A stretch of 64,000 bases of DNA from Chryseobacterium culicis. GTDB lineage: Bacteria; Bacteroidota; Bacteroidia; Flavobacteriales; Weeksellaceae. The stretch covers positions 62,001-126,000 of the forward strand of contig NZ_FNWQ01000005.1 of NCBI RefSeq assembly GCF_900108365.1, given 5' to 3'. Each line of letters opens with the position of its first letter. Position 1 is the first letter of the stretch. Position numbers and translations under genes: made by a program. The notes beneath the pieces were generated by a model. The model searched no databases and was not told where the DNA came from. It saw only the letters and a program-made list of their open reading frames with translations. Shown here piece after piece: positions 1 through 64,000 of this stretch.

Positions 1-205
1 AGAACAGATTAAAACCTATTCCAGAAAAAGCTTTGCAAAAGATCATCCGGAGCTGGCCAAATTCTTTTCAAAACTTCATTTTGATGATGAAAACATGTCT
101 GATCTCTTGATGAAGATGGAACAGAGTAAAGACAAAGAAACCGCTGCCAAAGAATGGGTGGAAGATCACGCTGAACTGGTACAGTCTTGGTTAGACAAAA
201 ATTAA
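1..205 (+). CDS. Glycine betaine ABC transporter substrate-binding protein, C-terminal fragment
   Basis: The reading frame is open from base 2 to a TAA at 203-205 and encodes about 67 residues; the gene starts outside the window. The tail contains a DHPELAKFF stretch, FDDENMSDLLMKME, and AAKEWVEDH...VQSWL, which resembles the last helices of OpuAC/ProX-type periplasmic glycine-betaine (quaternary amine) binding proteins. Family knowledge: such proteins deliver betaine or choline to an ABC importer for osmoprotection, and in Bacteroidota the domain is sometimes fused to the permease, which cannot be judged here. A strong terminator follows at 226-262, so this is the end of the transcription unit. 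Confidence is moderate because only the tail is visible. Confidence 0.65.
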   Translation, partial: EQIKTYSRKSFAKDHPELAKFFSKLHFDDENMSDLLMKMEQSKDKETAAKEWVEDHAELVQSWLDKN

Positions 206-225
206 TAAACAATTTGGTAGTATTT

Positions 226-262
226 AAAATCCTCAACTCTAAACGGGTCTGAGGATTTTTTA
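226..262 (+). terminator. Rho-independent terminator after the betaine-binding gene
   Basis: Inverted repeat AAAATCCTCA (226-235) / TGAGGATTTT (250-259) followed by a T-run; lies 21 bases after the stop at 205. Confidence 0.8.
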
Positions 263-313
263 TCAACATAAATTATTTGATCTCTTGTCTATGAAGCAAT
301 ATGTATTAGTAAT

Positions 314-466
314 CGCAAAGGCGCAGGAACATTTCGGCTTCGCTCAATGGAAGATTTTCAGCAAGTTTTTTTCATCCAAAATTCAACAGAATTAAATTTT
401 ATCAAAGATAAATCCTTGCGCCTTAAAGCATATTTAAAGAAAAATTCTTGCGTCTTTGCGTTTTCC
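314..466. repeat. MITE-like dispersed repeat, copy A
   Basis: This intergenic stretch shares its order of blocks with 2522-2665: CGCAAAGGCGCA at the left, AAGATTTT(TT)CAGCAAG, ATTAAATTTTATC, then CCTTGCG and finally TTGCGTCTTTGCGTTTTCC at the right end. The right terminus is the near-perfect reverse complement of the left terminus seen in copy B; the left end of copy A is eroded. There is no transposase gene. It fills most of the 272-base gap between the betaine gene and the HxlR gene. It is best read as a non-autonomous palindromic repeat; mobility is inference. Confidence 0.75.
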
Positions 467-477
467 AATACCTCTAA

Positions 478-855
478 CTACCCCATTGATTCTTTAATTT
501 TTTCCCGATGGATGATTCCCCAGTTCACTAATGTTTCCGTTACAGGAAATACAGATTTCCCGTATTCCGTTACTGCATAGGTTACCGTAATGGGTTTTGT
601 ATCCTGAATGGTTCTCGTGATCAGGAGATTGGTTTCCAGTTCTTTTAGTTCTTTGCTCAGCATTTTAGCAGAAATTCCCTCAATACTGCGTTCCAGTTTT
701 TTAAAATGAATCATCTGATCCGGTCTGTTCGTCAGATACCGTAAAATCATCAGTTTCCATTTTCCGCCCAATACATCCAGGCTATCCCGCATTGCAAATA
801 GTTCTTCTGTACAGCTGGCTTCTCTTTCGATGCCGTTTTCAATGATTTTTGCCAT
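478..855 (-). CDS. HxlR-family winged-helix transcriptional regulator
   Basis: A 125-residue protein with the HxlR signature: a Cys near the N-terminus (C15 in EASCTEELFAMRD), LDVLGGKWKLMILRYL, then HFKKLERSIEGISAKMLSKELKELE (recognition helix region) and the wing with VTYAVTEYGKSVFP. HxlR proteins are dimeric repressors or activators, several of which sense quinones, aldehydes or disulfide stress through the N-terminal Cys (YodB, HypR type). I chose ATG 855 rather than the upstream ATG at 885 because 885 lies inside the inverted repeat 874-897 that is probably its operator. It is divergent from the quinone oxidoreductase at 948, the usual arrangement for autoregulation plus control of the neighbour. 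The ligand is unknown. Confidence 0.85.
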   Translation of the reverse strand: MAKIIENGIEREASCTEELFAMRDSLDVLGGKWKLMILRYLTNRPDQMIHFKKLERSIEGISAKMLSKELKELETNLLITRTIQDTKPITVTYAVTEYGKSVFPVTETLVNWGIIHREKIKESMG

Positions 856-873
856 AATAGTTTCATGAAGGTA

Positions 874-897
874 ACTAGTTACCATTGGTTAACTAGT
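874..897. promoter_or_regulatory. Candidate HxlR operator (inverted repeat)
   Basis: ACTAGTTACC (874-883) and GGTTAACTAGT (887-897) form a near-perfect inverted repeat (one-base bulge) around ATT; the left arm sits in a self-palindromic GTAACTAGTTAC. It lies between the divergent HxlR and oxidoreductase genes, upstream of the -7 element at 922. Repressor binding is inference from position and symmetry. Confidence 0.6.
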
Positions 898-921
898 AGC
901 AAATATAAACTATTCACTTTT

Positions 922-929
922 TACATTTG
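922..929 (+). promoter_or_regulatory. Bacteroidota -7 promoter element for the oxidoreductase
   Basis: TACATTTG matches TAnnTTTG and ends 18 bases before ATG 948. It supports starting the oxidoreductase at 948 and not at the in-frame ATG at 927 that overlaps this element. No clear -33 TTG at normal spacing. Confidence 0.6.
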
Positions 930-947
930 TGTATCAAATTAATTATA

Positions 948-1937
948 ATGAAAGCAGTTATTTTAAATAAAAACGGAACTCTGGAAGACGGATTGGCAGA
1001 ACAACCCCAACCCAAAAACAATGAAGTTTTAATCCAGATCAAAGCAAGCGGGTTCAATCCTATCGACTATCAGATGCTGGAAAATGAATTGGAACGGAAA
1101 CTGATCAGTTCCCCGATATTAGGAAGAGAATTATCCGGAATTGTAATAGATAAAGGCTCCGGAGTTACAGCATTCAATATCGGAGATGAAGTATATTCCG
1201 GAAGCGGATCTATGGGAAGCAATGGTACTTATGCAGAGTACATTGCCGTTCCAGAAGCGATTGTTTCCTTCAAACCCAAGAATATTTCTTTTGAGCAGGC
1301 GGCGGCCATTCCTTCTGCTGGTCTTACTTCTTTACAGATCTTCAACCGTCTTCAACTAAATCCGGAAGATAAAGTTCTCGTGACAGGAGCAACAGGAGGT
1401 GTAGGCTCATTTCTGATTAAGCTTTTATTAGCCCACAATATCCGGCAGATCATCACAACTGTTGGAAGTGAAGAAAACAGACAGATCCTTCTTAAGCTGG
1501 GTTTAAAAGAACATCAGATCATCAACTATAAAGAAGAGAATCTTATCCAAAATATCTTAAAAGCCAATAATGACCAGCCTTTCGAATATGGAATTGATCT
1601 GGTTGGAAACTACATGTCGGAAGTGACTGCAGAAGTTTTGAAAATTAACGGAACTTATGTGGATGTCACTGCCTTGGTAACAAAAGAAGCTCATGAAATA
1701 CTGTTCAACAAAGGAACTCTCATTATGAATATCTCCAATTACACCTACGGAATGGTTAAAAAATATGAGTATTACAAAAACAGTTTACTGGAAATAAAGA
1801 AACTCATCGAAAATGAAACAATTCTTCCACCTCAGTACAAAATTGTTGGAGCTCTTTCTTTAGATACCGTTCTGAAAGCACATTCTATTTTAAAAAATAA
1901 TCTGACCCAGGGACATAAACTGATCATGAAACATTAA
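948..1937 (+). CDS. Zinc-independent quinone oxidoreductase / MDR-family NADPH dehydrogenase
   Basis: 329 residues of the medium-chain dehydrogenase/reductase fold. The N-terminal GroES-like part contains GFNPIDYQM and GRELSGIV, the Rossmann part has VLVTGATGGVGSF (NADPH-binding glycine motif), and the family's zinc ligands are absent, which points to the quinone reductase/enone reductase branch. Likely role: NADPH-dependent reduction of quinones or alpha,beta-unsaturated carbonyls in the cytoplasm. It is divergent from an HxlR regulator and followed after 3 bases by a cupin gene, so the two are probably one transcript controlled by the regulator. The exact substrate cannot be read from sequence. 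Confidence 0.85.
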   Translation: MKAVILNKNGTLEDGLAEQPQPKNNEVLIQIKASGFNPIDYQMLENELERKLISSPILGRELSGIVIDKGSGVTAFNIGDEVYSGSGSMGSNGTYAEYIAVPEAIVSFKPKNISFEQAAAIPSAGLTSLQIFNRLQLNPEDKVLVTGATGGVGSFLIKLLLAHNIRQIITTVGSEENRQILLKLGLKEHQIINYKEENLIQNILKANNDQPFEYGIDLVGNYMSEVTAEVLKINGTYVDVTALVTKEAHEILFNKGTLIMNISNYTYGMVKKYEYYKNSLLEIKKLIENETILPPQYKIVGALSLDTVLKAHSILKNNLTQGHKLIMKH

Positions 1938-1940
1938 TCT

Positions 1941-2417
1941 ATGAACAAAATACCAAGACGAATTGTAACAGGAGAAAAAGACGGAAAATCTGTTATTATA
2001 GAAGATTTACAGGTAGAAAACGCTGTAGAACATTTTCCGGGACTCATCATTTCAGATGTGTGGAATACTCAGACCACGCCGGCCAGCCTGCATTGTGAAA
2101 CCAGAATTCCCAATACCGGATTTCCACAAACGCCTAAAAATGGCACCTATTTCAGATATGTAGTAATTCCTCCTGATCAGGATTTAGGAATAGAATGGAA
2201 AAAAAATGAACCCCACCCCATGATGCATAAAACGCCGACACTGGATTATATCGTTATCCTTTCCGGTGAACTCTATCTCATCATGGAAGAAGGGGAAACA
2301 CTTCTGAAACCGGGTGATATCGTCATTCAGAGAGGGACAAACCACGCATGGAGCAACCGTTCTGATGAACCTTGCATTCAGCTGGCCGTGTTAATCGATG
2401 CGGATGGACAGCGTTAA
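1941..2417 (+). CDS. Cupin-domain protein
   Basis: 158 residues with a single cupin core: the segment HKTPTLDYIVILSGELYLIMEEGE is the first motif, and LLKPGDIVIQRGTNHAWSNRSDEPC the second with its conserved His. Small cupins of this type bind a metal or act as substrate-binding or isomerase-like proteins; the first motif keeps only one obvious His, so catalysis is uncertain. The ATG follows the oxidoreductase stop by 3 bases, indicating co-transcription and possible shared substrates. No terminator hairpin is obvious directly after it; the next feature is the repeat at 2522. Confidence 0.8.
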   Translation: MNKIPRRIVTGEKDGKSVIIEDLQVENAVEHFPGLIISDVWNTQTTPASLHCETRIPNTGFPQTPKNGTYFRYVVIPPDQDLGIEWKKNEPHPMMHKTPTLDYIVILSGELYLIMEEGETLLKPGDIVIQRGTNHAWSNRSDEPCIQLAVLIDADGQR

Positions 2418-2521
2418 ATCATTGAAAGATTGAATCATTTAAAGATGGGAATAGGTATCACAAATTTTAATGATCTATAAAGTGAAGAATCTGGAGAGTT
2501 AAAAACAAAAACTGTAAGATT

Positions 2522-2665
2522 GGAAAACGCAAAGGCGCAAGGAAATCTAAGATTTTTTCAGCAAGGTTATTAATTAATTATTAGCATTATTAAATTTTAT
2601 CGCAGATAAAATCCTTGCGTCTTACAGCATAATAAAAGAAAAAACTTTGCGTCTTTGCGTTTTCC
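2522..2665. repeat. MITE-like dispersed repeat, copy B (intact termini)
   Basis: Left end GGAAAACGCAAAGGCGCAA (2522-2540) and right end TTGCGTCTTTGCGTTTTCC (2647-2665) are inverted repeats with one mismatch in 19. The interior shares blocks in order with copy A (314-466). About 144 bases, AT-rich inside, no coding capacity. It sits in the gap between the convergent cupin and thioredoxin genes, where the folded form could also act as a bidirectional terminator. Confidence 0.8.
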
Positions 2666-2683
2666 CAACAAAAATCTCACAAT

Positions 2684-3145
2684 TTACAAAGCAGAAATCT
2701 CCAACAGTTTCTGCTTCATTTTTTCAGGCGTCATCTGCCCTTCCTGATAATACACCAGGTTCTGATGCTGATCCAGAAATATCCATACAGGATAAACCGG
2801 CTGATTTTTATTTTTAGATAATGCCAGCGCCAGCTCATGAATCCCGGAGTTTCCATTCTGCAGATATTCAAACTCCCGATGCTGGAAATGAATTTTTTCT
2901 TTCGTTTTTTCTGCCTCGAAATTGACAAAATAAAAATGTTCATTCATCATATCAACAAGCTCTTGATCTTTGCCCATACGGAAAGACTCAATTTTACAGA
3001 CCACACACCATTCGGTATACAGATGGATTACAACCGGTTTCGGATTTTCTTTCTGCCAAATCTCAAGATCAGAAAAAGTGCCTGTCTTCATCTGAGACAG
3101 ATAAAAACAAGGCACTAACATTAAAAATAAAGCTAATTTTTTCAT
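2684..3145 (-). CDS. Periplasmic thioredoxin-family protein
   Basis: 153 residues with a short signal peptide (MKKLALFLMLVPCFYLSQ) and a thioredoxin-like domain in which the active site is WCVVC (C47, C50). After it come FYFVNFEAE, and PVYPVWIFLDQHQN containing the cis-proline region. Such exported thioredoxin-like proteins reduce or shuffle disulfides of envelope proteins. Its start overlaps the stop of the TonB-dependent receptor as ATGA, so it is translationally coupled to that receptor and is probably made in fixed ratio with it. That receptor carries a CxxC in its plug, an attractive but unproven substrate. Confidence 0.85.
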   Translation of the reverse strand: MKKLALFLMLVPCFYLSQMKTGTFSDLEIWQKENPKPVVIHLYTEWCVVCKIESFRMGKDQELVDMMNEHFYFVNFEAEKTKEKIHFQHREFEYLQNGNSGIHELALALSKNKNQPVYPVWIFLDQHQNLVYYQEGQMTPEKMKQKLLEISAL

Positions 3146-5211
3146 TTCAAAGTATATTTTACCCCCAGAAAACCTCTGATCCCCTGCATAGGTGCATAGC
3201 CGTATGCCGTATCAAAAGTATAATGATTAGGATTGTTGACAGGATCATCAACATATTTGTCAAATGGATCAAACGGTCTCATCAAGGGATCCTTCGGCCT
3301 GAAATTGAATAAATTTTTCATCCCGCAATACACTTCAAATCCGGATTTGAAACTCTTCGACACCTGAATATTGGCCAGAGAATACAATGGTGAATATTCG
3401 GGGCGGTAATCATTCACAAGAACAGGAAGCCTCATTGGGCCGTAGAACTGTCCTGTAAAATCGACGGTCAGATTATTCGCAAACTTATACGTAAGGTTAT
3501 AAGTACCACTCCATTTTGGAGCATGCAGCTGTTGTGTTTTTTGATTTTCGTTATCAAATTTCTGGTATACATCCAGATACGTCACTCCCAGATTAACACT
3601 CAAAGGAAACTGAAAACTAAAATCCACATTCAGGGAAGCTCCTCTTGAAATTCCGTATCCGTGAAGATTGTCATAAATAATTTTATTAGGATCAGAATCA
3701 AAATCTCCTACAATTTTATTGCTGAAATACGTATAGAAAGCAGATGCATCAAGATTCACCATTCTGCTGCCTACAGGGATTTTCCAGATATAATTGAGGT
3801 TTCCGTTGATTGATCTTTCCGGCTTCAAATCTGATTTTACCACAACTTCTCTGGAACCTGTAAGTGCTGCGTGATCTTCCGTAAATAAATTAACCACTCT
3901 GAAACCTGTTCCAAAATTGAAACGTAAAGTGTGATACGGATTAGGATTGAATTTCCATGCAAACCTTGGCGAATGGACAGAATGATGAACTTTATCATAG
4001 TCATACCGGTACCCGATCAACAAGGTATTGGTATCATTGATTTCCCACTGATCCTGGATAAACGCTCCCCAGATCGGAGACTTCATCGGTGCATTGGTGA
4101 TACCGTCTGCATCGAGTGTCCCAGGAGTATTGTCATCATAAAAAGTTCTTTTGAAGGTAAGTCCGGCCGTGAGATCATGTTTCCCGAAGCTTCTGTCCCA
4201 ATACGTCTGTACAAAGGCTACCTTTTGTGTCGCATTGAAAGGATTGGATCCGTAAAAAGAATTCTGGTCATGATAATTATAAGAAAACTGAGTTACAATA
4301 TGTTCTTTCAACGGCCATTCGTACAAACCAAAAACCTCTGCCCTGTTGGTATAAATACTTTCTCCATACACCTCATCACTTCCGCGGTAAGATTTATTCC
4401 ACTGCATTTCTCCCCCAAAACGGTCTTCATACAGATACCTCATCGCAAAGCTTGCCTGCCTGTTTTCTTTTCTTTTAAAATTCCATTTGTTAAAAACTGA
4501 AATCCTGCTCTGTAAAGTGGCGTCCGTAAAATTGTCTTTATTCTGATCAATCCTTTCCTGAAAACTGAAATAATTTAAACTTAATAATGAAGCTGCATTC
4601 TTTCCTATATTGAACTTGGTAGAAAGGTCAAGATTGTTCTCACTCCACGTACTGGTCATCATATCGACACTCAATTTAGGAGCCGTCAGTGCATTTTTGG
4701 TAATAATATTAATTACACCTCCCATGGCTTCAGAACCGTAAATAGAAGATGCAGGGCCTTTTACTACTTCAATTCTATCAACCAGGTTATTCGGAATTCC
4801 GCTTAGTCCATATACCGTGGAAAGTGAACTTACAATCGGCATTCCGTCAATCAGAATCATGGTGTATGGTCCTTCCAGGCCGTTAATGTGAATATCTCCT
4901 GTATTACATACGGAACAGTTCAGCTGTGGTTTTACTCCATTTACCATAGCAATTGCCTCAAAAATGCTGGGAGTAGGATTTTTCTGGAAAAATTTCTGAC
5001 TGTAAATTTCAACGGCTACAGGACTTTTGGATCTGCTCATCGGTTTTATCGTACCGGTCACCACTACATCTTCGATGTTACTCGTCCTGAATTCCCTCTT
5101 CATAATTTTTGCTGAATCCAGGATCCCAGTCTGCCGTAAACTCAAACTATCTGTCTCCTGCCCAAAGCAATAGGCTGATAAAAAAATAATAGAAAATAAT
5201 ATTCGCTTCAT
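3142..5211 (-). CDS. TonB-dependent outer-membrane receptor with a CxxC in the plug
   Basis: 689 residues: signal peptide 1-18 ending in FGQ, a TonB-box-like EDVVVTG near residue 47, a plug with VNGVKPQLNCSVC (C99, C102), IDGMPIVSSLSTVYGL and VEVVKGPASS-type IEVVKGPASSIYGSEAMGGVINIITKN, then a 22-strand-type barrel ending in VKYTLK. TonB receptors import metal chelates, cobamides or other ligands using proton-motive force. The CSVCNTGDIHINGLEGPY plug segment is unusual and suggests binding of a soft metal or redox control; I do not know the ligand. ATG 5211 was chosen because upstream codons lie in the palindrome 5221-5242. The downstream thioredoxin gene overlaps it by 4 bases. Confidence 0.88.
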   Translation of the reverse strand: MKRILFSIIFLSAYCFGQETDSLSLRQTGILDSAKIMKREFRTSNIEDVVVTGTIKPMSRSKSPVAVEIYSQKFFQKNPTPSIFEAIAMVNGVKPQLNCSVCNTGDIHINGLEGPYTMILIDGMPIVSSLSTVYGLSGIPNNLVDRIEVVKGPASSIYGSEAMGGVINIITKNALTAPKLSVDMMTSTWSENNLDLSTKFNIGKNAASLLSLNYFSFQERIDQNKDNFTDATLQSRISVFNKWNFKRKENRQASFAMRYLYEDRFGGEMQWNKSYRGSDEVYGESIYTNRAEVFGLYEWPLKEHIVTQFSYNYHDQNSFYGSNPFNATQKVAFVQTYWDRSFGKHDLTAGLTFKRTFYDDNTPGTLDADGITNAPMKSPIWGAFIQDQWEINDTNTLLIGYRYDYDKVHHSVHSPRFAWKFNPNPYHTLRFNFGTGFRVVNLFTEDHAALTGSREVVVKSDLKPERSINGNLNYIWKIPVGSRMVNLDASAFYTYFSNKIVGDFDSDPNKIIYDNLHGYGISRGASLNVDFSFQFPLSVNLGVTYLDVYQKFDNENQKTQQLHAPKWSGTYNLTYKFANNLTVDFTGQFYGPMRLPVLVNDYRPEYSPLYSLANIQVSKSFKSGFEVYCGMKNLFNFRPKDPLMRPFDPFDKYVDDPVNNPNHYTFDTAYGYAPMQGIRGFLGVKYTLK

Positions 5212-5220
5212 GAAATTAAA

Positions 5221-5242
5221 ATTGTTAGACAAATCTAACAAT
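5221..5242. promoter_or_regulatory. Perfect palindromic operator overlapping the receptor promoter
   Basis: Arms ATTGTTAGA (5221-5229) and TCTAACAAT (5234-5242) are exact reverse complements around CAAA. On the minus strand the element TAGATTTG (5237-5230), a TAnnTTTG -7 match, is embedded in it, and the receptor ATG follows 10 bases downstream. Binding of a repressor here would block the promoter. Its form resembles boxes of metal-dependent DtxR/MntR-like repressors, but that assignment is a guess. Confidence 0.65.
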
Positions 5243-5281
5243 TATTTTTTAATTACAAAACTTCAGACAGCAAAATATAGA

Positions 5282-5313
5282 TTGAGTCAATTCATGAAAA
5301 ATGATTAAATTTG
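5282..5313 (+). promoter_or_regulatory. Promoter of hmgA
   Basis: TTG at 5282-5284 and TAAATTTG at 5306-5313 separated by 21 bases fit the Bacteroidota -33/-7 pattern; ATG 5336 follows 22 bases later. Confidence 0.65.
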
Positions 5314-5335
5314 AGAAACTACATATGAAAGTAAA

Positions 5336-6487
5336 ATGAGATATCATCAATCGGGAAATATCCCACCAAAAAGACACACGATCTTTAAGTCTCCTGAAGA
5401 TAAATTTTACTATGAGCAGCTGTTCGGTACGGAAGGCTTCCATGGTATTTCTTCTTTGCTATACCATATCCACCGCCCTACACAGATTAAATCTATTGGT
5501 GAGCCAAAAGATGTTACCCCAAAAATTGCTGTGGAAAAAAATATTACTCCCAGAATGTTTAAAGGAATGAATGTGACTCCTGAAGATGATTTCATGGACA
5601 GCAGAAAGATCCTTTTGATGAACAACGACCTGAAAATGGGATTGGCTAAGCCAAGAAAATCAATGGATTACTTCTACAAAAATGCAGAATGCGATGAGCT
5701 TTTATACGTTCATAACGGAACCGGCATTTTAAAAACATTTGTGGGAGATCTGGAATTCGTAACCGGAGATTATCTTATCATACCGAGAGGAACCATCTAT
5801 CAGGTAGTGCTGAAATCTGATGACACTGTGTTTTTCGTATTGGAAAGCCACTCTCCTATTTATACTCCGAAAAGATACAGAAACGAGTTCGGACAGCTTT
5901 TGGAACATTCCCCATTCTGCGAAAGAGATATGATTGCTCCTGTCTTTAAAGAACCTATTGATGAGAAAGGAGAATTCCTGATCAAAGTAAAAAAAGAAAA
6001 TCAGATTACCGATTTCATCTACGCAACACACCCATTTGATGTGGTAGGCTGGGACGGATATTTTTATCCTTATAAATTCAATATCAAAAACTTCGAACCT
6101 ATTACCGGAAGAATTCACCAGCCGCCACCGGTTCACCAGAATTTTGAAGGGCATAATTTTGTAGTATGTTCATTCTGTGCAAGAATGTATGATTATCATC
6201 CACAGGCCATCCCTGCACCTTACAATCACTCCAATATTGATTCTGATGAGGTATTATTCTATACGGAAGGTGATTTTATGAGCCGGAATCATATTGACTT
6301 AATGGACTTCACACTTCACCCGGGAGGAATTGTACACGGACCTCACCCAGGGGCTATGGAAAGAAGTATCGGTAAAAAATTCACGGAAGAATATGCGGTA
6401 ATGGTAGATCCGTTCCGTCCTTTAAAAATTACCGAAGAAGCTCTAAAAGTAGAAGATCCTTCTTATAAAACTTCTTGGCTGGAATAA
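5336..6487 (+). CDS. hmgA: Homogentisate 1,2-dioxygenase
   Basis: 383 residues. It opens with MRYHQSGNIPPKRHT and carries the cupin-like HmgA core; the C-terminal iron site region reads PYNHSNIDSDEVLFY (His and Glu ligands) and LHPGGIVHGPHPGAME (His ligand), diagnostic for this family. The enzyme opens the ring of homogentisate to maleylacetoacetate using Fe(II) and O2 in tyrosine/phenylalanine catabolism, in the cytoplasm. hppD and fahA, the steps before and after, lie 4-7 kb downstream on the same strand. The gene has its own promoter and a strong terminator, so it is transcribed alone. Length is slightly shorter than the about 430-445 residues of proteobacterial and animal enzymes, typical of the Bacteroidota branch. 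Confidence 0.93.
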   Translation: MRYHQSGNIPPKRHTIFKSPEDKFYYEQLFGTEGFHGISSLLYHIHRPTQIKSIGEPKDVTPKIAVEKNITPRMFKGMNVTPEDDFMDSRKILLMNNDLKMGLAKPRKSMDYFYKNAECDELLYVHNGTGILKTFVGDLEFVTGDYLIIPRGTIYQVVLKSDDTVFFVLESHSPIYTPKRYRNEFGQLLEHSPFCERDMIAPVFKEPIDEKGEFLIKVKKENQITDFIYATHPFDVVGWDGYFYPYKFNIKNFEPITGRIHQPPPVHQNFEGHNFVVCSFCARMYDYHPQAIPAPYNHSNIDSDEVLFYTEGDFMSRNHIDLMDFTLHPGGIVHGPHPGAMERSIGKKFTEEYAVMVDPFRPLKITEEALKVEDPSYKTSWLE

Positions 6488-6526
6488 AACAGCACAAACA
6501 AAAGAAAAGTATTGCTGAATACATAC

Positions 6527-6565
6527 AAAAGACGCTTTAAATCCTTTATTTAAAGCGTCTTTTTT
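6527..6565 (+). terminator. Terminator after hmgA
   Basis: Perfect 16-base arms AAAAGACGCTTTAAAT (6527-6542) / ATTTAAAGCGTCTTTT (6548-6563) with T-run. Confidence 0.9.
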
Positions 6566-6567
6566 CG

Positions 6568-6601
6568 TAAATTTGTGAAGTATGGTTACCATATTAACCA
6601 T
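6568..6601 (+). promoter_or_regulatory. Promoter and inverted repeat upstream of the succinate CoA-transferase
   Basis: TAAATTTG (6568-6575) is a -7 match directly behind the hmgA terminator. The inverted repeat ATGGTTA (6582-6588) / TAACCAT (6595-6601) sits at the expected transcript start, either an operator or a small 5' hairpin in the roughly 75-base leader before ATG 6659. Confidence 0.5.
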
Positions 6602-6658
6602 CATTATTTTTCATGACGCATCCTAAGTAATGGTGGTTTAAAACAAAATCAATATTAC

Positions 6659-8170
6659 ATGTTAGAAAGAATCAGATTAGAAAGTCTACGCGAAAAAGTT
6701 ACTACAGCAGAAAACGCAGTAAAAATCATTAAAGACGGTATGACCATCGGGTCCAGCGGCTTTACCAAAGCGGGTGACAGCAAAGCCATTTTGCCGGCTC
6801 TCGCTGAAAGGGGGAAAACAGAAGACCTGAAAGTCACTTTAATGACCGGAGCTTCACTGGGGCACGGAACAGACGGAAAGCTTGCAGAAGCCAATGTACT
6901 GAAGAAAAGGATGCCGTTTCAGGTGGATCCGATCTTAAGAAACAAAATCAACAATGGTGAAATTCTCTTTATCGATCAGCATTTAAGCGAAAGTGCCGAA
7001 CTTCTGCACACTAAAAATCTACAGAGCATTGACGTAGCCATTATTGAAGCAGCTTATATTGAAAGGGACGGAAGCATTGTTCCTACAACATCCGTAGGAA
7101 ATTCAGTAACCTTTGCAGCTTTGGCTAAAAAAGTGATTATTGAAATCAATACAGAAGTTCCTGAAGAAGTCTACGGAATCCATGATATTTACCAGGCCGA
7201 AGATTATCCTTACAGAAACGTCATTCCTATTGTTGCTCCATGGAACAAAATCGGGAGGAAAAGCATTCCGGTAGATCCTGAAAAAATTGAGGCTATTGTT
7301 TTTACCCACCGTAAAGACAGCCCGGCAGATATTGCAGAACCGGACGAAAAAACTACCGCTATTGCCAAACACCTTCTTGCCTTCTTTGAAAATGAAGTTC
7401 TTTTGGGGCGTCTTACCGACAGATTACTACCGCTTCAGGCAGGAATCGGTAAAGTGGCCAACGCTGTACTGACAGGATTTAAGGACAGTAATTTTTATGA
7501 CCTGACGATGTTTTCAGAAGTACTTCAGGACAGTACATTTGATCTGATCGATTCCGGTAAGCTAAGCTTTGCTTCTGCATCATCCATTACCGTTTCTCAG
7601 GAATGCTATGAAAGAGTTTTAGGAAACCTTTCGAAATACAAAGACAAATTTGTTTTACGACCTCAGAATATTTCCAATACACCCGGGCTGATCCGAAGAT
7701 TGGGAGTTATTGCCATCAATACAGCTATTGAGTCCGATATTTATGGAAACGTCAACTCCACGCATATCGGAGGAACCAAAATCATGAACGGAATCGGAGG
7801 ATCGGGAGACTTTGCAAGAAACGCTTATTTGAGTATTTTTGTAACGCAGGCAGCATCAAAAGGCAATAATATCTCGCATGTCCTTCCAATGGTTTCTCAT
7901 ACGGATCATACAGAACACGATGTTGATATTCTGGTAACGGATGTCGGATTGGCCGACTTAAGAGGATTAGCACCACGAGAAAGAGCCCAGAAAATCATTG
8001 ATAACTGTGTTCACCCGGATTATAAAGAAGAGCTGCAATCTTACTTCGACAGAGCATGTGAAAAAGGAGGCCATACCCCACATTTGCTGCATGAAGCATT
8101 CAGCTGGCATCTTAGATTTGCGGAAACAGGGACTATGAAACCCAAAATAGCTGTAGTAAATGCAAATTAG
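6659..8170 (+). CDS. Acetyl-CoA hydrolase/transferase family protein, succinyl-CoA:acetate CoA-transferase type
   Basis: 503 residues, the length of the Cat1/AarC/Ach1 branch. Seen: KDGMTIGSSGFTKAGDSK near residue 25, PTTSVGNSVTFA, the segment TMFSEVLQDSTFDLID carrying the likely catalytic Glu, and AIESDIYGNVNSTHIGG plus GIGGSGDFARNAY near the C-terminus. Family enzymes move CoA between succinyl-CoA and acetate (or hydrolyse acetyl-CoA). Its position after hmgA and before hppD suggests a role in handling the acetoacetate or acetyl units and succinyl-CoA balance produced by tyrosine breakdown; that is inference. It has its own promoter and a strong terminator, so it is an independent unit. Confidence 0.85.
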   Translation: MLERIRLESLREKVTTAENAVKIIKDGMTIGSSGFTKAGDSKAILPALAERGKTEDLKVTLMTGASLGHGTDGKLAEANVLKKRMPFQVDPILRNKINNGEILFIDQHLSESAELLHTKNLQSIDVAIIEAAYIERDGSIVPTTSVGNSVTFAALAKKVIIEINTEVPEEVYGIHDIYQAEDYPYRNVIPIVAPWNKIGRKSIPVDPEKIEAIVFTHRKDSPADIAEPDEKTTAIAKHLLAFFENEVLLGRLTDRLLPLQAGIGKVANAVLTGFKDSNFYDLTMFSEVLQDSTFDLIDSGKLSFASASSITVSQECYERVLGNLSKYKDKFVLRPQNISNTPGLIRRLGVIAINTAIESDIYGNVNSTHIGGTKIMNGIGGSGDFARNAYLSIFVTQAASKGNNISHVLPMVSHTDHTEHDVDILVTDVGLADLRGLAPRERAQKIIDNCVHPDYKEELQSYFDRACEKGGHTPHLLHEAFSWHLRFAETGTMKPKIAVVNAN

Positions 8171-8198
8171 AAATTTAAGTCCAAATAATAAACAAAAC

Positions 8199-8232
8199 AA
8201 AGGATTGAATGTGTTGACATTCAATCCTTTTT
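8199..8232 (+). terminator. Terminator after the succinate CoA-transferase
   Basis: AAAGGATTGAATGT (8199-8212) / ACATTCAATCCTTT (8217-8230) plus T-run. Confidence 0.9.
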
Positions 8233-8318
8233 CTTTGTAATCCCTATTGTCTTATTTACATGACAAAAATCTGTATAATATCCCTAAAATATTTATATGA
8301 ATATAAAATTATAAAGAT

Positions 8319-8326
8319 TATCTTTG
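8319..8326 (+). promoter_or_regulatory. -7 element for the second CoA-transferase
   Basis: TATCTTTG matches TAnnTTTG, 64 bases before ATG 8391, leaving an AT-rich leader that includes an ACTACTACCACCACCC stretch. Confidence 0.5.
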
Positions 8327-8390
8327 AAAGAATAGTAGTATTTTTTAATAAAAAAAACTACTACCACCACCCTGTTTAAAAAGACAAAAT

Positions 8391-9665
8391 ATGAATAATT
8401 ACATCAGCGCAGAAGAAGCAATATATACCATAAAAAGCGGAAACCGTGTATTTTTCCATGGCAGTGCATGTACTCCCAATTATCTGATTGATGAACTCGC
8501 CAGACAGGCTAACCGCCTTCAAAATGTAGAAATGGTTTCCATTACCCAACAAGGAAATGTAGAAATTGCAAAACCTGAATACAAAGACAGTTTTTTTATC
8601 AACTCTTTGTTTGTTTCTACTCCTGTACGTGATGCTGTGAATTCTGACCGCGGAGATTTTGTTCCCGTTTTCTTAAGTGAAATTCCCATTTTATTCAGAA
8701 AAAATATTCTTCCCTTAGATGTTGCACTGGTAACAGTTTCTCCACCAGACAGACACGGTTTCTGTACCCTTGGAACTTCTGTAGACATTGCAAGAGCGGC
8801 TGTAGATACCGCAAAAATCATTGTTGCTATTGTGAATCCCAGAATGCCAAGAACCCACGGAGACGGCATGATACACATCAGCAGAATCCATAAGCTGGTT
8901 TGGCATGAAGAAGAACTTCCCACTGTAGACTATGGGTCCAAAGTAGGACCAGAAGAAATGCTGGTCGGAAAAAATGTAGCAGAACTTATTGACGACAGAT
9001 CAACGCTGCAAATGGGAATCGGAACCATTCCCGATGCGGTTTTGAAGTGCCTTACCAATCATAAAGATCTGGGAATTCATACAGAGATGTTGAGTGACGG
9101 TGTTATTGACCTGATTCAGGATGATGTGATCAACAACAAATATAAAGGCTATAATGATAACAAAACCATTACCAGTTTCTGTTTCGGAACCCGCAAACTC
9201 TATGATTATGTAGATGACAATACCGTATTTGCTTTCAGAGACGTAAGTGAAGTCAATTTCCCCATCAACATCATGAGAAACAAAAAAATGGTAGCCATCA
9301 ATTCTGCTATTGAAATAGATCTTACAGGACAGGTATGTGCAGATTCCATCGGAACTATGCAGTACAGTGGAATCGGAGGACAAATGGACTTTATGCGTGG
9401 TGCTGCCTTAAGTGATGACGGAAAACCTATCATAGCCATTACCGCAAGAACGAAAAAAGGAATTTCCAGAATTGTTCCTTTCCTTAAACAGGGCGCAGGT
9501 GTAGTTACTACAAGAGGCCATATTCATTATGTAGTTACAGAGTATGGAACAGCCTATCTTTATGGTAAAAACCTCCGTCAGAGAGCCCAGGAATTGATAA
9601 GCATTGCCCATCCCGAAGACAGAGAAATGCTGGAAAGAGCAGCTTTTGAAAGGTTTAAACACTGA
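8391..9665 (+). CDS. 4-hydroxybutyrate CoA-transferase-like / acetyl-CoA hydrolase family protein
   Basis: 424 residues, the length of the 4-hydroxybutyrate/propionate-type CoA-transferases and shorter than its neighbour at 6659. Motifs: SGNRVFFHGSACTPNYLI at the N-terminus, ALVTVSPPDRHGFCTLG, LQMGIGTIPDAVL, and LGIHTEMLSDGVIDL with the catalytic Glu, then SIGTMQYSGIGGQMDFMRGA. The enzyme transfers CoA between an acyl-CoA and a free carboxylic acid; which acids cannot be told. Placement in the tyrosine catabolic island makes acetoacetate activation a candidate role, but this subfamily is also used with acetate and hydroxybutyrate. No terminator hairpin is evident in the 138 bases that follow. 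Confidence 0.85.
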   Translation: MNNYISAEEAIYTIKSGNRVFFHGSACTPNYLIDELARQANRLQNVEMVSITQQGNVEIAKPEYKDSFFINSLFVSTPVRDAVNSDRGDFVPVFLSEIPILFRKNILPLDVALVTVSPPDRHGFCTLGTSVDIARAAVDTAKIIVAIVNPRMPRTHGDGMIHISRIHKLVWHEEELPTVDYGSKVGPEEMLVGKNVAELIDDRSTLQMGIGTIPDAVLKCLTNHKDLGIHTEMLSDGVIDLIQDDVINNKYKGYNDNKTITSFCFGTRKLYDYVDDNTVFAFRDVSEVNFPINIMRNKKMVAINSAIEIDLTGQVCADSIGTMQYSGIGGQMDFMRGAALSDDGKPIIAITARTKKGISRIVPFLKQGAGVVTTRGHIHYVVTEYGTAYLYGKNLRQRAQELISIAHPEDREMLERAAFERFKH

Positions 9666-9769
9666 TAATCAAACTGTAAAGATTTCAAAACCGTTTTTTA
9701 TCTGAAAATTTAAAACAAACTTTGAAATCAACAGCAAAAAAACATACGAAAATATTAATATTTTGGCAG

Positions 9770-9777
9770 TATATTTG
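9770..9777 (+). promoter_or_regulatory. -7 element for the HTH-like gene
   Basis: TATATTTG, 26 bases before the TTG start at 9804. Confidence 0.5.
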
Positions 9778-9803
9778 ATAAAACTCATTCAAAAACAAGG
9801 AAA

Positions 9804-10595
9804 TTGAAAACTATATATAATTCGATACGGGACGAGGTTGTAAAGCATTCGAAGGTAAGGAATTCTGTTTTGGGGAATGTGAATGAATGGAAGAGAAGCC
9901 ATTATATTATTCTTTCCGAAATTATCAAAGACGAACTCTCTGAAGCTGAAGAGCTGAAAGGAGGCAAAAAATTTGAAATCGGAAATACCATTTCCCATGT
10001 TACCCTTCAGCGTTTTTTTGAAAACGATTATCAGGATAAAACCCACAGTGATCTCAGATTTTTAAAGACGCTTGACAAAATCTGTATTTTCCTGGGATAC
10101 AGAGACCTTAATGATTACATTCTTACCATCAGGTACAAAAAACAGGACGAAGATGAAACAGATGATCATGCGTACCTTAAGAAAATGGTATATGATTACT
10201 GCGCATCAGCTTTTGAATTTTATAAGCTGTTCCCCACTCACAATACCGGTCTTTTAAAAGATCTGGTATTTGATGATTCTCCTTTCCTGGAAAGAGCATC
10301 ACAATTCAGTAAGGAGTTGTGTGAAAGAGATTTTCACCTGGTTACCAAAAACAACAGATCTAACTACGAAGTTTTTGACATTCATGTGGTGACTGATGAG
10401 CCAGATAAGAAAATATTAGAATCTCAGGAATTCTGGAACCTTCTGTTTAAAGTAGGAGAAACCGGAGAAGAACATTTTGTAAACCAGCTAAGCACCCAGA
10501 TCTATTTTATCCGCAAAATAAATGACACCTGGAAGATTTGGGATAATTACAATCCTGACGCAGGAATGTTGAATAAAAGAATTGAAACTGTCTGA
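9804..10595 (+). CDS. Uncharacterised protein with HTH-like N-terminus and NTF2/IMS-like C-terminus
   Basis: 263 residues, soluble, no signal peptide. Residues about 60-105 (TISHVTLQRFF then LKTLDKICIFLGYRDLNDYI) resemble the DNA-binding-like module found in many Bacteroidota proteins, in which a TL-RFF helix is followed by a LGY-W/L-F box. The last 110 residues (FHLVTKNNRSNYEVFDIHVV, then IYFIRKINDTWKIWDNYNPD) look like a cone-shaped NTF2/ARC6-IMS-type domain. No ATG exists near the N-terminus; TTG 9804, preceded by AAGG, is the most likely start. It is in the middle of the tyrosine island and ends in a strong terminator. It might be a local regulator, but the function is not known. Confidence 0.65.
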   Translation: MKTIYNSIRDEVVKHSKVRNSVLGNVNEWKRSHYIILSEIIKDELSEAEELKGGKKFEIGNTISHVTLQRFFENDYQDKTHSDLRFLKTLDKICIFLGYRDLNDYILTIRYKKQDEDETDDHAYLKKMVYDYCASAFEFYKLFPTHNTGLLKDLVFDDSPFLERASQFSKELCERDFHLVTKNNRSNYEVFDIHVVTDEPDKKILESQEFWNLLFKVGETGEEHFVNQLSTQIYFIRKINDTWKIWDNYNPDAGMLNKRIETV

Positions 10596-10603
10596 AAAAT
10601 TAA

Positions 10604-10632
10604 GAAAGCCGTAGAGAATCTCTACGGCTTTC
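10604..10632 (+). terminator. Terminator after the HTH-like gene
   Basis: GAAAGCCGTAGAG (10604-10616) / CTCTACGGCTTTC (10620-10632); 13-base perfect stem, weak T-run. Confidence 0.75.
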
Positions 10633-10693
10633 ATGATTCGAAATATTTTTTTCACTTGTCTTTTGTATCACAAATGTAAGTAGCGCATTTGAG

Positions 10694-10720
10694 ACTTAAG
10701 AAACTTAAATATACTTAAGT
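10694..10720. promoter_or_regulatory. Three phased ACTTAAG repeats upstream of hppD
   Basis: ACTTAAG at 10694, ACTTAA at 10703 and ACTTAAGT at 10713 are spaced 9-10 bases, about one helical turn, roughly 115-140 bases before hppD. The same ACTTAAGT word recurs just before the flavin reductase-like gene (13986). Candidate binding array for a catabolic regulator. Confidence 0.4.
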
Positions 10721-10834
10721 AAACTCTTCTTTAACTTTATGTTAAATATATTCAATGAATACGCGGTATTATTTTCGCCATATCTAAGAATTTTGTAATT
10801 TGCATACCAATAAAATAAAAGTAAAAGAGAAAAT

Positions 10835-11965
10835 ATGTCAACACTTACATTTGCCGAGAAAATAGCTCAAGCAGAAAATTTCTTACCGATTAACGGTACA
10901 GATTATATTGAGTTTTATGTAGGAAATGCAAAACAGGCTGCCCATTATTACAAAACCGCTTTCGGTTTTCAGTCTGTAGCTTATGCCGGTCCTGAAACAG
11001 GAGTAAGAGACCGCGCATCTTATGTGCTTCAACAGGGAAAAATCAGATTGGTACTTACTACCGGATTAAAATCTGACTCTCCTATCAGCGAGCACGTAAA
11101 AAAACATGGTGACGGAGTAAAAATTTTGGCACTTTGGGTAGATGACGCTTATGCAGCTTTCGAAGAAACAACTAAAAGAGGCGGAAAACCTTATCTAGAG
11201 CCGGTAACGTTAACCGACGAGCAGGGTGAGGTAAGAATGTCCGGAATCTACACCTATGGTGAAACCGTTCACATGTTTATTGAAAGAAAGAATTATAACG
11301 GAGCTTTTATGCCTGGGTACGAAAAGTGGGAAAGTGATTATAAGCCTGAAGAAGCAGGTTTATTATACGTGGACCACTGCGTAGGAAATGTTGACTGGAA
11401 CAGAATGATCCCAACCGTTGAATGGTATGAAAAAGTAATGGGGTTTGTTAACATCCTTTCTTTTGATGACAAGCAGATCAACACAGAATATTCTGCACTG
11501 ATGTCTAAAGTAATGTCAAACGGAAACGGATACGCAAAATTCCCGATCAACGAACCTGCAGAAGGTAAGAAGAAATCGCAGGTAGAAGAATACCTTGATT
11601 TTTATGAGGGAGAAGGTGTGCAGCACATTGCGGTAGCAACCAAAGACATTATTCATACTGTAACAGAATTGAAGAAACGTGGTGTAGAATTCCTTTCTGC
11701 TCCGCCGGAAGCTTATTATGACATGGTTCCTGAAAGAGTGGGCCATATTGATGAAGATCTTAAAAAACTTCAGGAGTTAGGTATACTTATTGATCATGAT
11801 GAAGAAGGATACTTACTGCAGATCTTTACGAAGCCTGTAGAAGACCGTCCTACTCTATTCTTCGAAATTATTGAAAGACACGGTGCACAGAGTTTTGGCG
11901 CCGGAAACTTCAAAGCTTTATTCGAAGCATTAGAAAGAGAACAGGAAAGAAGAGGTAATCTTTAA
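10835..11965 (+). CDS. hppD: 4-Hydroxyphenylpyruvate dioxygenase
   Basis: 376 residues with two vicinal-oxygen-chelate domains. The 2-His-1-Glu iron site is visible as H181 (YVDHCVGNV), H264 (VQHIAVAT) and E344 (FFEIIERHG), and the C-terminal SFGAGNFKALFEALE helix is diagnostic. It converts 4-hydroxyphenylpyruvate to homogentisate with O2, CO2 release and side-chain migration, feeding hmgA. ATG 10835 follows AAAAGAGAAAAT. A terminator at 11984 separates it from the small secreted protein gene, and the phased ACTTAAG repeats upstream may control it. Confidence 0.96.
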   Translation: MSTLTFAEKIAQAENFLPINGTDYIEFYVGNAKQAAHYYKTAFGFQSVAYAGPETGVRDRASYVLQQGKIRLVLTTGLKSDSPISEHVKKHGDGVKILALWVDDAYAAFEETTKRGGKPYLEPVTLTDEQGEVRMSGIYTYGETVHMFIERKNYNGAFMPGYEKWESDYKPEEAGLLYVDHCVGNVDWNRMIPTVEWYEKVMGFVNILSFDDKQINTEYSALMSKVMSNGNGYAKFPINEPAEGKKKSQVEEYLDFYEGEGVQHIAVATKDIIHTVTELKKRGVEFLSAPPEAYYDMVPERVGHIDEDLKKLQELGILIDHDEEGYLLQIFTKPVEDRPTLFFEIIERHGAQSFGAGNFKALFEALEREQERRGNL

Positions 11966-11983
11966 TTTTACATTAAAAAATAC

Positions 11984-12022
11984 AAGTTTTGTCAGGATAT
12001 CGTATTCTGGCAAAACTTTTTT
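11984..12022 (+). terminator. Terminator after hppD
   Basis: AAGTTTTGTCAG (11984-11995) pairs with CTGGCAAAACTT (12007-12018) with one G-U, then T-run. It ends 14 bases before ATG 12037, ruling out the longer in-frame start upstream for the next gene. Confidence 0.8.
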
Positions 12023-12036
12023 ATAAAACACAGTTT

Positions 12037-12498
12037 ATGAGAAAATTTTTAATCGGGATTTTCCTATTGGGAACACTGGGGCTCAAAGCTCAGTTTGGCT
12101 CTCTTAATGAAATCCTTAACAGACTTGAACAGAGAAAAGGCATCAATCAGCATCTTGAAAATGTTAATATTGACAACAAGAAATTCGTTTTCATCAAAGA
12201 TGAAGCCGATCATACGGAAAGAGACTTTATTATTATCAAAGGAAATAATGCCACTTATGTAGAAGTTTTTGATGATAAAGCCACAGGGGAAAGCAGTTCT
12301 AATGTTTTCAGCGGCGATATCATCAGGAAAAAAAATATTATTTCTTTGCGGGCAGACATGCTTGAAAATAAAAAAATCCCCATGCCTGTTACCAAAACTT
12401 TATTGTTGACCCAGCAGGATAATATTCTGTATCTTATTGATGTCAATACCAAAGACAGATGGATCGACGAAACTTCTTTCTCAAAAAAGGCAAAGTAA
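12037..12498 (+). CDS. Small exported protein of unknown function
   Basis: 153 residues. A signal peptide (MRKFLIGIFLLGTLGLKAQ) is followed by a mature part rich in Lys/Asp/Glu with EILNRLEQRKGINQHLENVN and IIIKGNNATYVEVFDDKATG. No known motif is recognised. It lies between hppD and fahA on the same strand, 52 bases before fahA, so it may be co-transcribed with fahA; the spacing contains no hairpin. The start at 12037 is favoured because upstream in-frame sequence is the hppD terminator. Confidence 0.75.
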   Translation: MRKFLIGIFLLGTLGLKAQFGSLNEILNRLEQRKGINQHLENVNIDNKKFVFIKDEADHTERDFIIIKGNNATYVEVFDDKATGESSSNVFSGDIIRKKNIISLRADMLENKKIPMPVTKTLLLTQQDNILYLIDVNTKDRWIDETSFSKKAK

Positions 12499-12550
12499 AT
12501 TTTCGGGGAAATTCTCCGGATGATATGTTATCTAACTTAAATTTAAACTT

Positions 12551-13798
12551 ATGAAATCATTTGTAGACTATTCCTCAAATTCGGATTTTTCTATACATAA
12601 TATTCCTTTCGGAGTCGCAGTTTTTAACAAAGAATATATCGGATGCTGTACAAGAATCGGAGATCAGGTAATTGATCTTGCCACCTTGTACGATCTGGGC
12701 TATTTTGAAGATATTGAAGGATTAGACGACAATGTTTTTGAAGCGTATACCATCAACGAATTTATCGAATTGGGTAAACCTGTTACCAACGTGGTTCGTA
12801 CAAGAATCCAAACCTTATTACAGGAAGGATCTATTTTGTCAAAAGACCAGAAAACCATCGAAGAAGCCTTCTATGACCTGGATAAAGTAAAAATGATGAT
12901 GCCCGTTCACATTCCGAACTACACAGATTTCTACAGCAGCATCGAACACGCTACCAATGTAGGAAAAATGTTCCGGGATCCGGAAAATGCCTTATTGCCC
13001 AACTGGAAACATCTACCTGTAGGTTACCACGGAAGAGCTTCCTCTATTGTAGTTTCCGGAACAGAAATTAACCGTCCGAAGGGCCAGATGAAACCTGCAG
13101 ATGCAGATAAACCTGTCTTCGGGCCATGTAAGCAGCTGGATTTCGAACTGGAAATGGCTTTCATCATCAACAAAAATACAGAGATGGGAGAAAGCATCTC
13201 TACCAAAGATGCTGAAGATGCCATCTTCGGAATGGTAGTTTTCAACGACTGGTCTGCAAGAGATATCCAATCCTGGGAATATGTTCCGCTAGGGCCATTT
13301 CTGGCAAAAAACTTCGGATCATCAATTTCTCCGTGGGTAGTTACGCTTGAAGCCCTGGAACCATTCAGAACAGCTTCTCCTCATCAGGATCCTGAGGTTT
13401 TAGAGTATTTAAAATTTGAAGGTGATAAAAATTATGATATCAACCTTGAAGTATATATTCAGCCTGAAAATGGAGATCAGAACCTGATCTGCCAAAGCAA
13501 CTACAAGCACATGTACTGGAATATGACCCAGCAGCTGGCTCACCACACTGTAAACGGATGTAACGTGGAAGTTGGTGATCTGTATGCCAGCGGTACCATT
13601 TCCGGAAATGATCCCAAATCTTTCGGATCTATGCTTGAATTGACATGGAGAGGACAAAATCCTTTATCATTAAGCAATGGAGAAGAAAGAAAATTCATTG
13701 AAGATAATGATACGGTAACGATGAAAGCGTGGGCTGAAAAAGACGGGGTAAGAGTAGGTTTCGGTGAAGTTTCAGGGAAAATTATACCGACAGTTTAA
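12551..13798 (+). CDS. fahA: Fumarylacetoacetase
   Basis: 415 residues. The N-terminal SH3-like part includes NIPFGVAVF; the catalytic domain has DFYSSIEHATNVGKMFRDP (Asp, His and metal site), LPVGYHGRASSIV, QLDFELEMAFI (Glu ligands), NDWSARDIQSWEYVPLGPFLAKNF and SGNDPKSFGSMLELTW. It hydrolyses fumarylacetoacetate to fumarate and acetoacetate, the last step of the homogentisate pathway. It stands with hppD and hmgA in this island. Maleylacetoacetate isomerase, the step before it, is not encoded in the window. Confidence 0.96.
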   Translation: MKSFVDYSSNSDFSIHNIPFGVAVFNKEYIGCCTRIGDQVIDLATLYDLGYFEDIEGLDDNVFEAYTINEFIELGKPVTNVVRTRIQTLLQEGSILSKDQKTIEEAFYDLDKVKMMMPVHIPNYTDFYSSIEHATNVGKMFRDPENALLPNWKHLPVGYHGRASSIVVSGTEINRPKGQMKPADADKPVFGPCKQLDFELEMAFIINKNTEMGESISTKDAEDAIFGMVVFNDWSARDIQSWEYVPLGPFLAKNFGSSISPWVVTLEALEPFRTASPHQDPEVLEYLKFEGDKNYDINLEVYIQPENGDQNLICQSNYKHMYWNMTQQLAHHTVNGCNVEVGDLYASGTISGNDPKSFGSMLELTWRGQNPLSLSNGEERKFIEDNDTVTMKAWAEKDGVRVGFGEVSGKIIPTV

Positions 13799-13916
13799 TT
13801 TTATCTGCATGTAAACTCTGCACCAGGCTACTATCAGATCTTACTGATTTTGAAAATCTACAAGGTTTGGTGGATGACATCGCTAAAATATGCTGCGAGA
13901 CAGTTGTATTAGAAGT

Positions 13917-13967
13917 GTCATGCTAAGCTCCAGCTATAGGTTTACGAACGAAGTTCGCAAAGCATCT
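13917..13967. repeat. Degenerate copy of the palindromic TCATGCTGAGC/GAAGCAT repeat
   Basis: TCATGCTAAGCTCCAGCT at the left and GTTCGCAAAGCATC at the right resemble the arms of the intact palindromic element at 34931-35021. It occupies part of the 220-base gap after fahA. Confidence 0.45.
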
Positions 13968-13985
13968 TTTAATATCATTTTAAAT

Positions 13986-14003
13986 ACTTAAGTCGAATTA
14001 AGT
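13986..14003. promoter_or_regulatory. ACTTAAGT motif upstream of the flavin reductase-like gene
   Basis: ACTTAAGT (13986-13993) and TTAAGT (13998-14003) lie 16-33 bases before ATG 14019; the word is shared with the array before hppD. Confidence 0.35.
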
Positions 14004-14018
14004 GTTACAAGTAAAAAC

Positions 14019-14840
14019 ATGAAAACAGTAATCCCCTCCGAGATAACCTCCGTACAGCTTCAGACCATTATGCAGACGGCCGTTTCGCCACGGCCCATTG
14101 CTTTGGCTTCCACGGTAGATAAAGACGGTAACAGCAACTTATCTCCATTCAGTTTTTTTAATATGTTCAGTACGGTGCCTCCTATTTTAATATTTTCACC
14201 GTCAAGAAGAGTTCGGGACAATACAACGAAACATACCCTGGAAAATATTCTTGAAGTACCGCAAGTGGTCATCGGAACAGTGAATTTTCCTATTGTACAG
14301 CAGGTTTCTTTAGCTTCTACAGAATATGAAACGGGAATTAATGAATTTATCAAATCCGGCCTTACCATGAAGGACGCAGATCTGGTACAGCCTAAACTGA
14401 TTGATGAATGCCCTGTCAACTTTGAATGTAAAGTATTAGAGGTAAAATCATTGGGAGATCAGGGAGGCGCAGGAAATCTGATAATCTGTGAAGTTCAGAA
14501 AATTCATATCAGAGAAGAATATCTGAATGAATCCGGAAACCTCGATCAGAAAAAGCTGGATATGGTAGCCCGCTTAGGCAGCAACTGGTATTCCAGAAGC
14601 AATGAAAACAGCCTCTTTGAAGTACCAAAACCTTTGGTAACAAAAGGAATTGGCTTTGATCTGCTTCCTGATGCCATAAAGTACAGCAAAGTATTTACAG
14701 GAAATGACCTTGGAATGCTTGCCAATACGGAAGTCTTACCTGCCGGTAACTTCCATGGTGATGAAAGCATTCATCTGGATGCCCAGAAACTCCTTCTGGA
14801 AAATAAAATTGAAGAAGCGTGGGCTTTGCTTACGGTATAA
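14019..14840 (+). CDS. Flavin reductase-like (FMN-binding split barrel) protein
   Basis: 273 residues with the flavin reductase-like split-barrel features: AVSPRPIALASTVDKDGNSNLSPFSFFNMFSTVPP for FMN binding and HTLENILEVPQVVIGTVN. The C-terminal 90 residues (LGSNWYSRSNENSLFEVPKP onward) are an extension seen in Bacteroidota members. Such proteins bind FMN and reduce it or use it as a cofactor. The gene sits next to fahA and is bounded by a strong terminator, so it may belong to aromatic amino-acid catabolism in this lineage; its reaction is not known. Confidence 0.78.
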   Translation: MKTVIPSEITSVQLQTIMQTAVSPRPIALASTVDKDGNSNLSPFSFFNMFSTVPPILIFSPSRRVRDNTTKHTLENILEVPQVVIGTVNFPIVQQVSLASTEYETGINEFIKSGLTMKDADLVQPKLIDECPVNFECKVLEVKSLGDQGGAGNLIICEVQKIHIREEYLNESGNLDQKKLDMVARLGSNWYSRSNENSLFEVPKPLVTKGIGFDLLPDAIKYSKVFTGNDLGMLANTEVLPAGNFHGDESIHLDAQKLLLENKIEEAWALLTV

Positions 14841-14842
14841 TA

Positions 14843-14876
14843 AAAAATCGGCCTGAAATTTCAGGCCGATTTTTTT
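14843..14876 (+). terminator. Terminator after the flavin reductase-like gene
   Basis: ATCGGCCTGAA (14847-14857) / TTCAGGCCGAT (14860-14870) with flanking A and T runs. Confidence 0.9.
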
Positions 14877-15029
14877 ATTATAAGATGGAAGTCAGAGGGC
14901 GGATGCTGGAAGCTGGCGGTTGTTTAAAATAACTGTTTCCCAATTAAATAACTTTTTGGAAAACAGTTCTATTTTGATTTCAACAGATATGGAATGCCGG
15001 CAATATATTCCCGCTTCCGTTACCCTTTG

Positions 15030-15536
15030 TTACTTCGCCTTTAATGATTCAGAAATAACGATCTTTCCTTTTTCGGCAAATTCTGTTGCCTTACCATTTT
15101 TATCAATGGAAACATTCAGATTATCATTTTTAGCATCGTAAAAGATACTGGTAGCATACCCCGGGCAGTCATGCTGTTTGCAGCCGGTAATCTTATAAAT
15201 TCCGTTTTCAGAAGCAATTGGACTTTCCACATTAAAATTCTTTACCATTTCATCATATTGAGCTCCCGTCAGCTTTTTCAACCTTTCTGTGATGTTTTTA
15301 TCTTCAAAAAACTTAATATCGTTGGGGTATTTACCTGCATTTTTGGTAATAATATTATCCGCAGCCGGAGCAGAAGACGGTGGTGATGCTACAGAATCGT
15401 TTTTTGTAACTACAGAATCCGTAGGTGCTGCTGTAGCCAGAGTGTCTGTACTGACAGAAGATTCTGTTTTGACTTCTTTTTTACAGGATACAACACATAA
15501 TGAAAGCGCAAATGCGCCTGCAATAATTTTTTTCAT
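15030..15536 (-). CDS. Lipoprotein of unknown function
   Basis: 168 residues. A lipobox is visible (LSLCVVSC, lipidated C18) followed by KKE, then a Ser/Thr/Pro/Ala-rich linker of about 45 residues and a compact domain from about residue 65 with NITERLKKLTGAQYDEMV and a cysteine pair in TGCKQHDCPGY. Probably anchored in the outer or inner membrane facing the periplasm. No family is recognised. It is downstream of the alpha/beta hydrolase at 15586 on the same strand with a 49-base gap, possibly one transcript. Confidence 0.75.
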   Translation of the reverse strand: MKKIIAGAFALSLCVVSCKKEVKTESSVSTDTLATAAPTDSVVTKNDSVASPPSSAPAADNIITKNAGKYPNDIKFFEDKNITERLKKLTGAQYDEMVKNFNVESPIASENGIYKITGCKQHDCPGYATSIFYDAKNDNLNVSIDKNGKATEFAEKGKIVISESLKAK

Positions 15537-15585
15537 AATTATACTGTTATGGTGGTTAATTTATAATAACGCAGTTTTACAAATT

Positions 15586-16428
15586 TTATTTCAATTTTTC
15601 TTTTATAAAATCAATACATTTTTCAGTTACGCTATCTAAATCTTGTGGCAGCACAGTATCTGTCCAGGGTTCTTTCGCTCCGAAAGTATGGTTGGCTTTT
15701 TCAATCAGAAACAGTTCAGAATTCGGGTGGAGAAGATGAAGATGCTCCGCCTGCTTTACTTCTACAGCTTCGTCTTCTGTTCCATGAATAATCAGCATAT
15801 AAGCTTTAGCCATTTCAGTCGCCCGTTCTACATCAAAACGATGAATATTGTTCTCATAATCTTCATAAAACTGATAATAATGCGGCATTTGCTGTTTTGT
15901 ACGGCCGTTCAGCGCATAATACACTCCATTATTTTTCCAGTCGCTCAATGCCTCTCCCTTGGGAAAACGGTCTAAGGTATCTACACTTGCCAATGTAATC
16001 AAACCATTAATTCTTTCGTCCTCGCAGGTTTTGATAATAGAAATTCCTCCTCCTCTGCTGTGCCCTATCAGAACGATTTTTTCATTATCCACATGCGGAT
16101 CTCTACTAAAATGATCAATCACCACACCAAGGTCAGAAAGCTCTTTAGAATAATTGTTATGGCCAAAAGCTTCAAGATCTCCAAAATTATGAGGATCCTC
16201 CACTGTTGTCCCATTATGAGAAAAATTAAACTTCACAAAGAAAAATCCTGCCTCGGCAAACTTTTCTGCCATCAGATTCCAGGCTCCCCAATCCTTGTAG
16301 CCTTTATATCCGTGCACAAATATCACTAACGGAAGCTTTTGCCCATTGTCTTTGTAAAAAGCGTCAGCAAGAAAGGTTTTTGTTTCTTTATTCTCTAAAC
16401 GGATATTCTTTTGATTAATTAAATTCAT
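15586..16428 (-). CDS. Alpha/beta hydrolase, dienelactone hydrolase/esterase-like
   Basis: 280 residues, cytoplasmic. The oxyanion region VIFVHGYKGYKDWGAW, the nucleophile elbow GHSRGG with S124, an acid region LIIHGTEDEAVEV and the catalytic His in KANHTFGA are all present, giving a complete triad. The layout is that of BAAT/DLH-like peptidase/esterase hydrolases; the substrate is unknown. It is divergent from the HipA-like kinase gene, with a 135-base gap that contains the latter's promoter. Confidence 0.85.
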   Translation of the reverse strand: MNLINQKNIRLENKETKTFLADAFYKDNGQKLPLVIFVHGYKGYKDWGAWNLMAEKFAEAGFFFVKFNFSHNGTTVEDPHNFGDLEAFGHNNYSKELSDLGVVIDHFSRDPHVDNEKIVLIGHSRGGGISIIKTCEDERINGLITLASVDTLDRFPKGEALSDWKNNGVYYALNGRTKQQMPHYYQFYEDYENNIHRFDVERATEMAKAYMLIIHGTEDEAVEVKQAEHLHLLHPNSELFLIEKANHTFGAKEPWTDTVLPQDLDSVTEKCIDFIKEKLK

Positions 16429-16551
16429 ATGCAGATATTCTTTGTATTAGAGTCTTGTTTGAAACGGAAATTTATGAAAAAATCTCCGTTTTTGGTTCCT
16501 GATTTCTTATTTCTTTCTCTTTAGTGAAGCCTAAGTTTATAAAAATAGCCT

Positions 16552-16559
16552 TATTTTTG
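16552..16559 (+). promoter_or_regulatory. -7 element placed directly before the HipA-like gene
   Basis: TATTTTTG matches TAnnTTTG and ends only 4 bases before ATG 16564. Transcription would start at or next to the ATG, so the mRNA is probably leaderless. Confidence 0.5.
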
Positions 16560-16563
16560 CTTC

Positions 16564-17337
16564 ATGCAGAATTTAAGAACTGTAACCGTGATGCGTTACA
16601 TTCTGCCTTTGAGAGAAGGAGGATCTCTTCCGGCTCTGGCAGAAGCTGATGATGATTTCAAGTACGTATTAAAATTCCGTGGTGCAGGCCATGGAGTAAA
16701 AATGCTGATCTCCGAACTACTGGGCGGAAAGATTACAGAAGCTTTAGGACTGAAGATTCCTGAACTTGTGTTTATCAACCTTGATGCTGATTTCGGAAGA
16801 ACGGAAGCGGATGAAGAAATACAGGACCTCCTGAAACATTCGGAAGGCCTGAATCTTGGACTGCACTATCTTTCCGGTTCTATCACCTATGATCCCGGAG
16901 TACGTGTGGATCCGCTTTTAGCCTCAAAAATTGTATGGCTGGATGCATTCATTACCAATATAGACCGTACCTTTAAAAATACCAATATGCTGATGTGGCA
17001 TAAAGAACTTTGGATCATAGATAATGGGGCTTCATTCTATTTCCACCACTCCTGGCAGAATTTTGATGCTGCGGCCAAGACTCCTTTCAAATATGTGAAA
17101 GACCACGTGCTTCTTCCTAAGGCAAAAATGCTTGACGAAGCAGATCAATTTGCCCATGAAGTTTTGAATGATGCTCTTTTCAGAGAAATTGTTAACTCAA
17201 TTCCTGAGGACTGGTTACAGTGGAATGATGCTGACCAGACGCCGGAAGAAATCCGTGAGATCTATTTTCAGTTTATGAAAACCAGATTAGAAAATTCTCA
17301 AATCTTTGTAAACGAAGCGAAAAATGCAAGAGGATAA
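16564..17337 (+). CDS. HipA-like kinase family protein
   Basis: 257 residues with kinase-type landmarks of the compact HipA-like (HipA_2) group: K37 in YVLKFRG as the candidate ATP lysine, a catalytic-loop-like stretch D134-R-T-F-K-N139-T-N141, and D153-N-G in LWIIDNGASF as the metal-binding DFG equivalent. It lacks the N-terminal HipA regulatory lobe and is much shorter than HipA (about 440 residues). Its last 14 bases overlap the DUF3037 gene, indicating translational coupling. HipA kinases phosphorylate translation-related proteins in toxin-antitoxin systems; whether this one is a toxin is unproven. No HipB-like HTH antitoxin is adjacent. Confidence 0.85.
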   Translation: MQNLRTVTVMRYILPLREGGSLPALAEADDDFKYVLKFRGAGHGVKMLISELLGGKITEALGLKIPELVFINLDADFGRTEADEEIQDLLKHSEGLNLGLHYLSGSITYDPGVRVDPLLASKIVWLDAFITNIDRTFKNTNMLMWHKELWIIDNGASFYFHHSWQNFDAAAKTPFKYVKDHVLLPKAKMLDEADQFAHEVLNDALFREIVNSIPEDWLQWNDADQTPEEIREIYFQFMKTRLENSQIFVNEAKNARG

Positions 17338-17707
17338 AATATATGAATACGCGGTAATACGCCTGGTACCGAAAGTTGAAAGAGAAGAATTTTTCAATAT
17401 CGGGCTGGTGATGTTTTCTAAGAAAGAAAAATTCATCAGAGTGGAGTTTTATTTGTGTCCGGACAAGTTCAAACTGATGCACAGCAAATTGGATTATGAT
17501 GATGTGATTCACAATCTGGAAAGCTTTCAGAAGATTGCGAATGGTGACAAACACGGCGGTCCGATTGCTTTTCTGGATATTCCTGAGCGCTTCCGCTGGC
17601 TGACGGCTGTAAGAAGCTCTGTTGTGCAGACTTCACGCCCTCATCCGGGAAAATCCAAAGACCTGAATGCTACTTTTGGTAAGCTTTTTGAGGAGTTAGT
17701 AAAATAA
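17324..17707 (+). CDS. DUF3037 protein
   Basis: 127 residues, matching the DUF3037 pattern: YEYAVIRLVPKVEREEFFNIGLVMFS at the start, FYLCPDKFKLMHS in the middle, and FRWLTAVRSSVVQTSRPHPG near the end, followed by a C-terminal FGKLFEELV helix. Function unknown in the family. It overlaps the HipA-like kinase by 14 bases; the two families are commonly neighbours in bacteria, so DUF3037 is a plausible partner, regulator or substrate of the kinase. Only 21 bases separate it from the next hydrolase, which may be read through. Confidence 0.85.
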   Translation: MQEDKIYEYAVIRLVPKVEREEFFNIGLVMFSKKEKFIRVEFYLCPDKFKLMHSKLDYDDVIHNLESFQKIANGDKHGGPIAFLDIPERFRWLTAVRSSVVQTSRPHPGKSKDLNATFGKLFEELVK

Positions 17708-17728
17708 CGTTTCCTTAAAAAATTTATT

Positions 17729-18766
17729 ATGAATTTATCGACAAACAACATATCAGATTACAGGTTTTTCACAAACCTGTTTTTTGTTTTAATTCTAAGT
17801 TTTTCTAATTCATTTTTTTCACAGGGCTTTTCTCAGGTACAGACAAAGACTCCACCTGTAAAGAGTACACTACTTCCTGAGATAGCGCATCTGTCTGAGG
17901 ACATTGCATATACAACCAACAAAAAAGGAAATGCTGTAAAGCTGGATGTTTTTACTCCTAAAAACGGGACTTCCGGCCAGCTGTTCCCTGTACTGATCTA
18001 TGTTCACGGCGGCGGATGGATCGGTGGTGATAAAGTCATTCACGCTGATAATTATGTAGAAACAACCATTGCCAAGCTGATGGCTAAGCAATATGCCGTT
18101 GTCAGTATCAATTATACACTTCTGAATGACAGCACCCACTTTCCATTGCCTTTGGAAGATACGAAAGATGCCGTAAGATGGGTGAGAAAAAATGCTGCAC
18201 AGTATCATTTTGATACAAACAATATTGGTTTGTTCGGAGCTTCAGCCGGTGCTCATCTATCTATGATGGCTGCTTACACTCCGGATAATACCTACTTTGG
18301 AAATCCGGAACTTTCCTCTTATTCTTCCCAAGTAAATTATGTGATTGATCATTATGGACCGGCAGACCTCAACACGCTTTTTCACACAAAATTAGGAACG
18401 ATTCCGGTAGGACTTATTGGGTTAATGTCCAAAAAAATTGTCGGTTTACAGGAAAATCTGGTCAGAGGAATTTCCGGATATAATATCAGAAAAGATCAGG
18501 ACAGAGCCATTGATTATCTTAAAACGATGTCTCCGGTTAATTTTGTTTCGGCAGCAGTTCCTACTTTGATTGTTCAGGGCAATAATGATAAAATTGTCCC
18601 ATTAAAACAGTCTAAAAAGCTTCACAGAAAATTAAACAGGGCGGGAATACAGAACTCGCTGATCATTGTAGACGGCGGAGTACATGGATTTGGGACTACT
18701 GATAAAGCTTATCTTGATCAACTTACAGATCAAATGGTGGATTTTGTTATTTCACAAAAAAAATAA
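17729..18766 (+). CDS. Exported alpha/beta hydrolase (esterase/lipase, carboxylesterase-like)
   Basis: 345 residues with a hydrophobic N-terminal segment at about 14-34 (FFTNLFFVLILSFSNSFFSQ) that may act as signal peptide. The oxyanion motif HGGGW is at 93-97, the nucleophile is S172 in GASAGAH, the acid is in GNNDKIVPL and the His in GGVHGFGTT. This is the BD-FAE/acetyl-xylan or feruloyl esterase-like branch of alpha/beta hydrolases; the natural ester is unknown. It begins 21 bases after DUF3037, probably by chance of packing rather than function. Confidence 0.82.
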   Translation: MNLSTNNISDYRFFTNLFFVLILSFSNSFFSQGFSQVQTKTPPVKSTLLPEIAHLSEDIAYTTNKKGNAVKLDVFTPKNGTSGQLFPVLIYVHGGGWIGGDKVIHADNYVETTIAKLMAKQYAVVSINYTLLNDSTHFPLPLEDTKDAVRWVRKNAAQYHFDTNNIGLFGASAGAHLSMMAAYTPDNTYFGNPELSSYSSQVNYVIDHYGPADLNTLFHTKLGTIPVGLIGLMSKKIVGLQENLVRGISGYNIRKDQDRAIDYLKTMSPVNFVSAAVPTLIVQGNNDKIVPLKQSKKLHRKLNRAGIQNSLIIVDGGVHGFGTTDKAYLDQLTDQMVDFVISQKK

Positions 18767-18959
18767 TATACATACACGCATTCATATTTATTATAAAACA
18801 TTATAAATCAATAAAATAAACTTATATAAATTCACAAATTTGCTAGATTGATATACTTATTGATATTTTTCATTGAGAATTAATTACCTTGGCTATTGTT
18901 TAAATTATTAACAATAAAAACACCAATACTTTCATTTTTTATCAATAAAAATATGCAAT

Positions 18960-20801
18960 ATGGAATCTTTAAACAATATCAATGCGCTTACCCTTATCTT
19001 TGTATCTGTTCTTATTTTTGCGATAGCATACCGTTTTTATGGTATTTTCATCGCGAATAAAGTTCTGCGGCTTAATGACCAGAATATGACACCGGCTGTG
19101 GAATTTGCAGATGGTAAAGATTATGTTGCTACGAATAAAAATGTACTTTTCGGACACCATTTTGCGGCAATTGCTGCTGCCGGGCCTTTGGTAGGGCCTG
19201 TTTTGGCGGCACAGTTCGGGTATCTTCCCGGCGCTTTATGGATCCTGATCGGATGTGTTCTGGGCGGTGGAGTTCATGATATGATTGTGCTTTTTGCCTC
19301 AGTGAGGCATAAAGGTCAGAGTCTTGCAACAATTGCTTCAAAAGAAATCGGAAAGACCACAGGAACCGTGGCTGGATTTGCCATCCTTTTCATCCTGATT
19401 CTTACATTGGCGGGTTTATCTTTAGCCTGTATCAATGCAATGCACGAAGCTTCATGGTCTCTTTTTACCGTTGTGATCACAATGCCGATTGCCATCATTA
19501 TGGGACTGATTATGCGTTATAAAAAGAACAGTGTTCTTTTTGCCAGTATTTTAGGAGGCATTCTTTTGATTGCTGGGATTATCGGAGGACATACGCTGAT
19601 GCAGAATCCTACTATGAATGGTTTATTTTCGTGGGATATCAAAACAATTTCTATCGCCATTCCTTTGTATGGTTTTATTGCCTCGGTATTACCGGTATGG
19701 CTTCTTTTGGTTCCTAGGGATTATTTGTCAACCTATTTAAAGATCGGAACTATTATTATGCTGGCAATAGGAGTCATTGTTATTCATCCTACGATTCAGA
19801 TGCCGGCTATTACAGCTTTTGTTAACGGCGGTGGACCGATCATTGGCGGGCCTGTACTTCCTTTTATTTTCATTGTGATTGCCTGTGGCGCTATTTCGGG
19901 ATTCCATGCAGTGATTGCTACAGGAACTACTCCGAAAATGCTGAATAAGGAAAGAGAAATTCTTTTTGTAGGTTATGGAGCGATGCTTGTAGAAGGTTTT
20001 GTGGCCCTGATGGCACTTATTGCGGCATCTACGCTGATGCCGGGTGATTACTTTGCCATCAATACCCCCAAAGAGGCTTATGATTCTTTTCTGGCCGCAC
20101 ATCCTTCCCTCCATGGTGTCGATATTGATTATTATTCGCAGAAAATAGGTATTGATCTGTATGGCAGAACTGGAGGAGCTGTATCGCTGGCGGTAGGAAT
20201 GGCTCACATCTTTAATAAAATTCCTTACATGGATCAGCTGACAGCTTATTGGTATAATTTCGCGATTATGTTTGAGGCCGTATTTATTCTTACAGCCATT
20301 GATGCAGGAACAAGAGTCGGACGCTTCTTTTTACAGGAAATGCTGGGGTCCGTGGTGCCTAAATTTAATGATAAAAACTGGATCCCGGGAATTATCATCA
20401 GTAGTATTCTTTTCACTTTTGCATGGGGATATCTGGTGTATACCGGAAATGTAAACAGCATCTGGCCGCTGTTTGGAATCAGCAATCAGCTGCTTGCTGC
20501 CTGCGGGCTTATTGTCTGCACCACAATGCTGATAAGAATGAACAGAGGGAAATATGCTTTATGCTCGGCTATTCCTGGTGTTTTCATGGCCGGAATTACT
20601 TTCTGGGCGGGTTATATTCAGGTAACGGCTATTTATATTCCGAAAGGACAGTACTTGCTGGCAGTTTTAGCAGCAACCGCAATGATTCTTATGCTCATTG
20701 TATTCATAGGCGCTTTCAGAAAATGGTATCAGCTTCTTCAGATTAACAGGACCGAAATTGACCATTATGGTGAACCTGTGAAAGAACTGGTAGAAAGATA
20801 A
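18960..20801 (+). CDS. cstA: Carbon starvation protein CstA family transporter
   Basis: 613 residues with about 16 hydrophobic segments. The N-terminal region has YRFYGIFIANKVL, then PAVEFADGKDYVATNKNVLFGHHFAAIAAAGPLVGPVLAAQFGYLPGALWI-type CstA motifs, and GFHAVIATGTTPKML, DAGTRVGRFFLQE and FGISNQLLAA further on. Family members import peptides or pyruvate, induced under carbon limitation. Located in the cytoplasmic membrane. It stands alone, preceded by a 193-base AT-rich gap and followed by a strong terminator. Confidence 0.92.
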   Translation: MESLNNINALTLIFVSVLIFAIAYRFYGIFIANKVLRLNDQNMTPAVEFADGKDYVATNKNVLFGHHFAAIAAAGPLVGPVLAAQFGYLPGALWILIGCVLGGGVHDMIVLFASVRHKGQSLATIASKEIGKTTGTVAGFAILFILILTLAGLSLACINAMHEASWSLFTVVITMPIAIIMGLIMRYKKNSVLFASILGGILLIAGIIGGHTLMQNPTMNGLFSWDIKTISIAIPLYGFIASVLPVWLLLVPRDYLSTYLKIGTIIMLAIGVIVIHPTIQMPAITAFVNGGGPIIGGPVLPFIFIVIACGAISGFHAVIATGTTPKMLNKEREILFVGYGAMLVEGFVALMALIAASTLMPGDYFAINTPKEAYDSFLAAHPSLHGVDIDYYSQKIGIDLYGRTGGAVSLAVGMAHIFNKIPYMDQLTAYWYNFAIMFEAVFILTAIDAGTRVGRFFLQEMLGSVVPKFNDKNWIPGIIISSILFTFAWGYLVYTGNVNSIWPLFGISNQLLAACGLIVCTTMLIRMNRGKYALCSAIPGVFMAGITFWAGYIQVTAIYIPKGQYLLAVLAATAMILMLIVFIGAFRKWYQLLQINRTEIDHYGEPVKELVER

Positions 20802-20821
20802 AATTCCGATTATATATAGTA

Positions 20822-20853
20822 AAAACAGTTCAGAAATTCTGAACTGTTTTTTT
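20822..20853 (+). terminator. Terminator after cstA
   Basis: AACAGTTCAGAA (20824-20835) / TTCTGAACTGTT (20837-20848) followed by seven Ts; also placed to end the converging receptor gene. Confidence 0.9.
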
Positions 20854-20877
20854 ATGAGGATTATGTCCTGTTTTTAT

Positions 20878-23646
20878 TTAGAAGTTGAAATTAAGTCTTG
20901 CAAAAACATACCTGCCATTCTGCCCGAACTGTGAAGTGGAACGGGAATAAATAAACTGATCGTTATTGGTAGAAGCAGGCAGGTTCTTTGTTGGGTAAAT
21001 ATCAAACAAGTTGTTTACTCCTAAAGTCAGTCCCACATTTTTGGTAAACTGATAAGCGGCAGATATATCCGTAATAATTTTATCACCGATTTGCTGGTGT
21101 TCATTAAAATCAATGATACCGTCTCCGTTCACATCAATAATATCCGCTCCCGTTACTTTACCAAAATAGGTATTTCTCAGATAGAAACTTGCACCCTTCC
21201 ATGAAAGCGTATGGGAAAGACTGGCTTTCACTCTAGGAACGGCTTCTTCCAGATAGACTCTTGATTTTTCAGAGAAATAGATCTTTTCAAGCTGTGGCGA
21301 CTGTAGAAGTCCCGCTGAGTGAATATCACCAACCTGTTTAGTTTTATTAAGGTTAATCGCAAAATTGTTATCCAGTTTAAATCCTGAGAACCTGGCGTTA
21401 TGGGAAATAACAACATCCAGCCCTTTTGTTTCCGTATCAATGGCATTGGTAAAGAACTGCGCAGCATTGATTCCCAACTGATCATAAGCTTCCTGTGCTT
21501 TCTGCGGAACACTTGCTCTCAGGAATTGGTCTGTAAGGATAATGCGGTTGTCAATTCTTGTGAAATATCCGTCTGCCGTAAAGGTAAGGCTGGCAGAAGG
21601 AATTCTGTAGGTAAATCCTACACTGGCAGACTTGGAGGTTTCCTGCTTCAGTTTTGGCATATCCAGCAATCCAGCCAGCTGAGAATCGTTACTGAAGGTT
21701 CCTACTTCCAGAAGTTGATTATTGGTGAATAATGTAGACGTTACATTATAATAAATCTGGTGAATAGATGGCGCTCGGAATCCTGTAGAACCGGCAAATC
21801 TCACATTGAAATCCGGAGCTACTTTGATTCTTGATGCCAATTTATAATTGAATGTAGACCCGAAGTCGGAATAATTTTCATATCTCGCTGCAGCATCTAC
21901 CAGTAACCAGTTGGTAAAATTAAATTCAACATCGGCGTAGGCTGCTACCGACTGTCTGTTTTTATCTACAGCATTTCCCGGTTTAAATCCGTTGAACACC
22001 TGAGATCCGCCGGGAAGTGCTGCACCAAAGAAATCTGTAGGTCTCACAGAATTTCCGTTCCATACATTTCCGGCAGCATCATAAGTTGCATAAGAAGCTT
22101 CTTCACCCTGAGTAATTTTAAAATTCTCATAACGATGCTCTGCTCCAAACGCTACGTTGATTCCCTCCCATACATCATATTTTTTAGAGAAATCTAAATT
22201 GATGGTATTCTGAGAAAACCGTAATCCTCCTGCATCAAATTCTCTTGGTGAAGCAAAACGAAGGGATGTATTTCCGGTATTCTGAATATTATAGGTAAAT
22301 GAATTCTGCCCGTATGTATTACTGAAATCAATATTCCAGCCATCCCAGTTTCCTTTGATACCGGCAGCTAATGAGATATCCTGAATATCTGTTCCAATCT
22401 GCGGAAGATAACCGTTAGGATATAATCCTGTAAAGGTTCTGCTTTCGCTTGGTCTTCTGTAAAATCCTCCTGAAGTTCCGTGTCTTATGCTGTAACCGCC
22501 AAAAGTATACACTTTCCAGTTATCACTTACAGGAATCTCAGCATTCACAAAAAGCTGATGATTGTTAAGCTTCGACTGCCCTACCTGCATATTGAAATCT
22601 TTTCTGTTTTGTCCTCTGTAAGCCAGTTCCTGATCGGTAAAATAATTAAGCTGATCTCTGGTAAAATTGGACGATTTCAAAACATTTTGCAGTGCTGAAA
22701 TAGTGTTGGCTCCCTGGATAGCTGTTTGCAGTCCCTGAGAGAAATAGCTTACATCCTGCGCATACTGATGGATGTAATTTACAATCTGCTGTGAATTGGG
22801 GGTATTTCCAATATTCGTAAATAGAGAAGAAAGGTTTACACCGTTATTCAATGCACGCTGTTCAATTGCATTATAGGCATTGTAAATAGGACCGCTTTCC
22901 GTTCCCGCTCTGTATGTTGGGTTTCTGAATTGTGAAGACCACGTGATATTAAAGAAACCTCCTTTGGTTCCGATTTTATTCCCATAGTTTAAATCCAGCT
23001 GAATATTCTGGCCGTCAAAATCTCCGGTATGATCATTTGCGGTTGGCGTAAGGTTTCCTCCATAGCTTATCTGCCCTGTTAGTTTTCCGGTATCTTTTTT
23101 TAATTCAAGGTTGATTACTCCGGCAATGGCATCAGATCCGTACTGTGCAGAAGCTCCGTCTCTTAACACTTCTATTCTGTTTAAGGCAAAAGAAGGAATG
23201 GCATTCAAATCGGTTCCTACCGTACCTCTTCCGGGTGTTCCGTTTACGTTTACCAGTGCTGAAGTATGTCTTCTTTTCCCGTTCACCAAAACCAAAACCT
23301 GGTCTGGCCCTAAACCTCTCAGCTGGGCAGGGTCCAAATGATCTGTCCCATCAGAATTCGTCTGAATTGTAGAAGTAAACGAAGGGGCAACAGCATTAAG
23401 AATCTGCCCGATATTGGTCTGCGGAAGAATAATTGAAGATTCCTTTACGTTGAATACATCTACAGGAACCGGACTGTCTACTTTGGATCTGGCTCCGGCT
23501 CTGGAACCCAGTACGACAACTTCTTCTACATTATTGGTCTTTATAGAGTCTTTATTTGTTTTTATGCTGTCTTTTTCCTGACCGTAGGTAAATACACCGA
23601 GGAAAAAAAGAACAGAAGCCGAAAGAATAGTTTTCTTATTATTCAT
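20878..23646 (-). CDS. TonB-dependent receptor (large)
   Basis: 922 residues. Signal peptide to about residue 22 (VFTYGQ), a tandem heptad KDSIKTN-KDSIKTN, a TonB-box-like VEEVVVLGSRAG, a plug with INLDPAQLRGLGPDQVLVLVNGKRRH-type features (PAQLRGLGPDQVLVLVNGK) and IEVLRDGASAQYGSDAIAGVINLELKK, and a long barrel ending in GRYVFARLNFNF with a terminal Phe. This belongs to the broad iron-complex/vitamin-type receptor group with RDGASAQYGSDA plug; no lid-forming SusD partner is near, so it is not a SusC. Ligand unknown. A clean promoter lies at 23686-23715. Confidence 0.88.
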   Translation of the reverse strand: MNNKKTILSASVLFFLGVFTYGQEKDSIKTNKDSIKTNNVEEVVVLGSRAGARSKVDSPVPVDVFNVKESSIILPQTNIGQILNAVAPSFTSTIQTNSDGTDHLDPAQLRGLGPDQVLVLVNGKRRHTSALVNVNGTPGRGTVGTDLNAIPSFALNRIEVLRDGASAQYGSDAIAGVINLELKKDTGKLTGQISYGGNLTPTANDHTGDFDGQNIQLDLNYGNKIGTKGGFFNITWSSQFRNPTYRAGTESGPIYNAYNAIEQRALNNGVNLSSLFTNIGNTPNSQQIVNYIHQYAQDVSYFSQGLQTAIQGANTISALQNVLKSSNFTRDQLNYFTDQELAYRGQNRKDFNMQVGQSKLNNHQLFVNAEIPVSDNWKVYTFGGYSIRHGTSGGFYRRPSESRTFTGLYPNGYLPQIGTDIQDISLAAGIKGNWDGWNIDFSNTYGQNSFTYNIQNTGNTSLRFASPREFDAGGLRFSQNTINLDFSKKYDVWEGINVAFGAEHRYENFKITQGEEASYATYDAAGNVWNGNSVRPTDFFGAALPGGSQVFNGFKPGNAVDKNRQSVAAYADVEFNFTNWLLVDAAARYENYSDFGSTFNYKLASRIKVAPDFNVRFAGSTGFRAPSIHQIYYNVTSTLFTNNQLLEVGTFSNDSQLAGLLDMPKLKQETSKSASVGFTYRIPSASLTFTADGYFTRIDNRIILTDQFLRASVPQKAQEAYDQLGINAAQFFTNAIDTETKGLDVVISHNARFSGFKLDNNFAINLNKTKQVGDIHSAGLLQSPQLEKIYFSEKSRVYLEEAVPRVKASLSHTLSWKGASFYLRNTYFGKVTGADIIDVNGDGIIDFNEHQQIGDKIITDISAAYQFTKNVGLTLGVNNLFDIYPTKNLPASTNNDQFIYSRSTSQFGQNGRYVFARLNFNF

Positions 23647-23685
23647 AGGTTAGAATTTGATTAACATTTATGTTTTTACAAGGTG

Positions 23686-23715
23686 CAAATGTAAAATTTA
23701 TTTATTAGTCCACAA
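23686..23715 (-). promoter_or_regulatory. Promoter of the large TonB receptor
   Basis: On the minus strand TTG (23715-23713), 19 bases, TACATTTG (23693-23686); ATG follows 39 bases later. One of the best promoter matches in the window. Confidence 0.75.
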
Positions 23716-23840
23716 AAATAATAGACTTTGTTTTTGTAAAAAATTGTTATCGTTTCTTTCTATCCCTCGTTTAAAGTTATGATAAATTAAGGAAACATCC
23801 ATAAAGAACATCGACATTTCGAACTTCGCATTTAAACATA

Positions 23841-23866
23841 AAAAAACGGATCCAAAATGGGATCCG
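23841..23866 (-). terminator. Terminator after the UvrD/PcrA helicase
   Basis: Minus-strand stem CGGATCC / GGATCCG (23866-23860 with 23853-23847) followed by a six-base T-run, 26 bases after the helicase stop. Confidence 0.8.
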
Positions 23867-23891
23867 CTTTTCTTATATTTTATTTTCGAAA

Positions 23892-26222
23892 TTAAATCTT
23901 AGTCAGCTTAGCATATTTCAGAATCAGGTTTTTCTCTCCTTCATGAATGAAAATGACCTTCGCTTTGATATTCTGAGGGTCTGTTCCATCCAGGAAAGAA
24001 ACCTCTCCTATTCCGAAACGGTCATGTCTCACTTTATCTCCAACTTCAATATCCTGAGACGAAGCTCCGCTCGGATTGATAATTTTAGCAGTACTTACAG
24101 GTTTCAGCTTTCTGACTTCCTGGGCTGGTTTCGAAGCTTCCCCTCTGTCAATAGTCTTCTTTTCAACCTTTTTGAAAGATTTCATTTCTGATGGATGTTC
24201 ATCGAAAATGTTAGACTTCACGCCTGAATTATTAATGAATCTTTTTTCAAGGGCAGGATTCAGAAATTCAATATATTCATCATCAATTTCACTTAAGAAC
24301 CTTGAAGGTTCCGCGTCTGTAATTTTCCCCCATTGGAAACGGGAAACAGCATAAGAGAAAAATACCTGCTTTTCAGCTCTTGTTAACGCAACATAAAATA
24401 GCCTCCTCTCTTCTTCCAGATCTTCTCGGGTTGCTGAGCTCATAAAGCTGGGGAAAAGGTTTTCTTCCAGTCCTACTAAGTGTACCACCGGGAATTCCAA
24501 TCCTTTTGATAAGTGAATTGTCATCAGAGAAACCATATCATCTTCCAGTTCTTTATCCTGAGTATCTGCAGAAAGTGCAATATTTTCAAGGAAGTTGGAA
24601 AGACTCGGATCCCCGTCCTCAAGCTGCATCTGCTCTTCAATGAAGCCCTGCATAGAGTTCATCAATTCCTGTACGTTTTCTACTCTGGAAATCCCTTCCG
24701 GGGTCTGATCATCTTTTAGAAATTTGATTAAACCGCTTCGTTTTGCCACTTCCATTGCAACACTGTAAGCCGTTTCTGTTTTCAGCAGTACCTGAAATGC
24801 CTTGATCATAGACCAGAAGTCGTTCAGCTTATTCAACACTCCGTTATTTAACCCTAACTGCGGTGCGTACATCGGAAGATTTTCCAATACTTTAGATACT
24901 GCAATATTATGAGCGTCTGCAAAAACAATCAGTTTATTTTGTGTGGTTTCTCCGATTCCTCTTGCAGGATAATTGATAATCCTCATCAACGCTTCAGAAT
25001 CATTTTCATTGATCAGGAGACGAAGGTAACCAATAAGGTCTTTCACTTCTTTTCTCTGATAGAAAGAAAGTCCTCCATACACTTTGTACGGAATATTTTT
25101 ACGTCTCAGCGCGTCTTCAAATGCACGGGTCTGAGAATTTGTTCTGTATAAAATAGCAAAATCGCTGTATTTTCTCTGGTCACGGTTACGAAGTTCCCAG
25201 ATATTTCCTGCAACGAAATTAGCTTCATCGGCATCGGAAAGAGAACGGTAAATTTTAATCTTATCTCCTTCTTCATTATCACTGAACACATTTTTCTTAA
25301 ACTGTTGAAGGTTTTTAGCAATCACTACATTAGCCGCATTTACAATATTTTGTGTGGAACGGTAATTTTGCTCCAATGATACCGTTTTTGCATCAGCATA
25401 ATCTTTTTTAAAGTTTAAGATATTATAGATATTCGCTCCACGGAAGGAATAAATAGACTGTGCATCATCTCCTACTACACAGATGTTCTCAAATTTCGAA
25501 GCCAGAGCTTTTACGATAAGATACTGAGAATGGTTCGTATCCTGGTACTCATCTACCATGATGTATCGGAACCTGTCCTGATATTTAGCCAGCACTTCCG
25601 GGAAACGGGTTAATAGTTCATTGGTTTTCAACAACAGGTCATCAAAATCCATAGATCCGTTTCTGAAACACTGATCCACATATTTCTGGTAAATCTGCCC
25701 GATAAATTTCATATTCGCCTTTTCATCCGCTTCCATCAGTTCCGGATTATTGAAATAAGCTTTTACGGTAATCAGGTTGTTCTTATAGGTTGAAATTCTT
25801 GCCTGAACTTTTTTAGGTTTATAAAGATCAGCATCAATATTCATATCCTTCAGAACTTTTTTGATTACGTTCAAAGCATCCTGCTGATCATAAATGGTAA
25901 AATTGGAAGGATATCCAAGATAATGAGCCTCAATTCTTAAAATTCTTGCAAAAACCGAGTGAAATGTACCCATCCAGAGGCTTCTGGCATTGCTGTCTCC
26001 CACCACTTTGGCGATACGGTCTTTCATTTCGCGTGCCGCTTTATTGGTAAAGGTAAGCGCCAGGATATTGAAAGGGTCTATTCCATTGTGTATTAAATGG
26101 GCAATACGCATCGTAAGTACACGTGTTTTCCCCGAACCTGCTCCTGCAAGTACCATCAAAGGTCCTTGTAAAGAGGTAACGGCTTCATATTGTGATTCGT
26201 TGAGTCCTTTCAAATAGTCCAT
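23892..26222 (-). CDS. UvrD/PcrA-type superfamily 1 DNA helicase
   Basis: 776 residues. Walker A AGAGSGKT (26-33), the Q-motif LNESQYEAVTS upstream of it, motif Ia LALTFTNKAAREMK, Walker B VDEYQDTNHSQY, motif III GDDAQSIYSFRGA, motif IV EQNYRSTQNIV, motif V VSLMTIHLSKGLEF and motif VI RLFYVALTRAEK are all present. The C-terminal segment VGDKVRHDRFGIGEVSFLDG is the PcrA/UvrD Tudor-like domain that contacts RNA polymerase. A 3'-5' helicase for nucleotide excision and replication repair. Gene order around it is not informative. Confidence 0.95.
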   Translation of the reverse strand: MDYLKGLNESQYEAVTSLQGPLMVLAGAGSGKTRVLTMRIAHLIHNGIDPFNILALTFTNKAAREMKDRIAKVVGDSNARSLWMGTFHSVFARILRIEAHYLGYPSNFTIYDQQDALNVIKKVLKDMNIDADLYKPKKVQARISTYKNNLITVKAYFNNPELMEADEKANMKFIGQIYQKYVDQCFRNGSMDFDDLLLKTNELLTRFPEVLAKYQDRFRYIMVDEYQDTNHSQYLIVKALASKFENICVVGDDAQSIYSFRGANIYNILNFKKDYADAKTVSLEQNYRSTQNIVNAANVVIAKNLQQFKKNVFSDNEEGDKIKIYRSLSDADEANFVAGNIWELRNRDQRKYSDFAILYRTNSQTRAFEDALRRKNIPYKVYGGLSFYQRKEVKDLIGYLRLLINENDSEALMRIINYPARGIGETTQNKLIVFADAHNIAVSKVLENLPMYAPQLGLNNGVLNKLNDFWSMIKAFQVLLKTETAYSVAMEVAKRSGLIKFLKDDQTPEGISRVENVQELMNSMQGFIEEQMQLEDGDPSLSNFLENIALSADTQDKELEDDMVSLMTIHLSKGLEFPVVHLVGLEENLFPSFMSSATREDLEEERRLFYVALTRAEKQVFFSYAVSRFQWGKITDAEPSRFLSEIDDEYIEFLNPALEKRFINNSGVKSNIFDEHPSEMKSFKKVEKKTIDRGEASKPAQEVRKLKPVSTAKIINPSGASSQDIEVGDKVRHDRFGIGEVSFLDGTDPQNIKAKVIFIHEGEKNLILKYAKLTKI

Positions 26223-26569
26223 ACAGCAAAAAAATTTTGGGAAAACAAAATTAAGGTATTCGGAGCAGAATTCAAACTTTCATAGAGAAGTTAGAAAATT
26301 TGGCAATCAATATTACTGTCAACAGTCAATTTTGCTTCGCAAGTGAATGGCTATTGCTAAACCTAACTGTAAAGAAAACTTATGTATTCCCAAAAAAATT
26401 AATACAAAACCTAAAAGATTCACAAGCGAAGCGAATTCACCATTCACCATTCACCATTCATTTTAGTTTTTAATTTCCGAAAATTTTCTCAATGCAATCA
26501 TATATTTCAATATATTTTGTAACATTTAATTCACTTTTCGTACTAATTGATAAACAATTTCTAAATTTT
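26223..26569. repeat. Intergenic region with dispersed TTCAC(C)/TTGCGAAGC repeat family and a short tandem
   Basis: The 347-base gap contains TCAATTTTGCTTCGCAAGTGAATGG (about 26326-26350) and its inverse style ACAAGCGAAGCGAATTCACC (about 26422), ending in the tandem ATTCACC x3 (26437-26463). Related words occur at 32010-32100 and 47240-47390. Apart from this I see no gene in it; an AT-rich stretch leads into the M16 protease gene. Confidence 0.55.
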
Positions 26570-27883
26570 ATGAAAAAGCGACTTCTTTCTGCTGCTGCCG
26601 TAGCTTTCTTCGGGCTAATGCTGAATGCACAGCAAATCAAATTCGAAGAGTATGACCTTCCCAATGGTCTTCACGTAATTCTTCATCAGGATAATTCGGC
26701 ACCGGTTGTCACAACGGGTGTAATGTACCATGTGGGTGCAAAAGATGAAGTAAAAGGCAGAACTGGTTTTGCTCACTTCTTTGAACACCTTCTATTCGAG
26801 GGAACTCCTAACATCAAAAGAGGAGACTGGTTCAAGATCGTTTCTTCAAACGGAGGGCAGAACAACGCCAACACCACCAACGACAGAACGTATTATTATG
26901 AGACATTCCCTTCTAACAACGAACAGCTTGGACTTTGGATGGAGGCTGAAAGAATGCGCCATGCTGTGATTAACCAAATTGGTGTGGATACCCAGAGAGA
27001 GGTTGTAAAAGAAGAGAAAAGATTAAGAATGGATAACCAGCCTTATGGAAACCTTTTCACAACCATTCAGAAAAATTTATTTACCAATCATCCCTACAAC
27101 TGGCCGACAATTGGTTCCATGGAAGATCTGAATTCAGCAAAACTGGAAGAGTTCCAGGCATTTTATAAAAAATATTATGTTCCCAATAACGCAACTTTAG
27201 TTGTTGCCGGAGACATCAAACCTGAGCAGACCAAGAAATGGATTGAAACCTATTACGGAGGAATTCCAAAAGGAACCCTTTATCCGAAAGACTTTCCGAA
27301 AGAAACGCCTATCACTCAGGAAAAAGAAGTGACGGCTACAGACCCGAATATTCAGCTTCCGGCTTATGTATTTGCCTACAGAACGCCTGCTAACAAAGAA
27401 AAAGATGCGTATGTCTTAGATATGCTTTCTTCTTATTTAAGCAGTGGTAAATCTTCGGTTTTATATAAAAAATTGGTAGATCAGGATAAAAAAGCGCTTC
27501 AGGTAGCTGCGTTCAATCAGGGGCTTGAGGATTACAGTATTTTCGCATTCTTTGCCATTCCGATGGGACAGACTACAAAGCAGGCTTTACAGGCGGACAT
27601 TGATGCCGAAATCAAAAAGCTCCAGACAAGTTTAATTTCTGAGGAAGATTATCAAAAACTTCAAAATCAGTACGAAAACCAGTTTGTGAATGCCAATTCC
27701 AGCATTCAGGGCATCGCTGCTTCACTGGCAACCAACCACGTACTGATGGGTGATACGAACCTGATTAACAAAGAAATCGACATTTACAGATCTATCACCA
27801 GACAGGATCTTCAAAATGCGGCTAAAAAGTATCTTAATTCCAACCAAAGAGTAATCATTAACTACGTACCTGAGAAGAAGTAA
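26570..27883 (+). CDS. M16 zinc protease, active subunit type
   Basis: 437 residues. Signal peptide MKKRLLSAAAVAFFGLMLNAQ, then the M16 N-lobe with KFEEYDLPNGLHVILHQDNSAPVV-type start and the zinc motif H69-F-F-E72-H73 (HFFEHLLFEGT), with the distal Glu region further on. The C-lobe carries the PNNATLVVAGD and YRTPANKEKDAYVL motifs. Exported protease acting in the periplasm. I placed the start at 26570, where the signal peptide begins, rather than at an upstream in-frame ATG. It is followed after 51 bases by a second M16 gene, giving the active/inactive pair typical of heterodimeric M16B proteases. Confidence 0.9.
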   Translation: MKKRLLSAAAVAFFGLMLNAQQIKFEEYDLPNGLHVILHQDNSAPVVTTGVMYHVGAKDEVKGRTGFAHFFEHLLFEGTPNIKRGDWFKIVSSNGGQNNANTTNDRTYYYETFPSNNEQLGLWMEAERMRHAVINQIGVDTQREVVKEEKRLRMDNQPYGNLFTTIQKNLFTNHPYNWPTIGSMEDLNSAKLEEFQAFYKKYYVPNNATLVVAGDIKPEQTKKWIETYYGGIPKGTLYPKDFPKETPITQEKEVTATDPNIQLPAYVFAYRTPANKEKDAYVLDMLSSYLSSGKSSVLYKKLVDQDKKALQVAAFNQGLEDYSIFAFFAIPMGQTTKQALQADIDAEIKKLQTSLISEEDYQKLQNQYENQFVNANSSIQGIAASLATNHVLMGDTNLINKEIDIYRSITRQDLQNAAKKYLNSNQRVIINYVPEKK

Positions 27884-27934
27884 TCTTTTCACACCTCATG
27901 TTATCTATGATTATTAAAAATTAAATTTTTACAA

Positions 27935-29980
27935 ATGAAAAAGCAATTAACATATATAGCTGCAGCTTTTTTCTTTACAGGAATGGTTTCAGCACAAAAA
28001 ATAGACCTTAATGCAATGCCGAAGCCGGGGCCTACTCCTGCGATCAACATTGCGAAACCCAAAACGTTCCAGCTGAGCAACGGTCTTACCGTAATGGTAG
28101 TTGAGAACAATAAACTGCCAAGAGTGAACGCAAGTCTTTCTATGGACAGACCTCCATACAATGAAGGCGCTGTAACCGGTGTAAGCGAAATTATGGCTGA
28201 ACAGTTCGAAAACGGAACGACTAACATCAGCAAAGATGACTTCAATAAAAAAGTAGACTATCTTGGTGCCAATCTTAATTTCTCTTCAGGAGGAGCTTCT
28301 GCCAATTCACTTTCTAAATATTTCCCTGAAGTGTTAAACTTAATGGCTGACGCAATCATCAACCCAAAATTCTCTGCGGAAGAAATTCAAAATTCTAAAG
28401 AAAGAGCAATAGAAGGATTAAAATCTGAAGAAAAAAATGCATCTTCTATTGCTTCTAGAGTTTCCAATGCCTTGATGTACGGAAAAAATACCTCAAGAGG
28501 TGAATTTGAAACGGTGGAATCTATCAACAAAATCCAGCTTGCTGACGTACAAAATATATACAAAAAATACTATGCTCCTGATAATGCTTATTTAGTCATC
28601 GTGGGAGACGTAAAATTTGATCAGGTAAAACCTTTGATCGAGAAAGCTTTCAGTGGCTGGAAAAAAGCAAATACTCCGGTTACCCCGTTAGAACCGGCTT
28701 CCAATGTTGCTAAAACAGAGATCAATGTAGTAGATGTTCCTTCTGCCGTACAGTCTGTTGTTTCTTTAAACAACCTGAACACCTTGAAAATGAAGGATGC
28801 TGCTTATTTTCCTGCAACAATCGCCAACTACATTCTCGGTGGTGGTGGTGAAGCAAGACTTTTCATGAATCTTCGTGAGAAAAACGGATTCACTTATGGC
28901 GCTTATTCAAGTATGGTTGCCAGTAAGTATTCTCCACAATTCTCTGCAAGTGCGAGCGTAAGAAATGAAGTTACAGACAAAGCCGTTAAAGAATTCATGA
29001 ATGAGCTTAATGCGATTTCCACGGTAAAACCTGAAGAACTGGAAAATGCCAAAGCTAAACTGAAAGGATCTTTCATCATGTCTCTGGAGCAGCCCGCTAC
29101 TATTGCAAGATTTGCTTTAAATCAAAAAGTTCAGGATTTACCTGCTGATTTCTATACCAATTACTTAAAGTCTATTGATAAAGTTACAGCCGCAGATGTT
29201 TCCAACGCAGTAAAAGCAACTATTTTACCCAACCAGAGCAGAATTTTCATTGCCGGTAAAGCATCTGATATTTCTGAAGGACTGGAAAAACTGGGCTACC
29301 CTGTAAAATACTACGATAAAGATGCCAATCCTGTTGCAAAGCCAACGGTACAAAAAGTAGATGCCAATGTAACGGTTGCCTCTGTAGTTGACAAATATAT
29401 CAATGCTATAGGAGGGAAAGCTAATCTGGCAAAAATTACTTCTTATACAACAAATGCCTCAATGTCTATGCAGGGACAAAACATTGATTTCAAAATCGTG
29501 AAAGCACAAGGCGGAAAGGAGCTTACTACGGTAACAGCCATGGGACAGGTAGTTCAGAAGCAGGTATTTGATGGAAAAACAGGTTATTCTATGCAAATGG
29601 GACAGAAAGTGGATATCACGCCAGAAGAAATTGCTGAGAAACAAAAGAACCCTGAGATTTTCGAAGAACTTGGTTTTGCAAAATCTGCTGATTATAAATT
29701 AGGCGGAATTGAAAAAATTGGGGGTGAAGATTCTTACGCCATTAAAGGTGGAGACACTACGTATTACTACAGTGTTGCAACAGGATTAAAAACCGGAGAA
29801 ACCAAAAAAGTAAAAGCTAAAGGTCAGGAAATGACCATCCCAACAACATTCTCTAATTACAAAGATGTAAACGGAGTAAAAATGCCTTATACCATCACTG
29901 TAAGCCAAATGGGAATGGATATGACGATGACCGTAAAGTCTTACGAGATCAATAAGGCTACTGATGCAGATTTTAAATAA
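27935..29980 (+). CDS. M16 peptidase-like protein, catalytically degenerate, with C-terminal lipoprotein-sorting-like domain
   Basis: 681 residues. Signal peptide MKKQLTYIAAAFFFTGMVSAQ, then a two-lobe M16 fold (PKTFQLSNGLTVMVVENNKLP; YYAPDNAYLVIVGDV; GEARLFMNLREKNGFTYGAYS). At the place of HxxEH it reads SEIMAEQFENGT, so the zinc ligands are lost and it cannot be a protease by itself. From about residue 480 a different region, with YINAIGGKANLAKITSYTTNASMS and VQKQVFDGKTGYSM, resembles the LolA-like outer membrane lipoprotein-sorting fold. It is most likely the partner subunit of the protease encoded upstream; the fused domain may bind lipid or an acyl group. Confidence 0.88.
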   Translation: MKKQLTYIAAAFFFTGMVSAQKIDLNAMPKPGPTPAINIAKPKTFQLSNGLTVMVVENNKLPRVNASLSMDRPPYNEGAVTGVSEIMAEQFENGTTNISKDDFNKKVDYLGANLNFSSGGASANSLSKYFPEVLNLMADAIINPKFSAEEIQNSKERAIEGLKSEEKNASSIASRVSNALMYGKNTSRGEFETVESINKIQLADVQNIYKKYYAPDNAYLVIVGDVKFDQVKPLIEKAFSGWKKANTPVTPLEPASNVAKTEINVVDVPSAVQSVVSLNNLNTLKMKDAAYFPATIANYILGGGGEARLFMNLREKNGFTYGAYSSMVASKYSPQFSASASVRNEVTDKAVKEFMNELNAISTVKPEELENAKAKLKGSFIMSLEQPATIARFALNQKVQDLPADFYTNYLKSIDKVTAADVSNAVKATILPNQSRIFIAGKASDISEGLEKLGYPVKYYDKDANPVAKPTVQKVDANVTVASVVDKYINAIGGKANLAKITSYTTNASMSMQGQNIDFKIVKAQGGKELTTVTAMGQVVQKQVFDGKTGYSMQMGQKVDITPEEIAEKQKNPEIFEELGFAKSADYKLGGIEKIGGEDSYAIKGGDTTYYYSVATGLKTGETKKVKAKGQEMTIPTTFSNYKDVNGVKMPYTITVSQMGMDMTMTVKSYEINKATDADFK

Positions 29981-29999
29981 AAACATCCTATTTTTATAG

Positions 30000-30030
30000 A
30001 AAAAACGGCAACAATTGTTGCCGTTTTTAT
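30000..30030 (+). terminator. Terminator after the M16 pair
   Basis: Perfect palindrome AAAAACGGCAACAA/TTGTTGCCGTTTTT (30001-30028). Confidence 0.9.
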
Positions 30031-30058
30031 TTTTATCAACATTTGGCGACTTCTTTTT

Positions 30059-30088
30059 TTGTCATTCAGTAAAAAAAGATTAAATTTG
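30059..30088 (+). promoter_or_regulatory. Promoter of secG
   Basis: TTG 30059-30061, 19 bases, TAAATTTG 30081-30088; ATG 30114 follows by 25 bases. Confidence 0.65.
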
Positions 30089-30113
30089 CCCATTCAAAAA
30101 GATATCAGAATTA

Positions 30114-30467
30114 ATGGATACTATATTTACACTATTGATGGTTCTTATTATGGTTGCCAGTGTTTTATTGGTAATTATCGTTATGGCACAAAATCCTAAA
30201 GGAGGAGGCCTTTCCAGTACATTCGGAGGTGCATCATCTGCGCAGTTCGGAGTACAGAGAACCAATGATTTCATGGAAAAAGCAACATGGACTCTAGGCG
30301 GAACTATCATCGTTCTTATCCTTTTAAGCGTTGTTATTACAGGTAAGCCTTCTCAGGTAGTTCCTGCACAACAGCAGCCAGCGAAAAAAGAAGCTCCGGC
30401 AAAACAGTCTGCTCCTGCTTCTTCTACAACAGCTCCGGCACAAACTCCCGTAGCACCGGCTAAATAA
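30114..30467 (+). CDS. secG: Preprotein translocase subunit SecG
   Basis: 117 residues, two transmembrane segments: residues 4-25 (IFTLLMVLIMVASVLLVIIVMA) and about 60-80 (LGGTIIVLILLSVVITG), joined by the SecG signature QNPKGGGLSSTFGG. The long Ala/Pro/Lys/Gln-rich tail after residue 80 is common in Bacteroidota SecG. It helps SecYEG with preprotein translocation in the cytoplasmic membrane. Monocistronic between a strong promoter and terminator. Confidence 0.95.
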   Translation: MDTIFTLLMVLIMVASVLLVIIVMAQNPKGGGLSSTFGGASSAQFGVQRTNDFMEKATWTLGGTIIVLILLSVVITGKPSQVVPAQQQPAKKEAPAKQSAPASSTTAPAQTPVAPAK

Positions 30468-30491
30468 GAAGAATATTATCTTATATAAAAC

Positions 30492-30522
30492 AAAAGCAAC
30501 TCAAAATTTGAGTTGCTTTTTT
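30492..30522. terminator. Bidirectional terminator between secG and the glycosyltransferase
   Basis: AAAAGCAACTCAAA / TTTGAGTTGCTTTT perfect stem with A-run and T-run on opposite sides, serving both converging genes. Confidence 0.9.
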
Positions 30523-31354
30523 ATTTGAGCTTAATCTTTTCAATATGAAGACGGAGCTTAAGCCCTGCTTTTAAGAATGAATATTGTACAGGCTTCGCTT
30601 CTTTGTAATATTTATCAATAAAAATCTGCATAGCTCCATAAAATCTGTTGAGATATACTTCATCCTTAACGGTACTTTCTCCTTTATGATGAAGAATTGA
30701 AACTTTACCATAATAATAGTTTTTATAACCGTTTCTTAAAAAAGTATAGCAGAGGTCAATATCTTCTCCATACATAAAATACGATTCATCCAGCCCGCCT
30801 ATTTTTTCATAAACTTGCTTTTTAGCCAATAAAAATGCTCCCGTAATGACATCTACTTCTGCAACAGCATTTTCTTCTATATCATTTCTGTAATAAGATT
30901 TCGACTTATTTTTTTTAAAATTCGTAAACAGCTTTTCAAAAGAATTAAACATATCCGGAACAGAACGCTTACTTTCAGGAAGAAAAATACCTTCTGCATC
31001 ATGCATTCTCACTCCCAGACATCCGAAAGAAGGCTGCGCATCAGCAAAATCCAGAAGCTCTTTCATATAAAACCCCTCCAATTCGGTATCGGGATTTAAA
31101 AGCAGGATATATTCTCCTTTTGCCGCTTTGACCGCCTGATTATTAGCTTTTGAAAAACCGCCATTACTTTCAGAAGATATAAAGTGTATGCTGGGAAACT
31201 CACGGATAAGATCTTGCCAGGAAGTGTCTGTAGAAGCATTATCAATCACTATTACTTCATATGCTGTTTCCTGTATATATTTCTGAAGAGACAGGAGACA
31301 GCTTCGGAGTAATTGGGTAACATTATAGTTGACAATAATAACAGACAGCTTCAT
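30521..31354 (-). CDS. Family 2 glycosyltransferase
   Basis: 277 residues. GT-A signature: LSVIIVNYNVTQLLRSCLLSL at the N-terminus, VIDNASTDTSW (nucleotide-sugar binding), YILLLNPDTELEG (DxD-like) and FMYGEDIDLCYTFLRNGYKNYYYGKVSILHHKGES, the rhamnosyl/GT2 core with the ED acidic motif. The C-terminus has an amphipathic KLRLHIEKIKLK tail. Transfers a sugar to a cell-surface polysaccharide or lipid acceptor; acceptor unknown. Its ATG is one base after the recR stop, so the two are co-transcribed. Confidence 0.9.
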   Translation of the reverse strand: MKLSVIIVNYNVTQLLRSCLLSLQKYIQETAYEVIVIDNASTDTSWQDLIREFPSIHFISSESNGGFSKANNQAVKAAKGEYILLLNPDTELEGFYMKELLDFADAQPSFGCLGVRMHDAEGIFLPESKRSVPDMFNSFEKLFTNFKKNKSKSYYRNDIEENAVAEVDVITGAFLLAKKQVYEKIGGLDESYFMYGEDIDLCYTFLRNGYKNYYYGKVSILHHKGESTVKDEVYLNRFYGAMQIFIDKYYKEAKPVQYSFLKAGLKLRLHIEKIKLK

Positions 31355-31355
31355 A

Positions 31356-31967
31356 CTAATCCTTTTCGTTATACGGCAGCCTATTGGTGATGGATCTTCC
31401 TAAAGAAATTTCATCAGCATATTCCAGCTCATCTCCAACAGAAATTCCTCTTGCAATACTTGAAAAATTTACATTGAAGTTTTTGAATTTCTTGTAAATA
31501 TAATATGCTGTAGTATCTCCTTCCATAGTAGCACTGAGTGCAAAAATAAACTCCTTCACTTTACCGTCATTCAGCTTTTTTTCAATGCTTGGAATATTCA
31601 GCTGCCCCGGACCTACTCCTTCCATAGGAGATATTTTCCCGCCAAGAATCAGATATTTACCGGTGTACTTCCCTGTATTTTCAATAGCGATCACGTCTCT
31701 TACATCTTCCACAATACAGATCAGTTCGTCACTTCTTTTTTCATTGCTGCATATTTCACAGATGTCAAAATCTGAAAAATTATGACATTCTTTACAGTAT
31801 TTTATTTCATTGACAAGATTAATCAGCGAATTTCCAAGACTTACAGCTCTGGAATTGGGCTGCTTCAACAAATGTAATGCTAACCTCAAAGCTGTTTTTC
31901 TTCCAATTCCGGGCAGTCCTGAAATTTCATCTACTGCCTTTGCCAACACTTTACTTGGGTAATCCAT
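31356..31967 (-). CDS. recR: Recombination mediator protein RecR
   Basis: 203 residues, the usual RecR length. N-terminal helix-hairpin-helix (ISGLPGIGRKTALRLALHLL), a C4 zinc finger with C58, C61, C70 and C73, and the Toprim domain LICIVEDVRDVIAIENTGKYTGKYLILGG plus ISPMEGVGP. Works with RecO and RecF at single-strand gaps. Start at 31967 gives MDYPSKVLAKAVDEISGLPG, which fits the family better than the upstream in-frame ATG. Co-transcribed with the glycosyltransferase gene. Confidence 0.95.
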   Translation of the reverse strand: MDYPSKVLAKAVDEISGLPGIGRKTALRLALHLLKQPNSRAVSLGNSLINLVNEIKYCKECHNFSDFDICEICSNEKRSDELICIVEDVRDVIAIENTGKYTGKYLILGGKISPMEGVGPGQLNIPSIEKKLNDGKVKEFIFALSATMEGDTTAYYIYKKFKNFNVNFSSIARGISVGDELEYADEISLGRSITNRLPYNEKD

Positions 31968-31985
31968 GGCTACAAAAATAAGCAT

Positions 31986-32100
31986 TAAAGTTGATAATTA
32001 ATAGTGAATTGTGAAGGGTCAATTCACTTCGTTTGTGAATTTGTATAAAGTGATTATTGACTTTGCGCAGCAAAAATTGACAATTGACCATGAGACTAAT
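31986..32100. repeat. Dispersed intergenic repeat copy (TCAATTCAC..GTGAATTTG family)
   Basis: GTCAATTCACTTCGTTTGTGAATTTG and GCGCAGCAAAAATTGACAATTGACC words match pieces of the intergenic copies at 26326 and 47240. AT-rich, no gene seen. Confidence 0.45.
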
Positions 32101-32155
32101 GTCCCATAATGATATTTTACATTTCCCTCCTACCTGAGAACTCTAAAAAAACCTT

Positions 32156-32163
32156 TATATTTG
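32156..32163 (+). promoter_or_regulatory. -7 element for the LURP-one-like gene
   Basis: TATATTTG, 34 bases before ATG 32198. Confidence 0.55.
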
Positions 32164-32197
32164 CGGCTCTAATTAAATATGAAAAAAATTAACTAAC

Positions 32198-32803
32198 ATG
32201 GTACTTAACAATCTCAATTATCCTCTGGATTTCAAATTCAAAATCACTACTTTAGCAAGTGACTTTAACATTACAGACAGAAATGGAAATTATGTAGCGT
32301 ATGTTCGTCAGAAAATGTTTAAGTTGAAGGAAGACGTTATCGTTTTTAATGATGAAAGCAAGTCTAAAGAGCTTTTCAGAATCAGAGCTAATAAATGGAT
32401 TGATTTCAACGCTTCTTATTCTTTAAATGATCTTATCGACAATAAAAACTTCGGAAGATTAGCCAGAAAAGGAATGCGTTCTATCTGGAAAGCAAGCTAT
32501 GATATTCTGGATGCACAGGATCAGCCAAAGTTTAAAGTTCAGGAAGACAGTGCATGGGTAAGATTCTGGGACAGCTTTGTAGGGGAAATTCCGATTATCG
32601 GTATGTTTACAGGGTATTTCCTTAATCCTTCTTATACGGTAACGGGTATTGACGGAAAGGCTTATTTTAAACTTAAAAAGATGCCTTCATTCTTCGGAAG
32701 AAGATTTCAGCTGGACAGACTCATTGATATAGATGATGAGGAAGAAAGTCTGGTAATCCTTTCTTTATTAATGATGACACTTCTTGAAAGAGCAAGAGGA
32801 TAA
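32198..32803 (+). CDS. LURP-one/scramblase-like (tubby-fold) protein
   Basis: 201 residues. It shows the tubby/LURP-one pattern: ITDRNGNYVAYVRQKMFKLKEDVIVF (GNxxAYVxQKMFKLKED), SIWKASYDILDAQDQPKFKV, and NPSYTVTGIDGKAYFKLKKMPSFFGRRFQLD, ending with LVILSLLMMTLLERARG, a hydrophobic helix. Such proteins bind membranes or lipids. Function in bacteria unknown. It precedes the lipoprotein gene at 32824 by 20 bases and is probably in one operon with it. Confidence 0.75.
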   Translation: MVLNNLNYPLDFKFKITTLASDFNITDRNGNYVAYVRQKMFKLKEDVIVFNDESKSKELFRIRANKWIDFNASYSLNDLIDNKNFGRLARKGMRSIWKASYDILDAQDQPKFKVQEDSAWVRFWDSFVGEIPIIGMFTGYFLNPSYTVTGIDGKAYFKLKKMPSFFGRRFQLDRLIDIDDEEESLVILSLLMMTLLERARG

Positions 32804-32823
32804 ACAAATAACAACCACAAAAC

Positions 32824-33315
32824 ATGAAATATTTAATTATTGTATTTTCCGCATTTCTGCTGGTAGCCTGCAAAAAGGAAAAAGAAACGGTTTCAGGCTC
32901 CAATGTTCCTGATTCTTTGCATATAACAAAAGATACAGCGGCAGCAGCTCCATCATCAGGAAATATCCTGGTAGGAACCATTCCTTTTCCTAAGGAAATC
33001 AAAGAATGCTCATGCTATTTTGCAGCAAGCAAAGCTGATTTCGAAAATGAAAGATACATCTATGCAGATGATGCCGGAAAAACAGCTTATATGATGCTGG
33101 ATGGCAAGAGACTGGCTCTTAACCTTATCTCGTCAAGTGATATGGAAGTAGATGAACAGCTTACCAAAGAAATAGAAAATGACGATTATAAAATTTCTGT
33201 AAAGGGTAAAAAAATAAAAGGAGAAGAGGCTTTACTGTTTGAAGGAACTCTGACTATTGAGAAACCGGATGGCACCACATTCACTACTCCTATCTATGGA
33301 GAATGCGGATGTTAA
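32824..33315 (+). CDS. Lipoprotein of unknown function
   Basis: 163 residues: lipobox LLVACKK (C16), a flexible Ser/Ala/Pro linker, then a domain with PKEIKECSCYFAASKADFENERYIYADDAGKTAYM and, at the C-terminus, TPIYGECGC. The ECSC and ECGC ends hold four cysteines that might bind a metal or form disulfides. No family recognised. It follows the LURP-one-like gene by 20 bases and its transcript ends at the hairpin 33333-33366. Confidence 0.75.
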   Translation: MKYLIIVFSAFLLVACKKEKETVSGSNVPDSLHITKDTAAAAPSSGNILVGTIPFPKEIKECSCYFAASKADFENERYIYADDAGKTAYMMLDGKRLALNLISSSDMEVDEQLTKEIENDDYKISVKGKKIKGEEALLFEGTLTIEKPDGTTFTTPIYGECGC

Positions 33316-33332
33316 TAAAAGCCCAACCATAC

Positions 33333-33366
33333 AAAAATGCTTCTGTATCTCACGGAAGCATTTTTT
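33333..33366 (+). terminator. Terminator after the lipoprotein gene
   Basis: AATGCTTC / GAAGCATT stem with T-run. Confidence 0.8.
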
Positions 33367-33372
33367 ATTTCG

Positions 33373-33380
33373 TAAATTTG
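33373..33380 (+). promoter_or_regulatory. -7 element for pepD
   Basis: TAAATTTG, 16 bases before ATG 33397, immediately after the terminator. Confidence 0.6.
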
Positions 33381-33396
33381 AGAAAAATAAAATTCA

Positions 33397-34839
33397 ATGG
33401 AATTATCTAATATAGAACCGCAGATTATATGGAAAAATTTCTCCAAATTAAATGCTGTTCCGAGGCCTTCTAAGAAGGAAGAAAAAGTAATCGCATTTAT
33501 CAAAGAATTTGGTGAAAATTTAGGACTGGAAACTACGGTAGATGAAGTAGGAAACGTTATTATTAAAAAACCTGCCACTGCAGGAATGGAAAACCGTAAA
33601 TCTATTGTGCTTCAATCGCACCTTGATATGGTTTGCCAGAAAAACAACGATGTGAATTTCGATTTTGAAACCGAAGGAATTAAAATGGAAATTGATGGTG
33701 ACTGGGTAAAAGCTAAAGGAACTACTTTAGGCGCTGATAACGGCTTAGGAGTAGCGACCATCATGTCTGTCCTTGAGAGTTCAGATATTCCGCACCCTGC
33801 ACTGGAAGCCCTTTTCACAATTGATGAGGAAACCGGAATGACTGGTGCTTTAGGATTAAAACCAGGACAGCTTACAGGTCAGATTCTACTGAATCTTGAC
33901 ACTGAAGAAGATGACGAAATTGATATCGGCTGTGCAGGAGGTGTAGATGTAACAATTACTCAAACTTATACTGCAGAAGCTTCAAAAGGCCAAATTGTGA
34001 GACTGGAAGTAAAAGGACTTCAGGGCGGACACTCCGGAATGGATATCCATAAAGGTTTCGGAAACGCCAATGTTATTTTGGGAAGACTTCTTTACATCGG
34101 ACTGCAAACCCAGAATATCGAACTGATCTCTATCGACAGCGGAGGTTTAAGAAATGCAATCCCAAGAGAAGGTGCTGCTCTTGTTTCTGTGAGAAATGCT
34201 CAGGAATTTATAGACAGTGCAACAGCTCTTAAAAAAGATATCCTGGAAGAATTTGCAGCGGTAGAACCTGGCCTTCAGATCAATATCGAGAACTCTACAT
34301 CTTCCGAAAAAGCTATTTCTGAAGAAGATTCCAAGAAAGTAATTCTTACGTTAAAAGCTCTTCACAACGGAGTTTACAGAATGAGCCCGGATGTAGCTGA
34401 TCTTGTAGAAGCATCCAACAACGTAGCAAGAGTAGAACTGAAAGGCGGAGAACTGAAGATTTTAAATCTTACAAGATCTTCTGTAGATTCTTCTAAATAT
34501 TCTGTTGCAGAACAATTAAAATCGGTTGCAGAACTGGCTGGAATGAATGTTGAATTCAGCGGATCTTATCCGGGCTGGAAACCAAAACCAGGTTCAGAAA
34601 TTGTACAGCTGATGGAGAAACTTTATACTGAGAAATTCGGTGAGAAACCTCATGTAGTAGCTTGCCATGCTGGTCTTGAGTGCGGAATCATCGGTGCCAA
34701 CTATCCGGAAATGGAAATGGTAAGCTTTGGGCCAACCATCAGAGGAGCCCATTCGCCGGATGAAAGAGCGAATATCCCTTCAGCACAGAAATTCTGGAGC
34801 TTCCTGAAAGATATTTTAGCGAATATTCCTCAGAAATAG
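33397..34839 (+). CDS. pepD: Aminoacyl-histidine dipeptidase (M20 family)
   Basis: 480 residues, the usual PepD length. M20 zinc-site motifs: VLQSHLDMVCQKN (His, Asp), LGADNGLGVATIM, FTIDEETGMTGALGL (Glu) and VACHAGLECGIIG near residue 430; the lid region is VEVKGLQGGHSGMDIHKG-like (VKGLQGGHSGMDIHKGFGNA). It cleaves dipeptides, including carnosine-type and broader ones, in the cytoplasm. Monocistronic with its own promoter. Not linked to any peptide transporter here. Confidence 0.92.
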   Translation: MELSNIEPQIIWKNFSKLNAVPRPSKKEEKVIAFIKEFGENLGLETTVDEVGNVIIKKPATAGMENRKSIVLQSHLDMVCQKNNDVNFDFETEGIKMEIDGDWVKAKGTTLGADNGLGVATIMSVLESSDIPHPALEALFTIDEETGMTGALGLKPGQLTGQILLNLDTEEDDEIDIGCAGGVDVTITQTYTAEASKGQIVRLEVKGLQGGHSGMDIHKGFGNANVILGRLLYIGLQTQNIELISIDSGGLRNAIPREGAALVSVRNAQEFIDSATALKKDILEEFAAVEPGLQINIENSTSSEKAISEEDSKKVILTLKALHNGVYRMSPDVADLVEASNNVARVELKGGELKILNLTRSSVDSSKYSVAEQLKSVAELAGMNVEFSGSYPGWKPKPGSEIVQLMEKLYTEKFGEKPHVVACHAGLECGIIGANYPEMEMVSFGPTIRGAHSPDERANIPSAQKFWSFLKDILANIPQK

Positions 34840-34930
34840 AACATTAAAATTTCTATATTAAATATCCAAAGTCTTGAGATTTTGGATATTTTTAGTTTGA
34901 ATTGAAATATCTGTATTAATTAAAATAAAA

Positions 34931-35021
34931 ATGCTTCGACAGGCTCAGCATGACGCTGCTAAAATTGATTTCTAAAAAAACAGTTAGTATTAGAGATATC
35001 ATGCTGAGCTGGTCGAAGCAT
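34931..35021. repeat. Palindromic dispersed repeat (ATGCTTCGAC..CATGA / TCATGCTGAGC..GAAGCAT)
   Basis: Arms 34931-34953 (ATGCTTCGACAGGCTCAGCA then TGA) and 34999-35021 (TCATGCTGAGCTGGTCGAAG then CAT) are inverted copies around a 45-base AT-rich core. It lies directly upstream of the LOG-type gene and creates a spurious in-frame N-terminal extension if the upstream ATG at 34950 is used. A degenerate copy is at 13917. Confidence 0.7.
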
Positions 35022-35048
35022 CTAAACCATAAAAAAATAAACCTTACA

Positions 35049-35630
35049 ATGAAAAGTATAACCGTATTCTGCGGCTCAAGTTTCGGCACAGATAAAATAT
35101 ATGAAGAGCAGGCATTTCTGCTTGGACAAACCCTGGCAAAACAAAATATACAGCTTGTTTATGGCGGTTCGGAAACGGGCTTAATGGGAACGGTAGCCAA
35201 TGGCGCCTTAAGTGAAAATGGAACGGTAACAGGAGTACTGCCCCAATTTTTACAAACCAAAGAAATTGCTCACAAAAACCTGACTGAGCTTATCATCGTG
35301 GAAACCATGCACGAAAGAAAAACCAAAATGAACGACCTCTGTGACGGAGTTATCGTTCTTCCCGGCGGCTACGGTACATTGGAAGAATTTTTCGAAATGA
35401 TTACCTGGGCACAGCTTGGCCTTCACAAAAAGCCGATCGGCATTCTGAATACTGACGGATTTTATGATGATCTGATCCAACTGATTCAAACCATGGTGGA
35501 CAAAGGATTTTTAAAGCAGATCAATAAGGATATGGTGCTGATCAATAAAAATATAGATGATTTGTTGGACCAAATGAGAAATTATGAGGCTCCTACGGTT
35601 TGGAAAGTAATCAGTAAAGATGAAGTATAA
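35049..35630 (+). CDS. LOG-family nucleotide 5'-monophosphate phosphoribohydrolase (TIGR00730)
   Basis: 193 residues. Lysine-decarboxylase-like/LOG motifs: MKSITVFCGSSFGTD, LVYGGSETGLMG, METMHERK-like ETMHERKTKM, and PGGYGTLEE (105-113) near FFEMITWAQLG. LOG proteins release free bases from nucleoside 5'-monophosphates and in plants activate cytokinins; in bacteria they are housekeeping or nucleotide salvage enzymes. Start at 35049 was chosen because the family starts with this segment; sequence before it belongs to the palindromic repeat. A perfect terminator ends the transcript. Confidence 0.9.
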   Translation: MKSITVFCGSSFGTDKIYEEQAFLLGQTLAKQNIQLVYGGSETGLMGTVANGALSENGTVTGVLPQFLQTKEIAHKNLTELIIVETMHERKTKMNDLCDGVIVLPGGYGTLEEFFEMITWAQLGLHKKPIGILNTDGFYDDLIQLIQTMVDKGFLKQINKDMVLINKNIDDLLDQMRNYEAPTVWKVISKDEV

Positions 35631-35631
35631 A

Positions 35632-35669
35632 GAAGAAACCCGTCCGGATTTTCCGGACGGGTTTCTTTT
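35632..35669. terminator. Bidirectional terminator between the LOG gene and the ferredoxin gene
   Basis: AAGAAACCCGTCCGGA / TCCGGACGGGTTTCTT perfect stem with flanking A/T runs. Confidence 0.92.
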
Positions 35670-35690
35670 ATTAAGATTAAAAAATATTTT

Positions 35691-36020
35691 CTAAGGATAA
35701 GGAGCAATTTCCACTTCAAGCCCTTCCATGGCATCGGCAATATGCAGCTGGCATCCCAGTCTGCTGTTGTCTTTCACGTGGAAAGCTTCAGCAAGCATGG
35801 CATCTTCTTCATCTCCCATCGGTTCCAAACCGGGATCATTAATTACATATACCTGGCATGAAGCACACATCGCCATTCCTCCGCATACCCCGATAGTACC
35901 TTCTTCTGCCAATTCATAGGAACGGATAATTTCCATAAGGTTCATGGACATATCCGTAGGCGCTACGACATCGTGGGTTACCCCTTCTCTGTCGGTGATT
36001 TTAATATTAACGTCTGACAT
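35691..36020 (-). CDS. [2Fe-2S] ferredoxin
   Basis: 109 residues. Four cluster ligands visible: C46-x5-C52-x2-C55 in GVCGGMAMCASCQVY and C90 in RLGCQLHI, with spacing of adrenodoxin/ISC-type ferredoxins. Carries single electrons for Fe-S assembly or hydroxylases. It follows, by 12 bases, the gene for a flavin NADPH reductase, so the pair is probably one operon forming an NADPH to ferredoxin chain. Confidence 0.9.
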   Translation of the reverse strand: MSDVNIKITDREGVTHDVVAPTDMSMNLMEIIRSYELAEEGTIGVCGGMAMCASCQVYVINDPGLEPMGDEEDAMLAEAFHVKDNSRLGCQLHIADAMEGLEVEIAPYP

Positions 36021-36032
36021 AATTCTGCAAAA

Positions 36033-37088
36033 TTAGTCAATTTTTTTCACAACTGCCTTCTCTGCTTCTTTACGGCTTCCGTCAAATCCGTCTACACCAC
36101 TCACGGTTGTATATTTTAATACGAATTTTTTACCCGGGTTTAATCTGTTATAAACACTCTGACACATTAAAGTCGCTTCGTGGAATCCACAAAGGATCAA
36201 CTTCAGCTTTCCAGGATAGGTGTTGATATCCCCGATCGCATAAATACCATCAATGTTTGTCTGATAATCAAGAGCATTGTTTACAACAATAGCATTTTTC
36301 TCGATATTTAATCCCCAGTTTCCGATTTCACCCAATTTTGGAGTCAATCCGAATAAAGGAATAAAGTAATCTGTTTCAATATCGTAAGCTTCCTGCCCTT
36401 CCACTTCTACAGTGATAGCTTCTACTTTTCCGTCACCTTTTATACCGGTAACTTCCGCAGGCGTAATTAATTTAATTTTTCCCTGATTTTTCAGATCCTG
36501 AACTTTCTCTACAGAATCCAAAGCTCCTCTGAACTCATTTCTTCTGTGGATCAAAGTCACTTCGCTGGCCACATTGGAAAGGAAAACACTCCAGTCCAAA
36601 GCAGAATCTCCACCTCCGGCGATCACTACTCTCTTGTTTCGGAAATGCTCAGGCTCTTTAACAAAATACTCCAGACCTTTTTCTTCATAATCAGCAAGAT
36701 TGTCGAAAGTAGGTTTTCTTGGTTCAAATGTTCCTAATCCACCTGCAATGGCAATTGCTTTACATCTGTGAACGGTTCCTTTGTTTGTAATTACTTCAAA
36801 CCACTCATCGTCAACCTTTGTATAAGAAACTGCTGTTTCTCCCAAAGTAAATCCTGGCTGAAACTGTTTGATCTGTTCCATCAAATTATCCACCAATTCT
36901 CCAGCGTTCACTGAAGGATAACCTGGGATATCGAAAATAGGTTTTTTAGGATAAAGTTCCGCTAACTGCCCCCCCGGTTGTGGAAGCGCATCAATAATAT
37001 GGCACTTCATTTTTAATAAACCCGCTTCAAAAACTGCAAAAAGTCCTGTAGGTCCCGCACCTATGATCAATATATCAGTGGTTATCAT
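36033..37088 (-). CDS. Ferredoxin-NADP+ reductase, thioredoxin-reductase-like type
   Basis: 351 residues. FAD-binding DILIIGAGPTGLFAVFEAGL at the N-terminus, CHIIDALPQPGGQLAELYPKK, NADPH-binding VVIAGGGDSALDWSVFLSN and VTLIHRRNEFRG, and IYAIGDINTYPGKLKLILCGFHEA at the C-terminus. The redox-active CxxC of thioredoxin reductase is absent, which makes it the type 2 ferredoxin-NADP+ reductase branch. Forms an electron chain with the adjacent ferredoxin. Promoter at 37123-37130. Confidence 0.9.
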   Translation of the reverse strand: MITTDILIIGAGPTGLFAVFEAGLLKMKCHIIDALPQPGGQLAELYPKKPIFDIPGYPSVNAGELVDNLMEQIKQFQPGFTLGETAVSYTKVDDEWFEVITNKGTVHRCKAIAIAGGLGTFEPRKPTFDNLADYEEKGLEYFVKEPEHFRNKRVVIAGGGDSALDWSVFLSNVASEVTLIHRRNEFRGALDSVEKVQDLKNQGKIKLITPAEVTGIKGDGKVEAITVEVEGQEAYDIETDYFIPLFGLTPKLGEIGNWGLNIEKNAIVVNNALDYQTNIDGIYAIGDINTYPGKLKLILCGFHEATLMCQSVYNRLNPGKKFVLKYTTVSGVDGFDGSRKEAEKAVVKKID

Positions 37089-37122
37089 AATCTTTAAGAT
37101 AATTTAATTATACATTTAACTG

Positions 37123-37130
37123 CAAATTTA
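37123..37130 (-). promoter_or_regulatory. -7 element for the reductase/ferredoxin operon
   Basis: Minus-strand TAAATTTG, 34 bases before ATG 37088. Confidence 0.55.
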
Positions 37131-37208
37131 CTAATTTTAATGCGAAGCATATTTAATTGATTCTAAATAAAAACCTGAGATTTGTCAAATATCTCTTAAT
37201 GAAGATTT

Positions 37209-37216
37209 TAAATTTG
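37209..37216 (+). promoter_or_regulatory. -7 element for the DUF3108 gene
   Basis: TAAATTTG, 25 bases before ATG 37242. Confidence 0.55.
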
Positions 37217-37241
37217 GCAGTGTTTTTGTAAATGTCTTGTT

Positions 37242-38012
37242 ATGAAGAAATTTTTAGTCCTTTTTGCAGTATTGATATCCTTTTTAGGTTCTGCCCAGAT
37301 AGATAACATCGCGGACGGTGAATCCATCACATTAAGGATCCATTATGGCTTCCTGAATGCAGGAACAGCCAACCTTACTACAAAACAGACCAATTATAAA
37401 GGGGTTCCCCACCTGTATGTAAAAGGCACAGGACAGACTACGGGTGCCGTAAAGGCATTCTTCAAGGTAGAAGATTTATATGAAAGCTTCATTAATACCC
37501 AAACCGGATTACCAAGTTTTTACGTAAGAAATGTGCGTGAGGGAAGCTATCGCCAGCATTTTGAAACTGTTTTCAATCATGATAACAATACTTTAATATT
37601 AACGGATAAAAAGACTCCGGCCAACGGTTCGAAGGTTTTGAAATCTGTAAAAGGAGTTCAGGATATGCTTTCGTGTTTTTATTATTTAAGAAGCAAGAGC
37701 CCGGAAGAACTGAAAGTAGGAACTATTATTAATATGAATGTATGGATTGATGATGAAATGTTTCCTTTCCAGCTGAAAGTAACGGGAACAGAAAATTTAA
37801 AGACAAAATTCGGAACGATTAACTGTCTGAAGATTATTCCTTCTGTAAAAAGCGGTAGGGTATTCAAGGAAAAAGAAGGCGTAACGATGTGGGTTTCCAA
37901 TGATGCGAATCATATACCTATGCTGTTAAAGGCAGAACTAGCAGTAGGCTCACTGAAAGCGAGCATTGATGATTATAAAAATGTGAAATATCCTTTAAAG
38001 TTCAGCAAATAA
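37242..38012 (+). CDS. DUF3108 exported protein
   Basis: 256 residues. Signal peptide MKKFLVLFAVLISFLGSAQ, then GESITLRIHYGFLNAGTANLTT and VKGTGQTTGAVKAFFKVEDLYESF, both typical of DUF3108 (LolA-like beta fold), later MWVSNDANHIPMLLKAELAVGSLKASI. Periplasmic or outer-membrane-facing; function unknown, possibly handling a lipid or wall component. Stands alone with own promoter and a hairpin downstream. Confidence 0.88.
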   Translation: MKKFLVLFAVLISFLGSAQIDNIADGESITLRIHYGFLNAGTANLTTKQTNYKGVPHLYVKGTGQTTGAVKAFFKVEDLYESFINTQTGLPSFYVRNVREGSYRQHFETVFNHDNNTLILTDKKTPANGSKVLKSVKGVQDMLSCFYYLRSKSPEELKVGTIINMNVWIDDEMFPFQLKVTGTENLKTKFGTINCLKIIPSVKSGRVFKEKEGVTMWVSNDANHIPMLLKAELAVGSLKASIDDYKNVKYPLKFSK

Positions 38013-38044
38013 CCATCATAAGTTTTTAAAGATAAAGATATATT

Positions 38045-38068
38045 GCCTGTAATTTTTTACAGGCTTTT
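38045..38068 (+). terminator. Terminator after the DUF3108 gene
   Basis: GCCTGTAA / TTACAGGC with TTTTA tail. Confidence 0.7.
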
Positions 38069-38254
38069 ATTTTCAATGTAATACAATGCTAATGTTAATT
38101 GTCTTATTTATAAAGGCAGACAAAGCGCTGCAGCATGTCAATACTTCAATTCAACGACGATTGATAAAGTATAGGCATAAGAAACAGACACGTGTAAATT
38201 TTTCAATAAGATCAGTTTTTAATTACGTTTTGTTTCTTAGGTCAGTAATTAAAA

Positions 38255-38282
38255 ACAAAAACCTCCGGAGCTCCGGAGGTTT
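38255..38282 (-). terminator. Terminator after pheS
   Basis: Perfect palindrome ACCTCCGGAG/CTCCGGAGGT (38261-38280); on the minus strand followed by TTTTGTTTTT, immediately beyond the pheS stop. The 190 bases between this and the DUF3108 hairpin hold no gene. Confidence 0.85.
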
Positions 38283-38289
38283 GATTTTT

Positions 38290-39300
38290 TTATAGTGTTT
38301 TGAACTGTTCCAGTGTTCTGATATCATTTTCAAAGAACATTCTGATGTCACTCATCTGGTAAAGAAGCATCGTGATTCTTTCAATTCCCATTCCGAATGC
38401 ATATCCTGAATATTTCTCAGAATCGATATTCACATTTTTCAGTACGGCAGGGTCTACCATTCCGCATCCCATGATCTCCAGCCATCCTGTTCCTTTCGTA
38501 ATTCTGTAATCCGTTTCAGAGTTTAGTCCCCAATATACATCAATTTCAGCACTTGGCTCTGTGAACGGGAAGAATGATGGTCTCATTCTGATTTTAGATT
38601 TTCCGAAAAGCTCAGTGGTAAAGAACTGAATGGTTTGCTTCAAATCTGCAAAACTTACATTCTCATCAATATACAATCCTTCAATCTGATGAAAGATGCA
38701 GTGAGAACGTGAGGAAATTGCTTCATTTCTGAACACTCTTCCCGGAGATAAAATTCTGATCGGCGGCTGGTTTTCTTCCATATAACGGGTCTGTACAGAA
38801 GAAGTATGTGTTCTTAAAAGAATATCAGGATTCTGCTCTATGAAGAATGTATCCTGCATATCTCTTGCCGGGTGATATTCCGGAAGGTTAAGTGCTGTAA
38901 AGTTATGCCAGTCATCTTCAATCTCAGGGCCGTCTGCTACTGCAAAGCCAATAGATTTGAAAATTTCAATAATTCTGTTTTTCACCAGATTAATTGGATG
39001 TCTTGAACCCAGTTCCAGTGGAAAAGCAGGTCTTGTAAGATCTTCTTTTTCTATTACAACAGAAGATTCCGAAGCATTTTTCAAATCCTCCAGTTTTACA
39101 GCAACTGCCTGTTTCAAAGTGTTGATCTTCTGTCCGAATTCTTTCTTTTGCTCGTTAGGAACTTCTTTAAATTTTTCAAAAAAATCATTCAGAACCCCTT
39201 TTTTACCGTTGTACTTGATTCGGAAGTTTTCGATATCTTCCTTAGAGGTAGCATTGAACCCGTTTACTTCGACCAGTAGTTCTTCTATCTTTTCTATCAT
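38290..39300 (-). CDS. pheS: Phenylalanyl-tRNA synthetase alpha subunit
   Basis: 336 residues, normal for PheS. N-terminal coiled-coil region, then [22 protein letters not shown], class II motif 2 [53 protein letters not shown] and motif 3 [13 protein letters not shown]. Charges tRNA-Phe together with PheT, which is not in the window; pheS is thus separated from pheT here. Promoter at 39325-39332. Confidence 0.96.
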
Positions 39301-39324
39301 TACTTTACCCTTTCAAATGTTTTG

Positions 39325-39332
39325 CAAAAATA
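39325..39332 (-). promoter_or_regulatory. -7 element for pheS
   Basis: Minus-strand TATTTTTG, 24 bases before ATG 39300. Confidence 0.5.
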
Positions 39333-39361
39333 CGATTTTAAGTTGAATAATAAGTCTGTCC

Positions 39362-39393
39362 AAAAAAAATCTGCCTCTTTTTCGGGAGGCAGA
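39362..39393 (-). terminator. Terminator after the YceI gene
   Basis: TCTGCCTC / GAGGCAGA stem (39370-39393) followed on the minus strand by eight Ts. Confidence 0.8.
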
Positions 39394-39425
39394 CTTCAAT
39401 CACTTATTTCACTTAAATAAAAAAA

Positions 39426-40085
39426 TTATTTCTTTTCTAAAGCTTTAACGCTGATCTGAAGAGTCACCTCATCTTTTATCACACCGTTTTCAGCAGGAGC
39501 CTGGAACTTCACACCAAACTCTTCTCTCTTGATATCTTTCGGTTCAGTAGCTACGCTTACTTCTCCGTCTTTCACAGAAACATTAGCTTTAAACTGAACA
39601 GGTTTTGTAATTCCTTTGATCGTTAAATTACCATCCAAAAGAGTATTGTAATCACCTTCTGTAGCCGGAGTAACTTTTGTAATCTCATAAGAAGCTGTCG
39701 GGAATTTTTCAACTTCAAAAAAATCACCGCTCTTCAGGTGCCCATTTAATTTTCCTAAATCTTCCGGGCTGTCTTTCAAGTCCACAGAAGTTAAAGAGTT
39801 CATATCAGCAACGAACTTTCCGCTTTCCAGTTTTCCGTCTTTCACCGTAACATCTCCACTTTCAAACCTGATGGTTCCAAAATGGCTCGTATTTTCAGAT
39901 TTAAATACTTTATATCCTTTCCATTCAACCTTACTGTTTAGCGTATCCAAAGTAAACTGGCTACCTTCCTTAGTAGTGGTCACCTCATTACTTTCGCTGG
40001 TAAGCGGTTTGTCTTTTTTACAAGAAACCATTACAGCAGCAATAAATAATGCAGGGATCGCTAACGAAAACAGTTTTTTTCTCAT
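39426..40085 (-). CDS. YceI-family lipoprotein
   Basis: 219 residues. Lipobox AAVMVSCKK (C22), linker, then the YceI lipocalin-like barrel: FTLDTLNSKVEWKGYKVFKSENTSHFGTIRFESGDVTV, FVADMNSLTSVDL, LKSGDFFEVEKFPTASYEITKV and LTIKGITKPVQFKANVSV. YceI domains bind polyprenyl or amphiphilic ligands in the periplasm. Anchored by lipid here. Divergent from the ABC ATPase gene. Confidence 0.9.
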   Translation of the reverse strand: MRKKLFSLAIPALFIAAVMVSCKKDKPLTSESNEVTTTKEGSQFTLDTLNSKVEWKGYKVFKSENTSHFGTIRFESGDVTVKDGKLESGKFVADMNSLTSVDLKDSPEDLGKLNGHLKSGDFFEVEKFPTASYEITKVTPATEGDYNTLLDGNLTIKGITKPVQFKANVSVKDGEVSVATEPKDIKREEFGVKFQAPAENGVIKDEVTLQISVKALEKK

Positions 40086-40148
40086 TTTTGATTTATTTTT
40101 ATTAGTTCCGCTAATATAATAAAAAAAATTATGTTTTCATAAAAACCT

Positions 40149-40156
40149 TACATTTG
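40149..40156 (+). promoter_or_regulatory. -7 element immediately before the ABC ATPase
   Basis: TACATTTG ends 4 bases before ATG 40161; the transcript would start at or next to the ATG, suggesting a leaderless mRNA. Confidence 0.5.
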
Positions 40157-40160
40157 TAAT

Positions 40161-41096
40161 ATGCTATTAGAAATAAACAATTTATTTTTCTCTCACAACA
40201 AAGAAAACGCCCTGTTTCAGAACCTTAATCTAAGGTTTGACGAAAACAGGATCATAGCGCTGGCCGGTGAAAGCGGATGTGGAAAATCTACTCTTCTCAA
40301 CCTCATTTATGGTCTTTTGGATTGGGAAAGCGGAGAAATTATTTTTAACGGAACAAAGCTTTTGGGACCGAAAGGAAATCTTGTTCCCGGAGAGCCTGAA
40401 ATGAAATTCGTAGCACAGAATTTTGACCTCATGCCGTACGCTACGGTGGCCGAAAACGTGGGAAAGTTTATTTCTAATATCAATTTAAAACAAAAAAAGG
40501 AAACCGTAGCGGAACTTCTTGAGGTAGTAGGACTTCAGGAATTCGCCCATGTACTTCCCAAATATCTGAGTGGCGGGCAGCAGCAGAGAGTGGCAATTGC
40601 AAGAGCATTATCTGTACTCCCCAAGCTGCTTATTTTAGACGAGCCTTTCAGTAATCTGGATTTTCCGAGAAAAATTGAGCTTAGGGAAAGGCTTTTCAGA
40701 TATGTAAAGCAGCATGGAGTTTCTTTAATTATTTCCACACATGAACTTCAGGATATTATGCCATGGCTGGATCAGATTATTATTTTGCAGAATGGAAGAC
40801 TCATTCAGAATGACAGTCCGGAGGAAACCTACAGAAATCCTTATAACTCTTATGTGGCGAAATTATTCGGGGAAGTCAATATTTTCAGTGAAAGCGAAGC
40901 AGAAGATTTCCATCTTCCGAAGTTCGCCTATTATCCCAAAGAAATCAGAATTACGGAAACCGGTCTCGAAGCAGAAGTATTGGAAAGCAGGTTTGCAGGC
41001 AACTATTACTGGAATAAGTTAATTGCAAAGGGAAAAAAACTTGTTGTCTACACTGATGAAAAGCTTTCAGGGACTATCAACATCTCATTTATTTAA
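40161..41096 (+). CDS. Orphan ABC transporter ATP-binding protein
   Basis: 311 residues. Walker A GESGCGKST (36-44), Q-loop FVAQNFDLMPY, signature LSGGQQQR, Walker B LLILDEP, D-loop SNLD and H-loop STHEL. After residue 235 an extra segment (FGEVNIFSESEAEDFHLP, PKEIRITETGLEAEVLESRFAGNYYWNK) resembles the TOBE-like regulatory domain of spermidine/putrescine, iron or sugar import ATPases. No permease or binding protein is adjacent, so its partner is encoded elsewhere. Substrate unknown. Confidence 0.88.
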   Translation: MLLEINNLFFSHNKENALFQNLNLRFDENRIIALAGESGCGKSTLLNLIYGLLDWESGEIIFNGTKLLGPKGNLVPGEPEMKFVAQNFDLMPYATVAENVGKFISNINLKQKKETVAELLEVVGLQEFAHVLPKYLSGGQQQRVAIARALSVLPKLLILDEPFSNLDFPRKIELRERLFRYVKQHGVSLIISTHELQDIMPWLDQIIILQNGRLIQNDSPEETYRNPYNSYVAKLFGEVNIFSESEAEDFHLPKFAYYPKEIRITETGLEAEVLESRFAGNYYWNKLIAKGKKLVVYTDEKLSGTINISFI

Positions 41097-41198
41097 GGGG
41101 AAATCTTCATTGTAATCTGGATTTTAATCTCCAATAACATTTTATATAACTTCTACATTTTCTTACACTTATCTATAAAAAAAATACAAACATAAGAA

Positions 41199-41226
41199 TT
41201 GGTTATCAAACTTTTTCTTACATTTG
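41199..41226 (+). promoter_or_regulatory. Orphan promoter in the gap downstream of the ABC ATPase
   Basis: TTG 41199-41201, 17 bases, TACATTTG 41219-41226. It points rightward into the gap (41227-41374) and then antisense to the PhnA/YjdM gene; no coding sequence follows, so a small or antisense RNA is possible. Confidence 0.4.
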
Positions 41227-41374
41227 TATTTCACAAAGCATAAGGAAATTTTTGGTTATTTCTCTTTCTGCCTTCCAGACGGACATTAGCAATCTTGCAA
41301 TTAAGTCTTATGAAAGATTACACTGTCCAATCTTTTCCTTTTCTTATTTCTGTACCTGAGAAAACAATGTCTTC

Positions 41375-41719
41375 TTACGCTTTCTTTACAAACTCGGACT
41401 TAAGTGCCATTGCCCCGAAACCATCAATTTTACAGTCGATATTGTGATCACTTCCCGGTCTTAAACGGATATTCTTCACTTTAGTTCCTGCTTTTACGGG
41501 TTTGGGCGCTCCTTTTACCGGAAGATCTTTTACCACTACTACTGAATCCCCATCCTGAAGCTCATTTCCGTTGGAATCCAAAATTTTGCCTTCATTTGCT
41601 GCTTCAGAAGCTGCCTCTGCCGGATCCCATTCGTAGAAACACTGGGAGCACACCATCAAATTATCACTCGGGTAGGTAAACTCGGAGCTGCATTTTGGAC
41701 AAAGTACTGTATCACTCAT
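41375..41719 (-). CDS. PhnA/YjdM-family zinc-ribbon protein
   Basis: 114 residues. An N-terminal zinc ribbon ([29 protein letters not shown]) is followed by the PhnA C-terminal domain with [27 protein letters not shown] and [34 protein letters not shown]. Historically tied to alkylphosphonate use, though the family's role is unclear; no C-P lyase genes are near. Monocistronic. Confidence 0.92.
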
Positions 41720-42177
41720 ATTTTTATTTTTTACAAAGGTAGAGCTTTTTGGAGGTTGAAGTCAAGAGATAAAGCTCAGTATAATAGACAATAAGCACAT
41801 ATTACTTTTACACAATGTTGTGAATTAATTTAAAGTAAATAAACATGTCACAAAGAAAATAAAGTATCATCATAAACAGTATATCTTTTGCTAACAAATA
41901 TTTTTCATTAAGCAAAAACTTAGGTTTATTTGTTTTAAAGTGAAGGGATGTTATCAACACCTAAAAAATATAAATATTCGGAAAATCTTTACTAATTTAA
42001 CATTAAAAATTTATTTCTGCCATTTAAAAATCAATAAACAGATTGACCTTGCATCAATAATATAAGATCCCATTACTGCCTGACTTTAAGCTCCTCCAAT
42101 TACCAAACTCTCCAACTCAATCTTCAACTCTCAATTAAAAGTCGTATTTTTGCAGATTCAAACAGCGAAGCAAACTT
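41720..42177. other. Gene-poor AT-rich gap
   Basis: 458 bases without a gene. It holds the -7 element TACCTTTG for the YjdM gene (minus strand, 41741-41734), a long AT-rich stretch, and a low-complexity CT-rich run (AACTCTCCAACTCAATCTTCAACTCTCAATT near 42105-42135). A -7 match TATTTTTG (42145-42152) precedes the methyltransferase start at 42178. I see nothing else. Confidence 0.7.
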
Positions 42178-43383
42178 ATGGAACTTATTCACAGAAACTT
42201 GGCAATCGGAATTCACGATGCCCTACAGGAAACATTTTTTGAGAAAAACAAATATGCTGATAAAGTAATTGAAAGACTTTTGAAAGCAAACAGAAAATGG
42301 GGAAGCCAGGACAGAGCCGTTGTTTCTGAAATCTTTTACAATATTATCCGTTGGAAAAAACGCCTTGAATACTATATGGGTGAAGGTGTAAAGCCCAACA
42401 ATATCTATAAACTGATCATTGCGTATTTACTTTGGAGTAAAACCAACTATAAAAAGTTTGAAGAATTTGACGGAATCAAAATTGCCGACATTCTTACTAA
42501 ACTTAAAAAGAATACGGTTCCTACAAAAGCAATAGAATACTCTATTCCTGATTGGCTTGCTGAAACTCTTGAAAAAGAATTAGGACCCAAATGGGAAAAA
42601 GAAATGGCAGCTTTAAATGAGCAGGCTCCTACAGTTTTAAGGGCGAACTCTTTAAGAACCACCACTAAAGAACTTATTTCTGATCTTTCTGATGAGGGGG
42701 TTGTTTCCTATCCTATTAAAAATTATCCTGATGCTGTTCAGCTGGAAGAAAAGAAAAATGTTTTTCTTACTACAGCTTTCAAAGAAGGGTTATTTGAAGT
42801 ACAGGATGCTTCTTCTCAGAAAATCGGGTATTTCCTTGACGTAAAAGAAGGACAGAGAGTTGTGGATGCATGTGCAGGAGCAGGAGGAAAAACGCTTCAC
42901 TTGGCGGCATTAATGAAAAACAAAGGCCAGATCGTAGCATTAGATATCTTTGAATGGAAGCTTGCAGAATTAAAGCGCCGTGCCAAAAGAGCCGGAGCGC
43001 ACAATATTGAAACCCGTATGATTTCTGACAACAAGGTAATCAAGCGTCTTCATGAAAAAGCTGACAGACTTCTGATTGATGCCCCCTGTTCAGGTCTTGG
43101 TGTTCTGAAAAGAAACCCGGACAGTAAGTGGAAGATTGATCAGGACTTTATTGACAGAATTAAAAAAGAACAGCAGCAAATTCTTCAGGAGTATTCTAAA
43201 ATGCTTAAAAAAGGAGGAAAAATGGTATATGCTACGTGTTCTATCCTACCATCCGAAAACAATCTTCAGGTAGATGAGTTCATCAAAAACAATCCTGGAT
43301 TCAAGATGATTAAAGACGAAAAGGTAATGCCAAGCGAAGGCTATGACGGATTCTATATGGCTTTGATCGAAAGGATTTCTTAA
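42178..43383 (+). CDS. RsmB/NOP-family rRNA (cytosine-5) methyltransferase
   Basis: 401 residues. N-terminal NusB-like helical region (LLKANRKWGSQDRAVVSEIFYNIIRW), then the SAM-dependent domain with VVDACAGAGGKTLHLAALM, DIFEWKLAELKRRAKRAG, and the two catalytic cysteines in DAPCSGLGVLKRNPDSKWK and YATCSILPSENN. It methylates a cytosine of 16S rRNA; which position is not certain. Promoter at 42145; the transcript ends at hairpin 43407. Confidence 0.92.
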   Translation: MELIHRNLAIGIHDALQETFFEKNKYADKVIERLLKANRKWGSQDRAVVSEIFYNIIRWKKRLEYYMGEGVKPNNIYKLIIAYLLWSKTNYKKFEEFDGIKIADILTKLKKNTVPTKAIEYSIPDWLAETLEKELGPKWEKEMAALNEQAPTVLRANSLRTTTKELISDLSDEGVVSYPIKNYPDAVQLEEKKNVFLTTAFKEGLFEVQDASSQKIGYFLDVKEGQRVVDACAGAGGKTLHLAALMKNKGQIVALDIFEWKLAELKRRAKRAGAHNIETRMISDNKVIKRLHEKADRLLIDAPCSGLGVLKRNPDSKWKIDQDFIDRIKKEQQQILQEYSKMLKKGGKMVYATCSILPSENNLQVDEFIKNNPGFKMIKDEKVMPSEGYDGFYMALIERIS

Positions 43384-43406
43384 GTTAACCCTTATTAACA
43401 TACTAC

Positions 43407-43437
43407 AAAAACTACTCTATCTTTTGGAGTAGTTTTT
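43407..43437 (+). terminator. Terminator after the methyltransferase
   Basis: AAAACTACTC (43407-43416) / GAGTAGTTTT (43427-43436) with T-run. Confidence 0.85.
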
Positions 43438-43524
43438 TGTTTTTAAAACCTTTCGGGAAAAAATGTAACAATTTTTGTAACATTTGGATTCTACGGCCTA
43501 CTAACTGTATAGATTAAAACCGTA

Positions 43525-43555
43525 TTGATGCTGTGGAAAGTTTAGAATAACTTTG
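43525..43555 (+). promoter_or_regulatory. Promoter of the PNGase F homologue
   Basis: TTG 43525-43527, 20 bases, TAACTTTG 43548-43555. ATG 43574 follows by 18 bases, favouring that start over the upstream in-frame codon at 43553. Confidence 0.7.
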
Positions 43556-43573
43556 CAGCAAACTCATTTATTT

Positions 43574-45241
43574 ATGAACACAAGAATTGTTTTCAATTTT
43601 CTGGCTGTTTTCGCATACTGTCTGTTCTCTGCACAGACATACGAGATCCAGTATACCAGCTCTTATAACGGAAAAACAATAACAGATCAGCCCTCTACTA
43701 TTGTCTGGGTCAGCGAGAAAGAAAATTTCATTCTCAACAGCACAATCAAGGAACAAAAAAACAGTTATCCGTATGAGATTACTAAAGTAGAAAAGCCCTC
43801 CAACACTATTGTTTCTTATGCTTTCTTAAAACCGGAATCAATAATTTCAGCGTCAGATGCTGAGTCTGTGGGAAAACAGAATTTTGAATTAACGAATGAA
43901 ACCAAAAAAATACTAGGCTACAATTGTAAAAAAGCTGTCACGAAAGTCAATTCAAATACCATCGAAATCTGGTATACAAATGATCTTCAATTAAAAGGCG
44001 GACCTTCTGTTCTGGGACAGAATCTGGGACTGGTTCTGGAAGTGGAAAGAAATAAAAATTCTTTAGTTACAGCCAGTTCCATCAAAAAAATCAAGAATAC
44101 CGGAATTGAAAAGATGTTAAAAGGAAATATACAGCCTACAGATCAGCTTGGATATAAAGATTTACTCTGGAAAAGCAGATTTATCACACTGAATGTTTTT
44201 GAGAATGAAACCATCAACTTCTCTGATGCCTCAAAATCTGACGATCAGATTAAAAGATATGCCAACGGAACTATTATTCTTAGAAAAATAAAATTCCCCA
44301 CGATTACGGAAGGAGAAAATATTTTTGTAGAACTGAAACAACAGTCGAGTGGTGATGCCTATGACAGAACCGGAACTGTATTTTTTATTCCACAGGATAA
44401 AGAAAAGTCCTTTTTTGACGGGTTAGAAAAAGGAGCAAAAACACTTCCTGTCTATGAAAATGGAAACGGAAAACAATATTACGGAGTAACTGCTACCGAT
44501 CATTACAGCCCTGCTGCGGAAATGATGAGATTCTTTACCGCTTTTGGTATTCAGAAGTTTAATCATATTCAGCTTAAAGGAAAAAACTGGCAGACCATCA
44601 GTCCTTACAGACAGGACATTACAGAGTTGAAGCCCGCCTTATCAGGAAAAGAACTTTGGATAGGAACCTTTATTGGCAACTATGACAAAGGCGGACATAC
44701 AGTAAGCCTTGATATTACGATTCACAAAAGCGATCAGACCGTTCATAAAAACAATACAGCCATTCCTTTATTCAACACGCTTAACATTATGGAAATGGCA
44801 GGACAGGATTACTCTACGATGTTCAGCCAGGATACAGGACTGCTTGTTAGTTTCACCTTAAACAAAGAGGTGAAGGGTGCTCAGCTTAGATACACCACAA
44901 CAGGACATGGAGGCTGGGAAAACGGAGATGAATTTGTTCCAAAAGCTAATTCTATTGCCCTTGACGGACACCCTGTATTTTCATTTATCCCCTGGAGAAC
45001 AGATTGCGGCTCCTACCGTTTATACAATCCGGCTTCCGGAAATTTTCAGGACGGGCTTTCATCGTCAGACCTCAGCAGATCAAACTGGTGCCCCGGCACG
45101 GTTACCAATCCTAATTTCATTCCTCTTGGAGATCTGAAAGCAGGAAAGCATACTATTCAGGTAAAAATTCCACAAGGGCCTACAGAAGGAACAAGCTTCA
45201 GCTCGTGGAATGTTTCGGGAACGCTTATTGGGGTACAATAA
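43574..45241 (+). CDS. Peptide-N-glycosidase F (PNGase F)-type deglycosylase with GLPGLI-like N-terminal domain
   Basis: 555 residues. Signal peptide MNTRIVFNFLAVFAYCLFSAQ. Residues about 22-190 form a GLPGLI-like domain (TYEIQYTSSYNGKTITDQPS; KILGYNCKKAVTKVNSNTIEIWYT; GPSVLGQNLGLVLEVE). From about 235 on, the two PNGase F beta-jellyroll domains are recognisable: GDAYDRTGTVFFIP, GVTATDHYSPAAEMMRFFTAFG, LWIGTFIGNYDKGGHTVSLDITIHKSD, TTGHGGWENGDEFVPKANSI, and DCGSYRLYNPASGNFQDGLSSSDLSRSNWCPG. PNGase F cleaves N-glycans from Asn; related enzymes are secreted by Elizabethkingia and Flavobacterium. The N-domain architecture resembles the PNGase F-II type. Exported, substrate probably host or environmental glycoproteins. 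Confidence 0.88.
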   Translation: MNTRIVFNFLAVFAYCLFSAQTYEIQYTSSYNGKTITDQPSTIVWVSEKENFILNSTIKEQKNSYPYEITKVEKPSNTIVSYAFLKPESIISASDAESVGKQNFELTNETKKILGYNCKKAVTKVNSNTIEIWYTNDLQLKGGPSVLGQNLGLVLEVERNKNSLVTASSIKKIKNTGIEKMLKGNIQPTDQLGYKDLLWKSRFITLNVFENETINFSDASKSDDQIKRYANGTIILRKIKFPTITEGENIFVELKQQSSGDAYDRTGTVFFIPQDKEKSFFDGLEKGAKTLPVYENGNGKQYYGVTATDHYSPAAEMMRFFTAFGIQKFNHIQLKGKNWQTISPYRQDITELKPALSGKELWIGTFIGNYDKGGHTVSLDITIHKSDQTVHKNNTAIPLFNTLNIMEMAGQDYSTMFSQDTGLLVSFTLNKEVKGAQLRYTTTGHGGWENGDEFVPKANSIALDGHPVFSFIPWRTDCGSYRLYNPASGNFQDGLSSSDLSRSNWCPGTVTNPNFIPLGDLKAGKHTIQVKIPQGPTEGTSFSSWNVSGTLIGVQ

Positions 45242-45563
45242 AAACAAAACCTTCTTGCATGAGAATTGCAAGAAGGTAAAAACACAAATGATGAAAAAAA
45301 ATTATTTCGAGCCACAAAGTAAGGAGTAAAATTTATATAATTAATTACCATAGATTAATAAATATGTCATTTTTATTTCGTATAGAAGTTCTTCTATTTT
45401 TCACCTCAACGAAAAAAATTAATCAAACGATTGTCAATTTAAATAAATAGTTAAAATTTTTAACTTAAAAACATAAATTGATTAAAATTTTTCGCATTTA
45501 AATATTTTTTATTGCTATTTATCAACATCACTTCTACATTTGTTCCATAAATAATAAAAAATC
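45242..45563. other. Intergenic region before asnB
   Basis: 322 bases. At the left a hairpin CCTTCTTGCA (45250-45259) / TGCAAGAAGG (45267-45276) that can end the PNGase transcript. The middle is AT-rich without coding potential. At the right the asnB promoter: TTG 45512-45514, 20 bases, TACATTTG 45535-45542. Confidence 0.75.
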
Positions 45564-47231
45564 ATGTGTGGAATTGTATGTTTATTTGACGCCAGACAAA
45601 AAACTGAAGTATTAAGACCTCAGGTATTGGAAATGTCAAAAAAAATCCGTCACAGAGGACCGGATTGGAGTGGAGTTTTTCAGGACGAGAAAGTAATTTT
45701 CTCTCATGAAAGATTAGCAATTGTAGATCCTACCTCCGGAAAACAGCCTTTATTTACAAAAGACGGAAAAGTAGTATTAGCCGTAAACGGTGAAATCTAT
45801 AACCATAGAGAACTTAAGGAAGAATTTCCTGATTATGAGTTTCAGACTCAATCTGACTGCGAGGTTATTCTTGCGCTTTACAGAAAATACGGAAAAGATT
45901 TCGTAGAAAAACTAAACGGAATTTTCGCATTCGCACTATACGATACAGAAAACGACATCTATCTTATTGCCCGTGACCACATGGGAATCTGCCCGCTTTA
46001 CCAGGGTTGGGATAAAAACGGAAACTACTATGTGGCTTCTGAATTAAAAGCGCTTGAAGGCATCTGTAAAAAAATAGAAACTTTCTTACCGGGACATCTG
46101 ATGTACAGTTCCGACGGAGCTGAACTTCAGCAGTGGTATACAAGAGACTGGGACAGCTTTGATCATGTAAAAGAAAATGTAACCGATATTTTAAAACTAA
46201 GAAAAGGACTGGAAGATGCCGTTCACAGACAACTGATGAGTGACGTTCCTTATGGCGTTCTTCTTTCCGGAGGATTGGATTCATCTGTTATTTCAGCCAT
46301 TACGGCAAAATTTGCCCGTCAGAGAGTTGAAAGTGGTGATACGCAGGAAGCATGGTACCCAAGACTTCACAGTTTCGCGGTAGGATTGGTGGGCTCTCCG
46401 GATCTGGCAGCCGCACAAAAAGCTGCAGAGCATATCGGATCTGTTCACCATGAGGTAAACTTTACCGTACAGGAAGGACTGGATGCAGTACGAGATGTTA
46501 TTTACCACCTTGAAACGTATGATGTGACAACAATCAGAGCGTCCGCTCCGATGTATCTTTTAGCAAGGGTTATCAAATCTATGGGGATTAAAATGGTTCT
46601 TTCAGGAGAAGGTTCTGATGAATTGTTCGGCGGCTACCTGTACTTTCACAAAGCTCCTAATGCGAAAGAATTTCATGAGGAAACAGTTAGAAAACTGGGC
46701 AAACTTCACCTGTATGACTGTTTGAGAGCCAACAAGGCGCTGATGAGCTGGGGCATTGAAGGAAGAGTTCCTTTCCTTGACAAAGAGTTTATGGATATTG
46801 CCATGACCATCAACCCTCAGGATAAAATGATCAGCACCGCTGAAGGAAAAATTGAAAAATGGGTACTGAGAAAAGCTTTTGAAGATCTTCTTCCGGATTC
46901 TATTGTATGGAGGCAGAAAGAACAGTTCTCAGATGGTGTAGGATATTCATGGATAGACACATTGAAAGAAGTTGCAGAAAAAGAAGTGACGGATGAAATG
47001 ATGGCCAATGCAAAATTCAGATTCCCGCTCAACACCCCTCAGAATAAAGAGGAATACCGCTACAGAACTATTTTTGAAGAACACTTCCCAAGCGAAACCG
47101 CTGCGGCAACCGTTCCATCAGTTCCTTCCGTAGCCTGCTCCACTCCTATTGCTTTAGAATGGGATGAAGCCTTCAAAAAAATGAATGATCCAAGCGGAAG
47201 AGCTGTTAAGGTGCATGAAACTTCATATTAG
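45564..47231 (+). CDS. asnB: Asparagine synthase (glutamine-hydrolysing), AsnB
   Basis: 555 residues. The N-terminal Cys2 nucleophile is in MCGIVCLFDARQ, glutaminase region HRGPDWSGVF and NGEIYNHRELKEEF, then the ATP pyrophosphatase PP-loop LLSGGLDSSVISAITAKF and GEGSDELFGGYLYF, REGRVPFLDKEFMDIAM-like EGRVPFLDKEFMDIAM. Makes asparagine from aspartate, glutamine and ATP in the cytoplasm. Promoter at 45512-45542 puts the transcription start close to the ATG. Monocistronic. Confidence 0.96.
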   Translation: MCGIVCLFDARQKTEVLRPQVLEMSKKIRHRGPDWSGVFQDEKVIFSHERLAIVDPTSGKQPLFTKDGKVVLAVNGEIYNHRELKEEFPDYEFQTQSDCEVILALYRKYGKDFVEKLNGIFAFALYDTENDIYLIARDHMGICPLYQGWDKNGNYYVASELKALEGICKKIETFLPGHLMYSSDGAELQQWYTRDWDSFDHVKENVTDILKLRKGLEDAVHRQLMSDVPYGVLLSGGLDSSVISAITAKFARQRVESGDTQEAWYPRLHSFAVGLVGSPDLAAAQKAAEHIGSVHHEVNFTVQEGLDAVRDVIYHLETYDVTTIRASAPMYLLARVIKSMGIKMVLSGEGSDELFGGYLYFHKAPNAKEFHEETVRKLGKLHLYDCLRANKALMSWGIEGRVPFLDKEFMDIAMTINPQDKMISTAEGKIEKWVLRKAFEDLLPDSIVWRQKEQFSDGVGYSWIDTLKEVAEKEVTDEMMANAKFRFPLNTPQNKEEYRYRTIFEEHFPSETAAATVPSVPSVACSTPIALEWDEAFKKMNDPSGRAVKVHETSY

Positions 47232-47560
47232 AGAGGAAAACTGATGAATAGTCAATCGTCAATCCACTGTGCTCGTGAATTTGTTGCGTAATTCGGGTTC
47301 TCGAGATTATGAGTTTAATATTCACTTGCGATGCAAAAATTCACTATTGACCATTCACTTGTAAAGCAAAATTCGTTATTGACATGTATATTTTTTTCAT
47401 TAAAACATTTAACTCCCTCAGTTATAATTTATCAATCCTGTAGCAATACAGGATTTTTTCTTGAATTAACGATAATAATATAGCATAATTTAACTCACAA
47501 TCCAAAATAATATCTAATAAATAATTATATTTGGAAAACGAAAATATCAATTATAAAAAA
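47232..47560. repeat. Gap containing a dispersed intergenic repeat and the next promoter
   Basis: The left two thirds (about 47240-47390) hold the AT-rich repeat family with CTCGTGAATTTG, TTCACTTGCGATGCAAAAATTCAC and TTCACTTGTAAAGCAAAATTCG, related to copies at 26326 and 32010. The right part has the -7 match TATATTTG (47526-47533) before ATG 47561. No gene seen. Confidence 0.55.
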
Positions 47561-48373
47561 ATGAGAAGAAACCTTACTGTTTTATTTGCTTTATTATCCA
47601 TTAGTTTTGCTTTTGGACAGGGAAAATACGGCAAGTATCTGAATTCAAAAAAGCTTGCTTTGGCTTATAAGAGTGTGAAAGATGCAGATAAAGATGACTA
47701 CTATCAACAATTCTACTGGCTTGTAAAAGCAGAGCAGCTGAAAACGTATCCTCACCTTAAAGATATAAAACCTGTCGTTTTATATGAGTTTGTAAAATAT
47801 GTGAATCCTCAGAATCCGACAAAAAAACTGGATGCGAGAGGAAAGGAACTGAGAGCAACTGCAGAATTATCATTAAATCAATATTTTAAGAATAAGAATT
47901 TTGAAAACAATTCTGTTTTGATGTATAATCTTGAAACCTATGTAGATCCTTCTAAAGGCCAGTTTTACACAAAGGTGGATCCGGAAAAAATCAAAGAGCT
48001 GGTTCCGAAAGAACTGTTTGCGTTCAACTCATTCAACAGAAATATAGGAGAAGAAAAGACCTACTATCTGTGGGTAGACAAGAAAAAAGATGATCTGAAT
48101 ATTGTGGATATCATCCCAAGCGAAAAAGATGACAAAGCTTTCTACACAAGACTGAGACAATATCTTCCTAACTACAAGTTTTCAAAATATGTACCTTCTG
48201 TAAAAAAGGGTAACAAATCTGACAAAACTGATATCGAATATTATTACATCATGCCGTTTGAGCAGAATACCGATAACATCGAATACAAAACTAAAGATTT
48301 CAAAACGTTCACTTTAAGCCAGTACAGAAAAGCCGGTGACGAATGGAAAGGAGTAGAAAAACCTAGAAAATAA
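47561..48373 (+). CDS. Exported protein of unknown function
   Basis: 270 residues. Signal peptide MRRNLTVLFALLSISFAFGQ and a Lys/Tyr-rich mature part with GKYGKYLNSKKLALAYKSVKDADKDDYYQQFYWLVKAEQLK, repeated short charged segments, and a C-terminal FTLSQYRKAGDEWKGVEKP. No motif I can place. I prefer ATG 47561 because the upstream in-frame TTG overlaps the -7 promoter element at 47526-47533. A strong terminator follows. Confidence 0.75.
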   Translation: MRRNLTVLFALLSISFAFGQGKYGKYLNSKKLALAYKSVKDADKDDYYQQFYWLVKAEQLKTYPHLKDIKPVVLYEFVKYVNPQNPTKKLDARGKELRATAELSLNQYFKNKNFENNSVLMYNLETYVDPSKGQFYTKVDPEKIKELVPKELFAFNSFNRNIGEEKTYYLWVDKKKDDLNIVDIIPSEKDDKAFYTRLRQYLPNYKFSKYVPSVKKGNKSDKTDIEYYYIMPFEQNTDNIEYKTKDFKTFTLSQYRKAGDEWKGVEKPRK

Positions 48374-48376
48374 ATC

Positions 48377-48412
48377 AAAAAGTCCTGTGAAATTTCACAG
48401 GACTTTTTTAAT
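48377..48412 (+). terminator. Terminator after the exported unknown
   Basis: AAAAGTCCTGTGAAA / TTTCACAGGACTTTT perfect stem with T-run. Confidence 0.92.
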
Positions 48413-48441
48413 TTTATATGGATTTCTTTATCTAAGGATTA

Positions 48442-48462
48442 AACTGCTTAAAGTAAGCAGTT
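48442..48462. promoter_or_regulatory. Inverted repeat upstream of the MFS exporter
   Basis: AACTGCTTA (48442-48450) / TAAGCAGTT (48454-48462) around AAG, 52 bases before ATG 48514. Candidate repressor operator for drug-efflux control; no regulator gene is adjacent. Confidence 0.45.
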
Positions 48463-48513
48463 ATTCAAATCAAAATAAGCCTGGTCATTTTTTTAAGAAC
48501 CAGCCTATACAAA

Positions 48514-49917
48514 ATGACAGAATTAAACACGCAACAGACGTCCATAAAAAAAATTCTCCCCCTCATTCTGGCTACTGCTATTTTTATGCAAATGCTGGAC
48601 TCAACCATTCTGAATACCTCGCTCCCAGCCATTGCAAAAGATCTGAATGAATCTCCGCTCAATATGCAGAACGCCATCATCAGTTATGTCCTTACACTGG
48701 CTGTTTTTATGCCGGCCAGCGGATTTTTGGCAGACCGTTTTGGAACCAAAAAAGTATTCATTTTTTCATTGGTATTGTTCAGCTTAGGATCACTGTTTTG
48801 TTCTTTGTCTCAAAACCTTACCCATCTGGTTATTTCAAGAGTTATCCAGGGCGTTGGAGGAAGCCTGATGACCCCGGTCGGAAAACTGGCACTCATTAAA
48901 ACATTTGATAAAAATGAACTGTTGAAAGCTATGAACTTCGCCATTATACCTGCCCTTATAGGACCCGTACTAGGGCCATTAGTAGGTGGATATATGGTAG
49001 ATTATCTATCATGGCACTGGATCTTCCTGATCAACATTCCGATTGGTTTCTTAGGAATTCTTCTGGGATTAAAGTTTATGCCTGATTATAAATCTGATGA
49101 CGTTGATTTTGACTTTAAAGGATTTTTAATTTTTGCGGCAGCTTCTCTCCTTCTTTCCGTTTCACTGGAGCTTTTTGGAGATATGCAGAATATCACACCG
49201 GTTCTGCTTATATTCATAATGGGGTTCCTTTTCCTGTATTATTATTACAAACATGCAAAAAGAGGAGGAAATCCTATCTTCCCGTTAAACCTGTTCCAGG
49301 TAAGAACTTTCAGGGTAGGTATTGTAGGAAACCTTGCTACCCGGCTAGGTATCAGTTCGGTTCCGTTGCTGCTGCCTCTGATGATTCAGATTGCGTACAG
49401 ACAGTCTGCCGTAACTTCCGGCTGGATCATTGCCCCTATGGCTATCACCGCGATCTTCGGTAAATCATATGTCATTAAAATTCTGGATAAATATGGCTAC
49501 CGCAAAACCCTGATGTTAAACACCTTTATCATCGGAACACTGATTTGTCTGCTCGCCATACCTGACATACACACTTCTCTCTACTGGTTTGTTCCTATTA
49601 TTGCAGTGCTGGGCTTTTTCAACTCTATACAATTCACTTCAATGAATACGATTTCCATTGCCGATCTTCGAAATTTCCAGACCAGCAGCGGAAACTCTTT
49701 AATTTCCGTCAATCAGCAGCTGGCTATCGGTTTCGGTATTGCATTCGGACTGATTGTTTTAAAGCTTTTTGAAAATACAGATCTGATACAGGGCGAAATC
49801 CACAATGCATTCCGATACACTTTCCTGACTGTCGGAATTTTAACAATTTTATCCGGATTGGTCTTCAGAAGACTGCATATTTCTGATGGAAAGAATATGA
49901 AATCGAAGGAAGATTAA
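48514..49917 (+). CDS. DHA2-family MFS drug/efflux transporter
   Basis: 467 residues, about 14 hydrophobic segments, typical of the DHA2 (EmrB/QacA) group. Motif D1 MQMLDSTILNTSLPAIAKDL in TM1, motif A GFLADRFGTKKVFI, and motif C GPVLGPLVGGYMVDYLSW are all present. An H+-coupled exporter of hydrophobic or cationic compounds in the cytoplasmic membrane. Upstream inverted repeat at 48442 may be an operator. No adjacent HlyD-type adaptor, so it likely works alone. Confidence 0.9.
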   Translation: MTELNTQQTSIKKILPLILATAIFMQMLDSTILNTSLPAIAKDLNESPLNMQNAIISYVLTLAVFMPASGFLADRFGTKKVFIFSLVLFSLGSLFCSLSQNLTHLVISRVIQGVGGSLMTPVGKLALIKTFDKNELLKAMNFAIIPALIGPVLGPLVGGYMVDYLSWHWIFLINIPIGFLGILLGLKFMPDYKSDDVDFDFKGFLIFAAASLLLSVSLELFGDMQNITPVLLIFIMGFLFLYYYYKHAKRGGNPIFPLNLFQVRTFRVGIVGNLATRLGISSVPLLLPLMIQIAYRQSAVTSGWIIAPMAITAIFGKSYVIKILDKYGYRKTLMLNTFIIGTLICLLAIPDIHTSLYWFVPIIAVLGFFNSIQFTSMNTISIADLRNFQTSSGNSLISVNQQLAIGFGIAFGLIVLKLFENTDLIQGEIHNAFRYTFLTVGILTILSGLVFRRLHISDGKNMKSKED

Positions 49918-50002
49918 ATCGCTGCATTCCACCCGTTTTCTGCCGCTCACTGCCCCATTGACGAACTTAACACAGATCAATGCTTTTCGCATAGAACAAT
50001 GG

Positions 50003-50010
50003 TAATTTTG
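50003..50010 (+). promoter_or_regulatory. -7 element for the pirin operon
   Basis: TAATTTTG, 21 bases before ATG 50032. Confidence 0.45.
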
Positions 50011-50031
50011 TTTACATAAATCAACAATGTG

Positions 50032-50907
50032 ATGGCAACTAAAAAAATAGAAATCGTAGTATCTCCAAAACCTGCACACTTTGTGGGCGACGGATTCAGG
50101 GTACACAATTTCATTCCGGGAATTCCTGGATTGGATATGAAAAGAATGGATCCGTTTATTATGCTGGATTATAATTCAAAATTTCATTTCAATGGATCAG
50201 ATACCCCAAGAGGTGTTGGAGTACATCCGCACAGAGGTTTTGAAACCGTAACCATCGCCTATAGCGGAAAAGTAGAACATCATGACAGCGCAGGAGGCGG
50301 CGGTGTTATCGGAGAAGGTGATGTACAATGGATGACTGCTGCCAAAGGAGTTCTTCATAAGGAATATCATGAAACAGAATGGGCAAAAGAAGGAGGAATT
50401 TTTCAGATGGTTCAGCTTTGGGTGAACCTTCCTGCAAAAGATAAAATGAGCTGCCCGAAATACCAGGCCATTGAAAACTCAAAAATGGAAAGAGTTGATC
50501 TTGGCCAAAACGGTTTTGTAGAGGTAATTGCCGGGGAATATAATGGTCATAAAGGACCTGCCACCACTTTTACACCGGTTCATATGATGAATGCAAAACT
50601 GAAAGCAGGAGGAAAAGCATCATTTAATTTCCCTTCTCATTTCAATACGGCAGCACTGGTGATTGAAGGAAACGTAATCATCAACGGAGAAGACACCGTT
50701 AAAGCTGATCATTTTGCTCTGTTTAAAAATGAAGGAGAAACATTCACCATCGAAGCCAGAGAAGATGCAGTTGTTTTAATCATCAGCGGAGAACCCATTA
50801 ATGAGCCTATTTATCCCCACGGACCTTTCGTAATGAATTCAAGAGAAGAAATTATGCAGGCTTTTGAAGATTTCAATACCGGAAAATTCGGATACCTGGA
50901 AGATTAA
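50032..50907 (+). CDS. Pirin-family protein
   Basis: 291 residues. Two cupin domains with the pirin metal site HPHRGFETVTIAYSGKVEHHDSAG and DVQWMTAAKGVLHKEYHE, plus the C-terminal IISGEPINEPIYPHGPFVMNSREEIMQAFEDF. Pirins are Fe(II)-binding proteins; some degrade quercetin, others act as redox sensors. ATG 50032 was preferred over the GTG just before it. First gene of a run with GNAT, pirin, reductase, channel, YjdI, OsmC and GNAT; a hairpin at 50967 lies between it and the rest. Confidence 0.9.
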   Translation: MATKKIEIVVSPKPAHFVGDGFRVHNFIPGIPGLDMKRMDPFIMLDYNSKFHFNGSDTPRGVGVHPHRGFETVTIAYSGKVEHHDSAGGGGVIGEGDVQWMTAAKGVLHKEYHETEWAKEGGIFQMVQLWVNLPAKDKMSCPKYQAIENSKMERVDLGQNGFVEVIAGEYNGHKGPATTFTPVHMMNAKLKAGGKASFNFPSHFNTAALVIEGNVIINGEDTVKADHFALFKNEGETFTIEAREDAVVLIISGEPINEPIYPHGPFVMNSREEIMQAFEDFNTGKFGYLED

Positions 50908-50966
50908 AAGAATTAAATTTATCTTAATCTTTGATTATTCCTTTTTTATTAACTTTATATAATGGT

Positions 50967-50999
50967 AAACCTTAGAGGTTGTGAAAACCTCTAAGGTTT
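50967..50999. terminator. Hairpin between the first pirin gene and the GNAT gene
   Basis: AAACCTTAGAGGTT (50967-50980) / AACCTCTAAGGTTT (50986-50999), 14-base perfect stem with a weak T-run. It could terminate or process the transcript, or be a dispersed palindrome. Confidence 0.5.
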
Positions 51000-51062
51000 A
51001 ATGATCTTAACTAAGCAATATCTCATTTTTATGGGATGCCATACCCCCTAGTACCCTATATT

Positions 51063-51374
51063 ATGAAACCAGAATTTGAAAATATACCACTCATAAAAGC
51101 CGAAAAAAGATTTGAAATAGAGCTCAACGGATATTGTGCATTTATTGATTACCGTGAGACAACGCATGAGATTGCTTTGATACACACTGAAGCAGATCCT
51201 GAACTGGCAGGAACAGGCGCAGCGGCAGCTGTAGTAGAGAAAACCCTGAATTATATTGAGGAAAGCGGTAAAAAGCTTCTTCCATTCTGCCCGTATGTTT
51301 TTGCTTTTATCAAAAAACATCCTGAGTGGAAACGCATCGTAGATGAAAAGTTTGAAGGGTATGACAAACTTTAA
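51063..51374 (+). CDS. GNAT-like small N-acetyltransferase, YjdJ type
   Basis: 103 residues with a compact GNAT core: YCAFIDYRETTHEIALIHTEADPELAGTGAAAAVVEKTL and GKKLLPFCPYVFAFIKKHPEWK, matching the small YjdJ/N-acetyltransferase group also seen at 54075. ATG 51063 chosen, starting with MKPEFENIPLIK. Likely acetyl-CoA-dependent, acceptor unknown. It lies 57 bases before the second pirin gene, on the same strand. Confidence 0.8.
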   Translation: MKPEFENIPLIKAEKRFEIELNGYCAFIDYRETTHEIALIHTEADPELAGTGAAAAVVEKTLNYIEESGKKLLPFCPYVFAFIKKHPEWKRIVDEKFEGYDKL

Positions 51375-51431
51375 ACCTTCATCAGAATTCATCAGTTTAT
51401 TTAAATAACATTATAAAAGTATTACATCATC

Positions 51432-52331
51432 ATGTCAAATATCGGACTTATTATCGAAGAAAAAGCAGCAGATATCGGAAATTTCCTCGTGGGAAGACTT
51501 CTTCCTTTCCGTGAAAAAAGAGCGGTTGGCCCTTTTGTTTTTATTGATCATATGGGACCTTCAGAACTAAAGGATTATCAGAATCTTGATGTTCCGCCCC
51601 ATCCGCATATTGGTTTATCTACATTAACGTATCTGCTTGAAGGTTCTATTTTCCACAGAGACAGTATAGGAAGTGCTATCGAAATAAAACCTGGCGCTGT
51701 GAACTGGATGACCGCAGGAAAAGGGGTTGTGCATTCAGAAAGAACACCGGAATATTTAAGACACAGTGATAAAAGACTTCACGGATTTCAGATCTGGGTA
51801 GGTCTTCCGAAGCATCTTGAGCAGTCTGAACCTACTTTTCATCATATTGAAGCAGATGAAATTCCGGTTTGGGAAGAAGAGGGTATTCAGTATAAATTAA
51901 TTGCCGGAGAAGCATTCGGAAGAACGTCTGCAGTTCCGGTACACAGCAGATTATTCTTCATTGAAATCAAGACAAAAGAAGCCAGGAAAATAAGCATCGG
52001 AAAGGATCTTTATGGAGAAGCGGCCATGTATGTTCTGGATGGAACTGTTACCACAGAAGGAAATTCTTATGGTTCAAAACAGCTGATGATTGCTAAAGAT
52101 ACCAAACTTTGTGAATTTGATATGAGTGAAAACGGAACGGTTTATCTTTTCGGTGGCGAGCCATTCGATGAGGAACGCTTTATCTTTTGGAATTTCGTCA
52201 ACTCTGATAAAGCATTAATTGATCAGGCAAAAGTAAATTGGAATGACCAGAATCACGAAGCTTTTCCTTTGGTTCCGGGAGATGAAAAAGAATATGTTCC
52301 GCTTCCTAAGGCTATTTTAAACAGAAAATAA
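51432..52331 (+). CDS. Pirin-family protein (second)
   Basis: 299 residues. N-terminal cupin with FIDHMGPSELKDY, PPHPHIGLSTLTYLLEGSIFHRDSIG and AVNWMTAGKGVVHSERTPE, so the His/Glu iron ligands are kept, and a pirin C-terminal domain with YLFGGEPFDEERFIFWNFVNSDKA. Paralogue of the protein at 50032 but of another pirin subtype. Followed after 16 bases by an FMN reductase gene; probably one operon. Confidence 0.9.
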   Translation: MSNIGLIIEEKAADIGNFLVGRLLPFREKRAVGPFVFIDHMGPSELKDYQNLDVPPHPHIGLSTLTYLLEGSIFHRDSIGSAIEIKPGAVNWMTAGKGVVHSERTPEYLRHSDKRLHGFQIWVGLPKHLEQSEPTFHHIEADEIPVWEEEGIQYKLIAGEAFGRTSAVPVHSRLFFIEIKTKEARKISIGKDLYGEAAMYVLDGTVTTEGNSYGSKQLMIAKDTKLCEFDMSENGTVYLFGGEPFDEERFIFWNFVNSDKALIDQAKVNWNDQNHEAFPLVPGDEKEYVPLPKAILNRK

Positions 52332-52347
52332 TTCAGCTCAGAGTAAC

Positions 52348-52887
52348 ATGAAAATATTAGCATTTGCAGGAAGTACATCTTCCACTTCCATTAACAGAGA
52401 ACTGGTAAAATTTGTTCTGAAAGACTTTCAGGATCATGAAATTAATCTGATTGACCTCAACGATTTCACCATGCCTGTTTTTTCTGTAGATCTTGAAAAG
52501 AAAGGATTTCCGGATGAAGCCCATCAGTTTTTAAAAGCGATTGAGGAGTGTGATGTCATCATCTGCTCTCTTGCGGAGCACAACCGTTCTTACAGTTCAG
52601 CTTTTAAAAATGTTTTTGACTGGTCTTCAAGGATCAATGTAAAAGTATTTCAGAACAAGCCCATGTTTCTGATGAGCACCTCGCCCGGCGGATATGGCGG
52701 CGGAAATGTGATGAATACGGCAAAAACATTTTTTCCTCAGTTTGCAGCAGATATCAAAGAAACTTTTTCGCTTCCAAAGTTTTATGAGAATTTTGATTTG
52801 GAAAGCGGCGTGATCAATCCCGATATGCTGAATGATCTGAAAAGTAAGATCCAGAATTTTAAAAATCAGGTTAAAACGAATGACTAA
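52348..52887 (+). CDS. NAD(P)H-dependent FMN reductase-like flavoprotein
   Basis: 179 residues. Flavodoxin-like fold: MKILAFAGSTSSTSINRELVKFVL (phosphate-binding loop), IICSLAEHNRSYSSAFKNVFDW and FLMSTSPGGYGGGNVMNTAKTFFPQF, as in NADPH-dependent FMN/quinone reductases. Reduces flavins, quinones or azo compounds in the cytoplasm. It overlaps the next gene by 8 bases, so translation is coupled. Confidence 0.88.
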   Translation: MKILAFAGSTSSTSINRELVKFVLKDFQDHEINLIDLNDFTMPVFSVDLEKKGFPDEAHQFLKAIEECDVIICSLAEHNRSYSSAFKNVFDWSSRINVKVFQNKPMFLMSTSPGGYGGGNVMNTAKTFFPQFAADIKETFSLPKFYENFDLESGVINPDMLNDLKSKIQNFKNQVKTND

Positions 52888-53458
52888 AGGAAGACTGGAG
52901 GCGTTCAGCGATGGTGTCCTTGCTATTATCATCACCATTATGGTACTTGAACTTAAAGTACCGGAGGGAAATAGCTGGACGAGTCTCAAACCTCTCCTTC
53001 CTAAGTTCCTGGCTTATATTTTCAGCTTTATTTATGTAGGAATCTACTGGAACAATCACCATCATCTGTTTCAGACGGTAAAGAAAGTGAACGGAAGCAT
53101 TCTTTGGGCCAATCTTCACCTTCTGTTCTGGCTTTCCCTGATGCCTGTCGCTACGGAATGGATCGGGACAACGAATTTTGCAAAAAATCCTGTTGCGGTG
53201 TATGGAATCGGACTTATTATGTCAGCGATCGCTTATACCATTCTGGAGCATGTCATTATCCGGTGCGAAGGAGAAGATTCAAAGCTGAAAGAAGCCATCC
53301 ATTCGAAATACAAGGAATATATCTCTATTGTATTTTATGTCCTGGGAATCGCTACTTCATTTTTTTATCCTTATATTGCCATAGGTTTTTATTATCTAGT
53401 GGCTCTTATATGGCTGATTCCGGACAGAAGAATCGAAAAAACATTAAAAGAAAATTGA
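52880..53458 (+). CDS. TMEM175-family potassium channel protein (DUF1211)
   Basis: 192 residues, about six transmembrane segments. TM1 carries the signature RLEAFSDGVLAIIITIMVLELKVP (FSDGVLAI filter motif), and NNHHHLFQTVKKVNGSILWANLHLLFWLSLMPVATEWIG follows. Bacterial TMEM175 forms a K+-selective tetrameric channel without the classic filter. It overlaps the FMN reductase by 8 bases and lies one base before YjdI. A K+ channel inside a redox-gene operon is unusual. Confidence 0.88.
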   Translation: MTKGRLEAFSDGVLAIIITIMVLELKVPEGNSWTSLKPLLPKFLAYIFSFIYVGIYWNNHHHLFQTVKKVNGSILWANLHLLFWLSLMPVATEWIGTTNFAKNPVAVYGIGLIMSAIAYTILEHVIIRCEGEDSKLKEAIHSKYKEYISIVFYVLGIATSFFYPYIAIGFYYLVALIWLIPDRRIEKTLKEN

Positions 53459-53459
53459 T

Positions 53460-53678
53460 ATGGAAACACATGAATATCCTAACGGAGACATCACTGTCAT
53501 CTGGCAGCCTAAGAAATGTATTCATTCTGCCCTATGTGTAAAAACACTTCCCCAAGTCTATAATCCTAAGGAAAGACCCTGGATAAAAGCAGAAAATGCA
53601 AGTCCTGAAGAACTTAAAAATCAAATTGACCTATGCCCGTCAGGTGCATTAAGTTATAAATTCAATACAGCAAAATAA
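53460..53678 (+). CDS. YjdI-type Fe-S (divergent 4Fe-4S mono-cluster) protein
   Basis: 72 residues: HEYPNGDITVIWQPKKCIHSALCVKTLPQVYNPKERPWI and DLCPSGALSYKF. Cysteines C20, C26 and C59 are visible, as in the YjdI family, which is ferredoxin-like but lacks a full four-Cys set in this short form. Its stop overlaps the OsmC start by one base (TAATG). E. coli has yjdI next to yjdJ, and here a YjdJ-like gene lies one gene away, supporting a functional link. Confidence 0.85.
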   Translation: METHEYPNGDITVIWQPKKCIHSALCVKTLPQVYNPKERPWIKAENASPEELKNQIDLCPSGALSYKFNTAK

Positions 53679-54073
53679 TGGCGGTAACCGTAAAAGCAAG
53701 TTTAGGGAAAACAAAATATTATACAGAAGTAACTGCCGGTGAGAATAAGATCATCACAGATGAACCGGTTGATAAAGGCGGACAGAACAAAGGTCTTAAT
53801 CCCATGGAGATTCTGGCCACGTCACTGGCAAGCTGTACAGCAGCTACCTTGAGAATGTATATTGAAAGAAAAGAATGGGATGTGGAAAACATCAATGTAG
53901 AAGTGGAACTTGAAAATTTCCCGTTAACGAAAAGAGCTGTTTTCAAAAGAGACATCAGCTTCGAAGGTATTTTGGATGATGAGCAGCTAAAAAGGCTGCA
54001 CACTATTGCAGATGCGTGCCCTGTTCATAAAATATTAACCAACGACATTGAAATATTAACTAAATTCTCATAA
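53678..54073 (+). CDS. OsmC/Ohr-family peroxide reductase-like protein
   Basis: 131 residues with the OsmC fold: MEILATSLASCTAATLRMYIERK holds the first redox Cys (C53) and ADACPVHKIL the second (C114). The Cys pair is that of thiol-dependent organic peroxide reduction. One base overlaps YjdI before it, and the GNAT gene follows after one base. Supports a peroxide or electrophile defence role for the cluster. Confidence 0.9.
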   Translation: MAVTVKASLGKTKYYTEVTAGENKIITDEPVDKGGQNKGLNPMEILATSLASCTAATLRMYIERKEWDVENINVEVELENFPLTKRAVFKRDISFEGILDDEQLKRLHTIADACPVHKILTNDIEILTKFS

Positions 54074-54074
54074 C

Positions 54075-54362
54075 ATGATCGAAGTAAAACAAAACAACGA
54101 CGAAAAACACGGAAGTTTTGAAGCTTTCATAGAGGGAAAACGCGCAGGAATGATGACCTATACCTGGGCCGGAGAAGAAAGATTTATTATAGACCACACG
54201 GAGGTGGAAGAAGCTTACAACGGAAAAGGGGTAGGCAAGGAAATGCTTCTGGCTGCAGTAGATTTTGCCAGAAAAAATGACAAGAAGATTATTCCCCTCT
54301 GCCCTTTTGCCAAGGCAAGTTTCCAGAAAAGTGAGGAACTTCAGGATGTTTTAGTGAATTAA
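54075..54362 (+). CDS. GNAT-like small N-acetyltransferase, YjdJ type (second)
   Basis: 95 residues: GSFEAFIEGKRAGMMTYTWAGEERFIIDHTEVEEAYNGKGVGKEMLLAAVDFARKNDKKIIPLCPFAKASFQKSE, the full YjdJ-like GNAT core with GKGVGKEML for acetyl-CoA binding. It shares the K(I/L)(I/L)PxCP(F/Y) segment with the protein at 51063. Last gene of the run; a terminator at 54388 follows. Confidence 0.85.
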   Translation: MIEVKQNNDEKHGSFEAFIEGKRAGMMTYTWAGEERFIIDHTEVEEAYNGKGVGKEMLLAAVDFARKNDKKIIPLCPFAKASFQKSEELQDVLVN

Positions 54363-54387
54363 ACACTGTAATCTCCCCTTACCATAC

Positions 54388-54420
54388 AAACCTTTCAGAG
54401 TGATCTCCGAAAGGTTTTTG
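54388..54420 (+). terminator. Terminator of the pirin-YjdJ cluster
   Basis: AAACCTTTC (54388-54396) / GAAAGGTTT (54409-54417) with T-run. Confidence 0.8.
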
Positions 54421-54519
54421 TTTTTATAATAAAAACCTGATTTTAAGCAAATTAATAATTACATTCTGTTTTGAAATGAACAGCATTCTAAATTCATGAT
54501 TCACGACTGATCTTTTTTA

Positions 54520-54527
54520 TATATTTG
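54520..54527 (+). promoter_or_regulatory. -7 element for the sodium/solute symporter
   Basis: TATATTTG, 20 bases before ATG 54548. Confidence 0.5.
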
Positions 54528-54547
54528 CTAAAATTTAAAAATCAAGC

Positions 54548-56107
54548 ATGAATCCAGGAACGATCCTTTTGCTATTTGTTTTCGTCTATTTTATCGGCCT
54601 TTTGGTTATTTCTTATTTTACCAGCCGGAATTCCGATAATCAGTCTTTTTTTATCGGTAACAAAAAGAGTAAATGGTGGCTCGTTGCATTCGGGATGATT
54701 GGTACCAGCTTAAGTGGAGTTACTTTTATTTCCGTTCCGGGCACAGTAGGAAAAATGACCGGCTCTGAATATATATACGGAGGCTTCGAGTATTATATGA
54801 TGGTGATTGGGTTCTTCATCGGGTATTTCATCGTAGCAGCCATACTATTACCATTATACTACAAAATGAATCTTACCTCTATTTATACGTATCTGGGAAA
54901 AAGATTCAATGTAGAAGCACATAAGATAGGCTCTATCTTTTTTATTATTTCAAGGGCAATTGGTGCTACGGCAAGATTATATCTTGTGGTTAATGTTTTG
55001 CAGATATTCTTGCTTGAAGGCCTAGGAGTTCCTTTCTGGGTAACCTCTTTAGTCCTTTTACTGATGGTACTTCTGTATACTTTTGAAGGCGGTGTAAAAA
55101 CCATTGTGATCACCGATACTTTACAGACTTCTTTTATGATCATCAGTCTTGTAGCCTGCATTGTTTATATTTTATCTAACCTGAATTTATCATTCGGGGA
55201 AGCCTATACCATTCTGGAACAGAAAAATTATACCCACTTTATCAATTTTGATCCCAACTCCAAAACCTTTTTCCTGAAAACCATTCTGGGCGGGATTTTT
55301 ATTACGATTGCCATGACGGGACTGGATCAGGAGATGATGCAGAAAAACATCTCTGTGGATAACCTTAAGAATTCAAAAAAGAATATGCTGACTTTTGCGG
55401 GAACACTTCTTATCGTAAACCTGGCATTTTTATTCCTTGGAGGATTATTATATCTGTTCGCAATACAGCACGGCGCAGAATACGGAACTTTAAAATCTGA
55501 AACGGTAACGAACATCTTCGGGTTCAAAGATGCAGCGGGCAATATAAAAAATGTAATGGGTGACGATCTTTTCCCTGCATTATCACTTCAGGGATATTTC
55601 CCGATGGCTATTTCCGTAATTTTCATCATCGGACTGATCTCTGCGTTATTTCCATCTGCTGATGGTGCCTTAACGGCTGTAACAAGCTCATATTGCGTAG
55701 ATCTGCTAAACCTTAACGAAGATAAATCCAAAACTGAAAAAGAGAAAAAAAGACTTCGCATGAAAGTACATTTGACTTTCACGGTGGTTTTCTTCATTCT
55801 GATCATGGTTTTTAAAGCACTGAATGACAAATCTATCGTTTATCTGATCATGGAAATTGCAGGATATACTTATGGACCGCTATTAGGACTGTTTGCTTTT
55901 GGAATTTTCACTAAGTTTCAGATATCAAGAAAGTATTCCATTCTTGCGGTGACTCTTTTAGCGCCTGTCTTCACCTATGTAATTAATCTGGCTGTTACCA
56001 CGTATACAGATTACAGAATTGGTGTAGAACTGATTGTCCTGAACGGCTTGCTTACCTTCATTGGTTTGTGGCTGGTAAAAAATAAACAGCATTTACGAGT
56101 AGTTTAA
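54548..56107 (+). CDS. Sodium:solute symporter (SSS/SLC5 family)
   Basis: 519 residues, about 13-14 membrane segments. SSS landmarks: FFIGNKKSKWWLVAFGMIGTSLSGVTFISVPG near the N-terminus (Na+ site region), FEGGVKTIVITDTLQT, TGLDQEMMQKN and FPSADGALTAVTSSYCVDLLNL. Na+-driven uptake in the cytoplasmic membrane; the solute (sugar, amino acid, nucleoside or proline type) is not readable. Monocistronic, convergent with the metalloprotease. Confidence 0.9.
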   Translation: MNPGTILLLFVFVYFIGLLVISYFTSRNSDNQSFFIGNKKSKWWLVAFGMIGTSLSGVTFISVPGTVGKMTGSEYIYGGFEYYMMVIGFFIGYFIVAAILLPLYYKMNLTSIYTYLGKRFNVEAHKIGSIFFIISRAIGATARLYLVVNVLQIFLLEGLGVPFWVTSLVLLLMVLLYTFEGGVKTIVITDTLQTSFMIISLVACIVYILSNLNLSFGEAYTILEQKNYTHFINFDPNSKTFFLKTILGGIFITIAMTGLDQEMMQKNISVDNLKNSKKNMLTFAGTLLIVNLAFLFLGGLLYLFAIQHGAEYGTLKSETVTNIFGFKDAAGNIKNVMGDDLFPALSLQGYFPMAISVIFIIGLISALFPSADGALTAVTSSYCVDLLNLNEDKSKTEKEKKRLRMKVHLTFTVVFFILIMVFKALNDKSIVYLIMEIAGYTYGPLLGLFAFGIFTKFQISRKYSILAVTLLAPVFTYVINLAVTTYTDYRIGVELIVLNGLLTFIGLWLVKNKQHLRVV

Positions 56108-56125
56108 TGCTTAATACAAACTATA

Positions 56126-56163
56126 AAAAAAAGGCTGTCCTCTACTGAAGACAGCCTTTTTTA
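56126..56163. terminator. Bidirectional terminator between the symporter and the metalloprotease
   Basis: AAAAAAGGCTGTC / GACAGCCTTTTTT, serving both converging genes. Confidence 0.9.
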
Positions 56164-56180
56164 TTGGGACCGAAAGTAAA

Positions 56181-58418
56181 TTATTCTTTAATCCACTTAA
56201 TTGTTTTCTCTAAGTTTTTAGATTTAACCTTGATCAGATAATCACCTTTAACCAGTTGAGAAAGGTCAAAAGTACCTGTTTTATCATGATTCAGTTTATT
56301 GCCAGCCTGAGTGAATACTAATTTCCCGCTTACATCGTACACTGTGATATCGTATACTTCATTTGAGCCGGTAAATTTAATATTCAGAAGTCCTTTACTT
56401 GGATTAGGATATACTACAAATACATCTTTGTTTACCGAAGCTTCATTCACGCCCAAAGTTTGGGTAATGGTAAAGTTAATTGGGTTGATGTTATAGAATA
56501 CATTCGTTTCTGCTGCCACCATAATTCTGGCCTGTGTAGTAGTAACGTTTGGAATCGTAACTGTCTCGGAACCATCATTAGGAGTGGAAGCCAGGATCAG
56601 CGTTGGATATGTAAGACCTCCATCTGTTGAAAGGTAAATATTAACCGTAGCAGCATTCACCGGAAATGCTGTTGTATTGGCAACATTCCATGTAATGGTT
56701 TGGGTAGAATTCCCTGCCCAGTTTACCGCTGTAGCAGGTGCTGTTACTGTAAACGGACCTGAATTTCCGTCAACAGTAATAATAGCATCATCGTTTGCTA
56801 CTCCTGCGCAGCCCGCGTTATTATCTCTTACAGTCAGTCTGAATTCCATTGTTCTGGCATAAGATGGTAAAATTTCCCCTTTGGATACGGTGTTATTGAT
56901 CACATCTGTAATTTTCGGGAAATACCTGTAAGGAACTGTTACCGGCATAAATGATCTGAATATAGCAGCATTTCCTGTAGGTACATTCCAGTCACCTGCC
57001 GGGCCTACATCATTCTGCTCCCAGCAGTATGTAAGTGGATTATTGTCTATATCTGAAGCAGATCCTTCCAATCTGAATGGTGTACTCTTGGGTATGGTAT
57101 AATCACCTCCTGCATTTACAGTAGGCGCAAAATTGTTAGAAGGAATTGTCACCTGACATGTGGTAGACTGAACTTTTGTTGTAATAGACTGATACGATTT
57201 GGTATGGAAAATAGCAATACTATTATTGGCTAAATTGTTGGTAGTACCGCAAATTCCAGCGTAAGCCATGATGGTAATTCCGCTTCCCGGCTCTACGGCG
57301 TTGGCAGCACTGCGGTTACCCCCACCGCAGTTTACGGTGGTTGCATTAAAAGTATGTGGCCCTCCAAACTGATGCCCTACTTCATGCGCTACATAATCAA
57401 TATCGTAAGGATCTCCCACTGGGTTGGGAGAACCTGTAATTCCTCTTCCTTTATTGCTATTGTTACAGATAACACCTAATCCGGCTAATCCGCCGCCACC
57501 GGTACTGAAGGTATGCCCGATGTCATAATTGGCATTTCCAATCAACAAATCGATCTGTGTCTGGCTTTCGCTGATTAATGTATTGGCATTATTATTTCCG
57601 TTGAACGGATCAGTAGCCGCATTGGTAAACACCACATTGGCTTCGTTATCCACTAATATCAGTCTTGAAGCTACTTCCTGTTCATATACTCCATTTACTC
57701 TGTTTACAGAAGTTACAATGGCTGAAAGGGTCTGTGCAACGGTAGGTGTAGCTGTACCTGTTGCAGCTACGGCATATTCTCCTGTACAGGCAACTGCCAG
57801 TCTGAAAACTCTAATTTGAGTTCCTACGCTTGGAGCTGTGGTTTTCTGAACGTTTTTTTTTCCCAGGACAGTATCATCTTCATCTTTCATTAAGCATGAT
57901 CTTGGATTTTTATCAATTAAATCACTTTTCCTGTAAATGATATAATTATTGATGTCCTGTTTTGCATAAGGATCGATATACGTATCACCAGCCACTACAG
58001 ATTTGATCTGAGCATGAAAGCCCAGTTCTGTAAAATCAAGTTTTACAGTTGCGTATTTATCATCAATTCCCTGTCCTGTAAAAGTAAGGATCTGCGGAAA
58101 CTGGCTGGCCAGCCCTGGAGCCATCACGGAGGATTTCCAGATTCTGAACTTTGCTTTCGTACCGTCCGGCATAGGAAGAACAATAACCGGAGCGTGATCT
58201 TTACGGTCACTGTCTTTCAGTTCAGGAACGGAATTAAAATAGCTTTTCATTCCAGCTACATCCAGTGTGTAGGTCATTGACTTTTCCGGCTGTACGGTTC
58301 TGTTTTTAGGATCTGCTTTGATAGACCTTTCACTGATTACCGTAAAAAAGTCCTGGGCTTTCCCGTAGGAAATGGATAGTACAAATATCCCCAAATAAAA
58401 TAATTGTTTAATTTTCAT
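56181..58418 (-). CDS. Secreted reprolysin-like metalloprotease with T9SS sorting domain
   Basis: 745 residues. Signal peptide MKIKQLFYLGIFVLSISYGKAQ, a propeptide-like N-terminal part, an M12-type protease domain from about residue 205 with HEVGHQFGGPH (HExGHxxGxxH zinc motif, near 345) and a Met-turn-like IMAYAGICG, then Ig/PKD-like repeats and, at about 670-745, the type IX secretion signal (YPNPSKGLLNIKFTGSNEVYDITVYDVSGKLVF ... LSQLVKGDYLIKV). Exported by T9SS and probably attached to the cell surface or released; degrades extracellular proteins. Exact specificity unknown. Confidence 0.93.
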   Translation of the reverse strand: MKIKQLFYLGIFVLSISYGKAQDFFTVISERSIKADPKNRTVQPEKSMTYTLDVAGMKSYFNSVPELKDSDRKDHAPVIVLPMPDGTKAKFRIWKSSVMAPGLASQFPQILTFTGQGIDDKYATVKLDFTELGFHAQIKSVVAGDTYIDPYAKQDINNYIIYRKSDLIDKNPRSCLMKDEDDTVLGKKNVQKTTAPSVGTQIRVFRLAVACTGEYAVAATGTATPTVAQTLSAIVTSVNRVNGVYEQEVASRLILVDNEANVVFTNAATDPFNGNNNANTLISESQTQIDLLIGNANYDIGHTFSTGGGGLAGLGVICNNSNKGRGITGSPNPVGDPYDIDYVAHEVGHQFGGPHTFNATTVNCGGGNRSAANAVEPGSGITIMAYAGICGTTNNLANNSIAIFHTKSYQSITTKVQSTTCQVTIPSNNFAPTVNAGGDYTIPKSTPFRLEGSASDIDNNPLTYCWEQNDVGPAGDWNVPTGNAAIFRSFMPVTVPYRYFPKITDVINNTVSKGEILPSYARTMEFRLTVRDNNAGCAGVANDDAIITVDGNSGPFTVTAPATAVNWAGNSTQTITWNVANTTAFPVNAATVNIYLSTDGGLTYPTLILASTPNDGSETVTIPNVTTTQARIMVAAETNVFYNINPINFTITQTLGVNEASVNKDVFVVYPNPSKGLLNIKFTGSNEVYDITVYDVSGKLVFTQAGNKLNHDKTGTFDLSQLVKGDYLIKVKSKNLEKTIKWIKE

Positions 58419-58754
58419 ATATAATGGTATGTGATTTTTATTAATTTAATTAATATAGCCAAAAAATAAAAAATAATTAGTTAAAGATTAATAATTCAAA
58501 TACAATAGAATTATAAAAATAGTTAAATTAATTCAATTATGATATATGAAATTTTAAAAAATCCATGTCTGCTTACTAAAAATACAACAATCAAGCTACC
58601 ACACAGCTTTTGCCAGACACCTAATTTTTTTATTTTTTCTGTTTATTTAAATGACTGGTTTTATAGACTTTTGTATTTTAATTATCTTTGGTACGAATAC
58701 TTTATTTTTCCCTATAAAAATTCATCAGAATTATTAACAGAAATTGTAAAAACC
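58419..58754. other. AT-rich gap with promoter for the exported protein
   Basis: 336 bases between divergent genes. A -7 match TATCTTTG at 58683-58690 lies 65 bases before ATG 58755. The in-frame open stretch upstream of that ATG is low-quality and precedes the promoter, so I do not treat it as coding. No RNA gene seen. Confidence 0.65.
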
Positions 58755-59273
58755 ATGAAAAAACTTATCTCAATTCTTGCATTCGTATTAACTTTTGGAT
58801 GCATCAGCGCTCAGGAAAATTTCGAAGTGTCAACTTTAAGAATAGGACCTTTTAAAGTTTTTATGCCGAAGGCTGAAGCAGAAAAAATAGCAGGAACGAA
58901 ACTCCTAAACGCTAATGGAGAGAAGAAAAATAATATAAAATACAATGGAGAAACCATTCAGATAGATCTTTTTGACAATTATATCAATGAAGCCAACCCG
59001 AGTGTTCCTTCCATTACGTATATGACAACATCAAGTAAAAAATTTAAGACTAAAAGCGGAATTGGTGTGGGAAGTACAAGAGATGACCTGATCAATGCTT
59101 ACAGGAATTATGCTAACTTCAGTGTACGCCCGGACTGGGATTCCAATGGCAAACCCATTAAAGATTCAGGTTATTTTAATCTTGAAGACAGCCAGGCCGG
59201 CACGCTGTTAAGTTTTAAATTTGTTAATAATATTGTGACTGAAATCTCCGTTTATCTTAATGAAGGCTGTTAA
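58755..59273 (+). CDS. Small exported protein of unknown function
   Basis: 172 residues. Signal peptide MKKLISILAFVLTFGCISAQ and a mature part with VSTLRIGPFKVFMPKAEAEKIAGTKLL, IQIDLFDNYINEANPSVPSITYMTTSSKKFKTKSGIGVGSTRDDLINAYRNYANFSV, a pattern like small beta-rich domains found in Bacteroidota exported proteins in which a regulated IGxGSTRDDLI-type motif occurs. Start at 58755 because the signal peptide begins there and the promoter at 58683 precedes it. Function unknown. Confidence 0.75.
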   Translation: MKKLISILAFVLTFGCISAQENFEVSTLRIGPFKVFMPKAEAEKIAGTKLLNANGEKKNNIKYNGETIQIDLFDNYINEANPSVPSITYMTTSSKKFKTKSGIGVGSTRDDLINAYRNYANFSVRPDWDSNGKPIKDSGYFNLEDSQAGTLLSFKFVNNIVTEISVYLNEGC

Positions 59274-59297
59274 GAGCGGAAAAAACATTCAATTCAG

Positions 59298-59327
59298 CCA
59301 AATCCGGGTTTTGAGATCTGGATTTTA
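59298..59327 (+). terminator. Possible terminator before the transketolase genes
   Basis: AAATCC / GGATTT short stem with TTTTA; weak. Confidence 0.45.
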
Positions 59328-59383
59328 GCATTTCCATAAGCCGGTAAAAAATTGTAAATTCGCATACAAATAAATCAGATATA

Positions 59384-60235
59384 ATGAGTAAAAGTATTGA
59401 AGAGTTAAAAACTCTTACTACGCAGATCAGAAGAGACATTTTAAGAATGGTTCACGCTGTAAATTCAGGGCACCCTGGTGGCAGCTTAGGTTGTACAGAG
59501 TTCTTCACAGCCCTTTACGGAAAGGTAATGAACTATAAACTTCCTTTCACCATGGAAGGCAAAAATGAGGATCATTTTTATCTATCAAACGGACATATTT
59601 CTCCGGTATTCTACTCTACTTTAGCAAGATTTGGCTTCTTCCCTGTAGAAGAGCTGAGTACTTTCAGAAAATTAGATTCAAGATTACAGGGACACCCAAC
59701 GACTCACGAAGGTCTTCCGGGGATCAGAATTGCTTCAGGTTCTCTTGGACAGGGGCTTTCTGTAGCGCTTGGAGTGGCTCAGGGTAAAAAATTAGATGGT
59801 GATCAGTCTCTTGTTTACTCTCTTCACGGAGATGGTGAGCTTCAGGAAGGTCAGATCTGGGAGGCATTGATGTATGCTTCCGCTAAAAAGGTAGATAATA
59901 TCATTTCTACTATTGATTACAACGGACGTCAGATTGACGGAGATACAGATGATGTATTAAGCTTAGGAAATCTTCATGCAAAATTAGAAGCTTTCGGGTG
60001 GATTGTTCTGGAAGAAAAGAACGGTAATGATCTTGAAGCTGTAATTGCTATTCTTGAGAAAGCAAAAACAGAAACCGGAAAAGGAAAACCTGTAGCCATC
60101 CTTCTTCATACAGAAATGGGTTATGGTGTGGATTATATGATGGGATCTCACGCTTGGCATGGTAAAGCTCCTAATGATGAGCAGTTAGACACAGCATTCA
60201 AGCAATTGTACCTGGAAGCTCCAGCTGATTACTAA
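59384..60235 (+). CDS. Transketolase, N-terminal subunit
   Basis: 283 residues, the TPP-binding half of a split transketolase: GHPGGSLGCTEFFTALYG, LSNGHISPVFYSTLARFG, GSLGQGLSVALGVAQGKKLD, and the TPP motif GDGELQEGQIWEALMYASAKKVDNIISTIDYNG with HAWHGKAPNDEQ. Pairs with the 60266 gene, 30 bases downstream. Transfers two-carbon units in the pentose phosphate pathway. Confidence 0.95.
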   Translation: MSKSIEELKTLTTQIRRDILRMVHAVNSGHPGGSLGCTEFFTALYGKVMNYKLPFTMEGKNEDHFYLSNGHISPVFYSTLARFGFFPVEELSTFRKLDSRLQGHPTTHEGLPGIRIASGSLGQGLSVALGVAQGKKLDGDQSLVYSLHGDGELQEGQIWEALMYASAKKVDNIISTIDYNGRQIDGDTDDVLSLGNLHAKLEAFGWIVLEEKNGNDLEAVIAILEKAKTETGKGKPVAILLHTEMGYGVDYMMGSHAWHGKAPNDEQLDTAFKQLYLEAPADY

Positions 60236-60265
60236 TATCTTAATATCTCGATTAATACAATAAAA

Positions 60266-61210
60266 ATGAAATATACATATACAGAAAAAAAGGACACTCG
60301 TTCAGGATTCGGAGCAGGATTAGCTGAGCTGGCTGACAAAAACCCCAATGTTGTTGCACTTTGCGCAGACCTTATCGGTTCTTTGAAAATGGAGAAATTC
60401 ATTGAGAAAGCTCCTGAAAGATTCTTCCAGATCGGTATTGCAGAAGCCAACATGATGGGAATTGCTGCCGGTCTCAGCATTACAGGAAAAATTCCTTTTA
60501 CAGGAACTTTTGCCAACTTCTCTACTTCAAGAGTATATGATCAGATTCGTCAGTCTATCGCTTATTCTAACAAAAATGTAAAAATCTGTGCATCTCACGC
60601 AGGTCTTACTTTAGGAGAAGACGGGGCTACCCACCAGGTTCTTGAAGACATCGGTATGATGAAAATGCTTCCGGGAATGACGGTGATCAATACTTGTGAC
60701 TACAACCAGACAAAAGCTGCTACATTAGCCATTGCAGATTTCGAAGGCCCTGTATATTTAAGATTCGGAAGACCTGTAGTACCTGTATTCATTCCGGAAG
60801 ATATGCCTTTCGAAATCGGAAAAGGAATTATGCTTCAGGAAGGTACTGATGTAACAATTGTGGCAACCGGACACCTGGTATGGGAGTCTCTTGTAGCTGC
60901 AGATGAACTTGAGAAAGAAGGTATTTCTTGTGAGGTAATCAACATTCACACGATCAAGCCCCTTGATGAAGAGATCATTTTAAAATCTGTTGAAAAAACG
61001 GGTAAGATTGTAACGGCTGAAGAGCACAACTATCTTGGCGGTTTAGGAGAATCTGTTGCAGGTATGCTTGCAAGAAGAAGGCCTACAAAACAGGAGTTTG
61101 TGGCAGTGCATGATACTTTCGGAGAGTCTGCAACGCCTGCCGAACTTATGAAGAAATACAAAATTGATTCTGCTGCAGTAAAAGAAGCTGTAAAGAGAAT
61201 TTTAGCTTAA
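60266..61210 (+). CDS. Transketolase, C-terminal subunit
   Basis: 314 residues carrying the pyrimidine-binding domain (FGAGLAELADKNPNVVALCADL, GIAEANMMGIAAGLSITGKIPF) and the C-terminal domain (EEHNYLGGLGESVAGMLARRRP). The split arrangement as two genes is normal in many bacteria and archaea, so this is not a frameshift. Both genes end in one strong terminator. Confidence 0.95.
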   Translation: MKYTYTEKKDTRSGFGAGLAELADKNPNVVALCADLIGSLKMEKFIEKAPERFFQIGIAEANMMGIAAGLSITGKIPFTGTFANFSTSRVYDQIRQSIAYSNKNVKICASHAGLTLGEDGATHQVLEDIGMMKMLPGMTVINTCDYNQTKAATLAIADFEGPVYLRFGRPVVPVFIPEDMPFEIGKGIMLQEGTDVTIVATGHLVWESLVAADELEKEGISCEVINIHTIKPLDEEIILKSVEKTGKIVTAEEHNYLGGLGESVAGMLARRRPTKQEFVAVHDTFGESATPAELMKKYKIDSAAVKEAVKRILA

Positions 61211-61230
61211 TATAAGCTTATTACACAGAT

Positions 61231-61269
61231 AAAACTCGGCGGTTTCTTCGAAACCGCCGAGTTTTTTTT
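61231..61269 (+). terminator. Terminator after the transketolase genes
   Basis: AAACTCGGCGGTTTC / GAAACCGCCGAGTTT perfect stem plus eight Ts. Confidence 0.93.
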
Positions 61270-61297
61270 GACAGATCTGTGAAGACCTGTTTTTTGT

Positions 61298-61371
61298 GAT
61301 GCATCAACCACCCCGTTAAAAATTCTTTAGATTTTTGCCCCCCTTCCAAAAGAGGGGAATGGTTATACCTC
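61298..61371. repeat. Probable dispersed intergenic repeat (AACCACCCCG..CCCTTCCAAAAGAGGGG)
   Basis: CATCAACCACCCCGTTAAAAATTC, GATTTTTGCCCCCC and CCTTCCAAAAGAGGGG have the shape of a small palindromic intergenic element. Only one copy lies in the window, so its repeat nature is inferred from form and from a memory of similar words in this genus. Confidence 0.35.
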
Positions 61372-61407
61372 AGTTCATCATGGTATTAGTTTTTACCCTT
61401 CTTATTC

Positions 61408-61926
61408 TTAGTTTTCGTCCTGCTTCAGTGGAATTCCTACAGCAATGAGAACAGGGCATAAAATTTCTTTAATGTACTCATCTTCTTTTCTTTCAGAAGC
61501 TTTTGAGCCTGAAAAATAATTGCTGATCCTGTAGTTTTTCACAAACTGATTTCTCTTTTTCCCGATTGAATAATAATGTCCTCCTCTTTCATCATTCACA
61601 AAATAAGTCATCTCATCAAAATGCATCAGTTTTCTGGAGAAATAAAGCTTTCTGTATATGCACTTCTCGGATTTATCAAAAATAAATTTCACGGGAATCA
61701 TGAAAAACAGATCAAACAGAAAATAGATCATATAGACGGTCCACAATCCTATTGCTATTTTAAACTGGTCTCCGGACATTTTATCTCTGAAATAATAGAT
61801 GATGGCAGGCAGCGCTAAAACTCCCAATGCCAGCCACCACACTAAAGTCCGCAGGAAACTGTAATTCGGCATAAAGCTTATTTCACTTCCGTTTTCCTCA
61901 AACTTATAGCGGTCTCTGATGTTCAT
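61408..61926 (-). CDS. Membrane protein of unknown function
   Basis: 172 residues with two hydrophobic segments (FLRTLVWWLALGVLALPAIIYYF and IAIGLWTVYMIYFLFDLFFMIP), followed by a soluble part with FDKSEKCIYRKLYFSRKLMHFDEMTYFVNDERGGHYYSIGKK, which looks like a PH-like domain of small membrane sensors. Its start lies within the 23-base overlap with the gene at 61904, so the two are translationally coupled. Function unknown. Confidence 0.7.
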   Translation of the reverse strand: MNIRDRYKFEENGSEISFMPNYSFLRTLVWWLALGVLALPAIIYYFRDKMSGDQFKIAIGLWTVYMIYFLFDLFFMIPVKFIFDKSEKCIYRKLYFSRKLMHFDEMTYFVNDERGGHYYSIGKKRNQFVKNYRISNYFSGSKASERKEDEYIKEILCPVLIAVGIPLKQDEN

Positions 61927-62383
61927 TTCCGGGAGTATTGATGTTCATAATATCCTCTGTTTCATTGACCATTTTCTGTATTCCTTTTTGGGTAAGCGCC
62001 TGTCCTACCGTCAGCTGCTTTTCCTTTCCATCTACTTCAAAATACATAGACAGCATTACATTGGTCGTGATAAAGCCCAGATATTTTGTGGCTAAAACAT
62101 GGAAATTTCTGAAGTTTTCAAGAGGATATGTTCTTGCCGGAACAAAAACAGAGTGTTTTCCGGTGATCGTTTTCCGGTCCATATCAATGATCAGTTTCTT
62201 ATTAAAGAAGTTGAGAACAATAAGTGCTACAACAGCGATAAGGACATAGCTTAAAGCTCTGACGCTATTAAAGAGCAGTCCTGCAACGACCAGAAAAATA
62301 ATGCAGAGCACGGTTACAAATACCGGCTGATTTCTAAAAATGTACTGGTTTCCTTCCTGTTTGTAAAATTGGTAGTTATTCAT
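61904..62383 (-). CDS. Membrane protein of unknown function (PH-like)
   Basis: 159 residues: QPVFVTVLCIIFLVVAGLLFNSVRALSYVLIAVVALIVLNFF is a two-pass membrane region, then KLIIDMDRKTITGKHSVFVPARTYPLENFRNFHVLATKYLGF and MLSMYFEVDGKEKQLTV. It resembles its neighbour at 61408 in design (two TM then a beta-rich domain with a DxxxKxIxxK pattern), suggesting a duplicated pair. Overlap of 23 bases indicates an operon. Function unknown. Confidence 0.7.
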   Translation of the reverse strand: MNNYQFYKQEGNQYIFRNQPVFVTVLCIIFLVVAGLLFNSVRALSYVLIAVVALIVLNFFNKKLIIDMDRKTITGKHSVFVPARTYPLENFRNFHVLATKYLGFITTNVMLSMYFEVDGKEKQLTVGQALTQKGIQKMVNETEDIMNINTPGNEHQRPL

Positions 62384-62412
62384 AATGTAAGTGATTTGTT
62401 TAGTGGTTCATT

Positions 62413-62949
62413 TTATCTCTCAATTTTCTTTCCCATCCATTGTTCAAGTTTTGAAAACATTTCGTCGATTGGCAAAACCAAAAGGTCAGGATGATTCTTA
62501 AGCCATTGAGCGTGAAGCTCTGTCGGATTTTCTTCCAGCAGATAAAATGAGTCGTTATTCAGAGTATCTCTTGTATTGTTGGGCCCGAAATATTCGTTTT
62601 CCAAAAAGTGTTTAAGCTCATCTTCTTTCAGGTTTTCCACTTTTGAAGACTGCTCTAAAAACAATTCAAGATGTTTCTGTGCATTGATTTTTTTTAATCC
62701 TTCTATGATAATGCTGTTTAACTCTGCCGACCACCCTGAATTCCATACAAACTGGGAAAAATTTCCGTTTTTATATTGGCTGACATAGTAATCCATGTAA
62801 TAGCTGATGACTGAATCTTCAAACATATTTTGCTGTTCCATTCCTTCCTCATGTAAAAGATTCACAACAGAAATATTGGAGTTTATAATATCGTATGGAT
62901 CATTACTTTTATAAGAGGCTTCTGAGACAATTATTTTATCTGGCTTCAT
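62413..62949 (-). CDS. DMP19-like (DUF4375-type) protein
   Basis: 178 residues, acidic (pI clearly low). The segment ISYYMDYYVSQYKNGNFSQFVWNSGWSAELNSIIIEGLKKINAQKHLELFLEQSSK resembles the NGGFxQFxxNxG core of DMP19-like/DUF4375 proteins, in which a neisserial member is a DNA mimic. The rest is helical and rich in Glu and Asp. It is in the minus-strand run with the DUF4303-like and membrane genes. Role is inferred, possibly immunity or DNA-mimic function. Confidence 0.55.
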   Translation of the reverse strand: MKPDKIIVSEASYKSNDPYDIINSNISVVNLLHEEGMEQQNMFEDSVISYYMDYYVSQYKNGNFSQFVWNSGWSAELNSIIIEGLKKINAQKHLELFLEQSSKVENLKEDELKHFLENEYFGPNNTRDTLNNDSFYLLEENPTELHAQWLKNHPDLLVLPIDEMFSKLEQWMGKKIER

Positions 62950-62986
62950 ATATATATTTAAAGTGTTTTTTTAGTTCCCCATTCTT

Positions 62987-63520
62987 TTAATTGTCCCAGT
63001 TAGCCATCCAGTCCAGATATTCACCTTTATATTCATTATCATTAAGTCTGATGATAAGATCCTGCAGGTCTTTTTTCTCAAACTCATCATCTGAAACCGT
63101 AAAAATCAGGAATATCTCCTTTCCTGTGATATTCGTAAAAAAGTTTTCATTTTTAAGTTTCTCCAAAACTTCAATACAGGTGGAATACAACTTTGCCTGA
63201 AAACCTTCAAACCATTGATCATCGTCATCATGTTTATAAAGTTCTGTTCTCAATTGAGCACAGATTTCATTAAAATCTTCATCGGCGCCTTCCATTTCGT
63301 AGGTCCATTCTGCCGGTTCATATTTATAATAAAGAGCGTCATCTTCATCTGCATTTTCCATCGCTTTCATGGTATTGGCTGCAGGGCATACCGTCATTGC
63401 ACCTTCATCACTGTACAGAGCAAAACTGTAGATCTCTTCTGCTCCATGTTTTTCATACACTTCTAAAAAAGCTTTCTTAGCAGCGTTTTCAATCTGCTGT
63501 TTCAAAATTTCAAAATCCAT
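62987..63520 (-). CDS. DUF4303-like protein
   Basis: 177 residues with the DUF4303 pattern: ENAAKKAFLEVYEKHGAEEIYSFALYSDEGAMTVCPAANTM, YKYEPAEWTYEMEGADEDFNEICAQL and ISTCIEVLEKLKNE-like YSTCIEVLEKLKNENFF. Very acidic. DUF4303 proteins are common near polymorphic-toxin and immunity genes, although that link does not prove function. It is the first gene, in transcription order, of the compact minus-strand run from 63520 to 61408. Confidence 0.75.
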   Translation of the reverse strand: MDFEILKQQIENAAKKAFLEVYEKHGAEEIYSFALYSDEGAMTVCPAANTMKAMENADEDDALYYKYEPAEWTYEMEGADEDFNEICAQLRTELYKHDDDDQWFEGFQAKLYSTCIEVLEKLKNENFFTNITGKEIFLIFTVSDDEFEKKDLQDLIIRLNDNEYKGEYLDWMANWDN

Positions 63521-63618
63521 ACTTCTTTTCTTTTTTAAAATGGGCGGTAAAAATACCTTTATCCTGTCAAATCAGCACCTTGTATTTTTATATAGGCTGT
63601 TCAATTTCGTGATTATGG

Positions 63619-63795
63619 CTACCTGTTTTTATTATATAAGATCAATCCGGGAAGTAAAACAGCTGCTCCAAGAAGTATAGGAGGCAGTTCTCCGTATTTA
63701 AATAACCAGGAAGTTTCTCTGGATGGTCCTATTTTAATGATCACTACCAGGAAGAAACCTATCAATATCAAAATAATTCCAATTGTTTTTTTCAT
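63619..63795 (-). CDS. Very small membrane protein (58 aa)
   Basis: A 58-residue frame from ATG 63795 to TAG 63619, starting MKKTIGIILILIGFFLVVIIK and ending LLPGLILYNKNR. Two hydrophobic helices (about 4-22 and 37-54) are joined by a polar KIGPSRETSWLFKYGELPP loop. The pattern of positively charged ends and a loop is that of small bacterial membrane proteins. Reads cleanly in one frame and sits in a spaced run with the neighbouring minus-strand genes. Function unknown. Confidence 0.6.
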   Translation of the reverse strand: MKKTIGIILILIGFFLVVIIKIGPSRETSWLFKYGELPPILLGAAVLLPGLILYNKNR

Positions 63796-63825
63796 AGCTT
63801 TAAGTTTAATTATTAATAAATCATT

Positions 63826-63996
63826 CTACAAAATTGTTATAACTTTTGGAGGAATAAAAGAAACAATGGTAAGTAACAATGAAAAGATGAGCAAAACAAT
63901 CCCTGTTTTCAGATAACTGGTATTGATGATCAGAAATACAGAAATACAAACCCAGGCTACCACTATAATATGCTGAAATGCCATATACTGCTTCAC
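63826..63996 (-). CDS. Small membrane protein, start at or beyond the window edge
   Basis: A hydrophobic frame ends in TAG at 63826-63828. It can start at ATG 63984 (52 residues) or GTG 63994-63996, and the frame stays open to the window edge. The mature part includes FQHIIVVAWVCISVFLIINTS and GIVLLIFSLLLTIVSFIPP, i.e. two membrane helices. A GTGA at the edge could overlap the stop of an upstream gene. Partial; function unknown. Confidence 0.5.
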   Translation of the reverse strand: MKQYMAFQHIIVVAWVCISVFLIINTSYLKTGIVLLIFSLLLTIVSFIPPKVITIL

Positions 63997-64000
63997 CTGA

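Follow-up and report, generated by a model that had tools for sequence, protein, structure and literature searches.

A short type of the HipA_2/DUF3037 kinase gene pair behaves as a core-genome locus in Chryseobacterium

The window analyzed here, a stretch of 64,000 nucleotides from Chryseobacterium culicis (contig NZ_FNWQ01000005.1, positions 62,001 to 126,000), carries a small HipA-like kinase gene that runs into a gene for a DUF3037 protein. A preliminary description of the sequence had reported both open reading frames, their 14-nt overlap and a -7 element 4 bases before the ATG, and all of these were found where it had placed them. We take TAnnTTTG to be the Bacteroidota -7 consensus, as did that description. 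The features, in window coordinates, are:

16552–16559, forward strand: -7 promoter element TATTTTTG (TAnnTTTG), 4 bases 5' of the kinase ATG
16564–17337, forward strand: small kinase of the HipA_2 family (PF20613), 257 aa, Pfam E 5.4e-17
17324–17337, forward strand: overlap of the kinase and DUF3037 genes, 14 bases
17324–17707, forward strand: short DUF3037 protein (PF11236), 127 aa, Pfam E 3.7e-38

Neither protein matched an NCBIfam model at E 1. In PADLOC the kinase was recognized as PDC-M66A (85 bits, E 9.5e-25) and its partner as PDC-M66B (37 bits, E 6.1e-10), the latter over only positions 2–128 of 281. Among 173 such pairs, all with both genes on the same strand, DUF3037 comes in two size classes: 158 loci, certain genomes contributing more than one, encode proteins of 124–138 aa, and 15 loci encode proteins of 274–314 aa. 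These are henceforth referred to as the short and extended types. The 14-base overlap of the window is consistent with translational coupling of the two genes. In the 158 short-type loci, which include duplicate loci of single genomes, the overlap was 14 bases in 83, 23 in 54, 11 in 18, 4 in two and 20 in one, while in a further 80 loci it was 23, 11, 14 or 20 bases in 79, the remaining locus showing a computed gap of 40 bases. Gene fusions, for which the preliminary description had proposed comparing genomes, did not appear: none of the 173 pairs shares one open frame, and the overlaps of the 80 further loci also disallow it. Nor was there a conserved third gene across 102 loci, in which only the kinase and DUF3037 recur throughout and the next most frequent family (22 of the 102) tracks genus.

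The promoter element keeps its place within the genus. In 42 of 47 distinct upstream sequences (from 62 loci of the genus and the window), TAnnTTTG has its first base at exactly -12 from the ATG; in two the distance is 11 bases and in one 13, and two lack the element. The flanking DNA has diverged although the spacing of the element held. An element fixed beside the start codon suggests that the kinase transcript may be leaderless or nearly so, a prediction made from the spacing. A promoter fixed throughout the phylum was rejected, given that the position is not fixed in 80 loci of other genera and the constancy is thus confined to the genus.

The residues from which the preliminary description had recognized a HipA-like kinase (K37, D134, N139 and D153-N-G) are all present in the window protein, which also has the loop REGGSLP at residues 17–23. 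Aligning 129 distinct short-type pairs, with 127 distinct kinases, showed K37, D134, R135, N139, N141, D153 and G155 each conserved in 128 rows, and the sole exception at each of the seven positions is a truncated remnant from Leptolyngbya (L178). Since the 15 extended-type rows keep N141 in 13 cases and N139 in seven, N141 appears the likelier metal ligand. The AlphaFold2 model of the kinase (pLDDT 90.6) found its best structural match in CtkA (Z 15.9, 206 residues, 3.2 Å), followed by PI4KII (Z about 14), CotH (12.9), actin-fragmin kinase (12.4) and Fam20 (12.3); HipT (11.8) and HipA (11.1) ranked below several CotH, Fam20 and actin-fragmin kinases. By these matches the protein is a small member of the broad fold class to which all of them belong, and its length together with the model indicates that it probably lacks N-subdomain-1. 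With the fold nearer to CtkA and PI4KII than to HipT and HipA, the targets of the latter two are a poor guide to the target of this kinase. The CtkA-type kinase of Helicobacter pylori, the closest solved structure, is about 15% identical to it, and we know of no DUF3037 partner for CtkA.

The DUF3037 protein is also modeled well (AlphaFold2, pLDDT 90.7), and Foldseek returned no PDB match for it at E 0.001. The best match in VIA, a putative adenylate cyclase at Z 3.2, was treated as noise, and no assigned fold or function was found for the family. The short proteins share the motif RFRWLTA-x-RS-x3-Q-x-S-x2-H-x-G at residues 89–109 and, besides this, R13, P16, R20, E22, N25 and G27. From this set the extended rows retain chiefly E22 (14/15), G27 (15/15) and P16 (10/15), and only single positions of the 89–109 motif (e.g. 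S104 in 9/15). Many of its polar residues are invariant even among proteins as little as 40% identical to that of the window, and such strict conservation could mark a ligand or catalytic site as plausibly as an inhibitor surface. A HipS-like identity found no support in the weak test applied, an hhalign comparison of DUF3037 with the N-subdomain-1 of two HipA N-termini (probability 0.1 with a two-row template).

The preliminary description had implied that the pair was new, whereas it is already catalogued as PDC-M66 in PADLOC and as HipAD/DS-6. The source paper of HipAD is reportedly Brenes & Laub 2025. In the DefensePredictor study, DS-6, renamed HipAD, pairs a kinase with a protein made up of DUF3037 and DUF1829; defence is lost when DS-6A carries a catalytic mutation, and AlphaFold3 predicts binding of DS-6A to DS-6B (ipTM 0.76–0.79) and, more weakly, DNA binding (PMC13092281). 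A HipA/DUF3037 pair beside Retron-Sda1 is described in another study as defending against phage Bas51 without the retron, with defence abolished by deletion of the kinase and toxicity following deletion of DUF3037 (PMC12548924). These systems resemble the window pair in having a HipA_2-type kinase followed by an overlapping or adjacent same-strand DUF3037 gene, without HipB. They differ in the long C-terminal part of their DUF3037 proteins (the PDC-M66B model has 281 positions, DS-6B has DUF1829 and in the Sda1 protein this part resembles a retron DNA-binding protein), whereas the window protein has 127 aa and a motif of its own; the window pair is also core, not patchy, in its genus. The hipBA operon of E. 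coli and relatives shares with the window a HipA-type Ser/Thr kinase with its catalytic motifs (the window kinase matches Shewanella HipA at Z 11.1), but the window has no adjoining HipB-like gene and its kinase no apparent N-subdomain-1. In hipBST and hipJS, too, a small kinase without N-subdomain-1 goes with a small partner protein (PMC8262856), and the window kinase matches Legionella HipT at Z 11.8. Their partner is HipS, whereas that of the window kinase is DUF3037, which had no detected similarity to HipA N-subdomain-1 in the same weak test. The main text of that Hip kinase phylogeny does not mention DUF3037, and we found neither a short nor a core type discussed in the main-text literature on the pair. 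It is this short, core-genome type of an already known pair that is new here.

The short type is distinct from PDC-M66. Four extended-type kinases scored 356, 181, 94 and 47 bits against PDC-M66A, a range that includes the 85 bits of the window. Against PDC-M66B, four of seven extended DUF3037 proteins matched nearly full length (360, 318, 228 and 103 bits) and the remaining three gave 29.4 bits, 16.5 bits and no match; three short proteins scored 33–47 bits, over the first half only. The window pair has the PDC-M66 gene order (kinase first, then an adjoining same-strand DUF3037), and its DUF3037 protein has neither the C-terminal extension nor a full-length PDC-M66B match. The extended type itself consists of two sets, of which PDC-M66 names one. 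Kinase position 139 is K in the PDC-M66-like set and N both in the second set and in the short group. This second set (L136, L144, L147, L149, L150, L152 and L153) is like the window in gene order and in keeping N139, and unlike it in a longer DUF3037 (about 270–314 aa), while the members tested (L147, L149 and L150) barely match PDC-M66B. It is possibly an unnamed relative of HipAD; to our knowledge no name exists for it.

Trees of 25 short and 13 extended rows split the two types by one branch (SH-aLRT 98 for the kinase, 86 for DUF3037), so the short rows are not nested among the extended ones. The short rows were picked from the sequences at hand, the root was placed by midpoint and the DS-6 and Sda1 sequences were left out. 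Rooted in this way, the kinase tree places the short group nearer the PDC-M66 set and the DUF3037 tree nearer the second set. As the midpoint trees disagree and long branches meet, what they show is the separation of the types and not their ancestry. Twenty regions were taken for the extended types, of which 15 gave pairs; L142, L148 (close to a contig end) and L154 showed DUF3037 without a kinase match, L155 a kinase without DUF3037 and L137 neither gene, and L139 and L146, with kinases below 200 aa, were excluded from the trees.

Within the genus the pair behaves as a core gene. HipA_2 and DUF3037 were each present in 98/98 sampled genomes, DUF3037 always as a single copy and HipA_2 as a single copy in all but one, while an ordinary HipA_C, taken as control, occurred in 19 of the same 98. 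A HipA_2 kinase without a detected adjoining DUF3037 lies at G003:C2:1643908–1644396. The usual neighbour, an alpha/beta hydrolase or esterase, adjoins the pair in 45 of 48 genomes checked. In four syntenic comparisons the kinase and DUF3037 were 83–97% identical to the window, with the flanking hydrolase (70–88%) and esterase (50–80%) below them each time and CstA (90–98%) slightly above them, bar rounding-level differences. Median dN/dS against 30 genomes of the genus was 0.039 for the kinase and 0.053 for DUF3037, at a dS of about 1.5–1.6, which is near saturation.

Outside the genus and a few others the pair is patchy, as the family, order and phylum counts show. In the family HipA_2 and DUF3037 were each found in 118/148 genomes, a few being other types; in the order DUF3037 was found in 63/246; and in the phylum DUF3037 was found in 78 and HipA_2 in 87 of 345. 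Family genomes lacking the pair tend to be smaller, with a rough median of 2.4 Mb as opposed to 2.9 Mb (from the 20 listed of 30 rows without it and 96 of the 98 with it), so the pair is dispensable there. The co-occurrence that the preliminary description had proposed to look for is complete in the genus and very strong in the phylum, where 75 genomes had both families, three DUF3037 only and 12 HipA_2 only (odds ratio 531, p 8e-59, a value that is indicative only, the genomes being related). A same-strand HipA_2 lies just upstream at 77 of the 81 DUF3037 places in these 345 genomes; conversely, 15 of 92 HipA_2 places in the phylum scan have no detected adjoining DUF3037. In another family of the order, a DUF3037 match (G250:C170:6350–6699) is interrupted by several stop codons.

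Among named genomes, at least 591 stretches encode a relative. The best 80 of them, from genera that include Flavobacterium, Parabacteroides, Bacteroides, Pedobacter, Chitinophaga and Spirosoma, all hold both genes. Records of Streptomyces and Nonomuraea likewise contain pairs whose DUF3037 is short, and plasmid p1 of Leptolyngbya boryana (L178, 4618–5411) carries an intact short DUF3037 beside a truncated kinase remnant, an open frame of 128 aa (88 aa counted from a start codon).

The surroundings of the window pair were compared with known defence models. No defence-island setting was seen: of the ten neighbouring proteins (10835–26222), nine matched nothing in PADLOC at E 0.001. The remaining one is a UvrD-type helicase (23892–26222) that matches the RTasHel and GajB helicase models at up to 426 bits, and we take it to be an ordinary housekeeping helicase. 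The neighbourhood also includes a flavin reductase, two hydrolases and CstA, and further genes are presumably TonB receptors and tyrosine-catabolism-like genes. No HTH domain was found in the adjoining proteins, both flanks being alpha/beta hydrolases; with the very strong co-occurrence, this bears out the description of a HipB-less, HipA-like kinase module in which DUF3037 is the fixed partner. In the two loci inspected (L095 1423–2959, L096 661–2211), the ordinary HipA of the genus adjoins a gene of 93–97 aa that by eye encodes an HTH protein.

Kinase and DUF3037 genes are inherited jointly, in the main vertically at shallow depth and with some transfer at depth. Across 30 genomes of several families their tree distances correlate at r 0.84, and with those of rpoB at 0.70 (kinase) and 0.74 (DUF3037), with none of 2000 permutations reaching the value in each case; simple arithmetic from these three figures gives a partial r of about 0.67 between the two genes. 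The joint and kinase trees each have 12 of 27 splits in common with rpoB and the DUF3037 tree 10 of 27. Conflicting split pairs in which both supports were at least 95 numbered five for the joint tree, none for the kinase and eight for DUF3037, and involve G237, G240 and G683. Given these conflicts at depth, the pair must sometimes move between lineages, and its neighbouring genes differ from genus to genus.

Mobile elements contain few copies of either type. The short kinase was found in six plasmid records (two of them chromosome-sized) and in three phage records at 24–27% identity, the short DUF3037 in six plasmid records and no phages, and one extended-type query hit two plasmids, no phages and one viral contig. 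Pattern-seeded scans of viral contigs confirmed no relative of the short-type kinase or DUF3037; an extended-type pair lies on an IMG/VR viral contig (L290, 3180–4861), with a TTG start called on the kinase and a 4-base overlap. Mobility on plasmids or phages is therefore a weak contrast between types that are both rare there, and what separates them is presence or absence across genomes. Phages do carry relatives, as follows from matches to PHROGs families (247 positions at E 8e-25 for the kinase; the first half of 279 positions at E 6e-11 for DUF3037). The pair is also found in L176 (Bacteroides finegoldii 'plasmid 56') and L179 (Nonomuraea 'plasmid I', 11.85 Mb), which by gene content or size resemble pieces of chromosome and are for this reason weak evidence of mobility.

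HipA-type kinases are usually regarded as toxins of patchy occurrence that belong to persistence or phage-defence modules. A toxin-like kinase that, with its partner, is found in all sampled genomes of a genus and for the most part at a single locus raises the question of a role as a core gene. By analogy with the extended relatives, we consider it reasonably probable that the pair is a kinase–inhibitor unit in which DUF3037 restrains the kinase, with a conserved chromosomal role. We infer each step of such a scheme, from promoter use and coupling to binding, inhibition, trigger and target. Translation of a leaderless or nearly leaderless message would yield the HipA_2 kinase; DUF3037, encoded by the overlapping gene, would be made by coupled translation, bind the kinase and hold it silent. 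A trigger would then displace or remove DUF3037, and the freed kinase would phosphorylate a cellular target and slow growth; by analogy with HipA and HipT, this might be an aminoacyl-tRNA synthetase or another translation factor. Fixation in the core genome of the genus makes a conserved regulatory role more likely than a mobile defence cassette. This role may be growth control triggered by stress, or else an inherited switch for abortive infection. The core pattern speaks against a purely mobile cassette, and inherited defence is compatible with it. As the short group lacks the putative DNA-binding part of DS-6B and the Sda1 protein, autoregulation of the HipB kind seems unlikely, and the absence of that C-terminal part also means that the function of the relatives may not transfer. 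The preliminary description had proposed DUF3037 as antitoxin or inhibitor, possibly in phage response. The first part gains from the published relatives, in which DUF3037 is a likely antitoxin and the kinase a defence toxin; the second is weakened by the core-gene behaviour of the short copy.

A phage-defence toxin–antitoxin like HipAD/PDC-M66 that has been shortened and fixed, in which infection frees the kinase, translation stops and the infection is aborted, would account for the homology to validated systems, the same gene order and the intact kinase residues. We think it rather unlikely in view of the presence in all 98 genomes, the usual neighbours in 45 of 48, the strong purifying selection and the lack of any defence model in nine of ten neighbouring proteins (the tenth being the UvrD-type helicase), to which are added the scores of just 33–47 bits of three short proteins against PDC-M66B and the separate position of the short group in the trees.

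Core-gene conservation is shared by another reading, in which the kinase is no toxin but a housekeeping signalling enzyme and DUF3037 its activator, adaptor or sensor. The conserved R/E/N and RFRWLTA-RS-Q-S-H-G residues of DUF3037 would then bind a small molecule or phospho-protein, and the pair would tune metabolism or translation. The many polar residues that stay invariant down to 40% identity would suit this role, as would a motif mostly missing from the extended types. We think it, too, rather unlikely, given the toxicity of DUF3037 loss described for the relatives, which fits an inhibitor (PMC12548924), and the Leptolyngbya locus, whose one-sided decay, with DUF3037 kept beside a broken kinase, is as expected of an antitoxin (a single case in the short group). 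That DUF3037 is the main substrate of the kinase, or an enzyme reversing its phosphorylation, is improbable: conserved S98, S104 and charged residues would allow it, but no similarity to a phosphatase or another solved fold was found.

The short pair may be a conserved core signalling unit of the Bacteroidota in which DUF3037 is a sensor, with a conserved ligand site, that gates the kinase, and the HipAD systems may be mobile offshoots of a common stock in which DUF3037 gained a C-terminal, probably DNA-binding, module; we regard this as a tentative possibility, and are equally guarded about counting pairs in Actinomycetota and Cyanobacteriota as relatives of such a unit. If true, a toxin–antitoxin design would serve everyday cell regulation. 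The pair is strongly conserved in the genus and widespread in the phylum, and the short core group set against the extended defence type offers a clean comparison for what the DUF3037 extension adds.

Two further observations concern the position of the pair. In G144, G117 and G175, three genomes of the family, it lies at about 3.4–4.6 kb on C1, near the start of a deposited single-contig chromosome and, by the convention for chromosome starts, perhaps near dnaA. L003 (G053) and L016 (G079), the loci without TAnnTTTG, belong to two of the three genomes lacking the usual neighbours, which suggests that in these genomes the pair has moved and lost its promoter.
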